The notes beneath the pieces are model-generated. The model was not told the DNA's origin. It made no database searches and saw only the letters and a program-made list of their open reading frames with translations. DNA of 64,000 nt from positions 62,001-126,000 of the forward strand of contig JAAZYR010000010.1 in the NCBI GenBank assembly GCA_014239555.1. The letters are read 5' to 3'. Source of the stretch: Acidimicrobiales bacterium. Lineage in GTDB: Bacteria > Actinomycetota > Acidimicrobiia > Acidimicrobiales > Poriferisodalaceae. Made by a program: the position numbers and the translations under genes. This document shows positions 1-64,000 of this stretch, piece by piece. Positions within the stretch are counted from its first letter, which is position 1; every line of letters begins with the position of its first letter.

Positions 1-308
1 GGCTCGCTGAACTCGGTGTCATTGAACGCGTGGGTCAAAGCCGCCACAAAAGCCGCCACGACCTCAGCGTCATCGCGAATTTCAATGGGTGCTTCTCTGG
101 CCACCCTTGCAGTTTGAGCGGCTGTTTGGGCCAAAGCGCCGCGGACGGCTGGGTCATCTGAGGGAGAAACATCAAAACTTAAACGGTCGATTTCTTTCAA
201 TTCGACAACGGCTTCGCAAAAATTCGCTGTTGGATCTGGGCTCTTCCCGCACCCAAGAAATAGCGCGGTTGTGAGTACCGCTAGAGCGCCGTAGATGGCT
301 GCTGTCAC
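1..308 (-). CDS. Putative lipoprotein, partial (C-terminus beyond window)
   Basis: An open frame runs from a GTG at 308 off the left edge (102 codons seen). The N-terminus begins MTAAIYGALAVLTTALFLGCGKS: a short hydrophobic segment followed by a lipobox (LFLGC), so it is probably an exported lipoprotein with Cys20 as the lipid anchor. The rest is acidic and alanine-rich with no motif I recognise. The GTG overlaps the TGA stop of the upstream rpe gene (GTGA arrangement), so the two are probably translationally coupled in one operon. Function unknown. Confidence 0.7.
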   Translation of the reverse strand, partial: MTAAIYGALAVLTTALFLGCGKSPDPTANFCEAVVELKEIDRLSFDVSPSDDPAVRGALAQTAAQTARVAREAPIEIRDDAEVVAAFVAALTHAFNDTEFSE

Positions 309-985
309 CCTGATTGAGCTTCGGTGGCTATGCGCCGAAGATCTCGCACACCGTGCTCTAGGCCTTCACTGTATTTATACAGTGCGCTCCCGGACACCAA
401 AACATTGGCACCCGCAGTGGCAGCACCCGAAATGGTTGAGGAAGAAATGCCACCATCGACTTCGATGTCTACGTCGTAACCGCCCTCAGATATGAGGCCT
501 TGGAGGGCCGACACTTTGGGTTCCATGCTCTGGATGTAGGCCTGGCCTCCGAACCCTGGGTTGACTGTCATGACGAGAACCATGTCCAGCATGTCAAGCA
601 CATGAGCAACTGAATCGAGGTGAGTGGACGGATTGAGTGCGGCTGCAGGGCTGCAACCGAGGTCCCGTATGCGGCCCAGAGTGCGGTGAAGATGTGGCGT
701 TGTTTCCACATGAACAATGACCATCTCACACCCTGCGTCGATGTAGGTGTGGAGAAGCTCATCAGGGTTAGCGACCATTAGATGGGCCTCAAACATTACG
801 TCCACGTGTTCTCGGCAAGACGCAATGACATCGGGTCCAAAGGTTAGGTTGGGTACAAAATTGCCATCCATCACGTCCCACTGAATGCGGTCTACGCCGG
901 CGGCTTCGAGAGCGACACATTCTTCCCCGAGTCGGGAAAAGTCCGCTGGGAGGACAGAGGGGACGATCTCGATAGGGCGATTCAT
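305..985 (-). CDS. rpe: Ribulose-phosphate 3-epimerase
   Basis: This cytoplasmic enzyme interconverts ribulose-5-phosphate and xylulose-5-phosphate in the pentose phosphate pathway. Its 226 aa is the usual family length. It shows the family signatures QWDVMDGNFVPNLTFGP (35-51), FEAHLMV (65-71), VNPGFGGQ (141-148, phosphate loop) and EVDGG (175-179). Of the canonical metal ligands, Asp37, His68 and Asp177 are present. Position 35, usually His, is Gln here; as I recall some bacterial members share this. The gene ends overlapping the lipoprotein start and lies 24 bp from the divergent rRNA/tRNA methyltransferase gene. Confidence 0.93.
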   Translation of the reverse strand: MNRPIEIVPSVLPADFSRLGEECVALEAAGVDRIQWDVMDGNFVPNLTFGPDVIASCREHVDVMFEAHLMVANPDELLHTYIDAGCEMVIVHVETTPHLHRTLGRIRDLGCSPAAALNPSTHLDSVAHVLDMLDMVLVMTVNPGFGGQAYIQSMEPKVSALQGLISEGGYDVDIEVDGGISSSTISGAATAGANVLVSGSALYKYSEGLEHGVRDLRRIATEAQSG

Positions 986-1009
986 GTAGGTGACCGTAGC
1001 CTGGGATCA

Positions 1010-2200
1010 ATGTCGAAACGGGTCAACATTCACGATCTTGCCGTCGGAGGAGACGGAGTAGGCCGATTAGAGGACGGCCGCGTCGTGTTTGTTGCAGGTG
1101 CCGCAGTAGATGATGAACTGCTTGTCGATATAACCGAAGAAAAGAGCCGTTACACCAGAGGCACGATCATTGAGATCCTTTCCGCCGGCGACGGGCGACG
1201 GAAACCGTTGTGCCATCACGTTCCGAGAGGTTGCGGAGGATGCGATTGGCAGCATTTAAGTGAAGAAGCCCAGATTGAGGGAAAAATCTCGCTCGTGGAA
1301 GATGCTCTGAGGAAGCTCGGAAACATTTCCTCTCCAGACGTTGGATATGTTGCTGGGCCGGAACCTTTGAGATATCGGACAAGCGTTCGAGTTGGCGTTG
1401 AAAATGGTCGTGGCGCGTACCGACGTGCTCACTCGCACGAATTGGTTCAAGTTGACGATTGCTTGATCGCTCATCCGCTCATCGACGAAATTTTGTTGGA
1501 GGGATTTTTTGCCGAGGCGTCTGAGGTGACGATAAAAGTCGGTGCTCGCACCGGTGACCAGTTGGTGATGGGGGAGCCAACGGCAGAGGGGTTTCGGGTT
1601 CCTGACCAGGTGTCAGTAATTGGCAGGAATCGGGCCCGCAAGGGCGACGAGGCCCACATCTTCGAAGAAGCCGCAGGGATGACATGGAGAATATCGGCAC
1701 GTTCATTTTTCCAAAGTTCTCCGGAAGGTGCTGAAATGTTGGTCGCGCTCGCCGCGGAGTGGCTAACCCTGCACGATGTCGGTGAACAGGTGTTGGTCGA
1801 TCTCTACGCTGGGGTGGGCTTGTTCTCTGGAACAGTCGGCGACTGGTTCGAGAAGGTCACGGCGATCGAATCTTCAGCTTCGGCGGTTGCAGACGCTACC
1901 TACAATCTTGATTCGCATGTCACTATCCACCGCACTTCTGTTGAGCAGTGGGTGCCCGAACTGGCGGATGTGGTGATTGCCGACCCGCCTCGTTCGGGGT
2001 TGCGTTCTAGCGGGGTGGAGGTCATCCGAAAGACGGAAGCCCCTCACGTGCTTTTGGTGTCTTGCGATGCTGGAGCGCTGGGTCGAGATGCGGCACTGAT
2101 GACCTCAGCTGGTTACGAACTGGATCGCGTCGACGTTCTCGACATGTTCCCCCAAACCAGTCATGTAGAGGTGGTTTCGGGATGGACTAAAAATATCTAG
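1010..2200 (+). CDS. TrmA/RumA-family RNA (uracil-5-)methyltransferase
   Basis: A SAM-dependent methyltransferase of 396 aa that probably makes 5-methyluridine in 23S rRNA or tRNA. It has an N-terminal TRAM-like region (about 1-55). A cysteine cluster follows (CHHVPRGCGGC, about 68-78) that would carry a 4Fe-4S cluster with a further Cys (DDCLIAH, about 150). The SAM-binding motif is VDLYAGVGLFSG. The C-terminal catalytic part has IADPPRSGL and the nucleophile motif LVSCDAGALGRD, then FPQTSHVEVV. Which uridine is modified cannot be told from sequence, so no symbol is given. It is followed directly by a strong hairpin terminator. Confidence 0.9.
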   Translation: MSKRVNIHDLAVGGDGVGRLEDGRVVFVAGAAVDDELLVDITEEKSRYTRGTIIEILSAGDGRRKPLCHHVPRGCGGCDWQHLSEEAQIEGKISLVEDALRKLGNISSPDVGYVAGPEPLRYRTSVRVGVENGRGAYRRAHSHELVQVDDCLIAHPLIDEILLEGFFAEASEVTIKVGARTGDQLVMGEPTAEGFRVPDQVSVIGRNRARKGDEAHIFEEAAGMTWRISARSFFQSSPEGAEMLVALAAEWLTLHDVGEQVLVDLYAGVGLFSGTVGDWFEKVTAIESSASAVADATYNLDSHVTIHRTSVEQWVPELADVVIADPPRSGLRSSGVEVIRKTEAPHVLLVSCDAGALGRDAALMTSAGYELDRVDVLDMFPQTSHVEVVSGWTKNI

Positions 2201-2209
2201 TTGGAACGC

Positions 2210-2240
2210 GAAGTGGCGCCCGCTACACGGGCGCCACTTC
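2210..2240. terminator. Bidirectional hairpin terminator
   Basis: A perfect 13-bp inverted repeat (2210-2222 with 2228-2240; arm GAAGTGGCGCCCG) has a 5-nt loop. It lies between the convergent methyltransferase (stop 2200) and thiolase (stop 2268). No run of T follows on either strand, so termination may be less efficient than at a canonical site or may use Rho. Confidence 0.75.
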
Positions 2241-2267
2241 AACTGCAAAACTCAAACTGAACTGATG

Positions 2268-3497
2268 TCAGCTGAGACGTTCGATGACCATCGCCATTCC
2301 TTGGCCGCCGCCGACACACATGGATTCCAAACCGAATGTTTTGTCGGAATCTTGAAGTCCGTTGATTAGCGTCGTCATGATGCGTGCACCAGTCTGACCG
2401 AACGGGTGACCAAGTGCGATTGCGCCGCCGTTGATGTTGAGCTGGCTCACCATGTCAATGCCAAGCTCGTCAGCGGAGGGAATTACCTGAGCAGCGAACG
2501 CTTCGTTGATCTCGACCAGATCGATGTCGCTCATCGTCATGTTCGCTCTAGCCATCACACGTTTGATCGCTTCAATAGGTCCAAGCCCCATGATTTCGGG
2601 GTTGAGTGCGGATACCGAGCTAGCGATAACCCGAGCAAGAGGTGTGATCCCTAACTCTTCGGCTCGCTTTCGACTCATAACTACAACCGCGGCCGCTCCA
2701 TCATTCAGAGGGCATGCATTGGCTGCTGTTACCCGTCCATCAGGGCGAAATACTGGTTTCAACTGAGAAACGGCTTCCAATGTCACGCCAGCGCGGGGGC
2801 CGTCGTCGGTGGAAACCACAGTGCCGTCGGGCATGACTACGGGGGTGATGTCCATTTCGAAAAAGCCGCGCTCAATCGCTGCTTCTGCCTTGTTTTGGCT
2901 CATGACGCCGTACTCGTCCATAGCGTCGCGACTTACGCCCTTCAACTCAGCGACGTTCTCGGCTGTTTGTCCCATTGCTATATAAAGGTCAGGCAGTCCG
3001 TCGGCTGGGGTCCAGTCACCGTGACCACCCTCAGCGCGCACTTTTGATCGTGCACCCGGCGCCTTAAAGGTGGGATTTGCGGTATCAGGCAAGCTGTCTG
3101 CATTCCCTTTTCCGTAGCGTGAGACGCATTCGACGCCAGCAGCGATGAAAGCGTCGCCTTCACCGGCTTTGATTGCGTGGGCTGCCATACGGATCGTCTG
3201 AAGCGACGACGAGCAGTATCGATTGACGGTGGTTCCCGCAACATCTCCCAGGCCAGCAAGTATCGCTGTCGCACGACCGATGTTGAATCCCTGTTCGCCA
3301 CCTGGGGAGCCAGTACCCATGATGAGGTCTTCTATTTCTTCTGGTGGAAGTTCAGGAACCTTCTCCAAGACCTTAGTAACGATCTGGGCGCTCAGATCAT
3401 CAGGGCGAATTTCGGTCATCGAGCCTTTAAAGGCTCTACCGATTGGGCTGCGGGCAGTTGCAACGATGACCGGGTCGGTCGATGCGTCGGTGCTCAT
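2268..3497 (-). CDS. Acetyl-CoA C-acyltransferase (thiolase)
   Basis: A biosynthetic/degradative thiolase of 409 aa that condenses or cleaves acyl-CoA, typically in the last step of beta-oxidation. It starts VIVATARSPIG. The nucleophile motif is NRYCSSSLQTI (acyl-binding Cys), with NEAFAAQ and GGAIALGHPFGQTG (His) further on and SMCVGGGQGMA (second catalytic Cys) near the C-terminus. I chose the ATG at 3497, which has GAAGGGA just upstream. An upstream start at 3545 would add 16 residues not typical of the family. Acyl-CoA specificity is unknown. Confidence 0.92.
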   Translation of the reverse strand: MSTDASTDPVIVATARSPIGRAFKGSMTEIRPDDLSAQIVTKVLEKVPELPPEEIEDLIMGTGSPGGEQGFNIGRATAILAGLGDVAGTTVNRYCSSSLQTIRMAAHAIKAGEGDAFIAAGVECVSRYGKGNADSLPDTANPTFKAPGARSKVRAEGGHGDWTPADGLPDLYIAMGQTAENVAELKGVSRDAMDEYGVMSQNKAEAAIERGFFEMDITPVVMPDGTVVSTDDGPRAGVTLEAVSQLKPVFRPDGRVTAANACPLNDGAAAVVVMSRKRAEELGITPLARVIASSVSALNPEIMGLGPIEAIKRVMARANMTMSDIDLVEINEAFAAQVIPSADELGIDMVSQLNINGGAIALGHPFGQTGARIMTTLINGLQDSDKTFGLESMCVGGGQGMAMVIERLS

Positions 3498-3593
3498 ATG
3501 AGTCCCTTCATGAAGGATTAGCGACGTCGGAAACACTACCTTCACTTGGTGGGGTAGTGCCCATTCGTGTTCGCTCCTCTACCCTCCACAAGA

Positions 3594-4892
3594 ATGGTTG
3601 TTTCGCTGTATGGGCATGGCGTGGGTCCCCCTGGGGAGTTACCGATGTCGTTAAATACCTTGGGTTTGGTAGCGGCGGCAGCCCTACTTATTTCCTTTGC
3701 GGCTCTGGTATCTGGTTGGCGTGAGTCACGTTTCCCCGGTGCCGCGGCGGGACGCGTCGTGCTCGACTTGGGTTCGGTGATTGGCCGAGGAAGTCTCATC
3801 CTTGGGCGAATCTTTGGGACCGTGCTTGTAGCGCTAGCAGTCGTGTCTTGCTTCGTTGTGGCGGACGACACTGTGGTAAATGTCGCGCCCCGCATCGTTT
3901 TTGTGGTGCTCTGGATTTTTATTCCCGTGGGATCAGCATTCCTGGGTGATCTATGGCGATGGATGAGTCCGTTCGAGGCTCTTGCCCATGTGCGAGGCCC
4001 GCGACTCAGCGAAGACTCAGACAACGATTGGTCCTTGTATCCGGCAGCAGCGTTGCTGTGTGGATTTCTCTGGTTGGAGTTGGCCTATCACCGTCCCGCT
4101 GGCCGCACGCCGTTAGCAGTAATGCTCATAATTTGGGTGGCATGGAGTGGTATCGGGGCCTTGGTGAAAGGTCCCGGGTGGCTGCGCTCACACGACCCGC
4201 TAGCGGTGTTTTGCCGACTAGTTGCTGCGATCTCACCAACTCATGTTCAAGACGGACATCTTTACGTTCGTCGCCCATTGGTGGGTCTAGGGAAAGTTCA
4301 CCCTCAGGAGGGTTTATCGGCTGTTGTGCTGGTGGTGCTTGGCGGCACTTCTTTCGATGGTCTGTCCAGAACGGGTTGGTGGGAAGACATCGTCAGCACC
4401 CGTCATGGTTGGAATGCCACCGCGTTTAACACGATGGGCTTACTCTTTTCGATGGCGCTGATTACAGCATTGTTTTTGGGTTGCGTGAGGTGGATGCAAC
4501 GCAAAGATGGCAACGAGGACGCTGATTTTGAAGATGGGTTTGCCTTGTCGCTCGTTCCGGTTGCTGTCGGATATGCCATCGCTCATTACATAGGTATGGG
4601 CGTGTTCGAAGGTCAGCAGTTGCTAATTCAAATCAGCGACCCCTTCGATCAAGGGTGGAACCTGTTTGGCACCGCCGATGAATATGTCAATTACCGGCTC
4701 GTCGGCCCGACCGTGATAGCGGTAGTTCAAGCGTTAGGCATTGTCGGAGGCCATGTCGCTGGAGTGATGGTCGGTCATGATCGAGCGCTCGCGACACTAC
4801 GCCGAAAAGAGGACCTCAGCGGCCAGGTGCCCCTTGTGTTGCTTCTCGCGTCGCTCACAGCGATAGCCCTGATACTGCTCGTCGAAGCATGA
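3594..4892 (+). CDS. Polytopic membrane protein, function unknown
   Basis: A protein of about 432 aa with roughly 10-11 hydrophobic segments spread along its length, so it is an integral membrane protein. Near the N-terminus is an HGVGPPGELP motif before the first helix; a central stretch reads GGTSFDGLSRTGWW. From memory this pattern (HGxGxxxDLP, SFDGxSRT) occurs in actinobacterial proteins sometimes labelled fenitrothion hydrolase, a label with little functional support. GTG at 3567 is an alternative start; I prefer ATG 3594, which keeps the HG motif. It is a single gene transcribed away from the thiolase. Confidence 0.75.
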   Translation: MVVSLYGHGVGPPGELPMSLNTLGLVAAAALLISFAALVSGWRESRFPGAAAGRVVLDLGSVIGRGSLILGRIFGTVLVALAVVSCFVVADDTVVNVAPRIVFVVLWIFIPVGSAFLGDLWRWMSPFEALAHVRGPRLSEDSDNDWSLYPAAALLCGFLWLELAYHRPAGRTPLAVMLIIWVAWSGIGALVKGPGWLRSHDPLAVFCRLVAAISPTHVQDGHLYVRRPLVGLGKVHPQEGLSAVVLVVLGGTSFDGLSRTGWWEDIVSTRHGWNATAFNTMGLLFSMALITALFLGCVRWMQRKDGNEDADFEDGFALSLVPVAVGYAIAHYIGMGVFEGQQLLIQISDPFDQGWNLFGTADEYVNYRLVGPTVIAVVQALGIVGGHVAGVMVGHDRALATLRRKEDLSGQVPLVLLLASLTAIALILLVEA

Positions 4893-4960
4893 ATTGCCGC
4901 AGAGTGACGTAACGACGCTGCACCGCGTCTATCGAAACCTTTTGTTATTGGTGAGAGGGT

Positions 4961-7231
4961 CTAAACGCTTTGAAGCGCGTTCCACACCGTTTGTGGGCTG
5001 CAAGGCATATCGACGTGTTCAATTCCCAAATGAACGAGAGCGTCACACACGGCGTTGTGGACCGCTGGTGTCGAACCGATAGTGCCCGACTCTCCTATTC
5101 CTTTTGCACCCAGTGGGTTGCGTGGGCTAGCGGTCTCAGTATTAGACACCTCGAAGCTAGGCAATTCAGCGGCCGACGGCATCAAGTAATCCATAAGGCT
5201 TGCTGTTACGGGGTTCGCATCCTCGTCGTAACGCATGTGCTCCCACAGCGCTTGACCAATGCCTTGGGCGATTCCTCCGTGCTGCTGGCCGTTGACCAGC
5301 ATGGGGTTGAGGATCGTTCCGCAGTCGTCCACGGCGATGTGGCGGATCAAGTCAACGCGACCAGTTTCACGGTCAATTTCGACGACCGCTACATGTGAAC
5401 CGAAGGGATACGTGGCATCGCTGCCGTCAAAGTCAAGTTCGTGAGCCAGGCCACCTTCGACCTTTTGTTCTTCAGCAGCTGCAGCGAGCTCGGTCCAACT
5501 CACAGACTTGGCCGGTACTCCCGCCACCTGGAGGGCGCCCTCGCCGACCACGATGTCGTCAACGCTTGCTTCTAAGAGATTCGCCGCGAGCTGTTTACCC
5601 TTGTCGAGAACAACTTGTGATGCCTCATAGACGGCGGAACCCGCAGTTTGAAGAGATCGAGAACCCAGAGTTCCAGCGCCTCGAGCCACTTTCTCGGTGT
5701 CGGCGTCAACATGGTGTACCTGATCCATTGAAATGCCGAGAATGTCGTTAACGATCATGGAAAAAGCGGTGTCGTGTCCCTGACCATGCGAGCTCGTACC
5801 GACTTTGATCGTCGCTGAACCGTCATCGTTGATCTCGCAACTTCCATATTCGACGTGCAGGCCAATAGGTGCAGTCACCTCGACATATGACGAAACACCG
5901 ATCCCGAGAAGAATTTGATCGTCTGCTTCGCGCCGTCGGGCTTGTTCTGCTCGCAAGTCTGCGTATCCAGAAGCTTCCAGCACGGCGTCGAGTGCGCGTT
6001 CATACTCCCCGGAGTCGTAGTTGGAACCAACCAGTGTGGTGAGCGGAAATGCATCCGGCTGTATGTAGTTCTTCCTCCGCAGTTCCGCCGGATCCATGCC
6101 TATTGAGTGAGCTGCTTTATCAAGAATTCGTTCAACCATTTGGGTCGCTTCGGGTCGCCCGGCTCCACGATATGCGCCGATGAAGGTCGTGTTAGTAACA
6201 ACCGATTGGGCAAAAAAGTCAATTGCTGGAATGTCGTAGACCGCTTGACTTAGCTGCATGGTCAGCATCGGAAGAATGGCCCCAATAGCGGGATAAGCGC
6301 CTGCGTCTGCAACGACTCGAGCGCGCAGACCGACAATTGACCCGTCGTTGTTTACGCCTAAGTCTGCGTTCATCACCATGGCGCGACCTTGAGCCATTGC
6401 AACCATGTTCTCGCCGCGTTGTTCTGTCCACCGGACAGGTCTCGCTAATTCTTGTGCCACTCTCCCGCAAAGCACATACTCGATATACAGCCCGGCTTTC
6501 GGCCCGAAACCGCCACCCACCCAAGGGGCTATTACACGAAGATTTTCTGGCTCAAATCCGAGGTTTGGGGCAAGGCCATCGCGCAGTCCGTGGGCTGTCT
6601 GGGTTGAGGCATAGAACGTCATTGAGTCGCCCTCAGGTATAGCGACGCAACCGTTGGGTTCCATCGGAACTCCAGCTAGGCGTTGAGTAACGATGCGTTC
6701 GCTAACAACGACATCTGCTCCTTCAGTGACATCGGGTCCGTCATACTCGTTCCCGATGGCAAAACAGACGTTGCTTTCGGCGCCTTCCCACAACACGTCA
6801 GCCCCGTCAGCGAGCGCAACCTCGATGTCGGCGTTAGCTGGAAGAGGGTCATAATCAACGATTACGAGTTCGGCCGCGTCGACCGCCTGAGAGTGTGTTT
6901 CAGCTACGACCGCGGCGACGATGTCGCCGACGAAACGTACTCGCCCGACTGCAAGAGGTGGACGGTTCATGGATGGATCCATGAATTCAGACTGATTCAC
7001 CGCCTCGAATTCGAGGTTGCTGGAGGTGTAGACAGCTACAACACCTGGCATTGCCTCAGCTTCGCTGATATCAACATCTAGGAGTGAAGCGTGGGCCATG
7101 GTTGAACGGACAAACACGATCTGAGCCGTATCAATTTCGAGATCATCGACGTAGTCGTTGGAGCCGGTTAAGAGACCGGGATCTTCTTTCCTCAATACTG
7201 CATTGCCTAGGATTGAACCCTGTGACGCCAT
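4961..7231 (-). CDS. Form-II CoxL-like molybdenum hydroxylase large subunit
   Basis: A 756-aa molybdopterin-binding subunit of the xanthine dehydrogenase/aerobic CO dehydrogenase family. Motifs are VPMEPNGC (about 188), WVGGGFGPKAG (about 237), AYRGAGR (353-359), SSHGQGHDT and, near the C-terminus, GIGESGTIGS with the catalytic Glu. AYRGAGR marks the form-II (BMS) type rather than true CO dehydrogenase (AYRCSFR), so the substrate is probably an aldehyde, heterocycle or other small organic. An AGGGGA ribosome site precedes ATG 7231. Unusually, no FAD (CoxM) or 2Fe-2S (CoxS) subunit gene lies next to it. Confidence 0.9.
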   Translation of the reverse strand: MASQGSILGNAVLRKEDPGLLTGSNDYVDDLEIDTAQIVFVRSTMAHASLLDVDISEAEAMPGVVAVYTSSNLEFEAVNQSEFMDPSMNRPPLAVGRVRFVGDIVAAVVAETHSQAVDAAELVIVDYDPLPANADIEVALADGADVLWEGAESNVCFAIGNEYDGPDVTEGADVVVSERIVTQRLAGVPMEPNGCVAIPEGDSMTFYASTQTAHGLRDGLAPNLGFEPENLRVIAPWVGGGFGPKAGLYIEYVLCGRVAQELARPVRWTEQRGENMVAMAQGRAMVMNADLGVNNDGSIVGLRARVVADAGAYPAIGAILPMLTMQLSQAVYDIPAIDFFAQSVVTNTTFIGAYRGAGRPEATQMVERILDKAAHSIGMDPAELRRKNYIQPDAFPLTTLVGSNYDSGEYERALDAVLEASGYADLRAEQARRREADDQILLGIGVSSYVEVTAPIGLHVEYGSCEINDDGSATIKVGTSSHGQGHDTAFSMIVNDILGISMDQVHHVDADTEKVARGAGTLGSRSLQTAGSAVYEASQVVLDKGKQLAANLLEASVDDIVVGEGALQVAGVPAKSVSWTELAAAAEEQKVEGGLAHELDFDGSDATYPFGSHVAVVEIDRETGRVDLIRHIAVDDCGTILNPMLVNGQQHGGIAQGIGQALWEHMRYDEDANPVTASLMDYLMPSAAELPSFEVSNTETASPRNPLGAKGIGESGTIGSTPAVHNAVCDALVHLGIEHVDMPCSPQTVWNALQSV

Positions 7232-7369
7232 GAATGTCCCCTGGTTTGTCGTGCTTGCTTGAGAGCAGGAACGAGACTACACCTCGCCGCAACCTCAGAT
7301 ACCAAGGTTGGTTGTTTGTTCCCTACTTGATGTCGCGAAAATCTCCGAATTGTTTGTGGCTGCCCGGGT

Positions 7370-8113
7370 CTAGTCGTGCTTGTCGAACCAGAGATTCAAC
7401 TGTTCTGCAGTCCGAGTTGGATCTTCACACATCCACCAGTGCCCCAAACCTTCGAGGACTGCGACTTCTGCCCCTGATCTTTTCGCTGCCTGCCGATGCA
7501 GTATTTCTCCGCCCGTGTATGTGTCTTCTGACGCAATGATGCACAGGCCGGGACGTGTGGCGGCGTTGTGTAACGCTTCACCGAGGTTTCCAACCACCGG
7601 TTGGGAGATACTGCGATACACGCCAAGAATGGCTTGCCCCATGTCGTCATTTATCCAAGGCGCAACTTTGCGAGCTATTGAGTCGCCCATACCTAATTGG
7701 GCAAGGAGTGCGCTTCGGTCCGACTCGGATACGTCAAGCATGGCGCTAACTGCTGCCTCTCCGTCTGGTCCCTGCCAGCGTTGAGCAGCTTCGTGCCAGA
7801 CGTATTCGTGGTTAAAGATCCCGATGATGTCGGTGCACCACGAACGAATCAGGTCGGGTCGGGTCATGGCGAGGCGAACGACGAGGACGCCGCCCCAATC
7901 GTGACCAACTAAATCGATTGGTCCGTCGAGTTTTTGGAGTTCCTGTGCAAGCCAATGCAAATATCCGTCACTAGTGACATCGAAGTTCTCGGCGAGAGGT
8001 GCACCAAATCCGGGAGGGGACAAAGCGATGACGTCATCTCGTGCCAGTTCGACGCGCAACGGGTCCCAGATCGCGTCGGTCTCGGGGTTGCCGTGGATAA
8101 GAACGACTGTCAT
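7370..8113 (-). CDS. Alpha/beta hydrolase (epoxide hydrolase/dehalogenase-like)
   Basis: A 247-aa alpha/beta-hydrolase with the oxyanion motif HGNPET near the N-terminus and the nucleophile elbow GHDWGG, in which Asp rather than Ser is the nucleophile. That is the pattern of epoxide hydrolases and haloalkane dehalogenases. The likely catalytic His is in GLGHWWMCEDP near the C-terminus. ATG 8113 is chosen because AAGGAGT lies 5 nt upstream; a longer frame from 8149 has no such site. It lies 38 bp after the YbaK-type gene on the same strand. Substrate unknown. Confidence 0.85.
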   Translation of the reverse strand: MTVVLIHGNPETDAIWDPLRVELARDDVIALSPPGFGAPLAENFDVTSDGYLHWLAQELQKLDGPIDLVGHDWGGVLVVRLAMTRPDLIRSWCTDIIGIFNHEYVWHEAAQRWQGPDGEAAVSAMLDVSESDRSALLAQLGMGDSIARKVAPWINDDMGQAILGVYRSISQPVVGNLGEALHNAATRPGLCIIASEDTYTGGEILHRQAAKRSGAEVAVLEGLGHWWMCEDPTRTAEQLNLWFDKHD

Positions 8114-8151
8114 ACGCACTCCTTGAGACTTGTACCGACCGTAGAGCAAAG

Positions 8152-8643
8152 TTACGTGCCTGCAGAGCGTTCCTTCGCCAGGTTTTCGACGACATGTGCC
8201 GAGGGCAGTGTTTCCAAACTATGGGGGGTGACGTAAATTTTTCGATCTCGTGATCCTCCGCCGACGATGACACGCGGGCACTTCATTACTCTGCTGTCGA
8301 TCCATAATGGAAGCGTTTCTGGCAAACCAAATGGAGTGACTCCGCCCAACAACATCCCGGTTATCTGAGTTGTTTCCTCCGGCGAAGCGAACGATGCCTT
8401 CTTCACTCCAAGTCTCTTGCGCACCACCTTGTTCACATCGATTTGGGTGGTGGCAAGCACCACACACATTGCATAGACACGCGGATCTGCCTTGCCGACC
8501 ACCAAGATTGCGTTAGCGCTTTCGTCAAGCCGGTAACCGTAGCGATCGCAAAATTGAGCGGTATCTGCTAACTCTGGGTCACAGCGAACGATTTCGTAGT
8601 CCGCGTGGAGTCGGTCAAGCGCGTGGAGGACGGAATCAGTCAT
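8152..8643 (-). CDS. YbaK/EbsC-type aminoacyl-tRNA deacylase
   Basis: A single-domain 163-aa YbaK-like protein. The family hydrolyses misacylated tRNAs (for example Cys-tRNAPro) in the cytoplasm. Seen are the early LHADYEIVRCDPELADTAQ stretch, the central conserved Lys region (VNKVVRKRLG, KKASFASPEE), GMLLGGVTPFG and the C-terminal VGGGSRDRKI. The upstream gene on this strand is the hydantoinase fusion (stop 8662), 18 bp away, so it may be in the same transcript. The tRNA substrate cannot be assigned. Confidence 0.85.
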   Translation of the reverse strand: MTDSVLHALDRLHADYEIVRCDPELADTAQFCDRYGYRLDESANAILVVGKADPRVYAMCVVLATTQIDVNKVVRKRLGVKKASFASPEETTQITGMLLGGVTPFGLPETLPLWIDSRVMKCPRVIVGGGSRDRKIYVTPHSLETLPSAHVVENLAKERSAGT

Positions 8644-8661
8644 TGGCTACTGATCGCGAAA

Positions 8662-11600
8662 TCATGTCGAACTGCGCACGGCGGTTGTCGCCACCGTGTC
8701 AACTGATCGCCCATTCGCAGTTATCACCACGCCATAATCGCGTCGCGCAGCTTCAGGGGACACCACCCCGTCTCGCACATCGCGCAGTACCAATTCAGCA
8801 TCCCGGTTGAAAGGATCGCCCCATCCTCCGCCACCAGGTGTTTCCGCGATCATTCTGGCAGGACCAAGCTTGGTGACTCCGTACTTGGGAGGAACAAACG
8901 TTGGACCGTCAGCATCACTATCGGTCGGAACTATCCATTCGAGTCCAACCCCGCCAGTTCCCCCACCTTCCACGCCGTGACCGCTTGGAGTGTCGAGTCC
9001 TTCGGCTCGGAACGACCAAATAGCCGGTCTGAGAATGTCTGCTTCGTAGCGAATGCCCGTGCCGCCTCGCATAGCGCCAGGACCGGCGTTATCGCAGCGT
9101 TGTTCGTGGCAGATGTAGCGAACTGGGTAGTGCTGTTCATGAAACTCCAGGTTTGGCATATCGAGACCACCGAGGCTGATGAGGTGGCCCATTTGAGCAA
9201 ACCCGTCGCGCTCAGCTGTCGCGCCCGGAGTGCCCATAGCGTGCCACTGGTACATCACCCAGGTAGATCCGTCATCGCGTTGACCGGCTACGTGCCCGTG
9301 CATCGTCTTAGACCACGCTGCGCACGCTCGTGTTGGATCGGCTGAAGCCAATGCCTGCCAAACCGCGATAACGATCTCGTGTGCGACGTAAACCGTGTTC
9401 ATGGTCATAGGGGCAGGCGGTAGAGCATTAACTATTGAACCCTCGGGTGCATTGATCGAAACGCAGCGGTACGTTCCCTCGTTACGAGGAATGCTTGTGT
9501 CAAAAAAAGACGAAATAGCTAAATAGACAGATGAGTATGTATTTGCGACCGAACTGTTTTTAAAGCCCTCAATTTGGGGGTCAGTTTCCGAGAAGTCGAC
9601 GCTTATAGCGTCTCCTTCAATAGTCATTTTGACGCGCACCGCGATATCTACTTTTTTGAAACAGTCATTGTCAGTGTGGTCTTCACCAAAATAAATGCCA
9701 TCAGGAAGGGCGAGTACTGCTGATCGCATGCGTCGATCAGCATGGTCAAGGACGCCATCCAGATAGGACAAATACGCGTCGATCCCTAACTCCGTTGCTA
9801 AGCCGACTACGCGTTCACCACCGATTTGAGTAGAGCCCAGCATCGCCAAGAGATCACCATCGAGGAGCTCAGGCGTTCTGCAGTTGAGCAACAGCAACTC
9901 CCACAAGTCTTCTCTAACCTTGCCTTCGTCTATAAGGCGCATGACTGGCAGCCGAATTCCCTCCTGCCATATTTCGGTTGCTTCAGGGTTGTAGGTGCCA
10001 GCAAGCCCACCTCCAATGTCTGACTGGTGTGCTCGGTTGCAGCAGAACCCTGCCAGCACCGGGTCGGTAGTTCCCACAAAGATCGGTCGCGCGATTACCC
10101 AGTCAGGTAAATGATTTCCGCCCGCTACATACGGGTCGGACAAAAGGAAGACGTCGTCGACCTTCAGGGTGTCACCATATTTGGCGAGTAATGCGCGAAC
10201 AGCGAACCCACCACCGCCAGTATGAATAGGGATTCCATCGGCATTAGCGACCAAAGTGCCGTCCGGGGTGGTGATGAAGCAACTGAAATCGTGGCTTTGG
10301 CTAAATATGGTGCTTCGAGCCGTTCGAGTCATGACCCAACCCATATGTCGGCTGATCTGATCGAGTCGATTTTGCATTAATGCCAAGACGACTGGGTCCA
10401 TCTCCCCAGCGCGATGCTCAACCTTGTCATCAGTTTGCGCGACGTCAATAAAGAAATCGCCTGAATCGTCTACCCATAAACGGTCGCCCGGTCGAGCTAC
10501 AACAGTTGTCGTAGCTTCCTCGATTAGTGCTGGTCCGTCGAGGCTGTCGCCGGGCCGTAAGAGAGACCCGTCATGTACAGCAGTTTTCGCCCATCCTGTT
10601 CCAGGAAACCAAACTGGACGCATATCAATTGGATCGGGTAGCCCTTCAGACGGGTTGCCTCCGGCCATCTCAACTTCGCCGGTGGACCCTCGAGCAGTTA
10701 AACGAAGCGATGAAACCATGATCGTTCCCTCGTCTTGCACATGGCCGTAGAGACGCTGGTATTCGGCCTCGAACGTTGACCTCGCTGCCTGAGCGTCAAA
10801 TCCTTTTGCTTCGACCGCCACTCGGATAGACCAAAGTTGCCCCGGGTGATGTAACTCAACCTCGTAGTTCAGAGTGACTTCGGGTTCTGAAAATCCTTCA
10901 TCTGACAAAACGGCGAGCGCCCGGTCGGTGAGCGCATCAAAACCCTCTTCGATGGTTTTGGTTGGCGTCTCTTCTAGGGAGCCGAGTAAAAATCTTGTGA
11001 AGTCCTGGCGGACATCAGCGTGCAGCATCCCAATGGCGCAGAGAGCTCCTGCGTCTCGGGGTATGTGGACTCGAGCGCAACCTAAACCAGCTGCGACGTT
11101 CGCGCCGTGCATTGGGCCCGCGCCGCCGGCTGCGACCAACGTGAATCGTCTAGGAGAATGCCCTCGTTCGATCGAGATGTGCTCGACAGCGCTCAACAGA
11201 TGCTGTTCGACTAATTCGATGATGCCGGCGGCAGCTTCTTCGGTCGACATGTTGAGTTTTTGGGCAACATGAATATTTATTGCCTCCCGAGCTGCATCAA
11301 TATCTAAATCGAGAGTTCCTCCTGCAGATTTTCCGGGACGTAGCCGTCCCAGGACAAGGTGAGCATCTGTGACCGTAGGCAATTTGCCTCCGATGCCGTA
11401 GCAGGCAGGTCCGGGATCGGCTCCGGCTCCTTCGGGACCAACATAGAGAAGTCCCGCTTCGTCGACTCCGGCGATCGTGCCGCCTCCGGCGCCAATGGTA
11501 TGTATGTCGATTGCGGGTGTGGACACGTGATACCCGGCGATGTCTACGTCATCGCGTGTTGCGACCTCACCATTAGACATGAGGAGCACGTCGCAGGAAG

Positions 11601-12549
11601 TCCCACCGATCTCCATTGATATGAGATTGCCTTCGTCTCCTGCACCCACGCCAGCGTGATCGATGGCGCGTCGATAGAGATTGAGGGCACCCACAGCTGC
11701 TGCAGGCCCGCTGAGTAGGAGATTTACGGGCCGATTAGCCAACTGATCAACCGAGGCTGCGCCCCCATTTGATTGAACTAACAGGATTGGTCGACTGAGA
11801 CCTTCCGCCGTCAACTCGGCGTCCAATGAACGGAGGTACTTCACGATCCGAGGAGAAAGAGCAGCGTTGACTACAGCGGTCGAGCTTCTCTCATATTCAC
11901 CCATCAGAGGTGAGACTTCTGCGGAGCACGTCACCCACTCCTTGCTCCAATGCTCACTGATCACCTGGGCTAATTGCTGCTCGTGACGATCATCGACAAA
12001 ACTGTTCATTAACGCTATGGCCACCGTTTCGACTTGTTCGTTCTCAAAATCGGCAAGAATTTCGGGCACCGAAGAGGTATCAAGTGGCTGATGCTCGCTC
12101 CCATCGGCATCGATTCGTCCCGGTATTGAGCGGCGAAGGTAACGGGGAACTAGCACAGGCGGGTAAGGAGCTCGATGGTTCCACTGATCAGTTCGAAGAC
12201 CGCGTCGAATTTCGATCGTGTCCCTGAAACCTTCGGTCGTAATTAGCCCAACGCTGGCGGCTTTGCCTTCCAGCATGGTGTTCGTTGCAATGGTCGAACC
12301 ATGAACAAACAAAGAACATTGACTCAGTACTTGCGACTTGGGAAGACCTAGGTCGACTGCGATGCGTTGAACAGCGGCGAGCACGCCTTGACTTGGATCG
12401 GAAGGCACAGAAGGAACCTTCGCTACCCATGCCTTCCCGCGCGAATCAGCGAGCACGAGATCTGTAAATGTGCCCCCCACATCAACACCTATTCGCCAAG
12501 GAGCTTCAGGTGTGCTCGCTGTTGTTGGAGTTGTTTCAGACTGCGTCAT
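8662..12549 (-). CDS. Fused hydantoinase A/B (5-oxoprolinase-type) ATP-dependent amidohydrolase
   Basis: A 1295-aa protein joining both subunits of an ATP-dependent N-methylhydantoinase/oxoprolinase. Residues 18-210 are hydantoinase A N-terminal, with the nucleotide motif GVDVGGTFTD (21-30) and HGSTIATN (83-90). Residues 210-500 are the HyuA core (MEIGGTSCD, 312-320; GGAGPMHG, 475-482). From about 716 to the end is HyuB (TARSTIFSQSHDFS, SDPYVAGGNHLPDW). Separate HyuA and HyuB are common in bacteria, while 5-oxoprolinase is naturally fused. The substrate may therefore be 5-oxoproline or a hydantoin. Divergent from the aminotransferase-amidase-thioesterase block. Confidence 0.92.
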   Translation of the reverse strand: MTQSETTPTTASTPEAPWRIGVDVGGTFTDLVLADSRGKAWVAKVPSVPSDPSQGVLAAVQRIAVDLGLPKSQVLSQCSLFVHGSTIATNTMLEGKAASVGLITTEGFRDTIEIRRGLRTDQWNHRAPYPPVLVPRYLRRSIPGRIDADGSEHQPLDTSSVPEILADFENEQVETVAIALMNSFVDDRHEQQLAQVISEHWSKEWVTCSAEVSPLMGEYERSSTAVVNAALSPRIVKYLRSLDAELTAEGLSRPILLVQSNGGAASVDQLANRPVNLLLSGPAAAVGALNLYRRAIDHAGVGAGDEGNLISMEIGGTSCDVLLMSNGEVATRDDVDIAGYHVSTPAIDIHTIGAGGGTIAGVDEAGLLYVGPEGAGADPGPACYGIGGKLPTVTDAHLVLGRLRPGKSAGGTLDLDIDAAREAINIHVAQKLNMSTEEAAAGIIELVEQHLLSAVEHISIERGHSPRRFTLVAAGGAGPMHGANVAAGLGCARVHIPRDAGALCAIGMLHADVRQDFTRFLLGSLEETPTKTIEEGFDALTDRALAVLSDEGFSEPEVTLNYEVELHHPGQLWSIRVAVEAKGFDAQAARSTFEAEYQRLYGHVQDEGTIMVSSLRLTARGSTGEVEMAGGNPSEGLPDPIDMRPVWFPGTGWAKTAVHDGSLLRPGDSLDGPALIEEATTTVVARPGDRLWVDDSGDFFIDVAQTDDKVEHRAGEMDPVVLALMQNRLDQISRHMGWVMTRTARSTIFSQSHDFSCFITTPDGTLVANADGIPIHTGGGGFAVRALLAKYGDTLKVDDVFLLSDPYVAGGNHLPDWVIARPIFVGTTDPVLAGFCCNRAHQSDIGGGLAGTYNPEATEIWQEGIRLPVMRLIDEGKVREDLWELLLLNCRTPELLDGDLLAMLGSTQIGGERVVGLATELGIDAYLSYLDGVLDHADRRMRSAVLALPDGIYFGEDHTDNDCFKKVDIAVRVKMTIEGDAISVDFSETDPQIEGFKNSSVANTYSSVYLAISSFFDTSIPRNEGTYRCVSINAPEGSIVNALPPAPMTMNTVYVAHEIVIAVWQALASADPTRACAAWSKTMHGHVAGQRDDGSTWVMYQWHAMGTPGATAERDGFAQMGHLISLGGLDMPNLEFHEQHYPVRYICHEQRCDNAGPGAMRGGTGIRYEADILRPAIWSFRAEGLDTPSGHGVEGGGTGGVGLEWIVPTDSDADGPTFVPPKYGVTKLGPARMIAETPGGGGWGDPFNRDAELVLRDVRDGVVSPEAARRDYGVVITANGRSVDTVATTAVRSST

Positions 12550-12591
12550 AGGTATCGATCATCGCGCGCATTGACCTGCGAGACTGTAGAA

Positions 12592-13914
12592 ATGGGCAAT
12601 AGCTACCCCGCGTCGACCTCTCGCTCCGCCGAACTTCACCAACGCGGCCTAGCAGTCATCCCAGATGGGGTGTCACGATCCACCGTAATTATTCGGCCTC
12701 ACCCCATCTACATCGACAACGGCAAAGGTGCTTGGATTACCGATGTCGATGGCAATCGCTACCTAGATTGCAACAACAATTTCACCTCGATCATTTTGGG
12801 TCATGCCGATCCAGTGGTTGAAGCAGCCGTGCGAAAGCAACTCAGCAGAGGGACAGCTTTCTCGATGGCGACGGAAGCAGAAATCGAACTTGCAGAAATT
12901 CTCTGTACCCGAATATCGAGTTGCGAACAGGTGCGGTTTTGTAACTCGGGAACCGAGGCGGTGATGGGAGCGATTAAAGCCGCCCGAGCGTTCACCGGCC
13001 GCCCTGCGATTATCAAGGTAGAAGGCAGTTATCACGGTACCTATGACCATGCTGAGGTAAGCCTCGGGCCGGACCCATCAAACTGGGGTGTACCTGACAC
13101 TCCGTCCACAGTTCCCTACGCCCAAGGTGCCCCTGAGTCGCTGGCTGATGAGGTTGTTGTCGTGCAGTTCAATGACGCGCATGGGGCAGTTGAAGCGATT
13201 CGACGTGTCGGACCGCGTCTGGCAGCCGTTCTCCTTGACCCCATGCCATCGAGGGTCGGTATGCCCGTTCTCGACCCAACCTTCACTGAAGCGATTAGAA
13301 AAACAACTCGCGAAGTTGGTGCGCTTCTAGTTCTTGACGAAGTGATTTCGTTTCGGTTGGCGTACGGAGGAGCTCAAGCGGTTCACGGTATAGAACCGGA
13401 CTTAACGGTTCTTGCAAAGATTATCGGTGGGGGGTTTCCCGTTGGCGCTATAGGGGGAAGATCGGATGTGATGGAAGTTTTTGCTGCGGTGCAAGGAGAC
13501 CGCGCTGCTGTGCCTTCGGGTGGGACTTATACCGCTAACCCGGTAACCATGACGGCCGGAGTTGCCTGCATGCGAGAACTTGAGGAACCTAGTTTTGACA
13601 GGTTGGACGACATTGGTCATCAGATACGACAGGGTCTAAAAGTGCTGTTTGAAGAACAGTCAATCGAATGGCAGGTGACGGGCGCCGGCTCGTTGTTCCG
13701 GATCCACCCGCACCAACGACCCATTCGCGGCTACAGGGACGCGCATCACGATAGTGATGAAGCGACCGTGATGGCATCGCTACAGCGTCGACTGCTCGAA
13801 CGAGAGGTGTACTTCAGTGGTTACGGGATGGGTTGCGTGAATCTCGCCACGTCTGATGCTGACATTGATCATCTGCTGACTGCGGTCGGTGAAGCTCTCG
13901 ATTTGGTTCACTGA
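12592..13914 (+). CDS. Class III PLP aminotransferase (glutamate-1-semialdehyde aminomutase-like)
   Basis: A 440-aa fold-type I PLP enzyme. Conserved features are the substrate-side GNRYLDCNNNFTSIILGHADP, the phosphate-binding region CNSGTEAVMGAIKAARAFTG, LLVLDEVISFR with the Asp that contacts the pyridine nitrogen, and LAKIIGGGFPVGA with the Schiff-base Lys. The layout resembles HemL, but its place in a catabolic block suggests an omega-amino acid transaminase or amino acid isomerase, not haem synthesis. ATG 12592 starts the family-typical N-terminus; the frame extends upstream only because it overlaps the antisense hydantoinase gene. The amidase follows 19 bp downstream. Confidence 0.85.
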   Translation: MGNSYPASTSRSAELHQRGLAVIPDGVSRSTVIIRPHPIYIDNGKGAWITDVDGNRYLDCNNNFTSIILGHADPVVEAAVRKQLSRGTAFSMATEAEIELAEILCTRISSCEQVRFCNSGTEAVMGAIKAARAFTGRPAIIKVEGSYHGTYDHAEVSLGPDPSNWGVPDTPSTVPYAQGAPESLADEVVVVQFNDAHGAVEAIRRVGPRLAAVLLDPMPSRVGMPVLDPTFTEAIRKTTREVGALLVLDEVISFRLAYGGAQAVHGIEPDLTVLAKIIGGGFPVGAIGGRSDVMEVFAAVQGDRAAVPSGGTYTANPVTMTAGVACMRELEEPSFDRLDDIGHQIRQGLKVLFEEQSIEWQVTGAGSLFRIHPHQRPIRGYRDAHHDSDEATVMASLQRRLLEREVYFSGYGMGCVNLATSDADIDHLLTAVGEALDLVH

Positions 13915-13933
13915 GACGAACTACGGTTGCGTG

Positions 13934-15391
13934 ATGTCAACCGATTTGATGTTAAAACCAGCGTCCGAATTAGCGGTCTTAGTTACTTCACGCGAAATCA
14001 GCGCTCGGGAACTACTTGATGAAGCAGTAGCTCGCTACGAGGCCTTTAACCCTGCGGTGAACGCGATAACCGAAAGCAGAATCGACGTAGCACGAAATCG
14101 AGCCCTAGCTGCTGACGAAGCAACCGCTCAAGGTGAATCATGGGGGCCTTTTCACGGGTTGCCGGTAACCATCAAAGAGGCCTACGACTGGGTCGGAACG
14201 GCCTCAACTTGGGGTAATCCGAAATGGGTCAATAACTTTCCGGATATTGACAGCCCGTCTGTGGAACGCCTACTTGGGGCAGGAGCTGTCATTTGGGCCA
14301 AGACCAACGTGCCGTACATGCTCGCTGATTGGCAATCTTTCAATGAATTGTATGGCTGCACCAACAATCCCTGGGATCTGTCTCGAACCCCGGGCGGCTC
14401 TTCAGGAGGGTCCGCGGTCTCGTTAGCGACAGGAATGGCTGCGCTGGAAATCGGCAGCGATATCGGCGCTTCGATTCGGAACCCAGCCCACTACTGCGGC
14501 GTGTTCGGTCATAAGCCGACGATGGATTTGATCCCTCAACAAGGGCACACAGCTCCCGGGATTGATACGGCCGTCGACATCGCGGTCGTGGGGCCGCTTG
14601 CCCGAAGCGCCACAGACCTCAACATGGCGTTAACGGTTCTGGCCGGTCCCACCGGATTAGATGCCACCGGATACCGAGTTGATTTACCCAACTCCACAAA
14701 AGAGTCCCTCAGCGACTATCGCGTTGGTGTTCTTCTTGACACACCGGCTTGTAAAACCGCCACACCACTCATCGATCATCTTCAAGGCACAGTTGACGAG
14801 CTTGCGGGTCTAGGCGTGCAAGTGTCAAGCGTCAGCCCACAGATTGACCAAGTGGAATTTTTTGAAAATTATCTCTTGCTACTACGAGCTGCAACCGGGG
14901 CATCAATCGACGACGAAGCATGTCTGACCGCTTTGCCCGGACATGAAGCTTGGGAACGCGGAGAGCGCACCTATCGGAATCTGGTAGATCATGCAGCGCA
15001 TATGACTCACCGCGAATGGTTCGCGCTTCATCAGCAACGCGAGCGATATCGACAGCAATGGGCAAAATATTTCGACGAGTTCGACCTTCTCCTCTGTCCA
15101 GCTGCTGCTTCCACCGCCTTCCCTCACGATCATGAAGGAGAGCGGCCTGATCGCACCATCGAAATCGACGGCGGCCCCGAACCCGTTGTTGACCAACTGT
15201 TCTGGGCGGGTTGGAGTTGCAGCGTGTACTTGCCTAGTACGGTCGCCCCAGTCGGACTGCTCGAAGGATTACCGGTAGGCATTCAAATAGTCGCCCCACA
15301 TTTACATGACCGAAGATCCATCCATTTCGCATCCCTCATCGAACGTGAGTTAGGGGGGTTCGTTCCGCCTCCGGGTTACGAGAGCCTTTGA
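13934..15391 (+). CDS. Amidase (amidase signature family)
   Basis: A 485-aa cytoplasmic amidase that hydrolyses a carboxamide to acid and ammonia. The Ser-cisSer-Lys triad lies in PVTIKEAYD (Lys) and TPGGSSGGSAVSLATG (both Ser), followed by IGSDIGASIRNPAHYCGVFGHKP. I chose ATG 13934; GTG 13931 is equally possible. It sits between the class III aminotransferase and a TesB thioesterase, all on the plus strand, so it is probably co-transcribed for degradation of a nitrogen-containing compound. A second amidase of the same family is at 30043-31479. Confidence 0.9.
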   Translation: MSTDLMLKPASELAVLVTSREISARELLDEAVARYEAFNPAVNAITESRIDVARNRALAADEATAQGESWGPFHGLPVTIKEAYDWVGTASTWGNPKWVNNFPDIDSPSVERLLGAGAVIWAKTNVPYMLADWQSFNELYGCTNNPWDLSRTPGGSSGGSAVSLATGMAALEIGSDIGASIRNPAHYCGVFGHKPTMDLIPQQGHTAPGIDTAVDIAVVGPLARSATDLNMALTVLAGPTGLDATGYRVDLPNSTKESLSDYRVGVLLDTPACKTATPLIDHLQGTVDELAGLGVQVSSVSPQIDQVEFFENYLLLLRAATGASIDDEACLTALPGHEAWERGERTYRNLVDHAAHMTHREWFALHQQRERYRQQWAKYFDEFDLLLCPAAASTAFPHDHEGERPDRTIEIDGGPEPVVDQLFWAGWSCSVYLPSTVAPVGLLEGLPVGIQIVAPHLHDRRSIHFASLIERELGGFVPPPGYESL

Positions 15392-15434
15392 AGCGAGGCG
15401 ACAGATCGATTCAATTCTGACAGCCTGTTCCATC

Positions 15435-16283
15435 GTGAATGATCCCATTAACGAACTACTCGACGTTCTTGACCTAAAAGAACGCGATGACAAAGGATTT
15501 GTCGGTCTCGGTTCGGGGCATAGCGGATACGGCCTTTTTGGTGGCCATCAAATATCCCAGGCAATCGTCGCGGCATATCGATCGGTCGACCCCGAGCGAC
15601 GCCTTCACTCAGTACACGCATTGTTTTTGCGCGGAGGCGATGGAATAGAAGAGATCGACTACGACGTTGAAACCATCCGGGATGGTCGCACCTTTTGTCA
15701 ACGTCGGGTAACTGGTTCCCAAAACGCCAGGAACATCTTCGATCTCACCGCCTCGTTTCACACTCCGGAACCAGGACCGGGCGCGATCTCACCGTCGCCG
15801 CCTCGGTATCTGGAGAAACCAGAAAATCTTCCCACCTTTGAAGAATGCATGAAAGAAGTTGGTCCTATCTTTGGTGAGGAATGGTCTGAAGGTCCTCGCC
15901 CCGTTGAGTACCGAATCGAACATGCCCCATGGGCGCCAACCGGACCTTCAGAAACCGGAGGAATCAATTTTTGGTTCCGGGCGCGACGACCGCTCAGCGA
16001 TGAACCCGAGGTCCACGCTGCGATTCTGGCCTACATGAGCGATGACTGCGTCGCTGACACACTGCTTGTTCCCTATGGGCGTACATGGGGCACGGAAGGC
16101 ACCATGTTGGTGAGTCTTGACCATGCGATGTGGTTTCACGCAGAGGCTCGCGCCGATGAATGGGTCTACGTACAGCAGTGGCCTGTAGAGGCCTCGGGAG
16201 CGCGTGGACTTGCCGAAGCTCGAATGTGGCAAAACGACCGGCTGGTCGTTTCAGTAGCTCAAGAAGCGCTAACTCGTTTTTGA
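15435..16283 (+). CDS. Acyl-CoA thioesterase II (TesB family)
   Basis: A double hot-dog thioesterase of 282 aa that hydrolyses acyl-CoA to free acid and CoA. Family signatures are GLGSGHSGYGLFGGHQISQAIVA near the N-terminus, HSVHALFLRGG, the GRTFCQRRV stretch, the linker region, and MVSLDHAMWFHAEARADEW in the second half with a C-terminal ALTRF. It starts with GTG at 15435 and follows the amidase by 43 bp. It is convergent with the hydrolase at 16291, with only 7 bp between stops. Chain-length preference is unknown. Confidence 0.9.
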   Translation: MNDPINELLDVLDLKERDDKGFVGLGSGHSGYGLFGGHQISQAIVAAYRSVDPERRLHSVHALFLRGGDGIEEIDYDVETIRDGRTFCQRRVTGSQNARNIFDLTASFHTPEPGPGAISPSPPRYLEKPENLPTFEECMKEVGPIFGEEWSEGPRPVEYRIEHAPWAPTGPSETGGINFWFRARRPLSDEPEVHAAILAYMSDDCVADTLLVPYGRTWGTEGTMLVSLDHAMWFHAEARADEWVYVQQWPVEASGARGLAEARMWQNDRLVVSVAQEALTRF

Positions 16284-16290
16284 CAAGTTC

Positions 16291-17142
16291 TTAGGGCGGA
16301 GAACCGGTAAACCAATTGTGGATTGACGCTGTTACATCATCTAGGGGACCAAAACATCCGAAGTGATCTGAGTCTTCGAAGACTTCGATAACGCCCGAAG
16401 GTATGCGTTGCGCTATCGACGGAGCTTCCGTTGATGGACGGTCTGCCCCCCGACCGCCGTAGGCAACCAGAACTGCAACGCTTACGTCAGGTAGTTGACC
16501 CCACCCTTGTTGCAGAAACTGTTCGTAAGCTTTTGATTCAAGCGCAGGCGAACATGCCAACTCCACTGAACCGTCTGGTCTGTCGATAAACCCATGCTGC
16601 ACGTACGCCTCAAGACACTCTGGATGTAATTCATCAAGTGGTGCGCGAGATCCGTAACGCTCAATCACCTCAGCTCTCGAGGAAAAGACTGCACGTCGAC
16701 GCTTAGTTATCTCAACAAAGTCGAAAGCTCCGACAGGTCGCTCTTCGGTTCGCTCAAAAATGACTGGTTCATAGACCCAAGCCCGACTGAAGGCCTTGGG
16801 ACGCGCCAGGCTTGCCAGAAGGCTCGTCGCCCCGCCCATCGAATGCCCTACTACCCAGGCGTCTTTGAGAGCTAAAGCGTCCGCTGCTGCTGACAGGTCA
16901 GCGACCATTCGGTGATCAAAAAAATTGATGTCTACAGGATTGGTGGTGGCTCCGTGAGCGCGAAGATCGACACAGATTGCCCGAAAATTAGCACCGAGCC
17001 GTTCGATGATGGGCTCCCACATCCGCGAGGCCAGCCCAGTCCCATGAACGAAAATTGTGGGGTGTCCCTGGCCGCCGTAATCGTGGATGGCTACCTCGAC
17101 ACCGTCTTCAGACGAAACAAAACTGGTTACAGGTTCACGCAT
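16291..17142 (-). CDS. Alpha/beta hydrolase
   Basis: A 283-aa alpha/beta-hydrolase with FVHGTGLASRMW (oxyanion), the Ser elbow VGHSMGGATS, and a late SDHFGCFGP containing the probable catalytic His. The pattern fits esterase, lactonase or C-C bond hydrolase members. It lies 13 bp after the CoA transferase on the same strand, which in turn follows another alpha/beta-hydrolase, so three genes (19157 down to 16291) form one probable operon. No substrate can be named. Confidence 0.85.
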   Translation of the reverse strand: MREPVTSFVSSEDGVEVAIHDYGGQGHPTIFVHGTGLASRMWEPIIERLGANFRAICVDLRAHGATTNPVDINFFDHRMVADLSAAADALALKDAWVVGHSMGGATSLLASLARPKAFSRAWVYEPVIFERTEERPVGAFDFVEITKRRRAVFSSRAEVIERYGSRAPLDELHPECLEAYVQHGFIDRPDGSVELACSPALESKAYEQFLQQGWGQLPDVSVAVLVAYGGRGADRPSTEAPSIAQRIPSGVIEVFEDSDHFGCFGPLDDVTASIHNWFTGSPP

Positions 17143-17155
17143 ATTCAGGGCTACT

Positions 17156-18337
17156 TCAGGCCACGATGTCTTCGGAGCGCAGCTTCTCGATGTCAGGGTC
17201 GCGGAAACCTAACTCGCGAAGTATTTCGTCGGTGTGCTCTCCCTTACCGGGGGCGTGACTTCGTAGCTGTGTCGGCGTGGCACTGAATTTTGCTGGCGGT
17301 TTCGCAGTTCGTATCCGACCAGCAGTGGGATGAATTTCTTCCACAATGACTTGATTGTGAACCACCTGAGGATCGGCGAAAACCTCTTGTCGTGAGAGGA
17401 CCCGAGCGCAGGGCACATCAGCGGCCTCCAAGGCGGAAATGGCGTCAGCACTCGTCATGGTCGCGAGGATGGATGCGAACTCGGTGCGCTGAGCGTCCGC
17501 GTTGCGTAAACGAGCATCGCGAGTCGCGAAACGCGGGTCGTCGGCGAGGTCAGGTCGACCAAGTGCCACACACGCTCCTTTGTACTGGTCGAAGTTCACC
17601 CAATTTGCTGCAATTTGTCCATCAATGGTGTTCCAAGGTTCGTACCATTCGCTGTATGTGGGAGTAGGCACAGCATCAGGTAATGATTCGTTCCAGAAGA
17701 CCTCTAGCCACATCCAATGGAGCATTGTGTCGAGTAGAGCGATCTGCACGTGCTGGCCGCCTGCTCCGTTCGCGCGAGCTAAAAGAGCAGCAAGCACAGC
17801 GTTTGCGCCCGCCATCGCCGTCGTTTTGTCAGCGACGACTGCTTTGACATACGTACCGTTTTGAGCTTCAGCCATACCTGAGGTTGCTTGGATGATCGGG
17901 TCGTAGACCGGTCGATCAATGTAGGGGCCATCGGCACCGAAACCAGAGACCGAGAGATACACCAAGTCGGGGTTTATCGTCGAGAGACTCGAGTAGTCGA
18001 TTGCTAAGCGCTCAACGACGCCAGGCCTGAAGTTTTGTATAAACACATCAGCCTCGACAACAAGTTTCATCAAGATTTCGCGTCCTGTGTCATCTCGAAT
18101 GTCGAGATCCATGCCTCGCTTATTTCGGTGCATGTGAACCCAACAACCTGATTGGTCGCCGTTGATAGCGCCTGTCATGCGCATCACATCAGGAACTCCG
18201 ACCTTTTCGATAAAAATGACGTCAGCTCCCTGCTCAGCAAGCCACGAGCTCACCCAGGGTCCTGCGACAGCGCTAGACACATCAACGACCTTGATTCCTG
18301 CAAGAGGTCCAGCCGCTGCTTGTTTTTCTGGTTCCAC
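17156..18337 (-). CDS. Family III CoA transferase (CaiB/BaiF)
   Basis: A CaiB-type formyl-CoA:oxalate/carnitine-type CoA transferase of about 393 aa that moves CoA between carboxylic acids. It shows GIKVVDVSSAVAGPWVSSWLAEQGADVIFIE, the RNKRGMDLDIRDDTG stretch, ADVFIQNFRPGVVERL and YLSVSGFGADGPY, with the catalytic Asp expected just after the AQNGTYVKAVVAD region. The frame opens at 18415 but would overlap the upstream hydrolase by 74 bp. A GTG at 18337 with GGAG 9 nt upstream fits better. It is flanked by two hydrolases in one operon. Confidence 0.88.
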   Translation of the reverse strand: MEPEKQAAAGPLAGIKVVDVSSAVAGPWVSSWLAEQGADVIFIEKVGVPDVMRMTGAINGDQSGCWVHMHRNKRGMDLDIRDDTGREILMKLVVEADVFIQNFRPGVVERLAIDYSSLSTINPDLVYLSVSGFGADGPYIDRPVYDPIIQATSGMAEAQNGTYVKAVVADKTTAMAGANAVLAALLARANGAGGQHVQIALLDTMLHWMWLEVFWNESLPDAVPTPTYSEWYEPWNTIDGQIAANWVNFDQYKGACVALGRPDLADDPRFATRDARLRNADAQRTEFASILATMTSADAISALEAADVPCARVLSRQEVFADPQVVHNQVIVEEIHPTAGRIRTAKPPAKFSATPTQLRSHAPGKGEHTDEILRELGFRDPDIEKLRSEDIVA

Positions 18338-18341
18338 GAGT

Positions 18342-19157
18342 TCAAACTCCGATGTCTGTGTGTCGCTTGAAAAAATCGACGACGGCTCGGTTCCAACCCT
18401 CCGGGTCATGCGCATTGACTGCGTGTGAAGCGGGGAGATCGACTATCTCAACCTGAGGAATGAGTTTCACCCTAGGTAAATGTTTCTGAAAACGTTCTTC
18501 TTCCACTCCGTTTGTGAAGAGTACGGGTGCTGAGATTTCTGGGAGTGACTCACCAAGGGGCAGCGAAAAGTTCGTAACTCGGAACGAGGCGGTAATGCCC
18601 GCAGCCGAATGCTCCCCAAATTCTTTCGATAACAAGCTAAGGGTGTCATTCCCTATACGCCGCGACCGCCCTGGATTGACCCAACTGTCGCGCAGACATT
18701 CCACCCCTTCAGCATCGACTTGATCTGCAATCTCGCTGACTGTGGTCCGGTTTCGTTCCCGCCATTCTTCTGGATCAGCGAAACCGGATGCCGAATTAGT
18801 AATGATCATTCCCGCCACGCGGTGAGGTTGAGCGACCGCGTAATGCATCACCAGTGCCGCCCCCATGGACTGGCCGACGAGCCAAACCTGCTCCTCGTTC
18901 AACTCGGCTCGGATGTGATCGAACTCCGATACGTAGCCAGCGGGCTCGTAACGAGCCAAATCATCTGGACTTGGCGAGAGACCATGCCCCCACAACTCCA
19001 AGACAACCGGCCTGCAAACCTCCTGCAGCGCGGAAATATTTTCGTGCCAATAGGACCGGCTTCCCAAGGCTCCGTGAACTAACAGAGCGACAGGTCCTTC
19101 GCCCTCGTGGATTACTGCGTGTAGACGTTCGATGCTCACAAGTAGCCATGATGGCAT
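18342..19157 (-). CDS. Alpha/beta hydrolase
   Basis: A 271-aa alpha/beta-hydrolase. It has LLVHGALGSRSYW (oxyanion hole), LWGHGLSPSP, the nucleophile elbow VGQSMGAALVM with Ser, and LPASHAVNAHDPEGW with the probable catalytic His near the end. It is the first gene of the hydrolase/CoA-transferase/hydrolase operon. It is unlike the Asp-nucleophile hydrolase at 7370 and has the Ser type shared with 16291-17142. Substrate unknown. Confidence 0.85.
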   Translation of the reverse strand: MPSWLLVSIERLHAVIHEGEGPVALLVHGALGSRSYWHENISALQEVCRPVVLELWGHGLSPSPDDLARYEPAGYVSEFDHIRAELNEEQVWLVGQSMGAALVMHYAVAQPHRVAGMIITNSASGFADPEEWRERNRTTVSEIADQVDAEGVECLRDSWVNPGRSRRIGNDTLSLLSKEFGEHSAAGITASFRVTNFSLPLGESLPEISAPVLFTNGVEEERFQKHLPRVKLIPQVEIVDLPASHAVNAHDPEGWNRAVVDFFKRHTDIGV

Positions 19158-19304
19158 CGTCAGCTGTGCGATTGCCCTATGGTCGGCCCGATGCAGGTAA
19201 TCAGACTGGTTGACGGACCAGGTCGACGAGAAGATAACGCGCTAAAAACCCAAACCAACCATCAACACACAAGAAATACAGGTTTTAGAAAGTAAAATGG
19301 TCAC

Positions 19305-19571
19305 ATGCTCAAAGTTTGGATTGATCAAGATCTGTGTACCGGCGATGGGCTCTGCGAGGAGATCGCTCCCGACGTGTTCTTCGGGATGGACGACGGTCTT
19401 TTCTACGTGAAGGAATCAGCGGAGAACTTCGGCACGGAGAAGCTGTTCGATGGTGTCGCCAACCCTGGTGGAGCCGAAGGCATGGCGCGATTTCCTGAGG
19501 GCCTATTGGAAGCGGTCATCGACGCCGCCGAAGAGTGCCCCGGAGAATGCATCTTCATCGAAACCGAATAA
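19305..19571 (+). CDS. Small ferredoxin (3Fe-4S/4Fe-4S type)
   Basis: An 88-aa soluble electron carrier. Cysteines lie in DLCTGDGLCEEIAPDVF (two, near residues 11 and 17) and EECPGECIFIE (two, near the C-terminus), the single-cluster ferredoxin layout common in actinobacteria. The stretch from 35 to 70 is longer than in the minimal 63-aa ferredoxin at 63121. Likely partners are oxygenases or F420/flavin enzymes, but none is adjacent. A UUCG-loop terminator follows. Its last 19 codons plus about 30 bp downstream recur in degenerate form near 21266. Confidence 0.85.
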   Translation: MLKVWIDQDLCTGDGLCEEIAPDVFFGMDDGLFYVKESAENFGTEKLFDGVANPGGAEGMARFPEGLLEAVIDAAEECPGECIFIETE

Positions 19572-19592
19572 CAAAACTTATTTATCGACACT

Positions 19593-19618
19593 GGCCGCTC
19601 CTTCGGGAGCGGTCTTTT
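19593..19618 (+). terminator. Rho-independent terminator after ferredoxin
   Basis: A stem GGCCGCTCC / GGAGCGGTC (one G-U pair) closed by a TTCG tetraloop is followed by TTTT. It lies 22 bp after the ferredoxin stop and is a classical intrinsic terminator. Confidence 0.85.
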
Positions 19619-19670
19619 GTCGTCTTTAGTAAGTTCGTCGTCAACTACTAATACGGGAAGAGGCGGAGAA

Positions 19671-19991
19671 ATGCCGAAGGTCGTTCTTCATGGAAAGTAC
19701 AGCGCAGAAGCGTGGGCCGGCGTAGCAGCAGATGGCGCCAGCAGCAGACAGGCAGCGGTGGGGGCCATGTTCGAAGGTCTTGGTGCAAAGCTCGAAGCGT
19801 TGTACATGATGCCGGGTTCGAATTGGGACTTCATGATGATTGTTGACGGTGCCAACGCTGAAATCTTGGCGGCAATCAAGAAAGCTGTCGGACCAACGGG
19901 CTCAGTTACTGAGTCGGATGCGACCGTAATTATGACTCCCGAAGAGTTCGACGCAGTTGGCGGTGGCGGCTATTCAGCTCCCGGTCAATAG
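19671..19991 (+). CDS. GYD-domain protein
   Basis: A 106-aa protein starting MPKVVLHGKYSAEAWAGV, with the family's ferredoxin-like fold pattern: GAKLEALYMMPGSNWDFMMIVDG in the middle and a C-terminal Gly-rich tail. The GYD family is of unknown biochemical function. ATG 19671 has GGCGGAG just upstream; the frame begins earlier (19617), but that part overlaps the terminator. Single gene. A weak hairpin follows. Confidence 0.78.
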   Translation: MPKVVLHGKYSAEAWAGVAADGASSRQAAVGAMFEGLGAKLEALYMMPGSNWDFMMIVDGANAEILAAIKKAVGPTGSVTESDATVIMTPEEFDAVGGGGYSAPGQ

Positions 19992-20008
19992 ATCGGTCAG
20001 CTCTGACA

Positions 20009-20032
20009 ATGGCTGCCCTTCTGGGCGGTCAT
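20009..20032 (+). terminator. Weak hairpin after GYD gene
   Basis: A 10-bp stem with two G-U pairs (ATGGCTGCCC / GGGCGGTCAT) and a 4-nt loop, 17 bp after the stop. No T-run follows, so its role as a terminator is only plausible. Confidence 0.4.
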
Positions 20033-20098
20033 TCAAAAAGCCCTCGGGGAACCCAAAACCTGTATCCGCTGTCGTGAAGAGAACGGCCACCAAGTTCT

Positions 20099-20656
20099 TT
20101 ATTGAGCCGTGGCGGCACCTCCGGCGACGATTCCCCAGCGGACCCGCGCCCAGAAGCGCTCGTGGAAGAAATAGAGCACCAATTTCGAGAAGACTTCTAA
20201 ACCACCTATGGAAATCGCTGTTGCCAGGCTGCCGGTGAATATGAGCCCGAGGGCCATGGTGTCCAAACTTGCCAAGATTCGATACGTCGCCGTCTTGGTG
20301 GCTGACCGCCGCCGACCGTCTCGGTGGTGGCCTTCCTCATCTAGTTCGCGGTCCCACGACAACCGCAACCAGAGCCGTTCATGCAAAAAGTACAGGGTCA
20401 GCTTCGTCACGACTTCGGTTATGGCGATAGCTGCCGCTGTTTTCGCTCTGTCGCCGGCGCTGACATCTTCAAGGCCGAAGAGCGGACCGAGATAGCTGAG
20501 GATCACGAAAGACAGGACCAGTGTGTCAAGGGTGCCAAGGGTGCGCCAAGAGATCGCTTTCGCTATCGAGCGAGAAGCGCGTATTTCTGGCGGGTTTGGA
20601 GGATCGAGGCGGGGATCTTCAGGGCCGAAGATTGGGCGCTCAGGTTGCTCCCTCAT
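20099..20656 (-). CDS. DUF2061 membrane protein (two repeats)
   Basis: A 185-aa integral membrane protein made of two related units. Each has a TxxSWRTLGTLDT or TYRILASLDT start, a helix pair, and an ending like KLTLYFLHERLWLRLSW or KLVLYFFHERFWARVRW, which is the DUF2061 signature. About four transmembrane helices are expected, with a charged linker between units (DEEGHHRDGRRR). ATG 20656 has AGGGGG 8 nt upstream; GTG 20662 is the alternative. Function unknown. The next gene on this strand encodes another small membrane protein. Confidence 0.82.
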   Translation of the reverse strand: MREQPERPIFGPEDPRLDPPNPPEIRASRSIAKAISWRTLGTLDTLVLSFVILSYLGPLFGLEDVSAGDRAKTAAAIAITEVVTKLTLYFLHERLWLRLSWDRELDEEGHHRDGRRRSATKTATYRILASLDTMALGLIFTGSLATAISIGGLEVFSKLVLYFFHERFWARVRWGIVAGGAATAQ

Positions 20657-20722
20657 GACCACCCCCTCGCTCCGCTTCGTACAAGCAGCGTAAGTAGACC
20701 TATAGCGCCAGTCACGAGAAAG

Positions 20723-21031
20723 TTATTCGCTGGTCTCAGAAGCGCTGGGCGCAGCAAGCCACCACAGAAGCAGCACATTTCCTTTTCGGCCCATGTCATT
20801 TCGGCGACGTATTAACAACGTGATCAGCACCCAGATATAGGCAATGCCATAGAAGATCTCGGGACCCCATTCGTCAGATTCGATACCGAAAATGAGGGCA
20901 AAGATTCCCCCAAGGACTATGAACACAAAGGGGTTGAGGATGAACGCCCACCAAAAAGCGGGTCGTGTGGTTCGGCCCTTCAGATCTCGGAAACGACGCC
21001 AGGACTCTAGGTAGTACCCAATGATTTTCAT
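20723..21031 (-). CDS. DUF805 small membrane protein
   Basis: A 102-aa protein starting MKIIGYYLESWRRFRDLKGRTTRPAFWWAFI, which is the DUF805 signature (aromatic and Arg-rich start followed by helices). Two or three hydrophobic segments follow, with the late motif RRRNDMGRKGNVLL. No function is known for the family; DUF805 proteins are inner-membrane proteins. I chose ATG 21031; TTG 21052 would add seven residues. It lies in a run of small membrane proteins. Confidence 0.75.
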   Translation of the reverse strand: MKIIGYYLESWRRFRDLKGRTTRPAFWWAFILNPFVFIVLGGIFALIFGIESDEWGPEIFYGIAYIWVLITLLIRRRNDMGRKGNVLLLWWLAAPSASETSE

Positions 21032-21071
21032 CGGGCACAGGGTAGCCACCAAACTCGTCAGATCTTGTCAA

Positions 21072-21224
21072 TCAAAACGGACACCAGTCAGGTGACGACA
21101 TCCCAGACATGGTTGTTCCACTCGCGCATTCCATAACCCAAACACAGCCACCCAATAAGAACCCAAGAATGAGGATGGTGCCGACCAAGCAGCCGACGAC
21201 CTCCCCTCCAGATTTCTTCGCCAT
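21072..21224 (-). CDS. Small single-pass membrane protein (50 aa)
   Basis: A short frame of 50 codons from ATG 21224, with GGGGGAA 3 nt upstream as ribosome site. It begins MAKKSGGEVVGCLVGT, then runs through a hydrophobic stretch ILILGFLLGGCVWVM (about 17-31) and ends with a short polar tail rich in Ser and Met. One transmembrane helix is likely; the LLGGC could be a lipobox but lies far into the protein. It does not match a family I know. The strong ribosome site and clear helix favour a real gene. Confidence 0.55.
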   Translation of the reverse strand: MAKKSGGEVVGCLVGTILILGFLLGGCVWVMECASGTTMSGMSSPDWCPF

Positions 21225-21265
21225 AGTTCCCCCGACTGAAACCTCACCCCAATTTAGGCCACGGC

Positions 21266-21350
21266 CTGGTCGTCGACGCCGCTGAAGAGTGTCCTGGCGA
21301 GTGCATCTTCATCGAAACCGAATAACCAAACTCATTACCGACCAACAGGC
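21266..21350 (+). pseudogene. Degenerate partial copy of the ferredoxin 3' end
   Basis: In one frame this reads LVVDAAEECPGECIFIETE and stop (TAA 21323-21325), against EAVIDAAEECPGECIFIETE in the ferredoxin at 19305-19571. Similarity continues about 25-30 bp past the stop (AATAACCAAACTCATTACCGAC versus the matching stretch after 19571). The 5' part of the gene and its start are absent. It lies about 1.75 kb from the intact gene and has synonymous differences, so it is a fairly old partial duplication. Confidence 0.75.
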
Positions 21351-21401
21351 CAGTAAACGGGTACTCCCTAATGTCATCTCTCATGGATCTAGGATCGAGC
21401 T

Positions 21402-21518
21402 ATGGGTGAACGGCTAAATCCTGACGGCTCCGGAATGCATGAATCACAGATCAAGTGGGAGCAGGGTGAGAAATGGACCCCACTGTTCCCTAGTACCCAC
21501 CGCACATACGTTTGTTAG
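21402..21518 (+). CDS. Possible 38-aa ORF, unknown
   Basis: A short frame from ATG 21402 reads MGERLNPDGSGMHESQIKW and so on, with a weak AGGA upstream. It is hydrophilic and Trp-containing, with no motif I recognise. It lies between two gene remnants, so it may itself be debris or chance. Listed because nothing else explains this stretch. Confidence 0.25.
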   Translation: MGERLNPDGSGMHESQIKWEQGEKWTPLFPSTHRTYVC

Positions 21519-21752
21519 TGGTTGTTGATGTGTTCGATGACTTCTTCGTGCAGCTCAGGGTTCGTTAACACGGTTCCGTGGTCGCCGTTCACAATCAAGT
21601 TGTGTGCGCCTTCAATGAGGGCGTCTTGGCAGTCGACGGTGTGATCGTCGAGGGCTCCGACACATAACCATTTCTCTGGGTTCAGTGGGGGAGTTGACCT
21701 CGTTATCTGCGTGCCATGTTCGACGCACGATTGCAGGACGCCAGGGGAGCTT
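21515..21752 (-). pseudogene. Alpha/beta-hydrolase C-terminal remnant
   Basis: On the minus strand an open frame without a usable start, bounded upstream by a TGA, encodes about 78 aa. It includes LCVGALDDHTVDCQDALIEG and NLIVNGDHGTVLTNPELHEE before the TAA at 21515. The VGxxDxxT and GDHG elements are where alpha/beta-hydrolases carry the acid and the catalytic His of the triad. The N-terminal two thirds, including the nucleophile elbow, are missing, so this is a truncated relic. Confidence 0.65.
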
Positions 21753-21787
21753 CACCAACGTGGGAGCAGTCCTAGGTATCGCGCAGA

Positions 21788-22657
21788 TTAACTGGTAGCC
21801 GTAACCTGACGTAACCCCAACGTGGCGTGAACTACTAACACTGCGAGGACCACGGAACCGCCAACGAAAGCCTGACCAGAGATCGACTCACCTATGACCC
21901 ATGCCGCTAGCAGCGGGCTGAGCGCAGTTTCACCTGTTAGAAGAAGCGCGGTCTCAGGGCTGGGCAACAGGCGACCCCCCAAAGTAAGCAACGCCATGGC
22001 GAGGGGTAAAATGACTAGACCCAACAACAACAAAGGGGCAAGGTCGCCGGCTTGCAGCGTCGCATCGGTACCGGCTAAAGCTAAGACGGCGCACCCCAAA
22101 AACCCGCCGCAAGCGGTGGTTGGCACCATGTCTAAATGTTTGTGGCTGCGAATAATGGTCAAGTTTGCGGACAACCCCAAGGAACACAAAAGGGCGACAA
22201 TGTTTCCTATTGCGAGAACCCCGTCGGAAGTTGCGCCGACAGCTATAGCGACACCAACCAATGCGAATGGCATAGACACCAAGGTTCGACGAGCCACAGT
22301 GACACCGACCACCAGCCGTGTCCATATGGCAGCCCAAAAAGGAGACAAAGCGAGAATCAACAAGACATTGGCGACGGGTGCATGATCGACCGCGACGACA
22401 AACAAAATTGTCCCCAACCCCGACAAGACGCTCGCGATCATTCCCCATCGGCCGAGTGAAACCAAAAGTGCTGGAAGGGCACGTCGATAACGAACAGCAA
22501 GAAACGTTGTGAGCGAAATTCCCAATAAACCGGTTCGCCACATGGCGTTGGTCAAACTCGGGGCATCAACGAGCCGAACAAAAGTCGCATCAGGGATGAT
22601 TGCTGCGACGCCGAGGGAGGCTAGGAACAGGCCGCGCCGATGTTCAGATGCTGACAC
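21788..22657 (-). CDS. EamA/DMT-family transporter
   Basis: A 289-aa inner-membrane protein with about ten hydrophobic helices in two EamA repeats. Seen are a Pro- and Asn-containing LTNAMWRTGLLGISL in the first repeat and the family's late GETALSPLLAAWVIGE. DMT members export or import amino acids, amines or nucleotide sugars. It starts with GTG 22657, 2 bp after the stop of the MttB-like gene, so it is probably the last gene of the methylated-amine operon and may move a substrate or product of it. Confidence 0.85.
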   Translation of the reverse strand: MSASEHRRGLFLASLGVAAIIPDATFVRLVDAPSLTNAMWRTGLLGISLTTFLAVRYRRALPALLVSLGRWGMIASVLSGLGTILFVVAVDHAPVANVLLILALSPFWAAIWTRLVVGVTVARRTLVSMPFALVGVAIAVGATSDGVLAIGNIVALLCSLGLSANLTIIRSHKHLDMVPTTACGGFLGCAVLALAGTDATLQAGDLAPLLLLGLVILPLAMALLTLGGRLLPSPETALLLTGETALSPLLAAWVIGESISGQAFVGGSVVLAVLVVHATLGLRQVTATS

Positions 22658-22659
22658 GA

Positions 22660-24210
22660 TTAGGCAAGCTCCAGATGGATCGGAAACCGATCCCGGATCA
22701 AAACTTCCGCTGTCGGGGTGATATGTGAAGGAGGTGGAAGAGCAAGAATTTCCGCAACTCGCCGGCTGGCCCGCTCCCGCACGTTTAACGAACCTCCGTC
22801 AGCCCAGTCTTCGGGGCTTAATCGGTCGCCAACAACCGGATACATGTATTCCGTTTGCATGACGCGAAGGGTTTGTTCGTGACCAAGGAAATGACCTGCT
22901 CCCTTGACAACTTCATCGATGACCTCAGCTGCTAGGGAATCGCTGTCGACCTCGATTCCTCTGATGGTGCGAGCCACCGCACCCAAAAGATCGTTGTCAA
23001 TCACGAGAGTTTCGAGTGAACAAGCCAAAAGCGAAGCCAGCATGCCGGCTGATTCAAACACCACGTTGGCACCCGCTTGAGCCGCCAAAGTAACGGTCGT
23101 TCCTTTTTCGTGACCGGCCTGTTGATCGGGCAGCTTCGAGTCCGTCATTCCAGCTGCGACGCCGGAAGGCAAACCAATCCAATTAATGAGCTGGGCTGCC
23201 GCTGCGTTGAGCACCGCCTCTTCTCCAGACCCACCAGACATAGCGCCGGTGCGAAGATCTGAGACAAAGGGCCACATACCCATCGTGCATGGGTGGCCCG
23301 GTGACAGCAGATTGACGCAAGTAAGTCCAGCAAGGCATTCTGCGAGGGCTTGGCTGAGTGAACCCGCCAGCGTTGCGGGAGAGGTTGCACCAGCTTGTCC
23401 AGCCGAGAGCAAATTAATTGGCATACCTACACGAACTTGTTCAGCCATACATAACGCTGAGTCCTCAGCAAATCTGAGGGGTGGCACGACAAAAGTGTTG
23501 TTGGCAATACAGAACGGCCGCTTGCGAAACTCGTCGGCGTCAGGGTCACCGGTCAACGCGATGTTGAATATTTGCGCCACTTCATGAACATGTTCGGGCT
23601 GAAAGAACGAGGTGCCGATGGGTTTGGTAGTACTCGCCATAACCGCATAAGCCGTGTTGAGATCTAGTTCTCTGGATGTTTCCATGTCGCGCGCAACCAC
23701 AGTCCGAACGTAAACATGGATGTGCTCAAGGGCGTTAATGACCCGACCAATTTCGTACACGTCCTTTATCGAGCTATGGCGAAAGGTCGAGGTTTCGTGC
23801 TCCAGCATGAGAACGGCGGCACCTCCTGTAGAAAAGTGGACCCGCTGCCCGCCGATGTGCACGTCATGTTCGGGTGAAAAGCCGTAGAGGGTGAACTCCT
23901 TTGCAGCATTTTCGATAGCGGTGTGAATCATCGACTTTGGGAAGTGGAGACGTTCATCCTTATCGAAGATCCCGCCAGCCGATGCGACTAAATCGATGAA
24001 CTCAGGAGTCGCCTGACCCATTCCAATGTCATCGAGCAGGGCCAGTGACGTATCAAAGATCTGAGTCATCTGCCTTTGGGTCAGCGGCTGATATGCGCCC
24101 CCTGGCATTCCAGGTTGCACGGCGCGGGCCTCTCGGGGAATCTCGGCAGAGCGTTTGGCGATTCGAGCGTTTCTCCCTCCAGCGCGTCGCGAGGGACTTC
24201 CGGTTGCCAC
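22660..24210 (-). CDS. MttB-family (trimethylamine/betaine-type) methyltransferase, non-pyrrolysine
   Basis: A 516-aa MttB-superfamily protein. Members remove a methyl group from quaternary or tertiary amines (trimethylamine, glycine betaine, proline betaine, carnitine) and pass it to a corrinoid protein. Seen are TRQMTQIFDTSLALLDDIGM near the start, HFSTGGAAVLMLEHET, a central STTKPIGTSFFQ and the late GMTDSKLPDQQAGHEKG. There is no in-frame amber codon, so it is not the pyrrolysine type of methanogens. It starts at GTG 24210 right after the upstream flavoprotein stop (24214). No corrinoid-protein gene is next to it. Confidence 0.9.
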   Translation of the reverse strand: MATGSPSRRAGGRNARIAKRSAEIPREARAVQPGMPGGAYQPLTQRQMTQIFDTSLALLDDIGMGQATPEFIDLVASAGGIFDKDERLHFPKSMIHTAIENAAKEFTLYGFSPEHDVHIGGQRVHFSTGGAAVLMLEHETSTFRHSSIKDVYEIGRVINALEHIHVYVRTVVARDMETSRELDLNTAYAVMASTTKPIGTSFFQPEHVHEVAQIFNIALTGDPDADEFRKRPFCIANNTFVVPPLRFAEDSALCMAEQVRVGMPINLLSAGQAGATSPATLAGSLSQALAECLAGLTCVNLLSPGHPCTMGMWPFVSDLRTGAMSGGSGEEAVLNAAAAQLINWIGLPSGVAAGMTDSKLPDQQAGHEKGTTVTLAAQAGANVVFESAGMLASLLACSLETLVIDNDLLGAVARTIRGIEVDSDSLAAEVIDEVVKGAGHFLGHEQTLRVMQTEYMYPVVGDRLSPEDWADGGSLNVRERASRRVAEILALPPPSHITPTAEVLIRDRFPIHLELA

Positions 24211-24213
24211 GAT

Positions 24214-26625
24214 TTACCCTTTTAGTTTCTTGTTTTGGGGATCAACAACCGGGGCGTCTAGCACTACAGCATCGCGCCGCTCGCTCATGATCTGAATGTC
24301 GAAGCGAGATCCGGCCTGCTCTAGTTCAGGAATGACATAGGCAAATGCGAGACTTTTGTCCGAGGTGTGACTCCACGTGCCACTTGTGGTGATGCCTACC
24401 AGCTTGTCGTTCGAGTACACGGGTTCGTTACCTCGACACTCGGTGTCTTTGGTGTCTACCTCGCAGTAGACCAGAACCATTGATAGTTGTTCTTTGGAAC
24501 GGGCAACGACTGCGTCTTTACCTATGAAATCTTTTGACTGGTCAACGAAACGTTCGATCCGAGCTTCAACCGGGGTGATTTCGGTAGTCAACTCTGAGCC
24601 CCACGCCTTGTAACCCTTCTCGATACGCATTTCGTTCATTGCGTAGCTGCCGAAGTGCACTAATCCATGAGGCTCACCGGATGTGACGAGGGCGTCGTAA
24701 AGCGTGAGCATCGAATCGATGGGGTGATGAAGCTCCCAACCCAATTCGCCGACGTAGCTCACTCTTAACGCGATACACGAAACACCCGCTACCTGAATTT
24801 CTTGGGCGTTGAGCCAGGCAAAGGTTCCATTCGAAAGGTCTGTTTCGGTGAGCGGTTGAATGATGTCTCTTGATCGAGGTCCGCTGACGGCCAAGATGGC
24901 TAGCTCGTTAGTCATATCGCGGATAGTCACCGTTTCATCCTCGAGAACGTGCTGGGTGAGCCAATCGAGGTCGTGAACTTGACCCATTATCGAGCTATTC
25001 AGATAGAAGCGATCTGGGCTTAGCCGGGTGATGGTCATCTCACATTCGATGCCCCCCTGAGGCGTCAACATGTGAGTAAGGCGGATGCCACCGTTTTTGG
25101 CGGGCAACTTGTTGGCCGATACACGTTCCAGTAGCGAAGCTGCGTCTCGTCCCGTTACCTCTATTTTGGTGAATGCTGTGAGGTCGGCAATACCCGCCCT
25201 TTCCCGAGTTCCTCGGACTTCGTCGCCGACAGCGTCTAGAGCGTTAGAACGTCGAAATGTGTGTTGTTCGAGCGGTCCGAAGTATTGAGGCCTTTCCCAA
25301 CCAAATATCTCCATCCATTGGGCACCGAGTTCTTGGAAACGATCATAAACAGGGGTGGTCTTTACGGGGCGACCAGCGAATCGTTCTTCGCCGGGAGATC
25401 GAACCTGGTACATCTCGTGGAATTCATCGATTGCTTTAGCTTCGGCAAAAGGCCCCTTTGGGTATGTGTGTGGACCGAAACGTCGTGGGTCCATCTCGGC
25501 GACGTTGATTTCGGTTTGGCCGTGAACCATCCACTGAGCTAGGTACTTGCCGGCGCCGGGTCCTTGAGTCACTCCGATGGAAGCGCCGGCGCAGACCCAA
25601 TAGTTTTTGAGCCCGGGCGCGGGCCCCATGAGGTAACCCGAGTCGGGGGTGTGGGTGATGGGGCCCGAAATTGTGGTTCGAATGCCAGCTTCGGCAAAAA
25701 CTGGGATTCGTTGAGCTGCCAACTCAAGCCAAGGCATCAATACATCGTGATCCGGTGGAGTTAAATAGAAATGCAGATCCCAGTCGATGCCGTCCACTCC
25801 GTACGTTTTGGCACCGGCGCGTTCGTAAGGCCCGATGATGAGCCCGTCGAGTTCACGTCGGTAGTAACACGACGCGCGAGGGTCGCGAATGACGGGCAAA
25901 TCAAAGTCTAAATTGGCGACTTCAGGTATGGCTTCGGTCACTAAATATTGATGAATCACTGAAACTATAGGGACGTCGTATCCGACCATTTCGCCGAGTT
26001 GTGGCGCATAACAGCCTGCCGCGTTTACGACGTGTTCTGCGATCAGTCGACCTTTGTTAGTAACGACTTCCCACCTGCCATCAGGTAATTGCCGCATTTC
26101 GGTCACCAAGGTGTGTCGCTCGATGTCGGCCCCCAGTTGACGAGCGCCTCGAGCCATGGCGTTTGTGGAGCTGCTGGGATCGCTCCATCCGTCGTTTGGT
26201 GTCCAAAAGCCTAATTTCACGTCGTCGACGTTGAGGAGTGGTTGATGCTCAACTATTTCAGCTGGGCTTAAGAGGTGGCTTTCCACTCCTACCAGGTCCA
26301 ATACGCCTTGCACGTAGCGAAACCAGTCGACTTCGGTGTCGTTTAGAGCTAAACGGATCGCTCCAGTCGGATGCCACCCTGCAGCCAGACCGGTTTCTTC
26401 TTCGAGTCGTGCGTAGAGCAGTGGTGCCTCCACGTGCACTTTGGCCATGTTGAGGCTGCCGATGAAGTGAGGAACCAGACCTGCTGCATGCCATGTAGAG
26501 CCTGAGGTGAGTTCGCCTTTCTCCAAAAGAACGGTGTCGGTCCACCCTTCGTGAGCAAGGTGGTAAAGCAAACCTACGCCCATGGCTCCGCCCCCGACGA
26601 TGGCTACCTGAACTTCGTCTTTCAT
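24214..26625 (-). CDS. Dimethylglycine/sarcosine dehydrogenase-like flavoprotein with GcvT domain
   Basis: An 803-aa two-domain enzyme. The N-terminal half is a DAO-type FAD oxidoreductase: GGGAMG (11-16) and SGSTWHAAGL (41-50), where the His is the expected covalent FAD attachment. The C-terminal half (from about 400) holds an FAO_M/GcvT tetrahydrofolate-binding aminomethyltransferase module (ELGWELHHPIDS, MRIEKGYKAWGSELTTEITP). The family oxidatively demethylates N-methyl-glycines and traps formaldehyde as methylene-THF. AAGGAGG lies 10 nt before ATG 26625. It is about the same length as its neighbour and probably an old paralogue. Confidence 0.9.
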   Translation of the reverse strand: MKDEVQVAIVGGGAMGVGLLYHLAHEGWTDTVLLEKGELTSGSTWHAAGLVPHFIGSLNMAKVHVEAPLLYARLEEETGLAAGWHPTGAIRLALNDTEVDWFRYVQGVLDLVGVESHLLSPAEIVEHQPLLNVDDVKLGFWTPNDGWSDPSSSTNAMARGARQLGADIERHTLVTEMRQLPDGRWEVVTNKGRLIAEHVVNAAGCYAPQLGEMVGYDVPIVSVIHQYLVTEAIPEVANLDFDLPVIRDPRASCYYRRELDGLIIGPYERAGAKTYGVDGIDWDLHFYLTPPDHDVLMPWLELAAQRIPVFAEAGIRTTISGPITHTPDSGYLMGPAPGLKNYWVCAGASIGVTQGPGAGKYLAQWMVHGQTEINVAEMDPRRFGPHTYPKGPFAEAKAIDEFHEMYQVRSPGEERFAGRPVKTTPVYDRFQELGAQWMEIFGWERPQYFGPLEQHTFRRSNALDAVGDEVRGTRERAGIADLTAFTKIEVTGRDAASLLERVSANKLPAKNGGIRLTHMLTPQGGIECEMTITRLSPDRFYLNSSIMGQVHDLDWLTQHVLEDETVTIRDMTNELAILAVSGPRSRDIIQPLTETDLSNGTFAWLNAQEIQVAGVSCIALRVSYVGELGWELHHPIDSMLTLYDALVTSGEPHGLVHFGSYAMNEMRIEKGYKAWGSELTTEITPVEARIERFVDQSKDFIGKDAVVARSKEQLSMVLVYCEVDTKDTECRGNEPVYSNDKLVGITTSGTWSHTSDKSLAFAYVIPELEQAGSRFDIQIMSERRDAVVLDAPVVDPQNKKLKG

Positions 26626-26665
26626 TTCGTCGCAACCTCCTTCACCTCGACAGACAAGTTGCCAA

Positions 26666-29113
26666 TCACATTTTGACCCTTTGATTTGTCGGGTCATAAA
26701 AACTCCGGATGCTGGGAGTCACCTGGCGTCGTCGAGTACCAATTTCAATTTCCCATTCACCGTTATCCAACCACTGCTGAGTTACCCCTTCGGGATTGGA
26801 TAGGTACGCCATCGTTAGGCATCGATCTTCGACATGGCTCCACATGCCGCCCGTCGTGCGACCAACGTAAATGTCATCTCGAAAGATGGGGTCGTCGTGG
26901 TAGCTAATCAAGTCAGCGTCTTCGATTCGAAATTGGATCAGTCGTTTTGGTTTCGGGGCACCTTTTTGGCTCAGGAGGGCTTCGCGGCCTTTGAAGCCAC
27001 CGGGTTTCTCCCAAGCGACAGCGAACCCGAGCCCCGCTTCGAGAGGCGTGTCCTCGTCGCAGATGTCGTGGCCCCAGTGCCGGTAGCCAGCTTCAAGGCG
27101 AAGTGAATTCATTGCATGGAATCCTGCGTGCCGAAGACCGTATGGTTCTCCACTGCTAGTTATTGCCCGGTACACAGCCTCAGTGTGGTGTGCGGGAACG
27201 TAAAGTTCCCAGCCGAGTTCCCCTACGTAGCTCATACGTAACGCCCGACAAGTCACGCCGGCGATCACGACGGACTTCATGGCGCCGAATTCGAACGCAT
27301 CCTTGGATAAGTCTGTTTTGGTGAGGGATTGAAGTAATTGTCGTGAGTTGGGGCCCATGACCCCTAGAACACTCCAGTCGTTCGTGTTGTCGGAGAGACG
27401 CACGTCGTATCCTCGACAACCTCGCCTCAGCCACGCCCAGTCGCGGGTCTGGGACGCTGCACTGGTCACGACAAAAAAATCATCTTCGTCGACTCGAGTG
27501 ACTGTTAAATCCGCCTCGATGCCGCCTCGCTCGTTCAACCACTGGGTGTACACCGCTCTACCCGGAGGGACGTTGATTGAATTCGCACTCATCGTTTCAA
27601 GGACGATAAGTGCATCGGGTCCGCTCAGAGAGAATTTTGCGAAGGAACTTTGATCAAAAAGTCCGACTGCCGTTCGGACCGCATCACACTCGGCTCGCAT
27701 GTTCTCATGCCAATTTTGTTTGCCGTAGGAATAGTCGTATTCGCGAGGTTGATCTTCGCTCGCGAACCAGTTTGGGCGTTCCCAGCCGGCTGTTTCACCG
27801 AAGACCGCTCCAGCGGCAGCCAAAACGTCGTGGAGTTCGCTTTTCCGAATTCCTCGTGCTGATTCGTACTGGCGAAACGGCCAGTGCATTGCATAAAGGA
27901 GACCTAACGATTCAGAAATTCGCTCCCGGAGGTAGGACGGATCATTTTGAAAAGGAAAAGCCCGACGGATGTCGACTCCAGACAAGTCCATCGGTGGGTA
28001 TCCATCGACGATCCAATCGGCAATAACCCAGCCGGCGCCCCCAGCGGTTTGAATGCCAACAGAATTGAATCCTGCAGCGACGAAACAGCGGTCGATTTCA
28101 GGTGATTCACCGAGATAAAAAGTGCCATCGGGGGTGAATGCTTCAGGGCCGTTGAAGAAGAGTTGTAAACCGGCTTCGCTTAAAGAAGGCATGCGTCGGC
28201 ATGCGGCTTCAAAAATCGGTCCGATATGGTCCCAGTCCTCAGGGAGGGTGCCAAAGCAAAAATCTCGAGGAATGCCGTCCAGATTCCAGATCTTTGCCTG
28301 AGGCTCGAAAAACCCCGCCATGATCTTCCCGGTTTCTTCCTTGAAGTAGGTGTAATTGCCGGGATCACGAACAATCGGCATTCCCCGCTCTACGCCCTCC
28401 AATGGTTCGGTGACGATGTAAAAGTGCTCGCATGCCTGTAACGGCACTTTGACACCGATGGTTTCGGCTAAATGTCGAGTCCACATGCCGGCCGCCATCA
28501 CTACGGTTTCAGCTTTGATGACCTGGTGGTCTTCAGTTTCAACGCCGACGCAACGATCACCGTCTGTCAGTAGTCGAGTGACAGCGACCTCCTCAACAAT
28601 CGTTGCCCCGCCGTTGCGAGCCCCCTTAGCTAAAGCCATGGTGGTGTCGACAGGAGATGTTTGCCCGTCTTTGGGAATGTGCAACGCACCGACAAGGTCA
28701 TCGGTGTGAAGAAGGGGGACCATCTCCCGTAGTTCGTCCATTCCTATCTCTCGAATGTCGACTCCTACAGTTGACGCCATCGAAATGCCTCGACGCATTT
28801 CTTCCCAGCGTTCTGAATCTGAAGCCACCGAAATTGAGCCCGGAGCCCTGTATCCGGTCGCTTGTCCCGTCTCATCTTCCAACTCTTCGAAGAGCCGTGT
28901 TGAATAGGTCGCCAGCTTTGTCAGCGAGTGAGTTGATTTCAATTGAGAAACCAATCCAGCGGCGTGCCAGGTAGTGCCCCCGGTCAACTGTCCCTGCTCG
29001 AGAAGTAGAACGTCGGATACGCCGCGCTTGGTCAGGTGATACGCGATGCTGGCACCGATAATGCCACCACCGATCACTATGACTTCGGCTTGGTCGGGCA
29101 ACTGAACAGACAT
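26666..29113 (-). CDS. Dimethylglycine/sarcosine dehydrogenase-like flavoprotein with GcvT domain (second copy)
   Basis: An 815-aa protein of the same architecture. FAD-binding GGGIIG is at 15-20 and TGGTTWHAAGL at 44-54 (probable covalent-flavin His50). The GcvT-type half (from about 430) has ELGWELYVPAHH and LRLEAGYRHWGHDICDEDTPLEAG. It is the first gene of the run 29113 to 21788 with the second flavoprotein, the MttB-like enzyme and the EamA transporter. Two such enzymes side by side would suit sequential removal of methyl groups (for example dimethylglycine to sarcosine to glycine), but which does which cannot be seen. Confidence 0.9.
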   Translation of the reverse strand: MSVQLPDQAEVIVIGGGIIGASIAYHLTKRGVSDVLLLEQGQLTGGTTWHAAGLVSQLKSTHSLTKLATYSTRLFEELEDETGQATGYRAPGSISVASDSERWEEMRRGISMASTVGVDIREIGMDELREMVPLLHTDDLVGALHIPKDGQTSPVDTTMALAKGARNGGATIVEEVAVTRLLTDGDRCVGVETEDHQVIKAETVVMAAGMWTRHLAETIGVKVPLQACEHFYIVTEPLEGVERGMPIVRDPGNYTYFKEETGKIMAGFFEPQAKIWNLDGIPRDFCFGTLPEDWDHIGPIFEAACRRMPSLSEAGLQLFFNGPEAFTPDGTFYLGESPEIDRCFVAAGFNSVGIQTAGGAGWVIADWIVDGYPPMDLSGVDIRRAFPFQNDPSYLRERISESLGLLYAMHWPFRQYESARGIRKSELHDVLAAAGAVFGETAGWERPNWFASEDQPREYDYSYGKQNWHENMRAECDAVRTAVGLFDQSSFAKFSLSGPDALIVLETMSANSINVPPGRAVYTQWLNERGGIEADLTVTRVDEDDFFVVTSAASQTRDWAWLRRGCRGYDVRLSDNTNDWSVLGVMGPNSRQLLQSLTKTDLSKDAFEFGAMKSVVIAGVTCRALRMSYVGELGWELYVPAHHTEAVYRAITSSGEPYGLRHAGFHAMNSLRLEAGYRHWGHDICDEDTPLEAGLGFAVAWEKPGGFKGREALLSQKGAPKPKRLIQFRIEDADLISYHDDPIFRDDIYVGRTTGGMWSHVEDRCLTMAYLSNPEGVTQQWLDNGEWEIEIGTRRRQVTPSIRSFYDPTNQRVKM

Positions 29114-29227
29114 GGTTCGGCAAATCTAGACGCGTCCGCGTCTCACTCGGTCACTTGTGAATGCATCGGCGGCTTCCCGATGGAAAGATGCTGGAATAGG
29201 GATTATTCAAGGATGGGGAAGAGCGTG

Positions 29228-30010
29228 ATGCAACTTGATCTGAAGGGACGTCGGGCCGTGGTGACGGGCGCCAGCCTAGGAATAGGGGCGGCCACCGTTC
29301 GATTGTTAGCGGAGCTAGGCGCCGAAGTTGAGTTTTGTGCCCGTAGTAAAGACGCCGTTGAGAATCTCGTGGACTCTCAATCGGACAGCGGGAGTCAGAT
29401 ACATGGGCATGTGGCCGATATGGGTAATCGAGAATCGGTCGAAGAATTTCTCTCCGAAGTCAGCAGGCGCGGAGAGGTATCCATTTTGGTCAATAACGTC
29501 GGGGCTTCCCCGTCGCGCAACTTTCAATACATGACAGACGAAGATTGGTCTCAGCTTCATGAACTCAATTTGATGTCAGCAGTTCGATGTACCCGACATT
29601 TTCTGGCTGGTATGCGATCTCAAAAGTGGGGACGCATCGTCATGATTGCCAGCGGCGCAGCCAAATATCCTGGTGCCGCACTGGTTGACTACGCCGCGAC
29701 TAAGGCTGCCATGGTCGCCACCGGCAAAGCACTAGCGGGGAAGTACGGTCGAGACGGGGTGCTCGTGAACTCGGTACTTCCGGGTTTGATCCACACGGCC
29801 ATGTGGGATCGAGCAGCAGGAGAAGTGGCGGAAGCGTCCGGGAGTTCTGCAGAGCAAGTTCTCGCCAACAATTCTAAAAGTGTGCCGGTCGGTCGTTACG
29901 GCACAGCGGAGGAGGTAGCGAACGTGATCGCTTTCTTATGCACTGACGCTGCCTCTTACGTAAATGGGGCAGCCATTAATGTCGATGGTGGCCAAGGTGG
30001 CCATATTTAA
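29228..30010 (+). CDS. Short-chain dehydrogenase/reductase
   Basis: A 260-aa classical SDR. The cofactor motif is TGASLGIGAATV; acidic and basic residues follow the second strand (FCARSKDA), giving a NADP-leaning pattern. NNVGASPS, the catalytic Ser in MIASGAAKYPG, and YAATKAAM (Tyr-x3-Lys) complete the active site; the end reads VNGAAINVDGGQGG. ATG 29228 has GGGGAAG 7 nt upstream; 29213 is a possible earlier start. Divergent from the flavoprotein operon. Substrate unknown. Confidence 0.88.
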   Translation: MQLDLKGRRAVVTGASLGIGAATVRLLAELGAEVEFCARSKDAVENLVDSQSDSGSQIHGHVADMGNRESVEEFLSEVSRRGEVSILVNNVGASPSRNFQYMTDEDWSQLHELNLMSAVRCTRHFLAGMRSQKWGRIVMIASGAAKYPGAALVDYAATKAAMVATGKALAGKYGRDGVLVNSVLPGLIHTAMWDRAAGEVAEASGSSAEQVLANNSKSVPVGRYGTAEEVANVIAFLCTDAASYVNGAAINVDGGQGGHI

Positions 30011-30042
30011 CTCAAGGTTCCTGCGCTTGACAAAGAAAGCGT

Positions 30043-31479
30043 TTAAAAACCTGGGGGTTGTTGGAAGCCTCCGAGAGCGTCTTGTAAAAAGCGACCTACA
30101 GCCAAAGTTGTGCGATCCTCAAGGAACGGTCCGGCAATTTGCACACCGACGGGTTTCCCATCGATCTGACCTATTGGCACCACCGTCGCGGGCAACCATG
30201 ACACGCCGGTCAGACCCATCCATTTGATCTGATCGGTATATAGGCGCGTTTGCCCATCTATATCAATGGTTCTGCCAGTGAACGGACGCGAATGATCGTG
30301 GCGGATGGCTTCGCTGAGTGTCACCGGTAACAACACCACATCGAAAGTCTTGAAAAATTCGTTCCATTTGTTCCGTTGCTGGAGACGTCGTTCGTGCCAA
30401 CTCAACCATTCGCGGTGCCGCATCGTCGCATACCAAATACCGAGCTCGCCTTCAGGTTCTTCGCTGCTGGACGCCAATTCTTCGATCTCAGACAAAGTCC
30501 ACGTGCCAGCTTCAGCGGCAGAAAGAAGGTGCTGAAATGTGTCGACGGCTTTTTCGAAAGTGAACTGTGGTCTCGCTTCGTAATCCACGACAGATCCAGC
30601 GTCCTCTAACGCCGACGCAGCGTTAATCAGAAGCTCTCGATACTCCGAACTGATTGGCGCAGCGTCTTCATCGATCCATACTCCGACACGAAAATCGGCG
30701 ATTCGATCGTGACGTGCAGGTGGTAACGAAAGCGAATACGCCAGTTGGTTCCATTGATCAGGACCAGCGAGCACGTCAAGCGCCATTTCAAGGTCGCCAA
30801 CATCGCGAGCCATTGGACCCGCCACAGCGATGTCGGCCTGACTGAGAGTTCCAGGCATTCCAGGGATCTGACCTAACGCCGACACGATCCCGTAACTAGG
30901 TTTGTGCCCACATACGCCTGACCAATGTGCCGGAATGCGAATGGACCCACCGATGTCAGAGCCCAATTCCAGCGGAGTGTAACCGGCAGCTAGAGATGCA
31001 CCGGAGCCACCAGAAGATCCTCCTGGCGTGCATTCGATGTCGTAGGGATTGGCGGTAGTGCCATAAACCTTGTTGTAGGACTGGAGATCACCGGCCCAAA
31101 TTGGCAGGTTGGTTTTGCCGTAAACGATGGCGCCCGCTGCTTTATAGCGAGCGACTGGATCTGCGTCCTTATCAGGCACGAAATCAGCGAGTTCGGGAGC
31201 TCCCGAAGTTGTGACAATGCCAGCGGTCTGAAAGCTGTCCTTGATGGTGATTGGAACCCCATGAAGCGGCCCAAGTTCATCGCCGCGAGCGACAGCTAAA
31301 TCTGCTTGGTCGGCGGCTTCTAACGCACGTTCGGAGTCAAGAGCGACAACCGCATTGATGGGGCCATCAAGACGTTCCACACGAGCTAATGCGGCCTCGA
31401 GAAGTTCTCGACTCGACACCTCACCTGAAGTAATGGCCGCAGCAGTTTCGACGGTGGTGCTGTAGGCGAAATCGGACAT
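30043..31479 (-). CDS. Amidase (amidase signature family)
   Basis: A 478-aa amidase paralogous to that at 13934-15391. The triad Lys is in PITIKDSFQ and the two Ser in TPGGSSGGSGASLAAG, followed by LGSDIGGSIRIPAHWSGVCGHKP. It begins MSDFAYSTTVETAAAI from ATG 31479, with GGGGG just upstream; a start at 31491 or 31536 would add unconserved residues. Single gene between the SDR and the fused CoA transferase, convergent with the SDR. Amide substrate unknown. Confidence 0.9.
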   Translation of the reverse strand: MSDFAYSTTVETAAAITSGEVSSRELLEAALARVERLDGPINAVVALDSERALEAADQADLAVARGDELGPLHGVPITIKDSFQTAGIVTTSGAPELADFVPDKDADPVARYKAAGAIVYGKTNLPIWAGDLQSYNKVYGTTANPYDIECTPGGSSGGSGASLAAGYTPLELGSDIGGSIRIPAHWSGVCGHKPSYGIVSALGQIPGMPGTLSQADIAVAGPMARDVGDLEMALDVLAGPDQWNQLAYSLSLPPARHDRIADFRVGVWIDEDAAPISSEYRELLINAASALEDAGSVVDYEARPQFTFEKAVDTFQHLLSAAEAGTWTLSEIEELASSSEEPEGELGIWYATMRHREWLSWHERRLQQRNKWNEFFKTFDVVLLPVTLSEAIRHDHSRPFTGRTIDIDGQTRLYTDQIKWMGLTGVSWLPATVVPIGQIDGKPVGVQIAGPFLEDRTTLAVGRFLQDALGGFQQPPGF

Positions 31480-31696
31480 ATGTACCCCCATTGAAGGACG
31501 TTCATTTTCGGAGACGGAAATTTGTGGCCCAAGCACTTTTTACGTTGCCCACCTTTACCTTGAGTGGTCAACGCTGCCCGCCAAGACTTCGCACTCTAAC
31601 TCACTTGGCCCGCACGGGCTCCGGCGCCGACAGCGTTGAATGAACACTCGCTAACGGGCGCTAGCTTGTTGCCACACCGGGGAAAGGTTCAACAGC

Positions 31697-34132
31697 GTGC
31701 TTTCGGCATATCGAGTTCTTGATCTAACAGATGAACGTGGCCAGTTGGCGGGCATGATGCTCGCTGATCTTGGGGCAGAAGTAATTCTCGTAGAGCCGCC
31801 AAGTGGGTCCCGCTCTCGCACGGTTGGACCATTCGTGGACGGTCAGGAAGATAACCGAGAAGCGTCCTTGTGGTTTTGGTCGTACAACAGAGTAAAACGG
31901 AGCATCACCCTGGACTTAGATTCAGAAGAAGGACAATCAGAGTTCAAGGCCCTTGCAGCGGGGGCCGATATCGTCATCGAATCCTCTGATGTGGGTCAGA
32001 TGGCCAACCGTGGTCTTAGCTACGAAGATCTCTCTGCTCTCAACCCCCAACTCATCGTCACATCTATCTCCGGATACGGGCAGAAAGGCCCTAAGGCGAC
32101 GTGGCAGGCGACGGACCTCACGGTCGCTGCTGCAGGAATGCAGATGGGATTACAAGGGGACGACGATCGGGCACCTCTTCGAATCCCGCTTGATCAATCC
32201 TTCCTTCATGCCTCCGCAGAGGCTGGAGCAGCGACGCTTATCGCACTGCATGAACGCAACCGATCTGGTGTTGGACAACACATCGACGTTTCAGCCCAGC
32301 AGGCATTGACGTGTGCGACACAGTCGGTTTCGTTAGCCCATCTCTACAATGCGCAAGAAGCCGGTCGAATGAGCGGAGGGGCAAAACTGGGCCCATTCAA
32401 AATTCGGCTTCGTTCACCCGCCGCCGATGGTTTTGTTTCGGCAACGATTCTTTTCGGTGAAGCGATCGGGCCCTTTGGTCAGCGACTATTCGAGTGGATT
32501 CACGAAGAGGGAGAGTGCGAAGACAGCGATCTGGAAATCCCATGGGTCAATTTTGTTGAGGGAGTGATGACCGGAAAAATTGCCATGGGGGAATACGACC
32601 GTATTCAAGACGTGGCTGCGGCTTTCACATCCAGCAGAGCAAAAGGAGAACTACTCAGCGAAGCGTTGACGCGCCGCCTGCTGATAGTGCCCATTGCCAA
32701 CGTCGGAGACGTCGCAGAGGAACCCCACTACGCGGAGCGGGACTATTGGCGAGACATCGAAATCCCAAACCACGGAACTGTTGTCTTCCCCGGCCCTTCA
32801 GCCAAGATGTCAGCGACACCACTGGCTATTGAGGAGCCACCGCCTCTTCTAGGTGAAGGGAATGAAAGTTTACGCGACGCACCTGCACGCGAGTTGCAAA
32901 CTCAATCCGCCAAGACAACATCGGATGGAACTGCATTACCCCTCTCAGATGTCAACGTCCTTGACCTGCAATGGGTAATGGCGGGACCAGCATCAACGAG
33001 AGTGCTTGCCGACTGGGGCGCCAATGTGGTTCGCGTCGAGTCTTCACACAAGGTTGAAACCGCGCGAACCATACAGCCATTTCTCAATGACGAAGGTGGG
33101 GCCGACAACGGTGGTCTGTATCAAAATATGAACGCGGGAAAGATGGGGCTCGCCCTCGACATGTCAAAACCCGAAGCCAGAGAGGTGATTCTGGATCTCG
33201 TTAAGTGGGCCGACGTGGTGTGTGAATCGTTTTCGCCAAAAGCGATGCAGAACTGGGGACTTGGCTACGAAGACCTAAAAAAAATCAACCCGTCAATCAT
33301 CATGACCAGCAGTTGCCTTTTCGGTCAGGATGGGCCTCTTTCAAGCTTGGCTGGCTTTGGCACCATGGGAGCTTCGATGTCAGGGTTTTACGCGATGACT
33401 GGATGGCCAGATAGGGACCCAGCCGGAGTAATGGGCGCCTACACCGACTATGTGTCCCCGCGGTTCCTCACAGCCGCCATTATGGCTGCCCTCGATCACC
33501 GCGACCGCACCGGCGAAGGCCAATACATCGACGTTTCGCAGGCCGAGGCAGCGATGCACTTCTTGACTCCAGCGCTCCTTGATTACCGAATCAACGACCG
33601 CGAACCGCAACCAGTGGGCAATGATCACCCTTCGATGTTCCCGCACGGCAACTATCCATCTGCTGGCGAAGACAAGTGGGTCGCTATCGCTTGCCAAGAT
33701 GACGCTCAGTGGGCTGCGACCTGCCAAGTCATGGGCCTCTCAGAGCAACTAGTCAATCTTGGTTACGAAGAACGACGCGCACACCGAGAAGAAATCGACG
33801 ATGCCATTGGCCTGTGGACGTCGCAGCGCTCTGGTGCTGAAACCCAAGAATTGCTTCAGGAACAAGGGGTGCCCGCACACCGAGTGCAAATGTCTGACGA
33901 CCTAGCCGAAGATGCGCAGCTTGAATATCGCCAACATTTTCGTCACGTTGACCACATGACAAACGAAAAAATGTGGGTTGAGGGCACCCGGTTTTCAATG
34001 AGTAGATCTCGTGACGGCATAACCGACGCGGGACCCAGCTACGGTCAGCACACCTTCGAGGTTCTCGAAGGGATTCTTGGGTACGACGCGGACCGCGTGG
34101 CCGAGTTAGCGGTCGCCGGGGTGCTTGAGTAA
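31697..34132 (+). CDS. Tandem-fused family III CoA transferase
   Basis: An 811-aa protein containing two CaiB/BaiF domains. The first (about 1-395) begins YRVLDLTDERGQLAGMMLADLGAEVILVEPP and has ISGYGQKGPKATW. The second (about 413-800) begins VNVLDLQWVMAGPASTRVLADWGANVVRVES and has SSCLFGQDGPLSSLAG and YVSPRFLTAAIMAALDHRDRTG. In dimeric CaiB enzymes each subunit is one such domain, so this is a covalent pseudo-dimer. The halves differ: the second keeps the fuller family sequence. GGGGAAAGG lies 8 nt before GTG 31697. Donor and acceptor acids unknown. Confidence 0.9.
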   Translation: MLSAYRVLDLTDERGQLAGMMLADLGAEVILVEPPSGSRSRTVGPFVDGQEDNREASLWFWSYNRVKRSITLDLDSEEGQSEFKALAAGADIVIESSDVGQMANRGLSYEDLSALNPQLIVTSISGYGQKGPKATWQATDLTVAAAGMQMGLQGDDDRAPLRIPLDQSFLHASAEAGAATLIALHERNRSGVGQHIDVSAQQALTCATQSVSLAHLYNAQEAGRMSGGAKLGPFKIRLRSPAADGFVSATILFGEAIGPFGQRLFEWIHEEGECEDSDLEIPWVNFVEGVMTGKIAMGEYDRIQDVAAAFTSSRAKGELLSEALTRRLLIVPIANVGDVAEEPHYAERDYWRDIEIPNHGTVVFPGPSAKMSATPLAIEEPPPLLGEGNESLRDAPARELQTQSAKTTSDGTALPLSDVNVLDLQWVMAGPASTRVLADWGANVVRVESSHKVETARTIQPFLNDEGGADNGGLYQNMNAGKMGLALDMSKPEAREVILDLVKWADVVCESFSPKAMQNWGLGYEDLKKINPSIIMTSSCLFGQDGPLSSLAGFGTMGASMSGFYAMTGWPDRDPAGVMGAYTDYVSPRFLTAAIMAALDHRDRTGEGQYIDVSQAEAAMHFLTPALLDYRINDREPQPVGNDHPSMFPHGNYPSAGEDKWVAIACQDDAQWAATCQVMGLSEQLVNLGYEERRAHREEIDDAIGLWTSQRSGAETQELLQEQGVPAHRVQMSDDLAEDAQLEYRQHFRHVDHMTNEKMWVEGTRFSMSRSRDGITDAGPSYGQHTFEVLEGILGYDADRVAELAVAGVLE

Positions 34133-34218
34133 CACTGCTTGTACGATCTGAAAACGACTTTCAATGCGCTGACAGCTACGCCTTTGGCTTCCTTAGCGCA
34201 CGACTGACCACAGCAAGC

Positions 34219-35148
34219 TCATAGTTTCCCTATAAATTCTCGACCCATTAAAGCAATGTGATCTAGATCATCAAGATCGAGAACCTGAAGATAAATTCTC
34301 TCTGCTCCTGCTTCGTTCCACTTCTGAAGTCTTTCAAGTGCCTCATCAGGTGTGCCAGCTAGCCCGTTTTCTCGTAGTTCGTGAGCGTCGCGCCCAATCG
34401 CCCGAGCTCGCGCAGAAACTTCAGATTCGGTGCCTCCCACACAAGCGACTAGTGCTACTGAGTACGTCAATTCTTGAGGATCACGGCGGAGCTTTTCGCA
34501 AGCTGCAACTACTCGACTCTTTTGTTCTTGGAATGCTTCAATCGATCGAAAAGGAAGATTGAATTCATTGGCGTAGGTAGCCGCCAATCGCGGAGTTCGC
34601 AGCGGTCCGCCGCCACCAATAATGATCGGTGGACCCTCCATTTGGTGAGGCTTAGGGAGGGCCGGAGAGTCAATTAAAGAATAATGCCGACCCCGAAAGT
34701 TGTACCGCTCCCCTGAGGGTGTTGACCACAACCCGGTTATGACTTCTAGTTGTTCTTCTAGAATTTCAAACCGCTCACCCAGGGCGGGAAACGGTATTCC
34801 GTAAGCAGAGTGCTCGTCTTCGTACCAACCAGCTCCAAGACCGAGTTCGATTCTGCCCGAACTCATTTCATCAACCTGAGCAACTGCGATTGCCAAAGGC
34901 CCTGGCAGTCTGAAAGTTGCCGAGTTAACGAGAGTTCCAAGGCGAAGTTTTGTTGTCTCTCTGGCTAGGCCGCCCAATGTCACCCAGGCATCAGTCGGCC
35001 CAGGCAATCCGTCGTTTTCGCCCATAGTGAGCCAATGATCTGATCTAAAGAAAGCGTCGAAACCCGCCTTCTCGGTTACTAATGCTGCGGCTAACAAATC
35101 AGCGTAAGTGGCGCCTTGTTGTGGTTCGGTAAAGATACGAAAGTCCAT
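34219..35148 (-). CDS. LLM-class (F420-type) oxidoreductase
   Basis: A luciferase-like flavin/F420 enzyme of about 309 aa with a TIM-barrel. It shows GFDAFFRSDHW, LGTLVNSATFRLPGPLAIAVAQVDEMSSGRIELGLGAGWYEDE, FEILEEQLEVI and PPIIIGGGGP. In actinobacteria this subfamily commonly uses coenzyme F420, but an FMN-dependent monooxygenase cannot be excluded. ATG 35148 or GTG 35154 could be the start; AGGG lies upstream. Single gene facing the fused CoA transferase (stops 87 bp apart). Confidence 0.88.
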   Translation of the reverse strand: MDFRIFTEPQQGATYADLLAAALVTEKAGFDAFFRSDHWLTMGENDGLPGPTDAWVTLGGLARETTKLRLGTLVNSATFRLPGPLAIAVAQVDEMSSGRIELGLGAGWYEDEHSAYGIPFPALGERFEILEEQLEVITGLWSTPSGERYNFRGRHYSLIDSPALPKPHQMEGPPIIIGGGGPLRTPRLAATYANEFNLPFRSIEAFQEQKSRVVAACEKLRRDPQELTYSVALVACVGGTESEVSARARAIGRDAHELRENGLAGTPDEALERLQKWNEAGAERIYLQVLDLDDLDHIALMGREFIGKL

Positions 35149-35294
35149 AGTCACCGGCCCTACGATAAACCCAAGTGTCCAGAAGATGATCGGAAGAGAG
35201 CGATGTTTAAATGTCGCATTGTCTGTGACTTGGGCGGAAATGGATACCGAGACGATCTAGATAAAGTTCTGTCGTGCCTGATGACCGGTTCTCG

Positions 35295-36263
35295 CTATGG
35301 CGGAGTCTCAGAGGCTGATTGACCGGTCATTTTTTTGTAATTGCGGTCGATGAACCAGCGTTGGTAGTCACCGTAAGTGATTGGCTCATATCGGCTGGGG
35401 TTGCTTTCGGAGACCGTCGTGGGAACGGGATCCACCACGGCGTCGTCTCTAGCTCCATAGAAGAAGGGCACGGCGTAGCGATCAATGTCGGACAAGTTGC
35501 TGGCTCGGTGAGCCGTGGATAAGTACAGGCCGTTGGTCCACCGTTTCAACATGTCGCCGCTGTTGACCAGAAATGAACACGGAATTACCGACGGTTGAAT
35601 CCAGTCGTATCCAGCTGGCCGAACCTCAAGACCCGGCGTGTCGTTAACAGGCAGGAACGTGAATATAGAACTGTCGGTGTGAGGAGCGAGCCCCCACTCA
35701 TTGTCGGCGTACTGCATTACTGGGTAGTGCGACATGCGGAGAGTGACGCTTGGAATGTCAAAATCTTTCGCGAAAAAACTAGCGTCGAGATCTAACGACA
35801 ACGCCAGTATCGTCATTAAGGAGTCCGCTAAACCCTCCATTTTTCGAATGTAGGAAGCGGTCAGTTCTTTAAAGCCGCCGAGGTCCGGGTATTGGTTGCT
35901 TTCTCTGTACCCGCCTTCGTGAATGAAGAACGCTTCATTTTGATTTGGTTTTCGGACCTCTCCAGCTATCTCACTCGCATATGAGGTTCCGGCCCCCATC
36001 CCGAGGTATCCACCGTGTGTGCGATCCATCGTGATCGCGTCTTTTTCTGTCTGAGGGAGGGCATGCAACATTTGAGTGGCCCCGTAAATGTCTTCAACTA
36101 ACCCCCATGGCACGCCATGGTTCACGATGGAGAAAAACCCGATCTCTTCCAAGGCCTGACGTAATTCCAACGCCAAGTCTCGAATACCTTCGGGGTCGCC
36201 GTCGACTAGCGCTTGAAGATCCAGCACAGGAATCAAACCTGTTGAAGCTTCAGTTACCGACAC
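35295..36263 (-). CDS. Isopenicillin N synthase-like Fe(II) oxygenase
   Basis: A 322-aa non-haem iron oxygenase of the 2OG/IPNS superfamily. An N-terminal DIOX_N region (IPVLDLQAL, GFFSIVNHGVP) precedes the jelly-roll core. Iron ligands are His195 and Asp197 (APHTDSS) and His252 (STAHRAS). The usual R-x-S motif that holds 2-oxoglutarate reads R262-Y-A264 here, so the Ser is lost and co-substrate use may differ. GAGGGGG precedes GTG 36263. The SnoaL-like gene begins 489 bp upstream on the same strand and ends 66 bp before it, possibly co-transcribed. Confidence 0.87.
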   Translation of the reverse strand: MSVTEASTGLIPVLDLQALVDGDPEGIRDLALELRQALEEIGFFSIVNHGVPWGLVEDIYGATQMLHALPQTEKDAITMDRTHGGYLGMGAGTSYASEIAGEVRKPNQNEAFFIHEGGYRESNQYPDLGGFKELTASYIRKMEGLADSLMTILALSLDLDASFFAKDFDIPSVTLRMSHYPVMQYADNEWGLAPHTDSSIFTFLPVNDTPGLEVRPAGYDWIQPSVIPCSFLVNSGDMLKRWTNGLYLSTAHRASNLSDIDRYAVPFFYGARDDAVVDPVPTTVSESNPSRYEPITYGDYQRWFIDRNYKKMTGQSASETPP

Positions 36264-36329
36264 AGCACCCCCTCGAACGTCTTTTCATAAGCGTATGTCA
36301 ACGAGGTTGTGATCATCCCAAACAGTCAT

Positions 36330-36752
36330 TTACGCCGGGTCGATGGTTACTTCGCGCTCGATGAACCGCCAACCGTCATCAGTGCGTACCATTCGGTCTC
36401 TGTACACGCCAGTGACTCTGAACAGAGCGGAGTCGCCTTGTCCGGCGCTATACGCGTTGAGATAACACTGCATAGTCGCCGCGTCGTTGTCTCCCTCAAT
36501 GACTAGATTCCAATTCCAGTGCCGAGCCCGGCCTTGATTGATCGAAAAATGAGTCTCGGCGTACGCGCGAAGAGCATCAGCGCCTCGGTGAGTACCTCCC
36601 AACGGAGCGTCCTCTGGCATGCCTAAACAACTGAACACTCCATTCGAGGTGAAGGTCTGTACCCAACTGTCGATTTCTCCAAAGTCGATCGCGAAGTTGT
36701 ATCGAGCTAACAATTGCCGAATTTCTTCATAATCGCTTGATGCGAGTGACAT
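36330..36752 (-). CDS. SnoaL-like/NTF2-fold protein
   Basis: A 140-aa cone-fold (NTF2-like) protein: EEIRQLLARYNFAIDFGEIDSWVQTFTSNGVFSC at the N-terminus and the typical C-terminal GVYRDRMVRTDDGWRFIEREVTI. Family members include dehydratases, isomerases and dioxygenase small subunits. AAGGGG precedes ATG 36752. It lies directly upstream of the IPNS-like oxygenase on the same strand, so a shared pathway is plausible. Function unknown. Confidence 0.85.
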   Translation of the reverse strand: MSLASSDYEEIRQLLARYNFAIDFGEIDSWVQTFTSNGVFSCLGMPEDAPLGGTHRGADALRAYAETHFSINQGRARHWNWNLVIEGDNDAATMQCYLNAYSAGQGDSALFRVTGVYRDRMVRTDDGWRFIEREVTIDPA

Positions 36753-36800
36753 AGTGAACCCCTTTCTAGCCTCAACGTTAGGCCGCGCTCACAAACAGAA

Positions 36801-37160
36801 TCATCCGGAGGACATTTCGTAGAGGTCAGCGGAGATTTCCCCGATTTCAAGACGTAGGTGTTGCACAACTTTGATGCCCGCTATGCGCGCGCGCCATTCG
36901 CGTCGCTTCATCTGCTCCAGCCTCCCCCCGATGGAAGACACGACGCTGCTGACATCGTGGTGATCGAGCGAAACAGCTAGCGGGTCACCCAGATATACCG
37001 CCAAATTGTGTAGACGCAAGTGAAGCTGATGAAGAAGAGCCTGGTGATCCTCGCTCACTCTCTTGGGAATACGCGGCAGAAGGGTTCCGAAAAAGTATTC
37101 GATGTCGACTGGAGTTAGACGCCCTACCTCCAGGCCAGCTATGTGGTCGTCTCGGCTCAC
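36801..37160 (-). CDS. Conserved hypothetical protein, alpha-helical
   Basis: A 119-aa protein from GTG 37160, with GGAAGGGG 9 nt upstream. It begins MSRDDHIAGLEVGRLTPVDI and has a His- and Leu-rich helical part (DHQALLHQLHLRLHNLAV). I do not recognise a family. The frame continues upstream to 37289, but that part overlaps the flavoprotein gene; the ribosome site favours 37160. It follows the FAD protein by 31 bp, probably in the same transcript. Confidence 0.6.
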   Translation of the reverse strand: MSRDDHIAGLEVGRLTPVDIEYFFGTLLPRIPKRVSEDHQALLHQLHLRLHNLAVYLGDPLAVSLDHHDVSSVVSSIGGRLEQMKRREWRARIAGIKVVQHLRLEIGEISADLYEMSSG

Positions 37161-37191
37161 CTTTGGACGCCCCTTCCCGCAAGATCGCCCT

Positions 37192-38139
37192 TCAAGAGAA
37201 AAACTCAGCGATTTTTTCGGCCGCGTATCTGCCCGAGTCGAAAGCACCTTCGACCTTGGGGCCGTTGAACGCCTCTCCAGCCATTGCAATGAAAGGTCGA
37301 TTACCCCACACGAACGCCGACTCTTCGAGGACTTGCACCGGCCCGGCGTAACGCCACCGTTTCACCACGCTGCCGAGCGAAACGAAGGCACCAATATTGG
37401 CCTCAAGGTGTTTGGACGCGAACTCGGTTAATTGGTGATCAGGTTCGTTCCAAAGAGCCAAACTTGCGTCGTTTGACAGATGCACCGTTACCGCTGGAGC
37501 GTCGCTCACCCCTTTGGCGGCGTTGTCGGTGATAAAAGCGAGCGCGGGGTCATCTAGGAACTGAATACCGCCATGACTTGGGAGACTCTCGGGGTGTTCT
37601 TCCAAGGGAAAAAGCACTGCAATGGTGCGCTTATATTCGACGTTTCTTAATTCGTTCAGAAGCTTTTCCGGTGGTTCGAGATTGGAACGCTGTGCTAGGG
37701 CGAGACTCAGAGGAATCGGCGGGGTGAGGACGATCGCAGAGGCGTTTAGATTTTTGAGATGGTCAACGGGTTGAGCGAAATGAACCATGGCATCAGCCTT
37801 GGATAAGAGCCAACTTGCCAAGGCCGTCATATCAGGAACGCCGCGCCATCGTTCGTAACCATCGGGAGGTTCATCAAAGCCGTGCGTCCAAACCTTGACT
37901 GCCCCATCAGCTGCTGCGGTATCCACGGCAGAGCGAAATTTGTGGCCGCGCGTGGTGAAAAATTGTGCCCCATGATCAAATATGGCCTCGTTGATTACCG
38001 TGGCGGCCATCCGCCCACCTGGGCGTCCTCCAGCTTCGTACACTCGACTTTTGAACCCGAGTTCACTTAAGCGATACGCCGCCGACGCTCCGGCAATACC
38101 AGCTCCAACAACTGCGATCTCAGGCGAGGAGCTAGTCAT
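37192..38139 (-). CDS. FAD-dependent amine oxidase-like (renalase-type) protein
   Basis: A 315-aa flavoprotein. The dinucleotide motif is VVGAGIAGASAAYRL (10-24), followed by EAGGRPGGRMA and FDHGAQFFTTRG, the signature of the COG3380/renalase group. The C-terminal FAD-contact region reads FIAMAGEAFNGPKVEGAFDSGRYAAEKI. Renalases oxidise off-isomers of NAD(P)H; this member could do that or oxidise an amine. It starts at ATG 38139, divergent from the quinone reductase gene by 75 bp. Confidence 0.85.
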   Translation of the reverse strand: MTSSSPEIAVVGAGIAGASAAYRLSELGFKSRVYEAGGRPGGRMAATVINEAIFDHGAQFFTTRGHKFRSAVDTAAADGAVKVWTHGFDEPPDGYERWRGVPDMTALASWLLSKADAMVHFAQPVDHLKNLNASAIVLTPPIPLSLALAQRSNLEPPEKLLNELRNVEYKRTIAVLFPLEEHPESLPSHGGIQFLDDPALAFITDNAAKGVSDAPAVTVHLSNDASLALWNEPDHQLTEFASKHLEANIGAFVSLGSVVKRWRYAGPVQVLEESAFVWGNRPFIAMAGEAFNGPKVEGAFDSGRYAAEKIAEFFS

Positions 38140-38214
38140 GACTCGAACTTACTCCCACAGCGCAAGAAGTTGGTTGGTACGGTGCCATCCAGACGAAACT
38201 CCAAGGAGGCCCCC

Positions 38215-39204
38215 ATGAGAGCGTGGCGACTTAGTGAACTAGGCGACCCATGGGATGTCCTCTCGCTGCAAGAGATCGAATCGCCAACACCGGGCGCAGG
38301 AGAGGCGCGAGTTGCGGTGTCAGCTAGCGATTTGAACTTCGCCGACATTTTGCAATGCCAGGGCCAATACCAAGTCCGCCTAGACCCCCCATTTACGCCG
38401 GGCATGAGCGTGGCGGGGACGGTCGTTGAGGTAGGACCCGAATGTGATCTTGAGTCAGGTGACCGCGTGCTTGGGATGACCACATCTGGATGGGGCGGGT
38501 ATGCCGAAGAAGCGATCGTGCGCGGCGAAGAGATGCGCATCGTGCCTGAAAATGTATCTCTGCCCATCGCATCGGCGATGAATGTCATATACGGCACTGG
38601 ATGGACAGCTCTCCATAGGCGAGGACACATGCAGCCAGGAGAAACTGTTCTCGTTCTCGCCGCCGCAGGAGGAGTTGGATCGGCGGCCGTTCAAATGGCG
38701 AAAGTGCACGGCTGCACCGTTATTGCTGCTGCGGGAGGAAGCGACAAAGTCGAGGTTTGCAGATCACTTGGGGCGGACGTGGTTGTGGACTACAACTCCG
38801 AAGACCTTTACGAAAAAGTGATGGATGCCACGTCGGGCAGAGGTTGCGACCTGATTTATGACCCTGTTGGCGGTGATTACTTCGACGTAGCGAGACGCCT
38901 CGTGGCCTGGGAAGGTCGTCTGCTAGTCGTCGGATTCGCGAGTGGGGATATTCCCAGCGCTCCTGCCAACCACATCCTCGTAAAGAACTACTCGGTAGTA
39001 GGTGTCCACATGGGCGGATACAAGGGCCGCATGGACGAAGTGCTTGACGAGTGCTATTCCCAACTGTGGGAGATGGTAAGCAACGGAACGCTGGACCCGC
39101 TGGTGAGTAGAGAGCTACGCCTGGAGGAACTTATGAGCGGTCTCGTGGACTTGTCAGGTCGAAAAACCACCGGCAGAGTGATGCTGCGACCAGATCTTAA
39201 ATAA
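38215..39204 (+). CDS. NADPH:quinone oxidoreductase-type MDR enzyme
   Basis: A 329-aa medium-chain dehydrogenase without the catalytic zinc Cys. It has DLNFADILQCQGQYQ and PFTPGMSVAGTVVEVG in the N-terminal part, the Rossmann motif LAAAGGVGSAAVQMAK and a late HILVKNYSVVGVH. It fits a zinc-independent quinone or enoyl reductase that reduces with NADPH. AAGGAGG sits 6 nt before ATG 38215. It is convergent with the GlcD-like gene, with a single base between the stops. Confidence 0.9.
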   Translation: MRAWRLSELGDPWDVLSLQEIESPTPGAGEARVAVSASDLNFADILQCQGQYQVRLDPPFTPGMSVAGTVVEVGPECDLESGDRVLGMTTSGWGGYAEEAIVRGEEMRIVPENVSLPIASAMNVIYGTGWTALHRRGHMQPGETVLVLAAAGGVGSAAVQMAKVHGCTVIAAAGGSDKVEVCRSLGADVVVDYNSEDLYEKVMDATSGRGCDLIYDPVGGDYFDVARRLVAWEGRLLVVGFASGDIPSAPANHILVKNYSVVGVHMGGYKGRMDEVLDECYSQLWEMVSNGTLDPLVSRELRLEELMSGLVDLSGRKTTGRVMLRPDLK

Positions 39205-39205
39205 G

Positions 39206-40582
39206 CTAAAGCTTCTTACCTGGGTTGAATCGACGGTCAGGATCTAACGCCGCTCGGATTGCTTCCATGGCCCCAAGTTCAGTCGGGCCTATCTCTTCAG
39301 ATACGAATGCTCGCTTAAGCGTCCCAACGCCGTGTTCGGCCGCAATAGTTCCACCCAGGCTGAGGGCGAGTTTCACTATCTCAGCAAACGCCGTTTTTAC
39401 CCGGTCAACTTCGTTCTCATCTTCGCCATTGAAGATAAGAAGTGGATGCATATTGCCGTCTCCAGCATGACCGATAGTGGGTAGCTCCAACTCGTGTCGC
39501 TCTCCGATAGCAACGATGCCAGCCATCAACTCAGGCAAATGCTGACGTGGCACGGCGACATCTTCAGGAAGCATCGCTTTCCCGAGGCGTTCGAACGCCG
39601 GCCACACTCGTCTTCGAACCTCAACCAGCATCTCGCCCTCTGCGGGGTCGTCGACGTGAGCTACATACGTCGCTCCCGTCGCTCGACAAATGCTCGCAAT
39701 AGCCTCGATTGAAGCGGACGCGTGATCACCTGACGTTTGAATCAGGAGAAGGCAGGCAGCCTCTACGTCGAGGCCCATGTTGTAGACAGCGTCCACCTGT
39801 CGGAGACTGGCTCGATCCAAGATCTCCATCATCGATGGCTCGTACCCCCGCTTAAAGACCTCAACGATGGTTTCGCCTGCATGTGGTAGCTGATCGAAAT
39901 AGGCAACTGCTGTTGCAGGAGGTGGGGGAGCGGGCACCAACTTCAATGTGATCTCGGTAATAACCCCCAAAACACCTTCTGACCCAACAAAAAGGCCTGT
40001 CAGATCTAAACCGGTCGTAGATTTAAGGGTTCGACGGCCCGTTCGAATTACTGCGCCACTAGCGAGGACCACTTCGAGGCCGACGACATAATCGCGGGTA
40101 ACTCCGTACTTCACGCAGCACAGCCCACCAGCATTGGTTGCCACGTTGCCTCCGACCGATGACATTTCGAATGACGCCGGATCTGGAGGGTAGAAAAGAT
40201 CGTGCTTGGCGACTGCGTCTTTTAAATCTGAGTTGATGACCCCTGGCTGAACTCGACACATTCGGTTTATGACATCGATTTCTAAAATCTGGTTCATGCG
40301 ATGAAGGGACAGCAAAACGCACCCGTCCGTAGCGTTGGCAGCGCCGGTTAGACCCGTTCCGGCTCCCCTCGGGACAATCGGAACGCCTGCCGATGTGGCT
40401 GCCTCGACTGTTGCTACGACCTCCGCCGTTGAGCGAGGCATGACAAGCACCGCGGCGCTACCAGCTCCTTCAAAAACTGCTCGGTCCTGAGCGTAGGCAG
40501 CTATCACATCAACATCGGATTGAATACATTCAGGATCCAGCCGAGCTTCAAGTTCAAGCAATAACTGAGAGTTAGCCGCCAC
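39206..40582 (-). CDS. FAD-linked glycolate/D-lactate oxidase (GlcD-like)
   Basis: A 458-aa FAD-binding oxidase of the PCMH (VAO) family with a C-terminal FAD-oxidase domain. It shows VPRGAGTGLTGAAN (FAD pyrophosphate loop), PPDPASFEMSSVGGNVATNAGG and GLFVGSEGVLGVITEITL. The C-terminal HAGDGNMHPLL and GGTIAAEHGVG carry conserved His residues. It oxidises a 2-hydroxy acid such as glycolate or D-lactate. GlcE/GlcF partners are not beside it. AGGGGG precedes GTG 40582, which lies just after the asparaginase stop, so the two genes are coupled. Confidence 0.9.
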   Translation of the reverse strand: MAANSQLLLELEARLDPECIQSDVDVIAAYAQDRAVFEGAGSAAVLVMPRSTAEVVATVEAATSAGVPIVPRGAGTGLTGAANATDGCVLLSLHRMNQILEIDVINRMCRVQPGVINSDLKDAVAKHDLFYPPDPASFEMSSVGGNVATNAGGLCCVKYGVTRDYVVGLEVVLASGAVIRTGRRTLKSTTGLDLTGLFVGSEGVLGVITEITLKLVPAPPPPATAVAYFDQLPHAGETIVEVFKRGYEPSMMEILDRASLRQVDAVYNMGLDVEAACLLLIQTSGDHASASIEAIASICRATGATYVAHVDDPAEGEMLVEVRRRVWPAFERLGKAMLPEDVAVPRQHLPELMAGIVAIGERHELELPTIGHAGDGNMHPLLIFNGEDENEVDRVKTAFAEIVKLALSLGGTIAAEHGVGTLKRAFVSEEIGPTELGAMEAIRAALDPDRRFNPGKKL

Positions 40583-40583
40583 T

Positions 40584-41543
40584 TCAACGCCCCCTAGAAG
40601 CGATTCGGATTTCCCCTACGTCTGTGCCGGCCCAGTTCTGTAGAACTTTCGGAGAAGCATGTTCGATGCAACCCAAACGGTCGAGCATCCACTCAGCTGC
40701 GGTCTCTGCTGCCCGGGCGTGACCATCGCGAACTTTAAGGGCAAATGCAAAGCCCTGTCGGAGGTCGACCCCACAAAACACGCCTTCGGCGCCAGTCTTG
40801 ACGACAGCGGTGCCATCGGCAGACTCGATTAAACGAGTACATGCACGGCCAGAACCTGCGACGAGGAATGGCTCGCGGATCATTGCCTGTAGGAGTCGGC
40901 TCCCCGCCCCTCGTGCCCGAAGCTGCGACCACCCGACGGCCAAATGATGGAGGGGTATCGACCACACGGGCACCCCACAGCCATCCACGCCTGGTGTTTG
41001 CTTGCTGAGGTCGATCCGACAGAAATCCTCGACGGCAGGAGTTACGAAGCCCTTCATGACGGGATGTTCCGGAGAAATGTAACCCGACGGATCCAACGCA
41101 AAGTAGTTCGATATCGCAACAAATCCCGTGTGCTTACCTGAACAGTTGTTGTGCCGACTATCAGGCTCGACACCAGCCAAAACAAGGTCACGTGCCGCGA
41201 CAGAGTCGCTGGGGAAATGAGCTCCACATTCGAGAACGCGATGGGACACCCCCATCGTTTCTAACCAACGGTCAACAACTTGAACGTGGCGGGCCTCACC
41301 GTTGTGACTAGAGCACGCGATGGCGAGTTGTTCGTTCGTGAGACCAGCCGCGTCGGCGATGCCTTCAGAAATTAGAGGTGTTGCTTGAATCGGTTTTAAC
41401 GAGGAACGAGGCAATGTCGGTCGATCGAATTCACCCCACCCATCAACCGTTTTACCGACGGCATCAACTAACGCCACGTCGACTAGATGGCGGCTCTCCA
41501 CACTGGAGCCCCGTGTGACCTCGACAACTAGGGGATCGTTCAC
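40584..41543 (-). CDS. Asparaginase (Rhizobium etli type II family)
   Basis: A 319-aa member of the asparaginase-II family distinct from the E. coli AnsA/B fold. It has RSSLKPIQATPL with the two Ser and Lys, CSSHNGEARHV, NNCSGKHTGF and PGVDGCGVPVW with conserved Cys and Asp. It converts asparagine to aspartate and ammonia. It starts at GTG 41543 and is followed at once by the GlcD-like gene. Divergent from an SDR. Acts in the cytoplasm; no signal peptide is seen. Confidence 0.9.
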   Translation of the reverse strand: MNDPLVVEVTRGSSVESRHLVDVALVDAVGKTVDGWGEFDRPTLPRSSLKPIQATPLISEGIADAAGLTNEQLAIACSSHNGEARHVQVVDRWLETMGVSHRVLECGAHFPSDSVAARDLVLAGVEPDSRHNNCSGKHTGFVAISNYFALDPSGYISPEHPVMKGFVTPAVEDFCRIDLSKQTPGVDGCGVPVWSIPLHHLAVGWSQLRARGAGSRLLQAMIREPFLVAGSGRACTRLIESADGTAVVKTGAEGVFCGVDLRQGFAFALKVRDGHARAAETAAEWMLDRLGCIEHASPKVLQNWAGTDVGEIRIASRGR

Positions 41544-41609
41544 GGTGCCAGTCTTTCAGAGCGTGAACATCACAGTGCTGCAAGAATCGAAGGGCGGAAA
41601 GGGGAACCC

Positions 41610-42353
41610 ATGGGGAAACTTGAGGGACGGCTAGCGCTTGTTACAGGAGCGAGCCGCGGTATAGGTGAACATTGTGCACGGGCACTCTGTGAGCAAGGAG
41701 CTCGAGTGGCGCTCGCGGCCCGCTCAGAAGACGACCTGCTCCGGGTAGCTGCGGAACTTGCCAACGATCCGGTGGTACTCCCCACAGATCTAACGAAACC
41801 CGGTGCTGGCGCGGAGTTAGCGGCATCAGCGGTGAAAGCTTTGGGTGGTGTCGACATCCTCGTCAACAATGCCGGCATCGGCGAAATGAAAGACGAGGAT
41901 GAGACGGTGATGCGTGTGAACTACCACGCGCCGCTTGAAACCACCAAAGCCCTCTCTCGTCAAATGGCCGACCGCGGACGCGGGTCGGTCATCCACATGT
42001 CATCGGTAGCTGGAGCGACGGGAGTCGCCGAGCTTCCGACCTATGGTGCGACGAAAGCAGCGCTTGACTCCCTCACCCGCAGCCAAGCAGCTCAACTAGG
42101 GAAATTCGGTATAAGAGTAAACGCGGTGGCCCCAGGCCTGATCATCACCGAAATGTGGGAACAGGGACGCAAGACCCCCGGATTGGCCGACGGTTTAGCA
42201 AACCACATAGCGCTAGGTCGATGGGGCGAGCCCGAAGAAATAGGCTCCGTTGTCGCTTTCCTAGCGAGCGACGATGCCGCGTACATCACGGGTCAAACAA
42301 TCTTGGTGGACGGCGGATTCCATGGCGTCACAGCCTGGGGTAACTACTTCTAA
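41610..42353 (+). CDS. Short-chain dehydrogenase/reductase
   Basis: A 247-aa classical SDR: VTGASRGIGEHC, an Arg after the second strand (ALAARSEDD, NADPH-type), NNAGIGE, HMSSVAGATGV (catalytic Ser), YGATKAAL (Tyr-x3-Lys) and the end AYITGQTILVDGGFHG. AAAGGGGA precedes ATG 41610. Related to FabG-type and glucose dehydrogenase-type enzymes; substrate unknown. Its stop lies 3 bp from the convergent acyl-CoA ligase gene. Confidence 0.9.
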   Translation: MGKLEGRLALVTGASRGIGEHCARALCEQGARVALAARSEDDLLRVAAELANDPVVLPTDLTKPGAGAELAASAVKALGGVDILVNNAGIGEMKDEDETVMRVNYHAPLETTKALSRQMADRGRGSVIHMSSVAGATGVAELPTYGATKAALDSLTRSQAAQLGKFGIRVNAVAPGLIITEMWEQGRKTPGLADGLANHIALGRWGEPEEIGSVVAFLASDDAAYITGQTILVDGGFHGVTAWGNYF

Positions 42354-42356
42354 CAA

Positions 42357-44018
42357 TCAGCCCCGCTGAACGACGTACCCCACCGACTCACGGTCCCAAG
42401 TTTCACTTGTCACCCCAGCGTCGCGTATCGCTTGCTTTCGGATCTTCCCTGAAGCGGTTTTATCTAGCTCCGCGACGAATTCGAGATATCTCGGCACCGT
42501 GTGGCGGGGCATTCTCGGAACGCACCAATCAAGAAACTCGGTGGGCTCAGGAGCCACACCATGGATTGCCAGAACAGCCTTAATTTCGTCTTCGCCACCC
42601 GCCCCAGACACCTTCAACCCCACAGCCGCTGATTCGATGACCGCCGGATGCTCATTTAGGGCCTGCTCCAGCTCATATGAAGAAATGTTTTCGCCTCTTC
42701 TTCGAATCCGATCGTTGATTCTGTCAACGAAGAACAACCTGCCATCGTTATCCATACGACCCGCGTCGCCGGTGTGAAACCAAAGATTTCTCCACGCCTC
42801 CACGGTTTTTTCAGGCATCTTGAAATACCCGACGTTGAAACAAAATGGCACCTTTGGGCGCACCAAAATTTCGCCGATCTCATTTCTTGGGACCTCGATG
42901 TCGGTAGATGGATCGGCGATGATCACCTCGAAAAAATCAGTTAATGGCAGGCCGGCGCAGCCAGGTAAAACCGGATCGTCGATGTCGCTGTAACTAACCA
43001 TGTTGACTTCAGTCATTCCGAAGCCCTGACGCAAAACAACCCCGAATCGTTCCTCCATCGCTGAGCCCCACTCTTCCGCGACAGGGATTGCGAGGATGCG
43101 AGATAGCTGGTGATCGCGATCGTGAGGTGATTTGGGACTGCGAAAGATGAACTCCGGCATTACACCAAGCGCATTGGTTACCGTTATTTGTTCTTCTCGA
43201 ACTACGTCGAGCCAGTCGGTCACGCTGAATCGTTTTGTTACGTAGCACGACGCGCCAGCTAGAAGCGATGCATACACCTGCATGAACAAGCCGTTGGCAT
43301 GGAACAACGGCATGCAACAAAAGTAGCGATCATCTTCGGTTAGCTCCATCGCAGCCACGGTGCCTAGACCGAACAGGTAACAGTGCCCTTGCGGCATCAA
43401 AACGCCTTTGGATGGTCCGGTCGTGCCCGAGGTGTACATGATCGTGCACACGTCACTTGGTAGTGGCTCAGCTAACACCTCTGGTCGTGGCGTCGTATCT
43501 AAGAGCTCATCGAACCGGAGATGACGCAACCCGGTTAACGAATCGGGTAACGCGGTGCCGCTGGAGGATCCCTGCGCGACACGAATCACCGTTTCTATTG
43601 CAACTCTTGAAGTGTCGATGGTGGCGAAACGTTCCATTAAGTCGTTATCGGCGACAATGACGCGCGGTGAACTGTTGTGAACCTGATGTTCGAGGAAGAC
43701 TCCGCGAAGCTCAGTGTTGATGGGAACAAACACAGCCCGGAGTTTGTGGGTCGCGATCATCATCAACATGAACTCTCTACTGTTTGTTAACAGCGCCAGC
43801 AGACGTTCCCCGGCGCCCAAACCAACGTCACTCAAAGCAGTAGCGAGGCAGTCAGTGAGTTGATCGAAGTCAGAAAATGAAAGGCTGCTGCCGTCCTCAA
43901 AGGACAAGAAATCTCGTTGGCCGTAGACGGACGCTTGAGTGCGAACCGCATCAACCAAGGTCCAGCGATCTCTAGGAAGAGCCGGGCCTAACTCATCAAG
44001 TGGTGGATGTCCGCGCAT
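42357..44018 (-). CDS. AMP-forming acyl-CoA ligase (CaiC-like)
   Basis: A 553-aa ANL-family adenylate-forming enzyme that activates a carboxylic acid to acyl-AMP and then acyl-CoA. The P-loop-like motif is IMYTSGTTGPSKGV; QGFGMTEVN is the A5 motif; DRINDRIRRRGENIS is the hinge; KTASGKIRKQAI carries the catalytic Lys. The general pattern resembles crotonobetaine/carnitine-CoA ligases and medium-chain ligases. Start ATG 44018, or GTG 44024. It is divergent from the Sec-peroxiredoxin gene (40 bp apart). Confidence 0.9.
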   Translation of the reverse strand: MRGHPPLDELGPALPRDRWTLVDAVRTQASVYGQRDFLSFEDGSSLSFSDFDQLTDCLATALSDVGLGAGERLLALLTNSREFMLMMIATHKLRAVFVPINTELRGVFLEHQVHNSSPRVIVADNDLMERFATIDTSRVAIETVIRVAQGSSSGTALPDSLTGLRHLRFDELLDTTPRPEVLAEPLPSDVCTIMYTSGTTGPSKGVLMPQGHCYLFGLGTVAAMELTEDDRYFCCMPLFHANGLFMQVYASLLAGASCYVTKRFSVTDWLDVVREEQITVTNALGVMPEFIFRSPKSPHDRDHQLSRILAIPVAEEWGSAMEERFGVVLRQGFGMTEVNMVSYSDIDDPVLPGCAGLPLTDFFEVIIADPSTDIEVPRNEIGEILVRPKVPFCFNVGYFKMPEKTVEAWRNLWFHTGDAGRMDNDGRLFFVDRINDRIRRRGENISSYELEQALNEHPAVIESAAVGLKVSGAGGEDEIKAVLAIHGVAPEPTEFLDWCVPRMPRHTVPRYLEFVAELDKTASGKIRKQAIRDAGVTSETWDRESVGYVVQRG

Positions 44019-44058
44019 GATCACAGATCGTAGGGTCTCATCTGCTTAGGATGCGGCC

Positions 44059-44508
44059 GTGCGGATAGGTGAACTCGTTCCCGACTTTGAGGCCACCAAT
44101 CAATTCGGAGACCCAGTCCGTTTCTCTGATCTGTTGCTATCAGGACCGGTGGTCTTATTCTTTTTTCCCAAGGCCATGACCCCAGGTTGAACCAAAGAGA
44201 CCTGCCACTTCCGAGATCTCAGCGAAGAGTTTGCCAAAGTTGGGGCTTCGGTGGTGGGAATCAGCGCTGATCCGTGGGATCAACAACTCGTCTTTGATCA
44301 AGCCAATCACCTAGGTCTGGTGCTCTTATCGGACCCTGAGCGAAGCGTCGCCAGTCAATTCGGAGTGAAGCGGATGGGGCGATTGCCGAACAAGCGGCGC
44401 ACCTTTGTAGTCGCTCCCGATCGGCGGGTGGTCGCAATGATCACCAGTGAATCCAATATGGGAAAGCACGCTGATGGAGCGTTGGCGAAACTACGAGAGC
44501 TTCGATAG
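44059..44508 (+). CDS. Selenocysteine-containing BCP-type peroxiredoxin (in-frame TGA)
   Basis: From GTG 44059 the frame reads VRIGELVPDFEATNQFGDPV, then FFFPKAMTPG, then TGA (44188-44190, codon 44), then TKETCHFRDLSEEF and on to a TAG at 44508, 149 residues in total. In peroxiredoxins of the BCP/AhpC-TSA family the motif PxxxTxxC holds the peroxidatic Cys; here P37, T41 and the TGA at 44 fit exactly, and Cys49 matches the BCP resolving Cys. The RRTFVVAPD region carries the expected Arg. The TGA therefore almost certainly encodes selenocysteine, giving a peroxide reductase. A SECIS-like hairpin follows (44208-44227). Confidence 0.82.
44208..44227 (+). promoter_or_regulatory. Candidate bacterial SECIS hairpin in the peroxiredoxin
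   Basis: CTTC (44208-44211) pairs with GAAG (44224-44227), with an inner short stem (CGA with TC and a bulged AGC) around a GATC loop. The loop G is about 25 nt after the TGA, within the usual distance for SelB recognition. The pairing is modest, weaker than in the second selenoprotein. Confidence 0.5.
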
Positions 44509-44525
44509 AGCTTCGCTTCAAACGG

Positions 44526-44990
44526 TCACAACATTGCCGTTGCCGGGCGGTCTAAAACGGTACGTAAAGCGAAACTTGACTGCACCCGTGCGACATGAGG
44601 CAGGTGGGCTAGTTGCCGGCGATGAATGTTTTCGTAGCTGGCGACGCCATCACAAGCCACATGAAGTAAATAATCAAAGCCACCGGCGATTAGATGACAT
44701 GAAAGAACATCGGGACAATCAATTACCGCGGCTTCGAACTCATCTAGTTGGCCGTCGCTTTGACCGTCGAGGGTGATCTCAACAAAAACTGACGTGCCTC
44801 GACCCATTGCGCTGCGATTAGCCACAACGCTGTAGCGCTCGATGATGCCCTCAGTTTCGAGTCGACGTACTCGCCGAAGGGTCGCGGACTGTGACATGTG
44901 GACCTTGTCAGCTAATTCGGCGTTGGTGGCCCGTGCTGCATGCCCGAGGTATCGCAGAAGGGCGCGGTCGATATGGTCAAGATTTTCCAT
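44526..44990 (-). CDS. Lrp/AsnC-family transcriptional regulator
   Basis: A 154-aa regulator: N-terminal winged helix-turn-helix (DHIDRALLRYLGHAARATNAELADKVHMSQSATLRRVRRLETEGII), then a RAM/ligand domain (GFDYLLHVACDGVASYENI). Such proteins bind an amino acid and DNA as octamers or dimers. It is divergent from alanine dehydrogenase, so it probably controls that gene in response to alanine or a related amino acid, as AldR does in other actinobacteria. It is convergent with the peroxiredoxin (18 bp between stops). Confidence 0.9.
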   Translation of the reverse strand: MENLDHIDRALLRYLGHAARATNAELADKVHMSQSATLRRVRRLETEGIIERYSVVANRSAMGRGTSVFVEITLDGQSDGQLDEFEAAVIDCPDVLSCHLIAGGFDYLLHVACDGVASYENIHRRQLAHLPHVARVQSSFALRTVLDRPATAML

Positions 44991-45015
44991 TGAAAATTCA
45001 GCCTTAAATAGTGAC

Positions 45016-45027
45016 TATTGCGCAATA
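45016..45027. promoter_or_regulatory. Palindrome in the Lrp-ald intergenic region, candidate operator
   Basis: TATTGCGCAATA is a perfect 12-bp palindrome between the divergent regulator (start 44990) and ald (start 45149), in an AT-rich stretch. A second small inverted repeat, TTTTC-4 nt-GAAAA, straddles the regulator start codon (44983-44996). Both would suit Lrp-type dimers, giving auto- and ald-regulation. This is a guess from position and symmetry only. Confidence 0.4.
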
Positions 45028-45148
45028 ATCATGCGTATAAACAAAAATTGAAACATAAAATCAGCAGATAAGAGCTGAGAGTAGCGCATTATGGTCGGTG
45101 TTAAATCGAGTAGTCAAGACAGTAAATAACGATCGACGAGGTGCGTTG

Positions 45149-46264
45149 ATGCGTATTGGCGTTCCCAGAGAAATAAAACAAGCTGAGCGGCGCGTCGGGT
45201 TGACGCCGGTATCAGTCCGAGAACTCACCGGTCGCGGTCACCAAGTTCTCCTAGAAACTGAAGCAGGTTCAGGTATTGGTGCTACCGATGACCATTACCG
45301 AGCGGCTGGCGCAACAGTCACAAACGATGTTGAGCAGGTGTGGGGTCTCGCCGACATGGTTGTCAAAGTTAAAGAGCCTCAATTGGTCGAACGAGCTCGC
45401 CTACGAGCAGACCAGATTTTGTTCACCTACCTCCACCTGGCCCCTGACCGCGATCAAACGCTCGACCTGATCGCCAGCCTGGCCAGTTGTATAGCGTACG
45501 AAACAGTCACTGATAGCACCGGCGGGTTGCCGTTACTCGCGCCAATGTCTCGGGTTGCCGGCCGTTTAGCTGTGCAGGCTGGGGCCTCAGCCTTAGAAAC
45601 TGTTCACGGTGGCGCTGGCATTCTCATCGGTGGAGTACCAGGAGTTCCTCCGGCGCGTGTCGTAATCATAGGAGGCGGAGTCGTCGGCGAGAACGCAGCT
45701 GAGATCGCGGTCGGCATGGGAGCAGATGTCTATGTACTCGACCTCGACCCAACGGTGCTCGACCATCTTGAGCAACGGTTTGGTGCGAGTATCACCACCA
45801 TCACCTCTAACCGGACCACCATCGAACAAGAAGTCCTGAAAGCTGATTTGGTAATCGGAGCGGTGCTTGTTGCCGGAGCCAAGGCGCCCAAACTGGTCAC
45901 TGCCCAAACAATTAGCCGAATGAAACCGGGATCAGTCGTTGTCGATGTAGCAATTGACCAGGGAGGATGTTTTGAAACATCAAGGCCTACCACCCACGCA
46001 CAACCGACTTTCGTAGTAGATGACGTCGTGCATTACTGCGTGGCGAATATGCCTGGGGTTGTGCCGCAAACGTCTACCCGCGCCCTCAACGATGCGACCC
46101 TCCCTCGGGTCGTGTTACTCGCAGATCAAGGACTTGACGCGTTGCGAACCGATTCGCACCTGCGACGGGGGCTGAACGTTCACAAGGGCATGGTTACCGA
46201 AGCCGAGGTAGCGGCTTCAGTTGGCGTGGACTACGTCACTGCTGAGGATGCGCTGGGGATCTGA
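45149..46264 (+). CDS. ald: Alanine dehydrogenase
   Basis: A 371-aa NAD-dependent enzyme that converts L-alanine to pyruvate and ammonia and back. It begins [20 protein letters not shown]. Conserved parts are MVVKVKEPQ (catalytic Lys75), FTYLHLAPD (His), the NAD-binding [46 protein letters not shown] and [28 protein letters not shown] 45149 has GAGG upstream. Paired divergently with an Lrp-type regulator. Confidence 0.95.
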
Positions 46265-46290
46265 ACTTGTTTCTGTTGAAGGTTCGGTGT

Positions 46291-46863
46291 TCACCCCCGC
46301 CCCATGGTGAAGAACTCGTCGTTGGGTCGCATCGAAGCCAAGTGCGCTAAACGGTTCGACATCGCGAAAAGCCCGGTTATCGCGCCGATATCCCAAATGT
46401 CATCATCGCTGAACCCGTGAGCGCGCAAGGATTCTTGGTCAGCGGCGTCAACAGCTTCGGGCGTTCGAGCCAATTTGACAGCGAAGGCGATCATCGCGGT
46501 TTGCTTGCTTTCAAGGTCCGCTTTCAACGGATCAACGGCTAACTGATCCGCAATCAGAGGATTCTTAGCCCTGATGCGAAGAATTGCTCCGTGAGCCACG
46601 ACGCAATACATGCAACTGTTCGCACCACTGGTAGCGACGACAATCATTTCCCGTTCTGCCTTGGAGAGACCACTGTCCCGTTCCATCAAAGCATCGTGAT
46701 ACGCCATGAAGGCACGCAACTCATCGGGACGGTGACTCAACGCCAAGAAGACATTAGGAATGAAACCCGTCTTTTCTTGAATCCCGATCATCATTGACCG
46801 CAAATCTTCGGGAACGTCATCCAACGCTGGAATTGGGAAGGTCGAAATGGGTGCTTCGCTCAT
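46291..46863 (-). CDS. AhpD/carboxymuconolactone decarboxylase-like peroxidase-related protein
   Basis: A 190-aa alpha-helical protein of the uncharacterised peroxidase-related (AhpD-like) group. The active CxxC with following His is SCMYCVVAHG (near 79-88), preceded by LSKAEREMIVVATSG. The family reduces disulfides or peroxides through the CxxC pair. Here both residues are cysteines (TGC/TGT), unlike the two selenoproteins in the window. ATG 46863 is the probable start; TTG 46881 lies upstream. Convergent with ald. Confidence 0.85.
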   Translation of the reverse strand: MSEAPISTFPIPALDDVPEDLRSMMIGIQEKTGFIPNVFLALSHRPDELRAFMAYHDALMERDSGLSKAEREMIVVATSGANSCMYCVVAHGAILRIRAKNPLIADQLAVDPLKADLESKQTAMIAFAVKLARTPEAVDAADQESLRAHGFSDDDIWDIGAITGLFAMSNRLAHLASMRPNDEFFTMGRG

Positions 46864-46897
46864 GGTCGCAGCATTGCACAACTGGACCGGCTAATAA

Positions 46898-47674
46898 CTA
46901 CAAGTAGCCGCGTTTACGACCGCCATAGGTGGCCCATTGACCAGTCCCTGCAGTTACTCCGCCGTCAACGGGAATCGCGGCGCCTGTAACAAACGATGAT
47001 TGGGTTGATGTGAGAAACGCAATCACTGCGGCTACCTCTTCTGGTTCACCGAAACGGCCCAAGGGCAGACGTGCCTCCATAGCGTCCCCCATGTCGGTGC
47101 CACGCGTGTCCTTAGTAAGTGCGGTGTGAATTGGTCCGGGGCACACCGCGTTTACACGAATGTTGAGGTGCCCGAGATCAAGGGCCGCTGCTCTAGCAAG
47201 GTTCACCACAGCGCCCTTTGATGCGTTGTAAGCCCAAAGGCCGCTGTCGCCGCGAAGTCCAGACACCGAACCGGTCACAACAATGGAGCCCCCGGCTGCA
47301 GCCATCGCTGCGACCGCAGACTTCAATCCGAGCACTACACCGCGCACGTTGACGTCCATTACTCGGTCATAGTCCGCCATCGAGCCTCGAACAATGTCGC
47401 CTTGGGCTACCACTCCTGCATTGAGAACAGCGGCGTTTAGACCCCCGTAGTTTTGAACTGCTAAAGCAACCATCTTCTCGTTGATGTTCGGATCGGTTAC
47501 ATCGCCAGCGAGTGGCGTCACGGAATCAAATTCTTTGGTCCACTCCAGCGAGCTTTCTGTGACGTCAACCGCCACCACATTTGCGCCATCATTTGCCAAG
47601 CGGTTGACCGTTGCTTTTCCAATGCCCGAGCCTGCGCCCGTAACAACGATCGCGTTCCCTTCGTTGTCGCTCAT
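46898..47674 (-). CDS. Short-chain dehydrogenase/reductase
   Basis: A 258-aa SDR: VTGAGSGIGKATV, Asp at the end of the second strand (VVAVDVTES, an NAD-type pattern), NAGVVAQ, VTGSVSGLRGD (Ser), YNASKGAV and an end of FVTGAAIPVDGGVTAG. It carries a C-terminal tail WATYGGRKRGYL. GGGAGGGG precedes ATG 47674. The stretch before it is shared with the divergent DUF35 gene. Substrate unknown. Confidence 0.88.
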   Translation of the reverse strand: MSDNEGNAIVVTGAGSGIGKATVNRLANDGANVVAVDVTESSLEWTKEFDSVTPLAGDVTDPNINEKMVALAVQNYGGLNAAVLNAGVVAQGDIVRGSMADYDRVMDVNVRGVVLGLKSAVAAMAAAGGSIVVTGSVSGLRGDSGLWAYNASKGAVVNLARAAALDLGHLNIRVNAVCPGPIHTALTKDTRGTDMGDAMEARLPLGRFGEPEEVAAVIAFLTSTQSSFVTGAAIPVDGGVTAGTGQWATYGGRKRGYL

Positions 47675-47802
47675 TTCGCCCCTCCCACAGGTGAATTTTA
47701 GAGACCCAAGATTTGCACCGTATCCCCACCGACGCGTCCATGGGGGCAAACTCCGTCGCAACGTCAAGCGAAATGACGTCACGTCAGGCTAAAACTTTAG
47801 AT

Positions 47803-48216
47803 ATGCCTCACCCTCTCATCCCTGTGCCCACACCCGAAACTCAGCCGTTTTGGGACGGATGCAACCAAGGGATACTGCGTATCAACCGTTGCAATGCCTG
47901 CAACGACGCATATTTTCCCCCGTCGCCCATTTGCTCGCATTGCTCTTCAACCGATGTCGAGTTCTTCGACGCGAGCGGCGAAGCGACCTTGTACAGCTAC
48001 ACCATCCAGCAAAAGCCCCCTGATCTGTGGGGTACCCAAGGACCACGTTCGGTCGCTTTAGTGAAACTGTTAGAAGGCCCAATGCTCACCTCCTCAATCA
48101 TCAATTGCGAACAAACCCCCGAAACCCTTCGCCTCGACATGCCTTTACAGGCGACATTTACGAGCTTTGGTGAAACCACCGTTCTTTGTTTCGAACCAAC
48201 CGAGGAACAACAATGA
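47803..48216 (+). CDS. DUF35 OB-fold/zinc-ribbon acyl-CoA-associated protein
   Basis: A 137-aa protein with an N-terminal rubredoxin-like zinc ribbon (RCNACNDAYFPPSPICSHC, about 29-47) followed by an OB-fold (DASGEATLYSYTIQQ, DMPLQATFTSFGE). DUF35 proteins bind acyl-CoA and partner with SCP-x-type thiolases. The next gene is exactly such a thiolase, and the two overlap by ATGA at 48213-48216, which supports a stoichiometric complex. Confidence 0.85.
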   Translation: MPHPLIPVPTPETQPFWDGCNQGILRINRCNACNDAYFPPSPICSHCSSTDVEFFDASGEATLYSYTIQQKPPDLWGTQGPRSVALVKLLEGPMLTSSIINCEQTPETLRLDMPLQATFTSFGETTVLCFEPTEEQQ

Positions 48217-49370
48217 TTCCGCCAGGTGCAACCGCGATCGTCGGCGCAGCCGAGTCGACCGAAATAGGAACCGTTCCCGACGTGTCATCGGCCGGATTAG
48301 CGATTGATGCCGCCGCGAACGCAATGCGAGACGCCGGAATAACAGCGGCCGACATCGATGGCTTCACATGTGGCTATTTCCCCGTCGCAGATATGAGCCG
48401 ACAACTAGGAATATTTCCCTCGTGGGCTGACAACACCGTCGTTGGGGGCTGCTCCTGGATGTTCCAACTTCGAAACGCAATTGCTGCGATCCACGCCGGC
48501 TATTGCAGCACTGTCCTCATTGTTTACGGAGAATCAGGCAAGTCAACTCGCCGCCTAGGGCAAAGCGGGGACGCGGGGCAGCGAGGCGGAATCGGACAAC
48601 AATTCGACATGCTCCACGGCGGGGGCCAAGCCGCAGCAACCTTCACACTTCCGGTTCTTCGCTATCAACACGAATACGGTCTCAGCGACGAGGGTCTAGC
48701 GGCCGGTGCCGTTAGTCAACGTGCCTGGGCAGTCGACGTGCCACGAGCAACCTTGCGTGAACCCACCTCCGTGGATGAAGTTCTCGATTCGCCGATGGTT
48801 GCCTGGCCTATCCGCCGCGCGATGTGTTGTCTGGTGTCTGATGCAGGCGGAGCGTTGATCGTCACATCGGCCGACAGGGCCGCCGACTACCCAAAACCGC
48901 CTGTGTATGTTCTAGGCACTGGAGGAGCTTTAGAAGGCGGCCCCATGAGCCCAGCGGGAGTTCGCGAACCTTTGCGTCCAGAGTTCATTCGGACCAGTGG
49001 CGACGCCGCGTTCGCTAGCTCAGGTATCACCCACTCCGATGTTGACCATCTCATGATTTACGACGCGTTCATCCATACGCCCATTTTCGGTCTTGAAGGA
49101 CTCGGTTTCGTCGACTACGGCGAAGGTGGTCACTTCATAGCCGAGGGGCACACCGCACCAGGTGGGAAGTTGCCTATGAACACCAGCGGTGGCGGGCTCA
49201 GCTACGCCCACACAGGTGCTTATGGGATGTTGTGCATGCTTGAGTCGATCAGGCAAGTCCGAGGCGAAGCAGCGAACCAGGTTCCCGACGTCGACGTGGC
49301 TCTCTGCCACGGATGGGGAGGGTATTGGTCAGCGTGCGCAACCCTCGTTTTCGGAGCTAACGCTCCCTGA
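48213..49370 (+). CDS. SCP-x/thiolase-like acetyl-CoA acyltransferase
   Basis: A 385-aa thiolase-superfamily protein of the lipid-transfer type: GAAESTEIGTVPDVSS at the start, GYCSTVLIVYGESGK, MVAWPIRRAMCCLVSDAGGALIVTS, HLMIYDAFIH, and the C-terminal MNTSGGGLSYAHTGAYGM and CHGWGGYWSACATLV. It pairs with the DUF35 protein (ATGA overlap). These complexes cleave or condense acyl-CoAs in steroid-like or branched-chain catabolism. Substrate unknown. The usual active-site Cys of true thiolases is not obvious here, so it may work only with its partner. Confidence 0.85.
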   Translation: MIPPGATAIVGAAESTEIGTVPDVSSAGLAIDAAANAMRDAGITAADIDGFTCGYFPVADMSRQLGIFPSWADNTVVGGCSWMFQLRNAIAAIHAGYCSTVLIVYGESGKSTRRLGQSGDAGQRGGIGQQFDMLHGGGQAAATFTLPVLRYQHEYGLSDEGLAAGAVSQRAWAVDVPRATLREPTSVDEVLDSPMVAWPIRRAMCCLVSDAGGALIVTSADRAADYPKPPVYVLGTGGALEGGPMSPAGVREPLRPEFIRTSGDAAFASSGITHSDVDHLMIYDAFIHTPIFGLEGLGFVDYGEGGHFIAEGHTAPGGKLPMNTSGGGLSYAHTGAYGMLCMLESIRQVRGEAANQVPDVDVALCHGWGGYWSACATLVFGANAP

Positions 49371-49381
49371 CCCGAAATGGG

Positions 49382-50632
49382 TCACGGTACGAGAGGGGCG
49401 TTGTCCTTCCACCGGTCGATACCTCCGCCCTCAACGACATCAACGATGCGCTTCACCGTTGCGTCAACGTCAGCGAACCCGATGTACAGGGGAGCGAAGC
49501 CAAACCTCAGAAGATCCGGCGGGCGAAAATCAGGGATGACGGATTGCTCATTAATTAGAGCAAGACCGATCGCCTGTGCCTGAGCCTGAATCACAGCGAT
49601 ATGTGATCCACGCGACGCGGGATCACGTGGAGTGGCAATCTCAAAACTGAACTTGGCTAAGTGTTTGTCGCACAGGTCGATAAAGCGTTCGGTCAGCCTC
49701 ACTGATTTTTTGTAGACGTTGTCCATACCTGCCTCAAGTAGCAACTCGATTCCCGGTTGGACAAGAGCAGCGGAAACGACGTGAGGTGTACCCGTCAAGA
49801 AACGTTGGATCCCTTCAGCAGGAGGACTCTGGTAATCAAAATCGAACGGCTTTTTGCTACCGAACCAACCCGATATTGGGTTACTGAGCGCACTTTGTTG
49901 TGAAGAAACGTAGATGAACGCAGGGGCCCCTGGCCCTCCGTTGAGGTACTTGTACGTGCAACCCACCGCAACATCAACACCCTCGACTGCGACATCAATA
50001 GGAATCGCTCCCACTGAGTGCGAAAAATCCCACACAACCAAAGCGCCCGCCTGTTCAGCTGCCCGATTCACGGCCTTGAGATTCCAACGCCGCCCCGACC
50101 GGTAAGCCACATGGCTGAGTGAAACAACAGCCGTCGACTCATCTATCGCATCAAGCAAAGCTCCCGTAGGGTCTGTCGCCGCTGAAGTCTCTACGATTTC
50201 GACGGTTTGATCTGAACCTGCGCTGCGGCATGCGGAACGCAGTATCTGAATATCGGACGGAAAGTTCTCATCATCAGTGACCACTTTTCGTCGTGAAGAC
50301 CGTTCCCGCAAAGCAGCAACAACGGCTTTGTACAAACACACGGAGGTGTTCTCGGCGAGGGTGACTTCTCCAGGTTGGGCCCCCAATAACTCGCCGATGA
50401 GATCACCAACGCCTTCAGCTATGTCCAACCAACCTTCGTTCCAACCCCGGATAAGGCGTTCACCCCATTCCTGATCAACTACGCGAGCCAGAACATCAGC
50501 GGCTGCCCGAGGTTGTCGCCCAAGGGAATTTCCGTCTAAATAGATGAGTTCGGGTTCGTTCGAGTTGTGAACGAAACGGTCACGAAACCCCGACAAAGGG
50601 TCCCGAGCATCAAGTTCGCTAGCAGAAATCAC
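49382..50632 (-). CDS. kynU: Kynureninase
   Basis: A PLP enzyme of about 416 aa that cleaves kynurenine to anthranilate and alanine. It shows IYLDGNSLGRQP, EWGERLIRGWNEGW, DWDFSHS-type VVWDFSHSVGAIPID (Asp contacting PLP), TYKYLNGGPGAPAF with the Schiff-base Lys, and GWFGSKKPFDFD. The frame extends to TTG 50722, but GTG 50632 gives the usual length and N-terminus; no clear ribosome site decides this. No other tryptophan-degradation gene is nearby, so kynurenine may be taken up or come from elsewhere in the genome. Alanine made here could feed the nearby alanine dehydrogenase. Confidence 0.9.
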   Translation of the reverse strand: MISASELDARDPLSGFRDRFVHNSNEPELIYLDGNSLGRQPRAAADVLARVVDQEWGERLIRGWNEGWLDIAEGVGDLIGELLGAQPGEVTLAENTSVCLYKAVVAALRERSSRRKVVTDDENFPSDIQILRSACRSAGSDQTVEIVETSAATDPTGALLDAIDESTAVVSLSHVAYRSGRRWNLKAVNRAAEQAGALVVWDFSHSVGAIPIDVAVEGVDVAVGCTYKYLNGGPGAPAFIYVSSQQSALSNPISGWFGSKKPFDFDYQSPPAEGIQRFLTGTPHVVSAALVQPGIELLLEAGMDNVYKKSVRLTERFIDLCDKHLAKFSFEIATPRDPASRGSHIAVIQAQAQAIGLALINEQSVIPDFRPPDLLRFGFAPLYIGFADVDATVKRIVDVVEGGGIDRWKDNAPLVP

Positions 50633-50726
50633 ATAGTGATCGTCACATCCCGAACCCCAACGGTCAATCCGGCACTGATATTTCGTGCCCCTCAGTGTGT
50701 GTTTCGACCAACCGTCGTTCAACGCG

Positions 50727-52493
50727 TCATTCGGCTGCGGTTTGGCTGATCACCACTGGCACCCAACCCACCTCAGCTCCCGTTGGGGGTGTAACGATCA
50801 CTTCGGTTTGAATCCTCGCTAGATGCCCCTCACTCGGTGGCATCATGAATATCGCGTTAGGACCCCAATGGCGGTGAATTTGTTCCACCAAAGACTGCAA
50901 CGTCAACTTTTGCGCATCATCTAAGCCAAGAGCCACCACAGCGGGCTGTTCAACGAACCGATACCAGGTGTAACGAACAACAGACCCATCGTTTAGCAGT
51001 GCTTGTTGCACTCGCGGAGTGGGCCCATCTGCAAGTGGGGGAGCGTACCCCGACCGTCGAATAGCGCCGGGGAACACAAGATCTGTGGAAGTCATCTCGG
51101 AGGGTGAATCAGAACGATCGACAGCCAGCCATTCACTGCCCTGGCGACGGAAATAAGAGGGGAAAACCCCTGGCTGCTCCAACCACTGCAATCCCCACGC
51201 CCATCCCTCTTTGTCGGCGGTATCCCAATCATCTAATTGAACGAATTTCTCTAACCCGACGACCGGCAATTCCCCATGCTGAAGTTCCCAACGATGCGTC
51301 TGCAAGGGAGCATGAACGGATGCAGAATAATCAAAAGCAATAGGTAACGGTGCTCCGCTGACAGCTGCAACGACTTGGTCGTAAACCGCGTCGCGACCGT
51401 AAAAAGTCACGTCTTGGTGAAAGACGGTGCGCCCTTCAGAATCGACAGGAAACCGAAGTTCAGGGATACGGCTCCAGTCGCTACCCTCAACAACGGCGCT
51501 CAAACTAGGGGTGTTCAGATGACTAGCGAACAACCTGTACTGAGTGTCTATTTCCCGGTGGTCCAGGCCGCGAAGATGAGCGGGAGGGTGATCAATAGTG
51601 ACCCTGCTCCAGGCCTCAGGAGCCCAATAAGCCACAGGTCCCCGGAAATTTGCTGCCTCGAGGAAAAGAGTCCAACTTTTATCTCCCACCTCTACACCAT
51701 TTCGCTCATAACGCTGCGAAAGCGGAAGCGCCATCCAGGCCGTACCCAGTAACTCTCCGTCAGTCGCTTCGAAAGTGATCCCATCTGGAGGCACAAGGAC
51801 TCGATTCGATAATTGAATGAGTCCCGGAATTACTTCGTTATCGCTTCTCCAAACCCACCCGGGGTTCGAAGTGTTGGTGGTGTAACAGTCCGTGTTACCG
51901 CCCATTTGAAATTTAGGTTGGTTCGATGGGAATCGGGTCTGAGGCCAATACCCGACCGTTCCGTCGATCGCCTGAAACACTTCCCGATATGAAGGACCGT
52001 GACGGCTGAGTGACGCTCGGGCACTGGTTCCCTCAGGGCAAAGAGTTTGTGAGTATCGCCAATTATCAGGGATGAGCGAGGTGCCGTTCGCGCTGAGCAC
52101 CTCAGCAGGTGGCCTGCCGTTGAAGTGACCCCAGATTCCGCTGTAGTAGCTGAGCCCCCACCCATAATCACCATTCGGACCAAACGCAGTGGCTCGAATC
52201 TGACCATGGAGACCCAATAGCGAGTCGTCAATGCCATCGGGTAGATCGACAACTTCAGGTGACTCGTCGGGTCGCGTTGAAGCCGGACCTATCAGTGGGG
52301 CGGTACGAGGAGCCGCAGTGTTAGAAGGAGCCGCAGCGGTGGTCTTTTCGGCGATAACGGACAGCTGGCGTTCGACGGTGGTAGTTGTCGCAAAAGAGGG
52401 ATGGCGGGACGAAGCGTCCTCGGTTCTCGCCGCTGTGGGTGTGCATCCAACGGTGGCAAGTACCAACGCGAGAATGAGACGATGCCGAGCCAT
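50727..52493 (-). CDS. Large secreted lipoprotein of unknown function
   Basis: A 588-aa exported protein. A signal peptide MARHRLILALVLATVGC with lipobox ATVGC (Cys17) is followed by a Thr/Ser/Ala-rich linker to about 80. The rest is a soluble domain rich in Trp, Tyr and Pro with several conserved-looking stretches (GDYGWGLSYYSGIWGHFNG, FHQDVTFYGRDAVYDQVVAAV). It has no motif I recognise. ATG 52493 has GGAT upstream. It lies just upstream of kynU on the same strand (95 bp to GTG 50632), but a shared role is not evident. Confidence 0.75.
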   Translation of the reverse strand: MARHRLILALVLATVGCTPTAARTEDASSRHPSFATTTTVERQLSVIAEKTTAAAPSNTAAPRTAPLIGPASTRPDESPEVVDLPDGIDDSLLGLHGQIRATAFGPNGDYGWGLSYYSGIWGHFNGRPPAEVLSANGTSLIPDNWRYSQTLCPEGTSARASLSRHGPSYREVFQAIDGTVGYWPQTRFPSNQPKFQMGGNTDCYTTNTSNPGWVWRSDNEVIPGLIQLSNRVLVPPDGITFEATDGELLGTAWMALPLSQRYERNGVEVGDKSWTLFLEAANFRGPVAYWAPEAWSRVTIDHPPAHLRGLDHREIDTQYRLFASHLNTPSLSAVVEGSDWSRIPELRFPVDSEGRTVFHQDVTFYGRDAVYDQVVAAVSGAPLPIAFDYSASVHAPLQTHRWELQHGELPVVGLEKFVQLDDWDTADKEGWAWGLQWLEQPGVFPSYFRRQGSEWLAVDRSDSPSEMTSTDLVFPGAIRRSGYAPPLADGPTPRVQQALLNDGSVVRYTWYRFVEQPAVVALGLDDAQKLTLQSLVEQIHRHWGPNAIFMMPPSEGHLARIQTEVIVTPPTGAEVGWVPVVISQTAAE

Positions 52494-52615
52494 TAATCCA
52501 TCATTGTCGGTTCGAAATGGTGCGTAATGCCAATACCTGCCGGATCGGCTCCCAAAATTTGGAGCTGACCCGGTTCACAAACCAGGCCACTGCAAGAAAA
52601 AAGATATGAAAGTAC

Positions 52616-52810
52616 TTAAGCGACCGCGTATCCCATATCGGCGCCACAGCACATCGGTGATTTGATCTTGCCGTGGTCATTAGGGCATTTAGAAACTTGG
52701 ACCGAAGATCCATCGTCTTTAGTGATGCTGTCGTTCACCAACGGCTCGTTGCATTCTCCGCACGTCGCGTTCACCGACATGCCACATGAGGCACAAGAGT
52801 AAGTGGCCAT
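52616..52810 (-). CDS. Small zinc-ribbon protein
   Basis: A 64-aa protein with Cys-x2-Cys pairs: SCASCG (6-9), TCGECNE (17-20), a single Cys in VSKCPNDHG and a late MCCGADMG. It probably binds one or two zinc ions through two ribbons; the ends CGADMGYAVA are typical of metal-binding proteins found in actinobacteria. AAGGAG lies 5 nt before ATG 52810. Function unknown. Confidence 0.78.
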   Translation of the reverse strand: MATYSCASCGMSVNATCGECNEPLVNDSITKDDGSSVQVSKCPNDHGKIKSPMCCGADMGYAVA

Positions 52811-52994
52811 GGTTTCTCCTTATTTCCAGGTCTAGAACCACAAGACTAGGGCAGGAATGGCTAACTGCGAAGTGAATCGAAAGTTCGCTGTTCACATCTA
52901 GTAGGAGCGTTCGTGTTGAGCCCCGGTGCGGAGAATCAACAGGCGGTAATGGACCAGCCACATTCGACATTGCCGAACGGTGCGTTTGGATCAG

Positions 52995-53609
52995 TTACAT
53001 AGGCTGCGGGAAATCGGACACTCTCTCGGTCTCCTCCAGGAGCTTGCTTTTGGGCAACGGCACCGCATAACTCAGTGCAGCGTTGATGTCATGACCCCAA
53101 ACCTCGCGGGGCAGGTCATACAACACCTCAACGCCGTACCCGTTGGGGTCGTTGATGTAGAGGCTGTGAGTCATTCCGTGGTCCATTCTCAGGTTCAGCT
53201 TCACATCCTGGTCACGCAAGAACTCCACCTGCTCAAGCCATGACTCCTGGTCGGGGTAGGTGATGGCGATGTGATTAATGGCGCCGACACCGGTCATCAT
53301 GCTCCACGGCGCGGGATCAGGGAGGCCTGCACGTTCCACTAGTGCGATGTCGTGATGGCTCAACTCGTCGTCACTCTTGCCGCTGTAGAAACGCATTCGC
53401 ATGGGCGGCTCGTCGCCATTGGGGTTGAAGAGCTCGCCGACCTGTTCGAACCCGAGGAGGTCGGACCAGAAATGGTGGGACTCCTCCATATCGTGCACGT
53501 TCAAGACCAAATGATTGACCCCCACTGGGGCGACCGGGCCGGTTCGTTTGACCTTCTGGACGTCATCGCTAGTCGCATCTTTTCTGTGTGACCCATTCTC
53601 TGTAGCCAA
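52995..53609 (-). CDS. VOC-family (extradiol dioxygenase-like) protein
   Basis: A 204-aa glyoxalase/extradiol-dioxygenase-fold protein with two beta-alpha-beta3 modules: VNHLVLNVHDMEESHHFWSDLLGFEQVG (first His ligand, 33), then INHIAITYPDQESWL (second His) and SLYINDPNGYGVEVLYDLP with the Glu ligand. The ligands His, His and Glu are consistent with a divalent metal. It may be a dioxygenase, isomerase or glyoxalase-like enzyme; ring-cleaving neighbours are lacking. It starts at ATG 53609, divergent from the RraA gene. Confidence 0.85.
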   Translation of the reverse strand: MATENGSHRKDATSDDVQKVKRTGPVAPVGVNHLVLNVHDMEESHHFWSDLLGFEQVGELFNPNGDEPPMRMRFYSGKSDDELSHHDIALVERAGLPDPAPWSMMTGVGAINHIAITYPDQESWLEQVEFLRDQDVKLNLRMDHGMTHSLYINDPNGYGVEVLYDLPREVWGHDINAALSYAVPLPKSKLLEETERVSDFPQPM

Positions 53610-53788
53610 GATGCCTCCCTTGCTGACTACTCAGGAATCTATCCGAGTGTTTGTTGTGCAGCTGAAATCTGGGTGTTGTCAGCGCTGCTCGCCTCGACTG
53701 TCTAGGGTGCATCTTGCGAGCTGGAATGCACGAGTACCAGGCTTAAAACAATTGACTCTGGTCGATTTTGGACACTGAGAGACGCATC

Positions 53789-54532
53789 ATGACAACACAG
53801 CCCATCGTTGAATTAACAGAGGAGCTGAAGCAGAAACTGACATCCGTCTCGACGGCTACCATCACGAGCCAGCTTCAGAGGCTTGGATACCAAAATTGCT
53901 TTTTGAGCGGGCTGCGCCCCCTAGCTGAAAACCAGTCAATGGTTGGTTACGCCCATACCCTGCGGTACCTCCCGGCGCGTCCTGATATCGCTGATTTAAT
54001 GGGATTTAATGCCCAGAAAGAAGCAGCGGAGGCGATCGAGCCCGGAGAGGTGCTCATCATCGAGGCACGCGGCGAGAGCGATGCGGGAACAATCGGGGAT
54101 ATTTATGCCTTGCGTGCTCAGTACCGGGGCTGCGTCGGAGTTATCACCGACGGCGCTCTGCGCGACACGCCGGCCATCAAGGCTCTCGGCATGCCGGTCT
54201 ACCACCAGGCATCGCATGCCGCTGTTCTCAGTCGACTGCACTCACCGCTCGATCATCAGGTGCCCATAGCGTGCGCTGGGGTGGCAGTCATGCCTGGCGA
54301 TGTCATCGTGGGCGACGGAGAAGGCGCCGTGGTGATTCCCGCAGCGTTGGTCGAGGAGATAGCGGAAGCATCGGTGGCAATGGAGATCCGCGAAGAGTTC
54401 GCCATCGAGCGTGTTCGCGCCGGCGGTTCAACCCGTGATTACTTCCCCCTCCACAAGGACAAGCGCCCCGAGTACGACGCGTGGCTTGAAGAACGCGAAA
54501 CATCGCAGAATGGGCCAGCCAGTAATGGTTGA
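53789..54532 (+). CDS. RraA-family (HMG aldolase/oxaloacetate decarboxylase-type) protein
   Basis: A 247-aa RraA-fold protein. It shows STATITSQLQRLG at the N-terminus, GEVLIIEARGESDAGTIGDIYALRAQYRGCVGVITDGALRDTPAIK with the G-x-x-x-D-G-x-x-R-D metal and substrate motif, and PGDVIVGDGEGAVVIPA. The family is mostly HMG/CHMG aldolase or oxaloacetate decarboxylase rather than the RNase E regulator. It is followed by a RidA protein whose start overlaps its last codons by 8 bp. Confidence 0.87.
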   Translation: MTTQPIVELTEELKQKLTSVSTATITSQLQRLGYQNCFLSGLRPLAENQSMVGYAHTLRYLPARPDIADLMGFNAQKEAAEAIEPGEVLIIEARGESDAGTIGDIYALRAQYRGCVGVITDGALRDTPAIKALGMPVYHQASHAAVLSRLHSPLDHQVPIACAGVAVMPGDVIVGDGEGAVVIPAALVEEIAEASVAMEIREEFAIERVRAGGSTRDYFPLHKDKRPEYDAWLEERETSQNGPASNG

Positions 54533-54920
54533 AAACGGACGCAAGTCAATCAATATTGAGAGTTTCGAGCACATCAACCCGATTCCCGCGGCAACGCGCA
54601 TCGGTCCGTATGTCACATGCAGTATCACTCCGCCATACAACAGCGGCACGCGTGAGTTGCCCGAGACCTTGGAAGAACAAATCGACAACCTCTTTATCCA
54701 CGTTGGTCAAATGCTTGACGGAGCCGGAGCGGTATGGGGTGACGTGGCCAAGATGACGTTCTACGTGACCGACCCTGCGACCAGTCGCGACGCGTTGAAT
54801 GGGCCTTGGGAGGAGCATTTTCCTGATCCTGCATGTCGCCCATCGCGACACAACCTGAAAGTGCCCGGCAACGGCCCTGTGCTCATCAGTTGCGACTTCG
54901 TCGCGTTTGTTACTAATTAA
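54525..54920 (+). CDS. RidA-family enamine/imine deaminase
   Basis: A 131-aa RidA/YjgF/YER057c-fold protein. It has TRIGPYVTCSITPPYNSGTRELPETLEEQIDNLFIHVGQML, DGAGAVWGDVAKMTFYVTD, and the late NLKVPGNGPVLISCDFVA. Typical RidA enzymes hydrolyse 2-aminoacrylate-type enamines with an Arg in the pocket (CRPSRHNLKV here). ATG 54525 overlaps the RraA stop. Together the pair suggests a small operon acting on a keto or imino acid. Confidence 0.85.
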   Translation: MVENGRKSINIESFEHINPIPAATRIGPYVTCSITPPYNSGTRELPETLEEQIDNLFIHVGQMLDGAGAVWGDVAKMTFYVTDPATSRDALNGPWEEHFPDPACRPSRHNLKVPGNGPVLISCDFVAFVTN

Positions 54921-55052
54921 CCGAACTAGCTCTCGCAGTGCTGACCACGAATGGTGATCCAATCGCCGAGATCGAAACTGACCCGACTGGTCAAAAATCG
55001 ACCTGGACCATTAGCTACCGCCTAAACACAGGTAGTGATTTTGGATTTGTTG

Positions 55053-55125
55053 TACGCCCCCTGGGACTTGAACCCAGAACCTGCGGATTAAGAGTCCGAT
55101 GCTCTGCCAATTGAGCTAGAGGCGC
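55053..55125 (-). tRNA. tRNA-Lys (CTT)
   Basis: The minus strand folds as a 73-nt tRNA: acceptor GCGCCTC with GGGGCGT (one G-U at the end), D-arm GCTC/GAGC, anticodon stem around loop CTCTTAA (anticodon CTT), and T-arm CTGGG-TTCAAGT-CCCAG. No CCA is encoded. Confidence 0.93.
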
Positions 55126-55334
55126 TAGAGCCGCTCATAGTACCGGTCGCCGGATCGGAAAGACACGCCGATAACGGACCAGAGGTGTTGGCCCAGCGGA
55201 AAGATTTTTGCCCACCGCGATTTGTCCGTTGTCATCGTTGGAGCCCACACCCCGCGTGGGTTAAGGGAACACGATCATGAGGTTTGCTTCGTAACGAAAC
55301 CAGTGACGCGCCCACCCGCGTGTCTGGCAACGAG

Positions 55335-55634
55335 CTAGCCGATCAGTTCGAACCATTCTTCGAAACTAATGAAAGGACCAGAGGCTTCGACCTCAATTAG
55401 CTGAGCTGCTGATAGTTGAGCGATGACGGTTGACGATTTCTCGACGCTCTCATATTTGTTCACGTTGACGAACTTGCCGATCGCTGCTGCGTAACCACTG
55501 AGGATTTGTTCAGTGCCGGCGGCTTCGAGAATTGCCATTTGCTTGCCGAGTAGTTCGTTCCACTGGTCGCTTCCGACAGTAACCCCGTCGTAAGCGCGAC
55601 CAGGGGCCGCTACGGAGAAAGAGGTGTAACTCAT
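55335..55634 (-). CDS. Hypothetical protein (99 aa)
   Basis: A 99-aa protein from ATG 55634, with GGGA 9 nt upstream; ATG 55646 is possible too. It begins MSYTSFSVAAPGRAYDGVTV. It has an alpha-helical middle (LLGKQMAILEAAGTEQILSG) and ends EEWFELIG. No family or motif recognised. It lies alone between tRNA-Lys and tRNA-His. Its own GC and codon use look like the neighbours, so it is probably real. Confidence 0.6.
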   Translation of the reverse strand: MSYTSFSVAAPGRAYDGVTVGSDQWNELLGKQMAILEAAGTEQILSGYAAAIGKFVNVNKYESVEKSSTVIAQLSAAQLIEVEASGPFISFEEWFELIG

Positions 55635-55813
55635 GTTTAATCCCATTCTTTTGGAGCTGAAATGTGTGTGCCGACAGGCTAGGACACAGCCGTGGACCGG
55701 ACCCCAAGTTGCTTCGCGCGCGTACCCGGCCCAAAGGGCCTAATAGTTGGTGGTTTGCGTGACAATTACTTGAAATGCCAGCGACGTGTTGCTCATTTGA
55801 CCTTTACTGGTCT

Positions 55814-55891
55814 TGGGGTGACCGAGGGGAATTGAACCCCCGACCTCCTGTGCCACAGACAGGCGCTCTAACCAACTGAGCTACGATCACC
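55814..55891 (-). tRNA. tRNA-His (GTG)
   Basis: A minus-strand tRNA: acceptor GTGATCG/CGGTCAC, with a G at -1 (55891) opposing C73 as in bacterial tRNA-His, anticodon loop CTGTGGC (anticodon GTG), T-arm GGGGG-TTCAATT-CCCC(T), and an encoded CCA (55814-55816). Confidence 0.93.
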
Positions 55892-55997
55892 AAGAAGCAC
55901 AAATCTTGCCACACCAGTTGGGGTGGAAGCCAAGTGCATTAAATATCCGCGTCAAAGTTAAGCGCGGCCCGTGAGACTGACCTAGGAATATAAACAG

Positions 55998-56960
55998 ATG
56001 CCAACCACTACACAGCGTCGCCAACCCCCGGTTGACTACATCCCCCGGATCACTGCCCAATACTCCGGTTTGGGATATGGCGAATACCGCTGGCTTGAAA
56101 GCGAAGACGCACCGAACTGGGTTCCTCTTTCGAAACCATTGTCAGAGTCGAAGCTAGGGCTTATCTGCACCGGTGGTATCTATGTCGAAGGTCAGACAGC
56201 GTTCCACTTCAAAGACGACACGAGTTACCGGACCATCCCAACAGACGTTAATACAGCCGATCTGCGAGCCACCCATTTCGCGTACGACCTCACCGACGCC
56301 AGAAAAGACATCAACGTCGTCTTCCCAATCGAACAACTGCGATCCATGATCGATGAAAACGCGCTCGGATCCGTCAGCCCCAACGCGTACACCCTCATGG
56401 GAGGCATCTACAGCACCAGACGGGTCGTAGAAGAACTTATCCCTGCCTTGGTGGATCGCGTACTTGCTGATGAAGTTGACGTCGTACTACTCGTACCGGT
56501 TTGACCTGTCTGCCATCAGACCGTGGGTCTGATTGCGCGAGCCATTGAAGCAGCAGGCGTTCCGACATTGTCGATGTCCAGTGCCCGAGACATCACTCGA
56601 TCCGCGTGGCCGGCCCGCTCGGTGTACCTCGACTATCCGCTAGGTCACACCGCAGGTCGCCCCAACCAGCAGGAGTTGAACGCATCCATCATGCGCGACA
56701 CTCTGTCGGCGTTTGAATCACTCACGGAACCTGGAGCGATGGCCCATCTTGACTATCGGTGGTCGGATAACGACGACTGGAAAGACAAAGTCTTCGCTCC
56801 CGTAGAACCAAGCGAGTCTGCCAGCGCATCATCGGAATACGACGATGACCGAGTCGAGCGACACGAGACACCCCAGTACCAGAATGAAGATGACCACGCC
56901 GCCGCCGCGCTCACCCATGACAGCGAAGAATGTCTGGTTTGTGCCGGCATCGACTACTGA
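55998..56960 (+). CDS. Selenocysteine-containing GrdB-like (glycine/sarcosine/betaine reductase selenoprotein B family) protein
   Basis: The full frame, read through TGA at 56502-56504 (codon 169), gives 320 residues, ending at TGA 56958. The first part (VDYIPRITAQYSGLGYGEY; NVVFPIEQLRSMI) matches an aerobic GrdB-like family. Around the TGA it reads VVLLVPV-U-PVCHQTVGLIARAIEAAG; as I recall, cysteine homologues have VPVCPVCHQ, so U replaces the first Cys of a CxxC. The second Cys is 172. A hairpin with a GUG loop follows (56512-56536), as expected for a bacterial SECIS. It has an acidic C-terminal tail ending ECLVCAGIDY. The stop overlaps the Nudix start (TGATG), which implies that the long form is made. 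Its reaction is unknown; the family need not be a glycine reductase. Confidence 0.87.
56512..56536 (+). promoter_or_regulatory. Bacterial SECIS-like hairpin in the GrdB-like gene
   Basis: ATCAGACC (56515-56522) pairs perfectly with GGTCTGAT (56526-56533), with a GUG loop (56523-56525), extended by G-C and C-G pairs past one C-T mismatch. The loop is 19-21 nt after the TGA, the distance expected for SelB binding in bacteria. Confidence 0.78.
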
Positions 56961-57862
56961 TGGCGCAACCTGAACAAACTGCCTCCGGTGGGCACCCCTC
57001 ACCAGGTTCAGGTGGCGACTACGACCCTGAATCAATCGTCATCCGCTCAGCAGCAACGGTTCTTATTCTCGCCGATCGTCCTGATCTTCAAGTCCTCATG
57101 TTGAAACGCAACGCCAGATCAATTTTTGTGGGCGACATGTGGGTGTTTCCTGGAGGCGCAGTCGACCCTGAAGACGGCACGCCTGAAGCTGACGCCGTCG
57201 TGGAAGGTCTCACCGATACTGAAGCAAGCAGCAACCTGGGCGTCGAAAAAGGTGGAGTCGCTTTTTGGGTAGCTGCCCTGCGCGAAACCTTCGAAGAAGC
57301 AGGCATCTTGCTGGCGCGCACCCCAGGAGAGAAAGAATTAGTGGATCTGTCCCAGCGCGACAAAGAAGAACGATTTGGGACCTACCGAGCCGGCGTGAAC
57401 GCGGGCGAAGTGGACTTCGTGTCGATGGTCCGAGAACAGGGACTCGTATTAGACGGTTCGGGGGTTCACTACGTCAGCAGATGGGTGACACCGCTAGGCC
57501 CACCTCGCCGTTACGACACGCGATTTTTTGTGACTGCCATGCCACAAGGCCAACAACCACTTCACGATGATGACGAAGCAGTGCATCACGAATGGGTCCG
57601 ACCAGCGGAGGCCCTCGCTCTCAACGAATCCGATGAAATGTTGATGATGACACCCACCGTGTCAATGCTGAATCGCCTGTCCCGGTATCGGAACGCCGCT
57701 GAGGCAATATCAGCGGCCGAAGGCAACAACGAAGAGCACGACGAACTGGTTCGGATCAGGTACGCCACCGAGGGGCCTGCGCGTATCGCCTGGCCCGGCG
57801 ATCCTGACTACGACGAAGCTGATCCCCGTGTCGAATCAGGAATGGTTCGCTGGCCGGGTTGA
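56960..57862 (+). CDS. Nudix hydrolase
   Basis: A 300-aa Nudix protein of the long type: SAATVLILADRPDLQVLMLKRNARSIFVGDMWVFPGGAVDPED and, after a roughly 35-residue insertion, WVAALRETFEEAGILL. The Nudix box REx2EEx-type REtfEEAG coordinates Mg2+ with Glu residues. The insertion is like that of NUDT19/CoA-pyrophosphatase-type proteins. Its start overlaps the stop of the GrdB-like selenoprotein (TGATG), so it is translationally coupled and perhaps functionally linked. Substrate unknown. Confidence 0.88.
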   Translation: MAQPEQTASGGHPSPGSGGDYDPESIVIRSAATVLILADRPDLQVLMLKRNARSIFVGDMWVFPGGAVDPEDGTPEADAVVEGLTDTEASSNLGVEKGGVAFWVAALRETFEEAGILLARTPGEKELVDLSQRDKEERFGTYRAGVNAGEVDFVSMVREQGLVLDGSGVHYVSRWVTPLGPPRRYDTRFFVTAMPQGQQPLHDDDEAVHHEWVRPAEALALNESDEMLMMTPTVSMLNRLSRYRNAAEAISAAEGNNEEHDELVRIRYATEGPARIAWPGDPDYDEADPRVESGMVRWPG

Positions 57863-57939
57863 AGACCCTCAAAATAAAAAGGATCTAGATCCCTTTTCAG
57901 GTCGGAAATTTCGCTGACGAATGGCAACCTTGACTGCAG

Positions 57940-58013
57940 GCCTCCGTGGCGCAACTGGACAGCGCAGCGGGCTTCTATCCCGAAGGTTGCAGGTTCGAGT
58001 CCTGCCGGGGGCG
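57940..58013 (+). tRNA. tRNA-Arg (TCT)
   Basis: Acceptor GCCTCCG/CGGGGGC, D-arm, anticodon loop CTTCTAT (anticodon TCT), T-arm GCAGG-TTCGAGT-CCTGC, discriminator G. No CCA is encoded. It lies 20 bp before the TPP riboswitch. Confidence 0.93.
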
Positions 58014-58031
58014 CTAAGCTGACAACTGAAA

Positions 58032-58122
58032 ACCGGGGAGCTCGGATCGACCGGGCTGAGAGGCCAGATACCCATGCTGGCGACCCGTAGGACCTGATCT
58101 GGGTAATTCCAGCGGAGGTAGC
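58032..58122 (+). promoter_or_regulatory. Thiamine pyrophosphate (TPP) riboswitch
   Basis: The conserved elements are in order: GGGG at the 5' side, the CTGAGA box (58055-58060), ACCCGTAGGACCTGATCTGG and GTAATTCCAGCGGAGG. The last stretch contains the ribosome site of thiB (GGAGG, 6-7 nt before ATG 58124), so TPP binding most likely blocks translation. The only notable deviation is GTAGGACC for the usual GTAGAACC. Confidence 0.93.
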
Positions 58123-58123
58123 C

Positions 58124-59185
58124 ATGCCAATACGTTCCGTCCTGTTGGTTTCGCTGTGCATAGCGGGTGGGGCACTCGCCGCATGTGCTTCTGACACATC
58201 GGCACCTGACGGCGCTAACGAAGATCTCGAAAACGTCCAATCGGTCGCATTGACCTTGGTGACACACGACTCCTTCGCCATCTCAGAAGGAGTTTTTGAA
58301 GCCTTCTTTGAACAAACGGGAATTCGCGTTGAAGTGCTGACCTCAGGTGACGTTGGTTCGTTGGTCGCCCAAACGATATTGAGTTCCGACAACCCGGTGG
58401 GTGACGTGGTTTTCGGGGTCGACAACACGTTCATGCAGCGCGTGCTTGACCGGTCAATTCTCGAGCCGTACAAGACAACAGAACTCGTTAACGTCCCCGA
58501 ACGGTTTCAACTCGACTCGACGCACCGACTGACCCCCATCGATTACGGCGATGTCTGCGTCAATTATTGGATTGATGCTCTCAACGGGCCACCGCCTGTG
58601 GCCTTGATGGATCTGGTCTTACCGGAATTCTCAGGAAGCTTGGTCGTACAAAATCCAGAAACTTCCTCACCAGGTATGGCGTTTTTGTTAGCCACCATTG
58701 CTGGCACACCCGATTGGGAACAATTCTGGACCCAATTGAAGGCGAACAGTGTGGCCGTCACCAACAGCTGGGAGAGCGCCTATTACAGCGAGTTCATAGC
58801 TGGAGGAGGAAGTCGTCCAATGGTTGTCTCGTACGCCTCTAGCCCGGTCGCCGAAGTTATTTACGCCGACCCACCAGTCGATGTTCCCCCCACGGGCGTG
58901 TTACTTGACTCCTGCTTTCGTCAGATCGAGTTCGCCGGCATCCTTTCAGGAACGGATCACCCGAAAGAGGCCCGAAGTTTGATTGATTTCCTCTTGAGCC
59001 CCACCTTCCAGAACGAAATTCCGATGAATATGTTCATGTATCCGGTATCTCAAAAAGCTGAGCTCCCTGAGGAATTTGTTAAACATTCACAGTTGACCGA
59101 GAATCCGTTGTCACTCGATCCCGCTGAGATAGAGGACAAGCGAAAAGCCTGGACTGAACGTTGGGTGGAAATCGTTCTTGATTAA
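58124..59185 (+). CDS. thiB: Thiamine ABC transporter, substrate-binding lipoprotein
   Basis: A 353-aa extracytoplasmic binding protein: signal peptide and lipobox (MPIRSVLLVSLCIAGGALAAC, Cys21), then the TbpA-like LVTHDSFAISEGVFEAFFEQTGIRVEVLTSGDVGSLV, DVVFGVDNTFM, PIDYGDVCVNYW and ANSVAVTNSWESAYYSEF. It captures thiamine (or TPP/TMP) outside the membrane. It lies under a TPP riboswitch and is followed 10 bp downstream by the permease. Confidence 0.9.
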   Translation: MPIRSVLLVSLCIAGGALAACASDTSAPDGANEDLENVQSVALTLVTHDSFAISEGVFEAFFEQTGIRVEVLTSGDVGSLVAQTILSSDNPVGDVVFGVDNTFMQRVLDRSILEPYKTTELVNVPERFQLDSTHRLTPIDYGDVCVNYWIDALNGPPPVALMDLVLPEFSGSLVVQNPETSSPGMAFLLATIAGTPDWEQFWTQLKANSVAVTNSWESAYYSEFIAGGGSRPMVVSYASSPVAEVIYADPPVDVPPTGVLLDSCFRQIEFAGILSGTDHPKEARSLIDFLLSPTFQNEIPMNMFMYPVSQKAELPEEFVKHSQLTENPLSLDPAEIEDKRKAWTERWVEIVLD

Positions 59186-59195
59186 CGATTCCAAG

Positions 59196-60839
59196 ATGTC
59201 AGGCTGGCCCCAATTTGTTCGACGGGTACCAACTGCCATCATCGCTTTTGTCCCCATGGTGTTCTTGGGGCTCTTCTTCTTCTACCCCGTCCTTACGATT
59301 CTGGCTAGTTCACTAACCCAGGGATGGGGTGGTTTCGCGGACATCTTTCAATCATCGCGGGCAAGAGGCGCACTCTGGTTCACCGCGTGGCAGGCAACCG
59401 CATCCACAGCACTCACCCTTATCTTGGCGCTGCCCAGTGCTGCTGTGATAGCTCGAACAGATGGAAGGACGGGAGCGTGGTTCAAAGCACTGGTGACTGT
59501 TCCCTTCGTGCTCCCCACCATCGTCGTCGGTGGAGCATTCAAAGAGCTATTCGAAGGAATGAATTCAACGTTTGGTTTACCCAACTTGAACCACACCGCA
59601 ATTGCAGTCATCATCGCCCACTCATTCTTTAATTTCGCTGTCGTGGCACGAACCGTTGGGGTGTTTTGGTCTGGGTTAGATCATCAACTTGAAGAACAAG
59701 CTCGAACGCTCGGGAGTAACAGCAGGCAAGTTTTTTGGAGGGTGACCTGGCCGCGACTGAAGCCGGCGATCCTTGCTGCCGCTGCCATAACATTTCTTTT
59801 CTCATTCACGTCTTTTGGTGTCGTGTTGGTCCTAGGAGGACTTCGCCAAGCCACCATAGAAACTGAAATATATCGACACGCAATCATTCGCGGAGATATG
59901 ACGAGTAGCGCAACTTTGGCTTTAATCCAAGTCGTCGCTGTTCTTGTCCTTGTCCTGGTGAATTCGACCCTTGAACGACGCACCAGCGTTACGACTCGGA
60001 TGATACGTAGTCCCATAACGCCGCTTAGACCTAGAACCAAAGCAGGAATCACCTGTTTCACCCTGGTTTTCTTAGGTACTCCTCTTTTCGTGATGATCGA
60101 ACGGTCGTTATCTTTCGGAGGCGGATACGGCCTGCAGAACTACAGAGCACTTTTTGACAAGGTGCCCCAACTTCCCACCACCGCAATGAGCGCTCTAGGC
60201 AACTCCCTTACCTACGCAGCGATTGCGACGGTGGTGGCCCTTACCGTCGGAATCATCTGCGCTATGGCGATAGTTACTCGACGTAAATTGGTGAGTCGAT
60301 TTTTCGACCTCGGTGCCATGCTTCCACTGGGGGTGTCAGCCGTCACGGTCGGCTTCGGAATCTTGATCGCCTTAGACGAAGCTCCGTTCGATTGGCGAAC
60401 TCGCTGGTGGATTGTGCCCATTGCGCATGCCTTAGTCGCCGTGCCATTCGTTGTGCGCTCAGTCGTACCGATGCTGAGAAGAATTCACCCGTCTCTGCGA
60501 GAAGCAGCGGCTCTTCTCGGTGCTTCTCCATCACGGATTCGTCGACAGATCGACGTGCCGCTCATTGCCCGCGGCATAGCCATCGCAGGCGGCTTCGCGT
60601 TCGCGATTTCACTGGGTGAATTTGGGGCGACGTCTTTTCTGCCGAGACGAGCGGACACGCTCACGGCACCCCAGGCGGTGTTCAGACTCTTGGGAACACC
60701 TGGCGATCTACTCCGCGGTCAAGCTATGGCCCTCTCAGTTGTTCTCGCAGTGGCGGTAGCCGCAACGGTCATCACCTCAGAAATGCTCTCTTTCAATACT
60801 GCTAATAGGTCTCGGAGAAAGTCGCCGATAGGTTCCTAG
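59196..60839 (+). CDS. thiP: Thiamine ABC transporter, fused two-domain permease
   Basis: A 547-aa membrane protein with about 12 helices made of two ABC permease units. Each carries an EAA-type loop: EEQARTLGSNSRQVFWRVTWPRLKPA in the first and REAAALLGASPSRIRRQIDVPLIARG in the second. It forms the membrane channel for thiamine with ThiB. ATG 59196 is chosen; TTG 59178 lies inside the thiB end. No ThiQ ATPase gene follows, so the ATPase must be elsewhere or shared. Confidence 0.9.
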   Translation: MSGWPQFVRRVPTAIIAFVPMVFLGLFFFYPVLTILASSLTQGWGGFADIFQSSRARGALWFTAWQATASTALTLILALPSAAVIARTDGRTGAWFKALVTVPFVLPTIVVGGAFKELFEGMNSTFGLPNLNHTAIAVIIAHSFFNFAVVARTVGVFWSGLDHQLEEQARTLGSNSRQVFWRVTWPRLKPAILAAAAITFLFSFTSFGVVLVLGGLRQATIETEIYRHAIIRGDMTSSATLALIQVVAVLVLVLVNSTLERRTSVTTRMIRSPITPLRPRTKAGITCFTLVFLGTPLFVMIERSLSFGGGYGLQNYRALFDKVPQLPTTAMSALGNSLTYAAIATVVALTVGIICAMAIVTRRKLVSRFFDLGAMLPLGVSAVTVGFGILIALDEAPFDWRTRWWIVPIAHALVAVPFVVRSVVPMLRRIHPSLREAAALLGASPSRIRRQIDVPLIARGIAIAGGFAFAISLGEFGATSFLPRRADTLTAPQAVFRLLGTPGDLLRGQAMALSVVLAVAVAATVITSEMLSFNTANRSRRKSPIGS

Positions 60840-60842
60840 CTC

Positions 60843-61454
60843 GTGGCGATGGACGAGTTCAGTAATAATGGTGCAGTGACTAATCGACCAGTCGATCTAG
60901 AGCGAATAAGTGCTGCAGTAGTCGAGATACTGGAAGCTATTGGTGAAGACCCGCAGCGCGACGGGTTGTTACGCACCCCCGACCGCGTAGCGAAAATGTA
61001 TGCAGAGGTTTTCGCTGGTCTACAAGAAGACCCCGAACACCATCTAGAAGTCCAGTTCGAAGCTGAGCATGACGAGATGGTGATGGTTCGCGACATTGCG
61101 TTTTATTCCATGTGCGAACATCATCTTCTTCCGTTCGTCGGGAAAGCACATGTCGCGTACGTCCCTGGCGAAACAGGGAAGATAACGGGGCTATCGAAAT
61201 TGGCTCGTCTGGTTGAGGCGTACGCTCGCCGACCTCAGGTACAAGAACGACTGACAAGTCAGGTCGCTGACAAGTTGATGGATGTCCTTGACCCTCGCGG
61301 AGCGTTGGTGGTCATCGAAGCAGAACATCACTGCATGTCGATGCGGGGAGTTCAAAAGCCCGGTTCGCTCACCATTACCTCTGCAGTACGAGGGATCTTC
61401 CTTAGCGACGCGACACGAGCCGAGGCGCTGCAGCTCATCGGTATGGGCCGATAG
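60843..61454 (+). CDS. folE: GTP cyclohydrolase I
   Basis: A 203-aa enzyme that makes 7,8-dihydroneopterin triphosphate, the first step of tetrahydrofolate synthesis. Conserved elements are [43 protein letters not shown] (zinc Cys and the two His), [23 protein letters not shown] and the late [17 protein letters not shown] with the second zinc Cys. It starts at GTG 60843 or ATG 60849, 3 bp after thiP, so it is likely in the same transcript under the riboswitch. The THF could serve the GcvT-type demethylases. Confidence 0.94.
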
Positions 61455-61458
61455 GACT

Positions 61459-62091
61459 CTAAATAGCTAACGGTCGTTCGCCTCGAAGGAAGCGCCCGCA
61501 CATGATGAACAGAGTGACCCAATAGTTCTGGCCAGGCACGAAATCAGCCAAGGATGCTCGAACTGAAACCTCACCCATATTTTCGGAGCCAGCGTGTTCA
61601 ACTCCGGCCAGTTCAATGGTGCTGACGTCACCAGCGAAAAGCGTCAAAAGGTCTTCAATAGGCGCATCAAATACTGCGTCAACTTCGGTGGTTTGGAGAA
61701 CGTAATCGGTCAAGGGGCGATCATCGCGTAGTAAGAAAACGCTCGTTATTTCTTTGTTGAGGCGGCCTTCGCCGCTGTCGTCAACAAGGCGACGTTCTCC
61801 CAACAAAAGAAGTTTGTCTCTGCTCGGAGAAACACCGAGTTCTTCATCGAGTTCGCGAACTCCATCAAGTGGCGTTTCTCCGGCGGCAAGATGTCCGGCT
61901 GCGCTGAGGTCAAGTAAGCCAGGGAAAGCTGCCTTCTCGTTGGAGCGGCGTTGCAACACCAGCACCGGAACATCATTTCGAATTGCCGCAATCTGGCAAT
62001 GAAACACCCTGTGCCAGTCACCAGCTTGATGCACGGCGCCCCGTGACTTGACCCCTAGATGGCACCCCAGGTCGTCGAAAACGTCGAGCAT
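61459..62091 (-). CDS. Nudix hydrolase (IDI-like)
   Basis: A 210-aa Nudix protein: MLDVFDDLGCHLGVKSRGAVHQAGDWHRVFHCQIAA at the start, the type seen in isopentenyl-diphosphate isomerase-like Nudix proteins. The Nudix box is GHLAAGETPLDGVRELDEELGV. ATG 62091 has AGGGG 6 nt upstream. A longer frame goes up to 62433 but overlaps the LLM gene. It is convergent with folE (4 bp between stops). Diphosphate substrate unknown. Confidence 0.85.
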   Translation of the reverse strand: MLDVFDDLGCHLGVKSRGAVHQAGDWHRVFHCQIAAIRNDVPVLVLQRRSNEKAAFPGLLDLSAAGHLAAGETPLDGVRELDEELGVSPSRDKLLLLGERRLVDDSGEGRLNKEITSVFLLRDDRPLTDYVLQTTEVDAVFDAPIEDLLTLFAGDVSTIELAGVEHAGSENMGEVSVRASLADFVPGQNYWVTLFIMCGRFLRGERPLAI

Positions 62092-62119
62092 CTCGACCCC
62101 TGGGGCGCTATCAGTCACG

Positions 62120-62962
62120 TCAAAGTAACTCTGTGTAGGAATCGAGAAGCGGTAACACTGTGTCGGCACCGGCTGGCGGGACCCACAGCACTGCTCTACT
62201 TGCTCCCGCAGCTTCGAGACTTTCCAAAACTTCTGGTTTACCAGGAGTTCCAAACTGACCGAATTCCAGAGTCGAAGGGTCTCTCCCAGCGTCTTCTGCG
62301 GCTTGGCGAACTTCGTCGATTGCGCCTGTGAGGTCATGGCGTCCCGCAATTGGCATCCACCCATCGCAGAATTCGACAATGTCTTTGATGGTCTTAGGTC
62401 CGGCAGCTCCGCCCAACAGAACCTTAGGGCCACCTTCCTGAACTGGTTTCGGCCATGACCAACTTGAGTCGAAATTTACGTGGTCGCCACTGAATTCGGC
62501 TTCATCGTTTGCCCAAATCTCACGGCACGCCAACATGTTTTCTCTGGTTATTGCGCGACGTTCGTTGTACTTCACTCCGTGGTTAGCCATCTCTTCTTTA
62601 TTCCAGCCATACCCAATGCCGAGGATAAATCGGCCATTTGAAATCATGTCAAGGGAGGCACATTCTTTGGCTAGCCAGAGTGGGTCTCGCTGAGCGACCA
62701 ACGTTATTCCTGTCCCCAACATCAGATTTTCGGTGACGGCCGCTGCGGCTGCCAATCCCACGAATTGGTCGTGTGTCCGCCAATATTCTTCTGGCAATGG
62801 GGGAGCGCCCTCTCGCCCGCCCCATGGAGTGACGCGGCTAGTGGGAATGTGGCTGTGTTCAGGGAACCACAGCGATTCGAATCCACGGTCCTCGACTTCT
62901 TTGGCTAATTGCACCGGCTGAATTGCTTTGTCGGTGGGAAATATTGCAATCCCTAATTTCAT
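62120..62962 (-). CDS. LLM-class (F420-type) oxidoreductase
   Basis: A 280-aa luciferase-like protein: LGIAIFPTDKAIQPVQLAKEVEDRGFESLWFPEHSHIP, VGLAAAAAVTENLMLGTGITLVAQRDPLWLAKECASLDMISNGRFILGIGYGWNKEE, and KVLLGGAAGPKTIKDI. GAGGGGGAT precedes ATG 62962; the frame before that is unlike the family. It belongs to the actinobacterial F420-type subgroup. It lies upstream of the Nudix gene on the same strand (28 bp to 62091) and probably shares its transcript. Confidence 0.88.
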   Translation of the reverse strand: MKLGIAIFPTDKAIQPVQLAKEVEDRGFESLWFPEHSHIPTSRVTPWGGREGAPPLPEEYWRTHDQFVGLAAAAAVTENLMLGTGITLVAQRDPLWLAKECASLDMISNGRFILGIGYGWNKEEMANHGVKYNERRAITRENMLACREIWANDEAEFSGDHVNFDSSWSWPKPVQEGGPKVLLGGAAGPKTIKDIVEFCDGWMPIAGRHDLTGAIDEVRQAAEDAGRDPSTLEFGQFGTPGKPEVLESLEAAGASRAVLWVPPAGADTVLPLLDSYTELL

Positions 62963-63120
62963 CGAAGAATCCCCCTCGAATTGTCTGTACCTATCTGCAC
63001 AAGCTAACCGGGAAGTTAGATAGTTAGACAAGTCGACCCGAGAGATGTCACCTCTTTGGGATTTGAAGTGGCACACTTCGGATTGGGTCTAGAGGTGGAC
63101 CCAGTGACGGGGAGACAAAC

Positions 63121-63312
63121 GTGCAGGTCATATTGGAAGTTGACAAGTGCATCGGGAGTGGATCCTGTGAGATGCTCGCTCCTGAAGTGTTCCGAGTTGG
63201 CGAAAGCGGCTTGGCAGAATTACTTGACGCGAGTCCCGGAAGTGACATGGAGTCACAATGCAGGGCAGCCGAAGAAAGTTGCCCGACACAGGCAATACAG
63301 ATTGAAGTTTGA
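63121..63312 (+). CDS. Small ferredoxin (3Fe-4S/4Fe-4S type)
   Basis: A 63-aa ferredoxin from GTG 63121, with GGGGAG 6 nt upstream: VDKCIGSGSCEMLAPEVFRV, then CRAAEESCPTQAIQIE. Cysteines at 10, 16, 47 and 54 surround the cluster. It is shorter than that at 19305 and is the usual minimal single-cluster form in actinobacteria, often the partner of cytochrome P450s or other oxygenases. Divergent from the LLM oxidoreductase, which may be its partner. Confidence 0.87.
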   Translation: MQVILEVDKCIGSGSCEMLAPEVFRVGESGLAELLDASPGSDMESQCRAAEESCPTQAIQIEV

Positions 63313-63371
63313 TTTAGTCCAGTTGTGACCGGACACTCTGCTGTTCGTGGTCGGTAGCCTAAGGCGACCTT

Positions 63372-63448
63372 CGGGAAGTGGCGCAGCTTGGTAGCGCACC
63401 TGCTTTGGGAGCAGGGGGTCGCAGGTTCAAATCCTGTCTTCCCGACCA
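63372..63448 (+). tRNA. tRNA-Pro (TGG)
   Basis: Acceptor CGGGAAG/CTTCCCG, anticodon loop TTTGGGA (anticodon TGG), T-arm GCAGG-TTCAAAT-CCTGT, discriminator A and an encoded CCA at 63446-63448. Confidence 0.93.
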
Positions 63449-63450
63449 CA

Positions 63451-63484
63451 GCAAACCCCCTGAGATTGCGGTGTGGGGGTTTGC
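63451..63484 (+). terminator. Hairpin directly after tRNA-Pro
   Basis: A perfect 10-bp stem GCAAACCCCC / GGGGGTTTGC, with a 14-nt loop, lies 2 bp after the tRNA CCA. It is probably the tRNA terminator, although no T-run follows. A CCA-flanking inverted repeat at a tRNA end is also a common site for integrases. Confidence 0.55.
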
Positions 63485-63908
63485 CACTGCGGGGGACTGT
63501 TTGAGCCTGCTCGCCAGTTGCTCGCCAGATTGACCTCGATTCCCCTTTTCTTCTGTTCTGTGGCGCTTCTGATGTTACGACTGTCCGAAGGACTTTTGTG
63601 CGACGTTGGAAACGGTCCGCTGACAGGTCGGGCAACCCTTCAAATAAGAAGACGCATACATGGCCATCTATTTTTGGGCAGAACTATCCCAATTAAGACA
63701 GCTTCACTGAGTGCTTTAAGAAATATCGCATACAGCTTCTAGTGCATGTATGCGTTGGGGTGGTGGTGCTCACACACCAACACCCCAAGTACCTAGTAAG
63801 TACCTAGTACCAACTCCTTTTTCCCTAGAACAGGGTGTCCCACTTTAGCAAAACCCCAGGTCAGAGCGTGTTTTTGCATTTGACCCTATTTGCACTCCAA
63901 AATGTGTA
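63485..63908. other. Gene-poor, repeat-rich segment after tRNA-Pro
   Basis: About 420 bp with no convincing gene. It contains a 10-bp direct repeat TGCTCGCCAG (63508-63517 and 63519-63528). It also has a strong imperfect inverted repeat TTGGGGTG...CACCCCAA (63755-63788), and then a perfect 11-bp tandem AAGTACCTAGT x2 (63787-63808). Frames on both strands here look like chance. The combination suggests an island edge or a repeat-type control region, but no integrase is seen. Confidence 0.5.
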
Positions 63909-64000
63909 ATGGCCGCACTTCCTGATTCTGTCGAGCTGAAGGAGCGCCGAAACGCGGCTTTCGGTGCTTTAGGAGGTGCTTTAGGGATTAGTGGGGCGAA
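63909..64000 (+). CDS. Possible start of a gene running off the right edge
   Basis: A frame from ATG 63909 reads MAALPDSVELKERRNAAFG and continues to the end (about 30 residues). There is no ribosome site. Too short to assign a family; it could be the N-terminus of a larger protein beyond the window. Confidence 0.3.
   Translation, partial: MAALPDSVELKERRNAAFGALGGALGISGA

Follow-up and report, generated by a model that had tools for sequence, protein, structure and literature searches.

A PrdB-like selenoprotein with a conserved C-terminal CxxC pair, encoded without a PrdA/GrdE-type subunit, in a member of the Acidimicrobiales

The stretch of DNA analysed here (the window, 64,000 nucleotides of a contig from an Acidimicrobiales bacterium) carries a reading frame which is interrupted by a TGA and continues in frame beyond it. 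The question is whether this codon ends the protein or encodes selenocysteine (Sec), and, in the latter case, what kind of selenoprotein is made. An ORF finder lists two ORFs, which would suit a genuine stop or an error in sequencing, with two pieces or a pseudogene being read as one gene. Read through, the gene spans positions 55998-56960 of the forward strand, from the ATG at 55998 to a stop TGA at 56958-56960, and encodes a PrdB-like protein of 320 residues; codon 169 is the TGA at 56502-56504, and 151 further open codons follow, in line with the open frame first noticed from the sequence. The TGA occupies the first position of a CxxC-like motif, VPV-U-PVC-HQ, as the sequence-only reading had proposed. 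The UxxC pair is invariant in alignment A1, and its second residue, Cys172 (56511-56513), is kept in at least 90% of alignment A3. The TIGR04483 (PrdB) profile matches the read-through product from residue 39 to residue 257, spanning the TGA (E 7e-48), and the alignment suggested as a check on the downstream part thus speaks for read-through. The same codon is TGA in 30 of the 30 best order-level loci, and in all of 80 loci from public genomes, these being the best 80 of 223 relatives retrieved by a scan of named genomes with patterns able to catch Cys forms; the two sets partly overlap. The best 80 come from Acidimicrobiia, Binatia, Deltaproteobacteria, Myxococcota, Gamma- and Alphaproteobacteria and Chloroflexi. 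In the host order and below, relatives occur in 54 of 99 genomes, and almost every match contains a single in-frame TGA. Homologues with Cys at this position had been expected, but the best 80 of 223 relatives include no Cys form. The sole Cys form seen (HCPVCHQ, locus L059) belongs to a paralogous subfamily, and its genome (G078) hosts other Sec copies and selB. The overlap of the long-form stop with the next start was also seen correctly: TGATG at 56958-56962 joins the selenoprotein stop to the ATG of a Nudix hydrolase gene (56960-57862, forward strand, PF00293), and this ATG shares its frame with the ORF that the list starts at 56930.

A hairpin of the SECIS type, including two lower pairs, covers positions 56512-56536 of the forward strand. 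The upper stem is a perfect 8-bp helix (56515-56522 paired with 56526-56533), closed by a GUG loop (56523-56525) which begins 19 nt past the TGA and places a G in the apical loop. On average 7.61 of the 8 upper pairs are formed in 76 distinct sequences, versus 5.44 +/- 0.12 when synonymous codons are redrawn from each gene's own usage, the maximum in 1000 trials being at most 5.80; the synonymous-codon null is rejected. In an alignment of 43 sequences 96.0% of the cells are paired, and cells changed on both sides number 29, where shuffling gives 11.1 on average. The alignment reaches a covariation score of 0.243 versus 0.129 for shuffled alignments, none of 500 shuffles scoring as high, and sliding the hairpin partner abolishes the signal. 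The clearest case is a change from A-U to U-A at columns 19 and 27, where Thr/Ser and the wobble base of a Gly codon change together. Compensatory changes in the hairpin clearly exceed what coding for the protein would demand. What had been called a strong SECIS hairpin with a GUG loop stands as to stem and loop, but its strength is not borne out: the fold energy taken by itself is ordinary (z -1.43, not significant), and was dropped as evidence in favor of covariation.

The genome of the host, 2.72 Mb in size and 95.6% complete, contains all four genes which the sequence-only reading had advised to look for: selA adjoins selB, the tRNA-Sec gene (selC) scores 65.5 bits, and selD itself carries an in-frame TGA, as a Sec-containing selD. 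SelB is present in 52 of the 54 carriers of PrdB-like genes versus 21 of 45 non-carriers; outside the host's family the figures are 13 of 15 versus 21 of 45 (p = 0.0076). The two carriers lacking SelB are metagenome-assembled genomes, 84-86% complete and in more than 500 contigs. In one of them (G039, 84% complete, 510 contigs) a PrdB-like gene with an in-frame TGA lies at 1716-2306 of contig C451, SelB and tRNA-Sec being below cut-off. Since homology crosses the TGA, the TGA is conserved, the hairpin covaries and the Sec machinery resides in the genome, the TGA at 56502-56504 is, by comparative sequence analysis, a Sec codon, and the protein a genuine selenoprotein, as first proposed. Sequence conservation both before and after the TGA refutes a stop codon or a sequencing error; the recurrence of the TGA in every locus of the two partly overlapping sets, hairpin covariation and the full Sec machinery speak against them too, and this reading is left with a negligible probability.

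The relationship to known families is less direct than the first description, GrdB-like, implied. At the superfamily level the description is sound, because the protein passes the PF07355 GRDB model (29.1 bits, gathering cut-off 22). Yet, TIGR04483 fits far better than the best GrdB-type model (E 7e-48 versus 6e-13), although its 163.1 bits fall below the 300-bit equivalog cut-off for PrdB, and TIGR01917 (GrdB) gives 40.2 bits against a cut-off of 602.2. In the tree, nine genuine GrdB encoded beside GrdE split off with 100/100 support on a branch of length 2.04, and genuine GrdB is excluded on account of this separate branch. Authentic clostridial PrdB is not in the tree, and the distance to PrdB rests on the curated model. 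The UxxCxxC motif of GrdB is missing: UPVCHQT is found here versus UGTCTRC in most of the control GrdB. Four Desulfobacterota GrdB encoded beside GrdE (L167, L168, L171 and L172) have themselves a motif without the first Cys (UGTGTRC, UGTANRC). The protein is, judging from the profile score and the partners missing from carrier genomes, not a working PrdB, and is best placed in a clade spanning several phyla, which has PrdB of D-proline reductase as a relative but is distinct from it, an assignment shared with the overall reading given below.

A feature which the first description had overlooked, along with the absence of PrdA and GrdE, is a second pair of cysteines, Cys312 and Cys315 (CLVC, 56931-56942, forward strand), at the C-terminus. 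Among the best 80 of 223 relatives a CxxC falls within the last 30 residues in 75, across phyla, and within the last 20 residues in 74, versus about 0.08 expected in 80 if Cys were as frequent there as in the remainder of the protein. The pair is found in 27 of 30 order-level relatives versus 0 of 19 paralogues. The layout is that of a PrdB-homologous core followed by a variable linker and by a CxxC usually 6-13 residues from the end. Flanking residues vary by phylum (ECLVCAGIDY, EACGVCETAA, GCPTCVFLE, GGCGSCVGAE), and the conserved thing is therefore the Cys pair itself. The five readable ends of the nine GrdB stop 3-10 residues past the core, with no tail CxxC. The pair has been lost at eight loci (L137, L140, L154, L156, L160, L029, L030 and L031) which keep UxxC, and hence the tail is not essential in every member; L137, for instance, reads HQVR, with both tail cysteines gone, where its near relative L123 reads CQVC. 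The fold is predicted with confidence (pLDDT 90.2), the end of the tail with low confidence. Solved structures include no sequence relative and gave no Foldseek match below E 1e-3; the best VIA-align Z, 7.6, equals the usual background. These comparisons gave no lead on function, and the absence of a match does not show a new fold.

PrdB and GrdB are subunits with partners, and partners were looked for in the carriers. PF09338, the domain of the GrdE/PrdA-type pyruvoyl subunit, is absent from all 26 carrier genomes searched, while the same model is matched over its whole length in 6 of the 198 genomes used as controls, earlier control searches having been silent. The PrdA model TIGR04480, which cross-matches GrdE in 4 of 4 controls, finds nothing in 15 carriers. 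For PrdC the best score among carriers is 49.4 bits against a cut-off of 490, in a search with no true-PrdC genome as positive control. No neighbour gene is conserved across phyla, and the Nudix gene holds its place only within the host's family (16 loci). At 18 loci the neighbours include enoyl-CoA hydratase genes; most of these are not orthologous from one phylum to another (about 25-39% identity), and they were read as chance neighbours and rejected as a link to a pathway. A link to betaine or sarcosine found no evidence either. It had been considered because of an MttB-like methyltransferase gene (22660-24210, reverse strand, 516 aa, non-pyrrolysine as it has no in-frame TAG) and the adjacent sarcosine-oxidase/dimethylglycine-dehydrogenase-like gene (24214-26697), which together cover 22660-26697. 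Despite having no in-frame TAG, the MttB-like gene scores above the Rfam PYLIS_3 cut-off at 23049-23148. Elsewhere in the window, a TPP riboswitch (58024-58137, forward strand, 59.3 bits) reaches into the beginning of a probable thiamine ABC transporter (58124-60839), and a 103-aa ORF with no Pfam match lies between tRNA-Lys and tRNA-His (55335-55646, reverse strand).

To our knowledge, anaerobic amino-acid reductases are the only enzymes in which PrdB/GrdB chemistry has been described, and the earlier remark that the family has no known role outside anaerobic glycine reductase holds when stated for this wider group of enzymes. A job different from the anaerobic role of PrdB is probable, because the usual partner subunit is missing and the protein itself bears a second redox pair, placed on a flexible tail. 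With both partners missing and a C-terminal CxxC fused in cis, an internal relay is the economical reading. The protein is probably a stand-alone selenol reductase, working without a PrdA/GrdE subunit, in which the tail CxxC reduces the Se-S bond in cis; a probability of roughly 0.6 is given to this reading as a whole. Sec169 would attack the substrate, or accept its oxidising equivalent, and Cys172 would close a selenenyl-sulfide with it; the flexible Cys312/Cys315 pair would then fold back to reduce the Se-S bond, and itself be reduced again by thioredoxin or a comparable thiol donor. UxxC chemistry, the relay role of the tail and the nature of the donor are all inferred.

Alternatively, the protein could carry out reductive C-N or C-X cleavage of the PrdB/GrdB type, through a Sec-carbon selenoether, with no pyruvoyl group or with the help of an unrelated subunit whose gene lies elsewhere; the tail would then be an ordinary electron entry site. 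PrdB is the closest model, and a paralogous group (L051-L053) reads UPLD, with Sec kept and Asp in place of the second Cys, as suits Sec acting as a carbon nucleophile. This alternative is rather unlikely, given that the carriers searched have neither PrdA nor GrdE, and that no partner gene is conserved next to the locus. The host itself has four paralogous Sec forms, including the Sec169 protein. The other three (positions counted within each locus), all on the reverse strand and without a tail CxxC, are L048 (8782-9795, 338 aa, UPVCHQ), L049 (7802-9106, 435 aa, UPVCTG) and L050 (8480-9631, 384 aa, UPLCTR).

The selenol reductase with a cis relay has also to be weighed against a selenol peroxidase serving in oxidative stress, in which peroxide would oxidise Sec169, and Cys172 and the tail CxxC would resolve the product. 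The host, a marine actinobacterium which probably lives aerobically, has a gene for haem-copper oxidase subunit I, consistent with aerobic life; a stand-alone gene suits a general antioxidant, and peroxidase activity of GrdB was reported by a paper cited in PMC3091704. Many invariant residues have no redox role (Y14, Y22, W32, D104, H173, Q174 and R207), suggesting a specific substrate pocket, and no antioxidant genes were noticed nearby, which makes a peroxidase improbable. On a wider scale, and at somewhat less than even odds, the reductase reading might extend to a widespread class of single-gene, Sec-only reductases in aerobic-type respirers, in which a cis CxxC arm replaces both pyruvoyl subunit and PrdC, acting on a substrate new to the superfamily.

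We know of no demonstrated function for marine PrdB-type selenoproteins. Such proteins, which the sequence-only reading had not taken into account, have been described since 2005 (PMC1088965, PMC2398784): 42 genes were counted in the Sargasso Sea (PMC1088965), 235 Sec and 110 Cys forms in GOS, and the type ranks among the commonest Sec proteins of surface-sea metagenomes (PMC2398784). By description, having UxxC and being assigned to PrdB, they are very likely of the same kind as the protein analysed here, although neither a host nor a test for PrdA is given in the passages on them. In the main text of the two reports the term "C-terminal" is not mentioned, and the passages on CxxC are not about PrdB. 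Relative to that text, what is new are the named lineages, the CxxC of the tail and the finding that carriers have no PrdA/GrdE; the last two provide concrete, testable statements on how such proteins could work.

Clostridial PrdB (TIGR04483; C. sticklandii CLOST_2232, Sec152 of 242 aa, PMC3091704) shares with the protein the homologous core (residues 39-257), aligned across Sec, and Sec in UxxC. Here 38 extra residues precede the matched part and 63 follow it, the latter holding the CxxC, and the host has no PrdA, no PrdC above cut-off and an aerobic-type oxidase. GrdB, GrdF and GrdH (TIGR01917, TIGR01918, PF07355) share the PF07355 superfamily and an aligned Sec, but control GrdB beside GrdE mostly read TSTUGTCTRCGAT, versus VPVUPVCHQ and no GrdE here. 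In the clostridial D-proline reductase the pyruvoyl group of PrdA holds proline, Sec of PrdB attacks and Cys closes the Se-S bond, which the C-terminal CxxU of PrdC has been proposed to reduce (PMC3091704); this role of PrdC is the one proposed here for the tail CxxC in cis.
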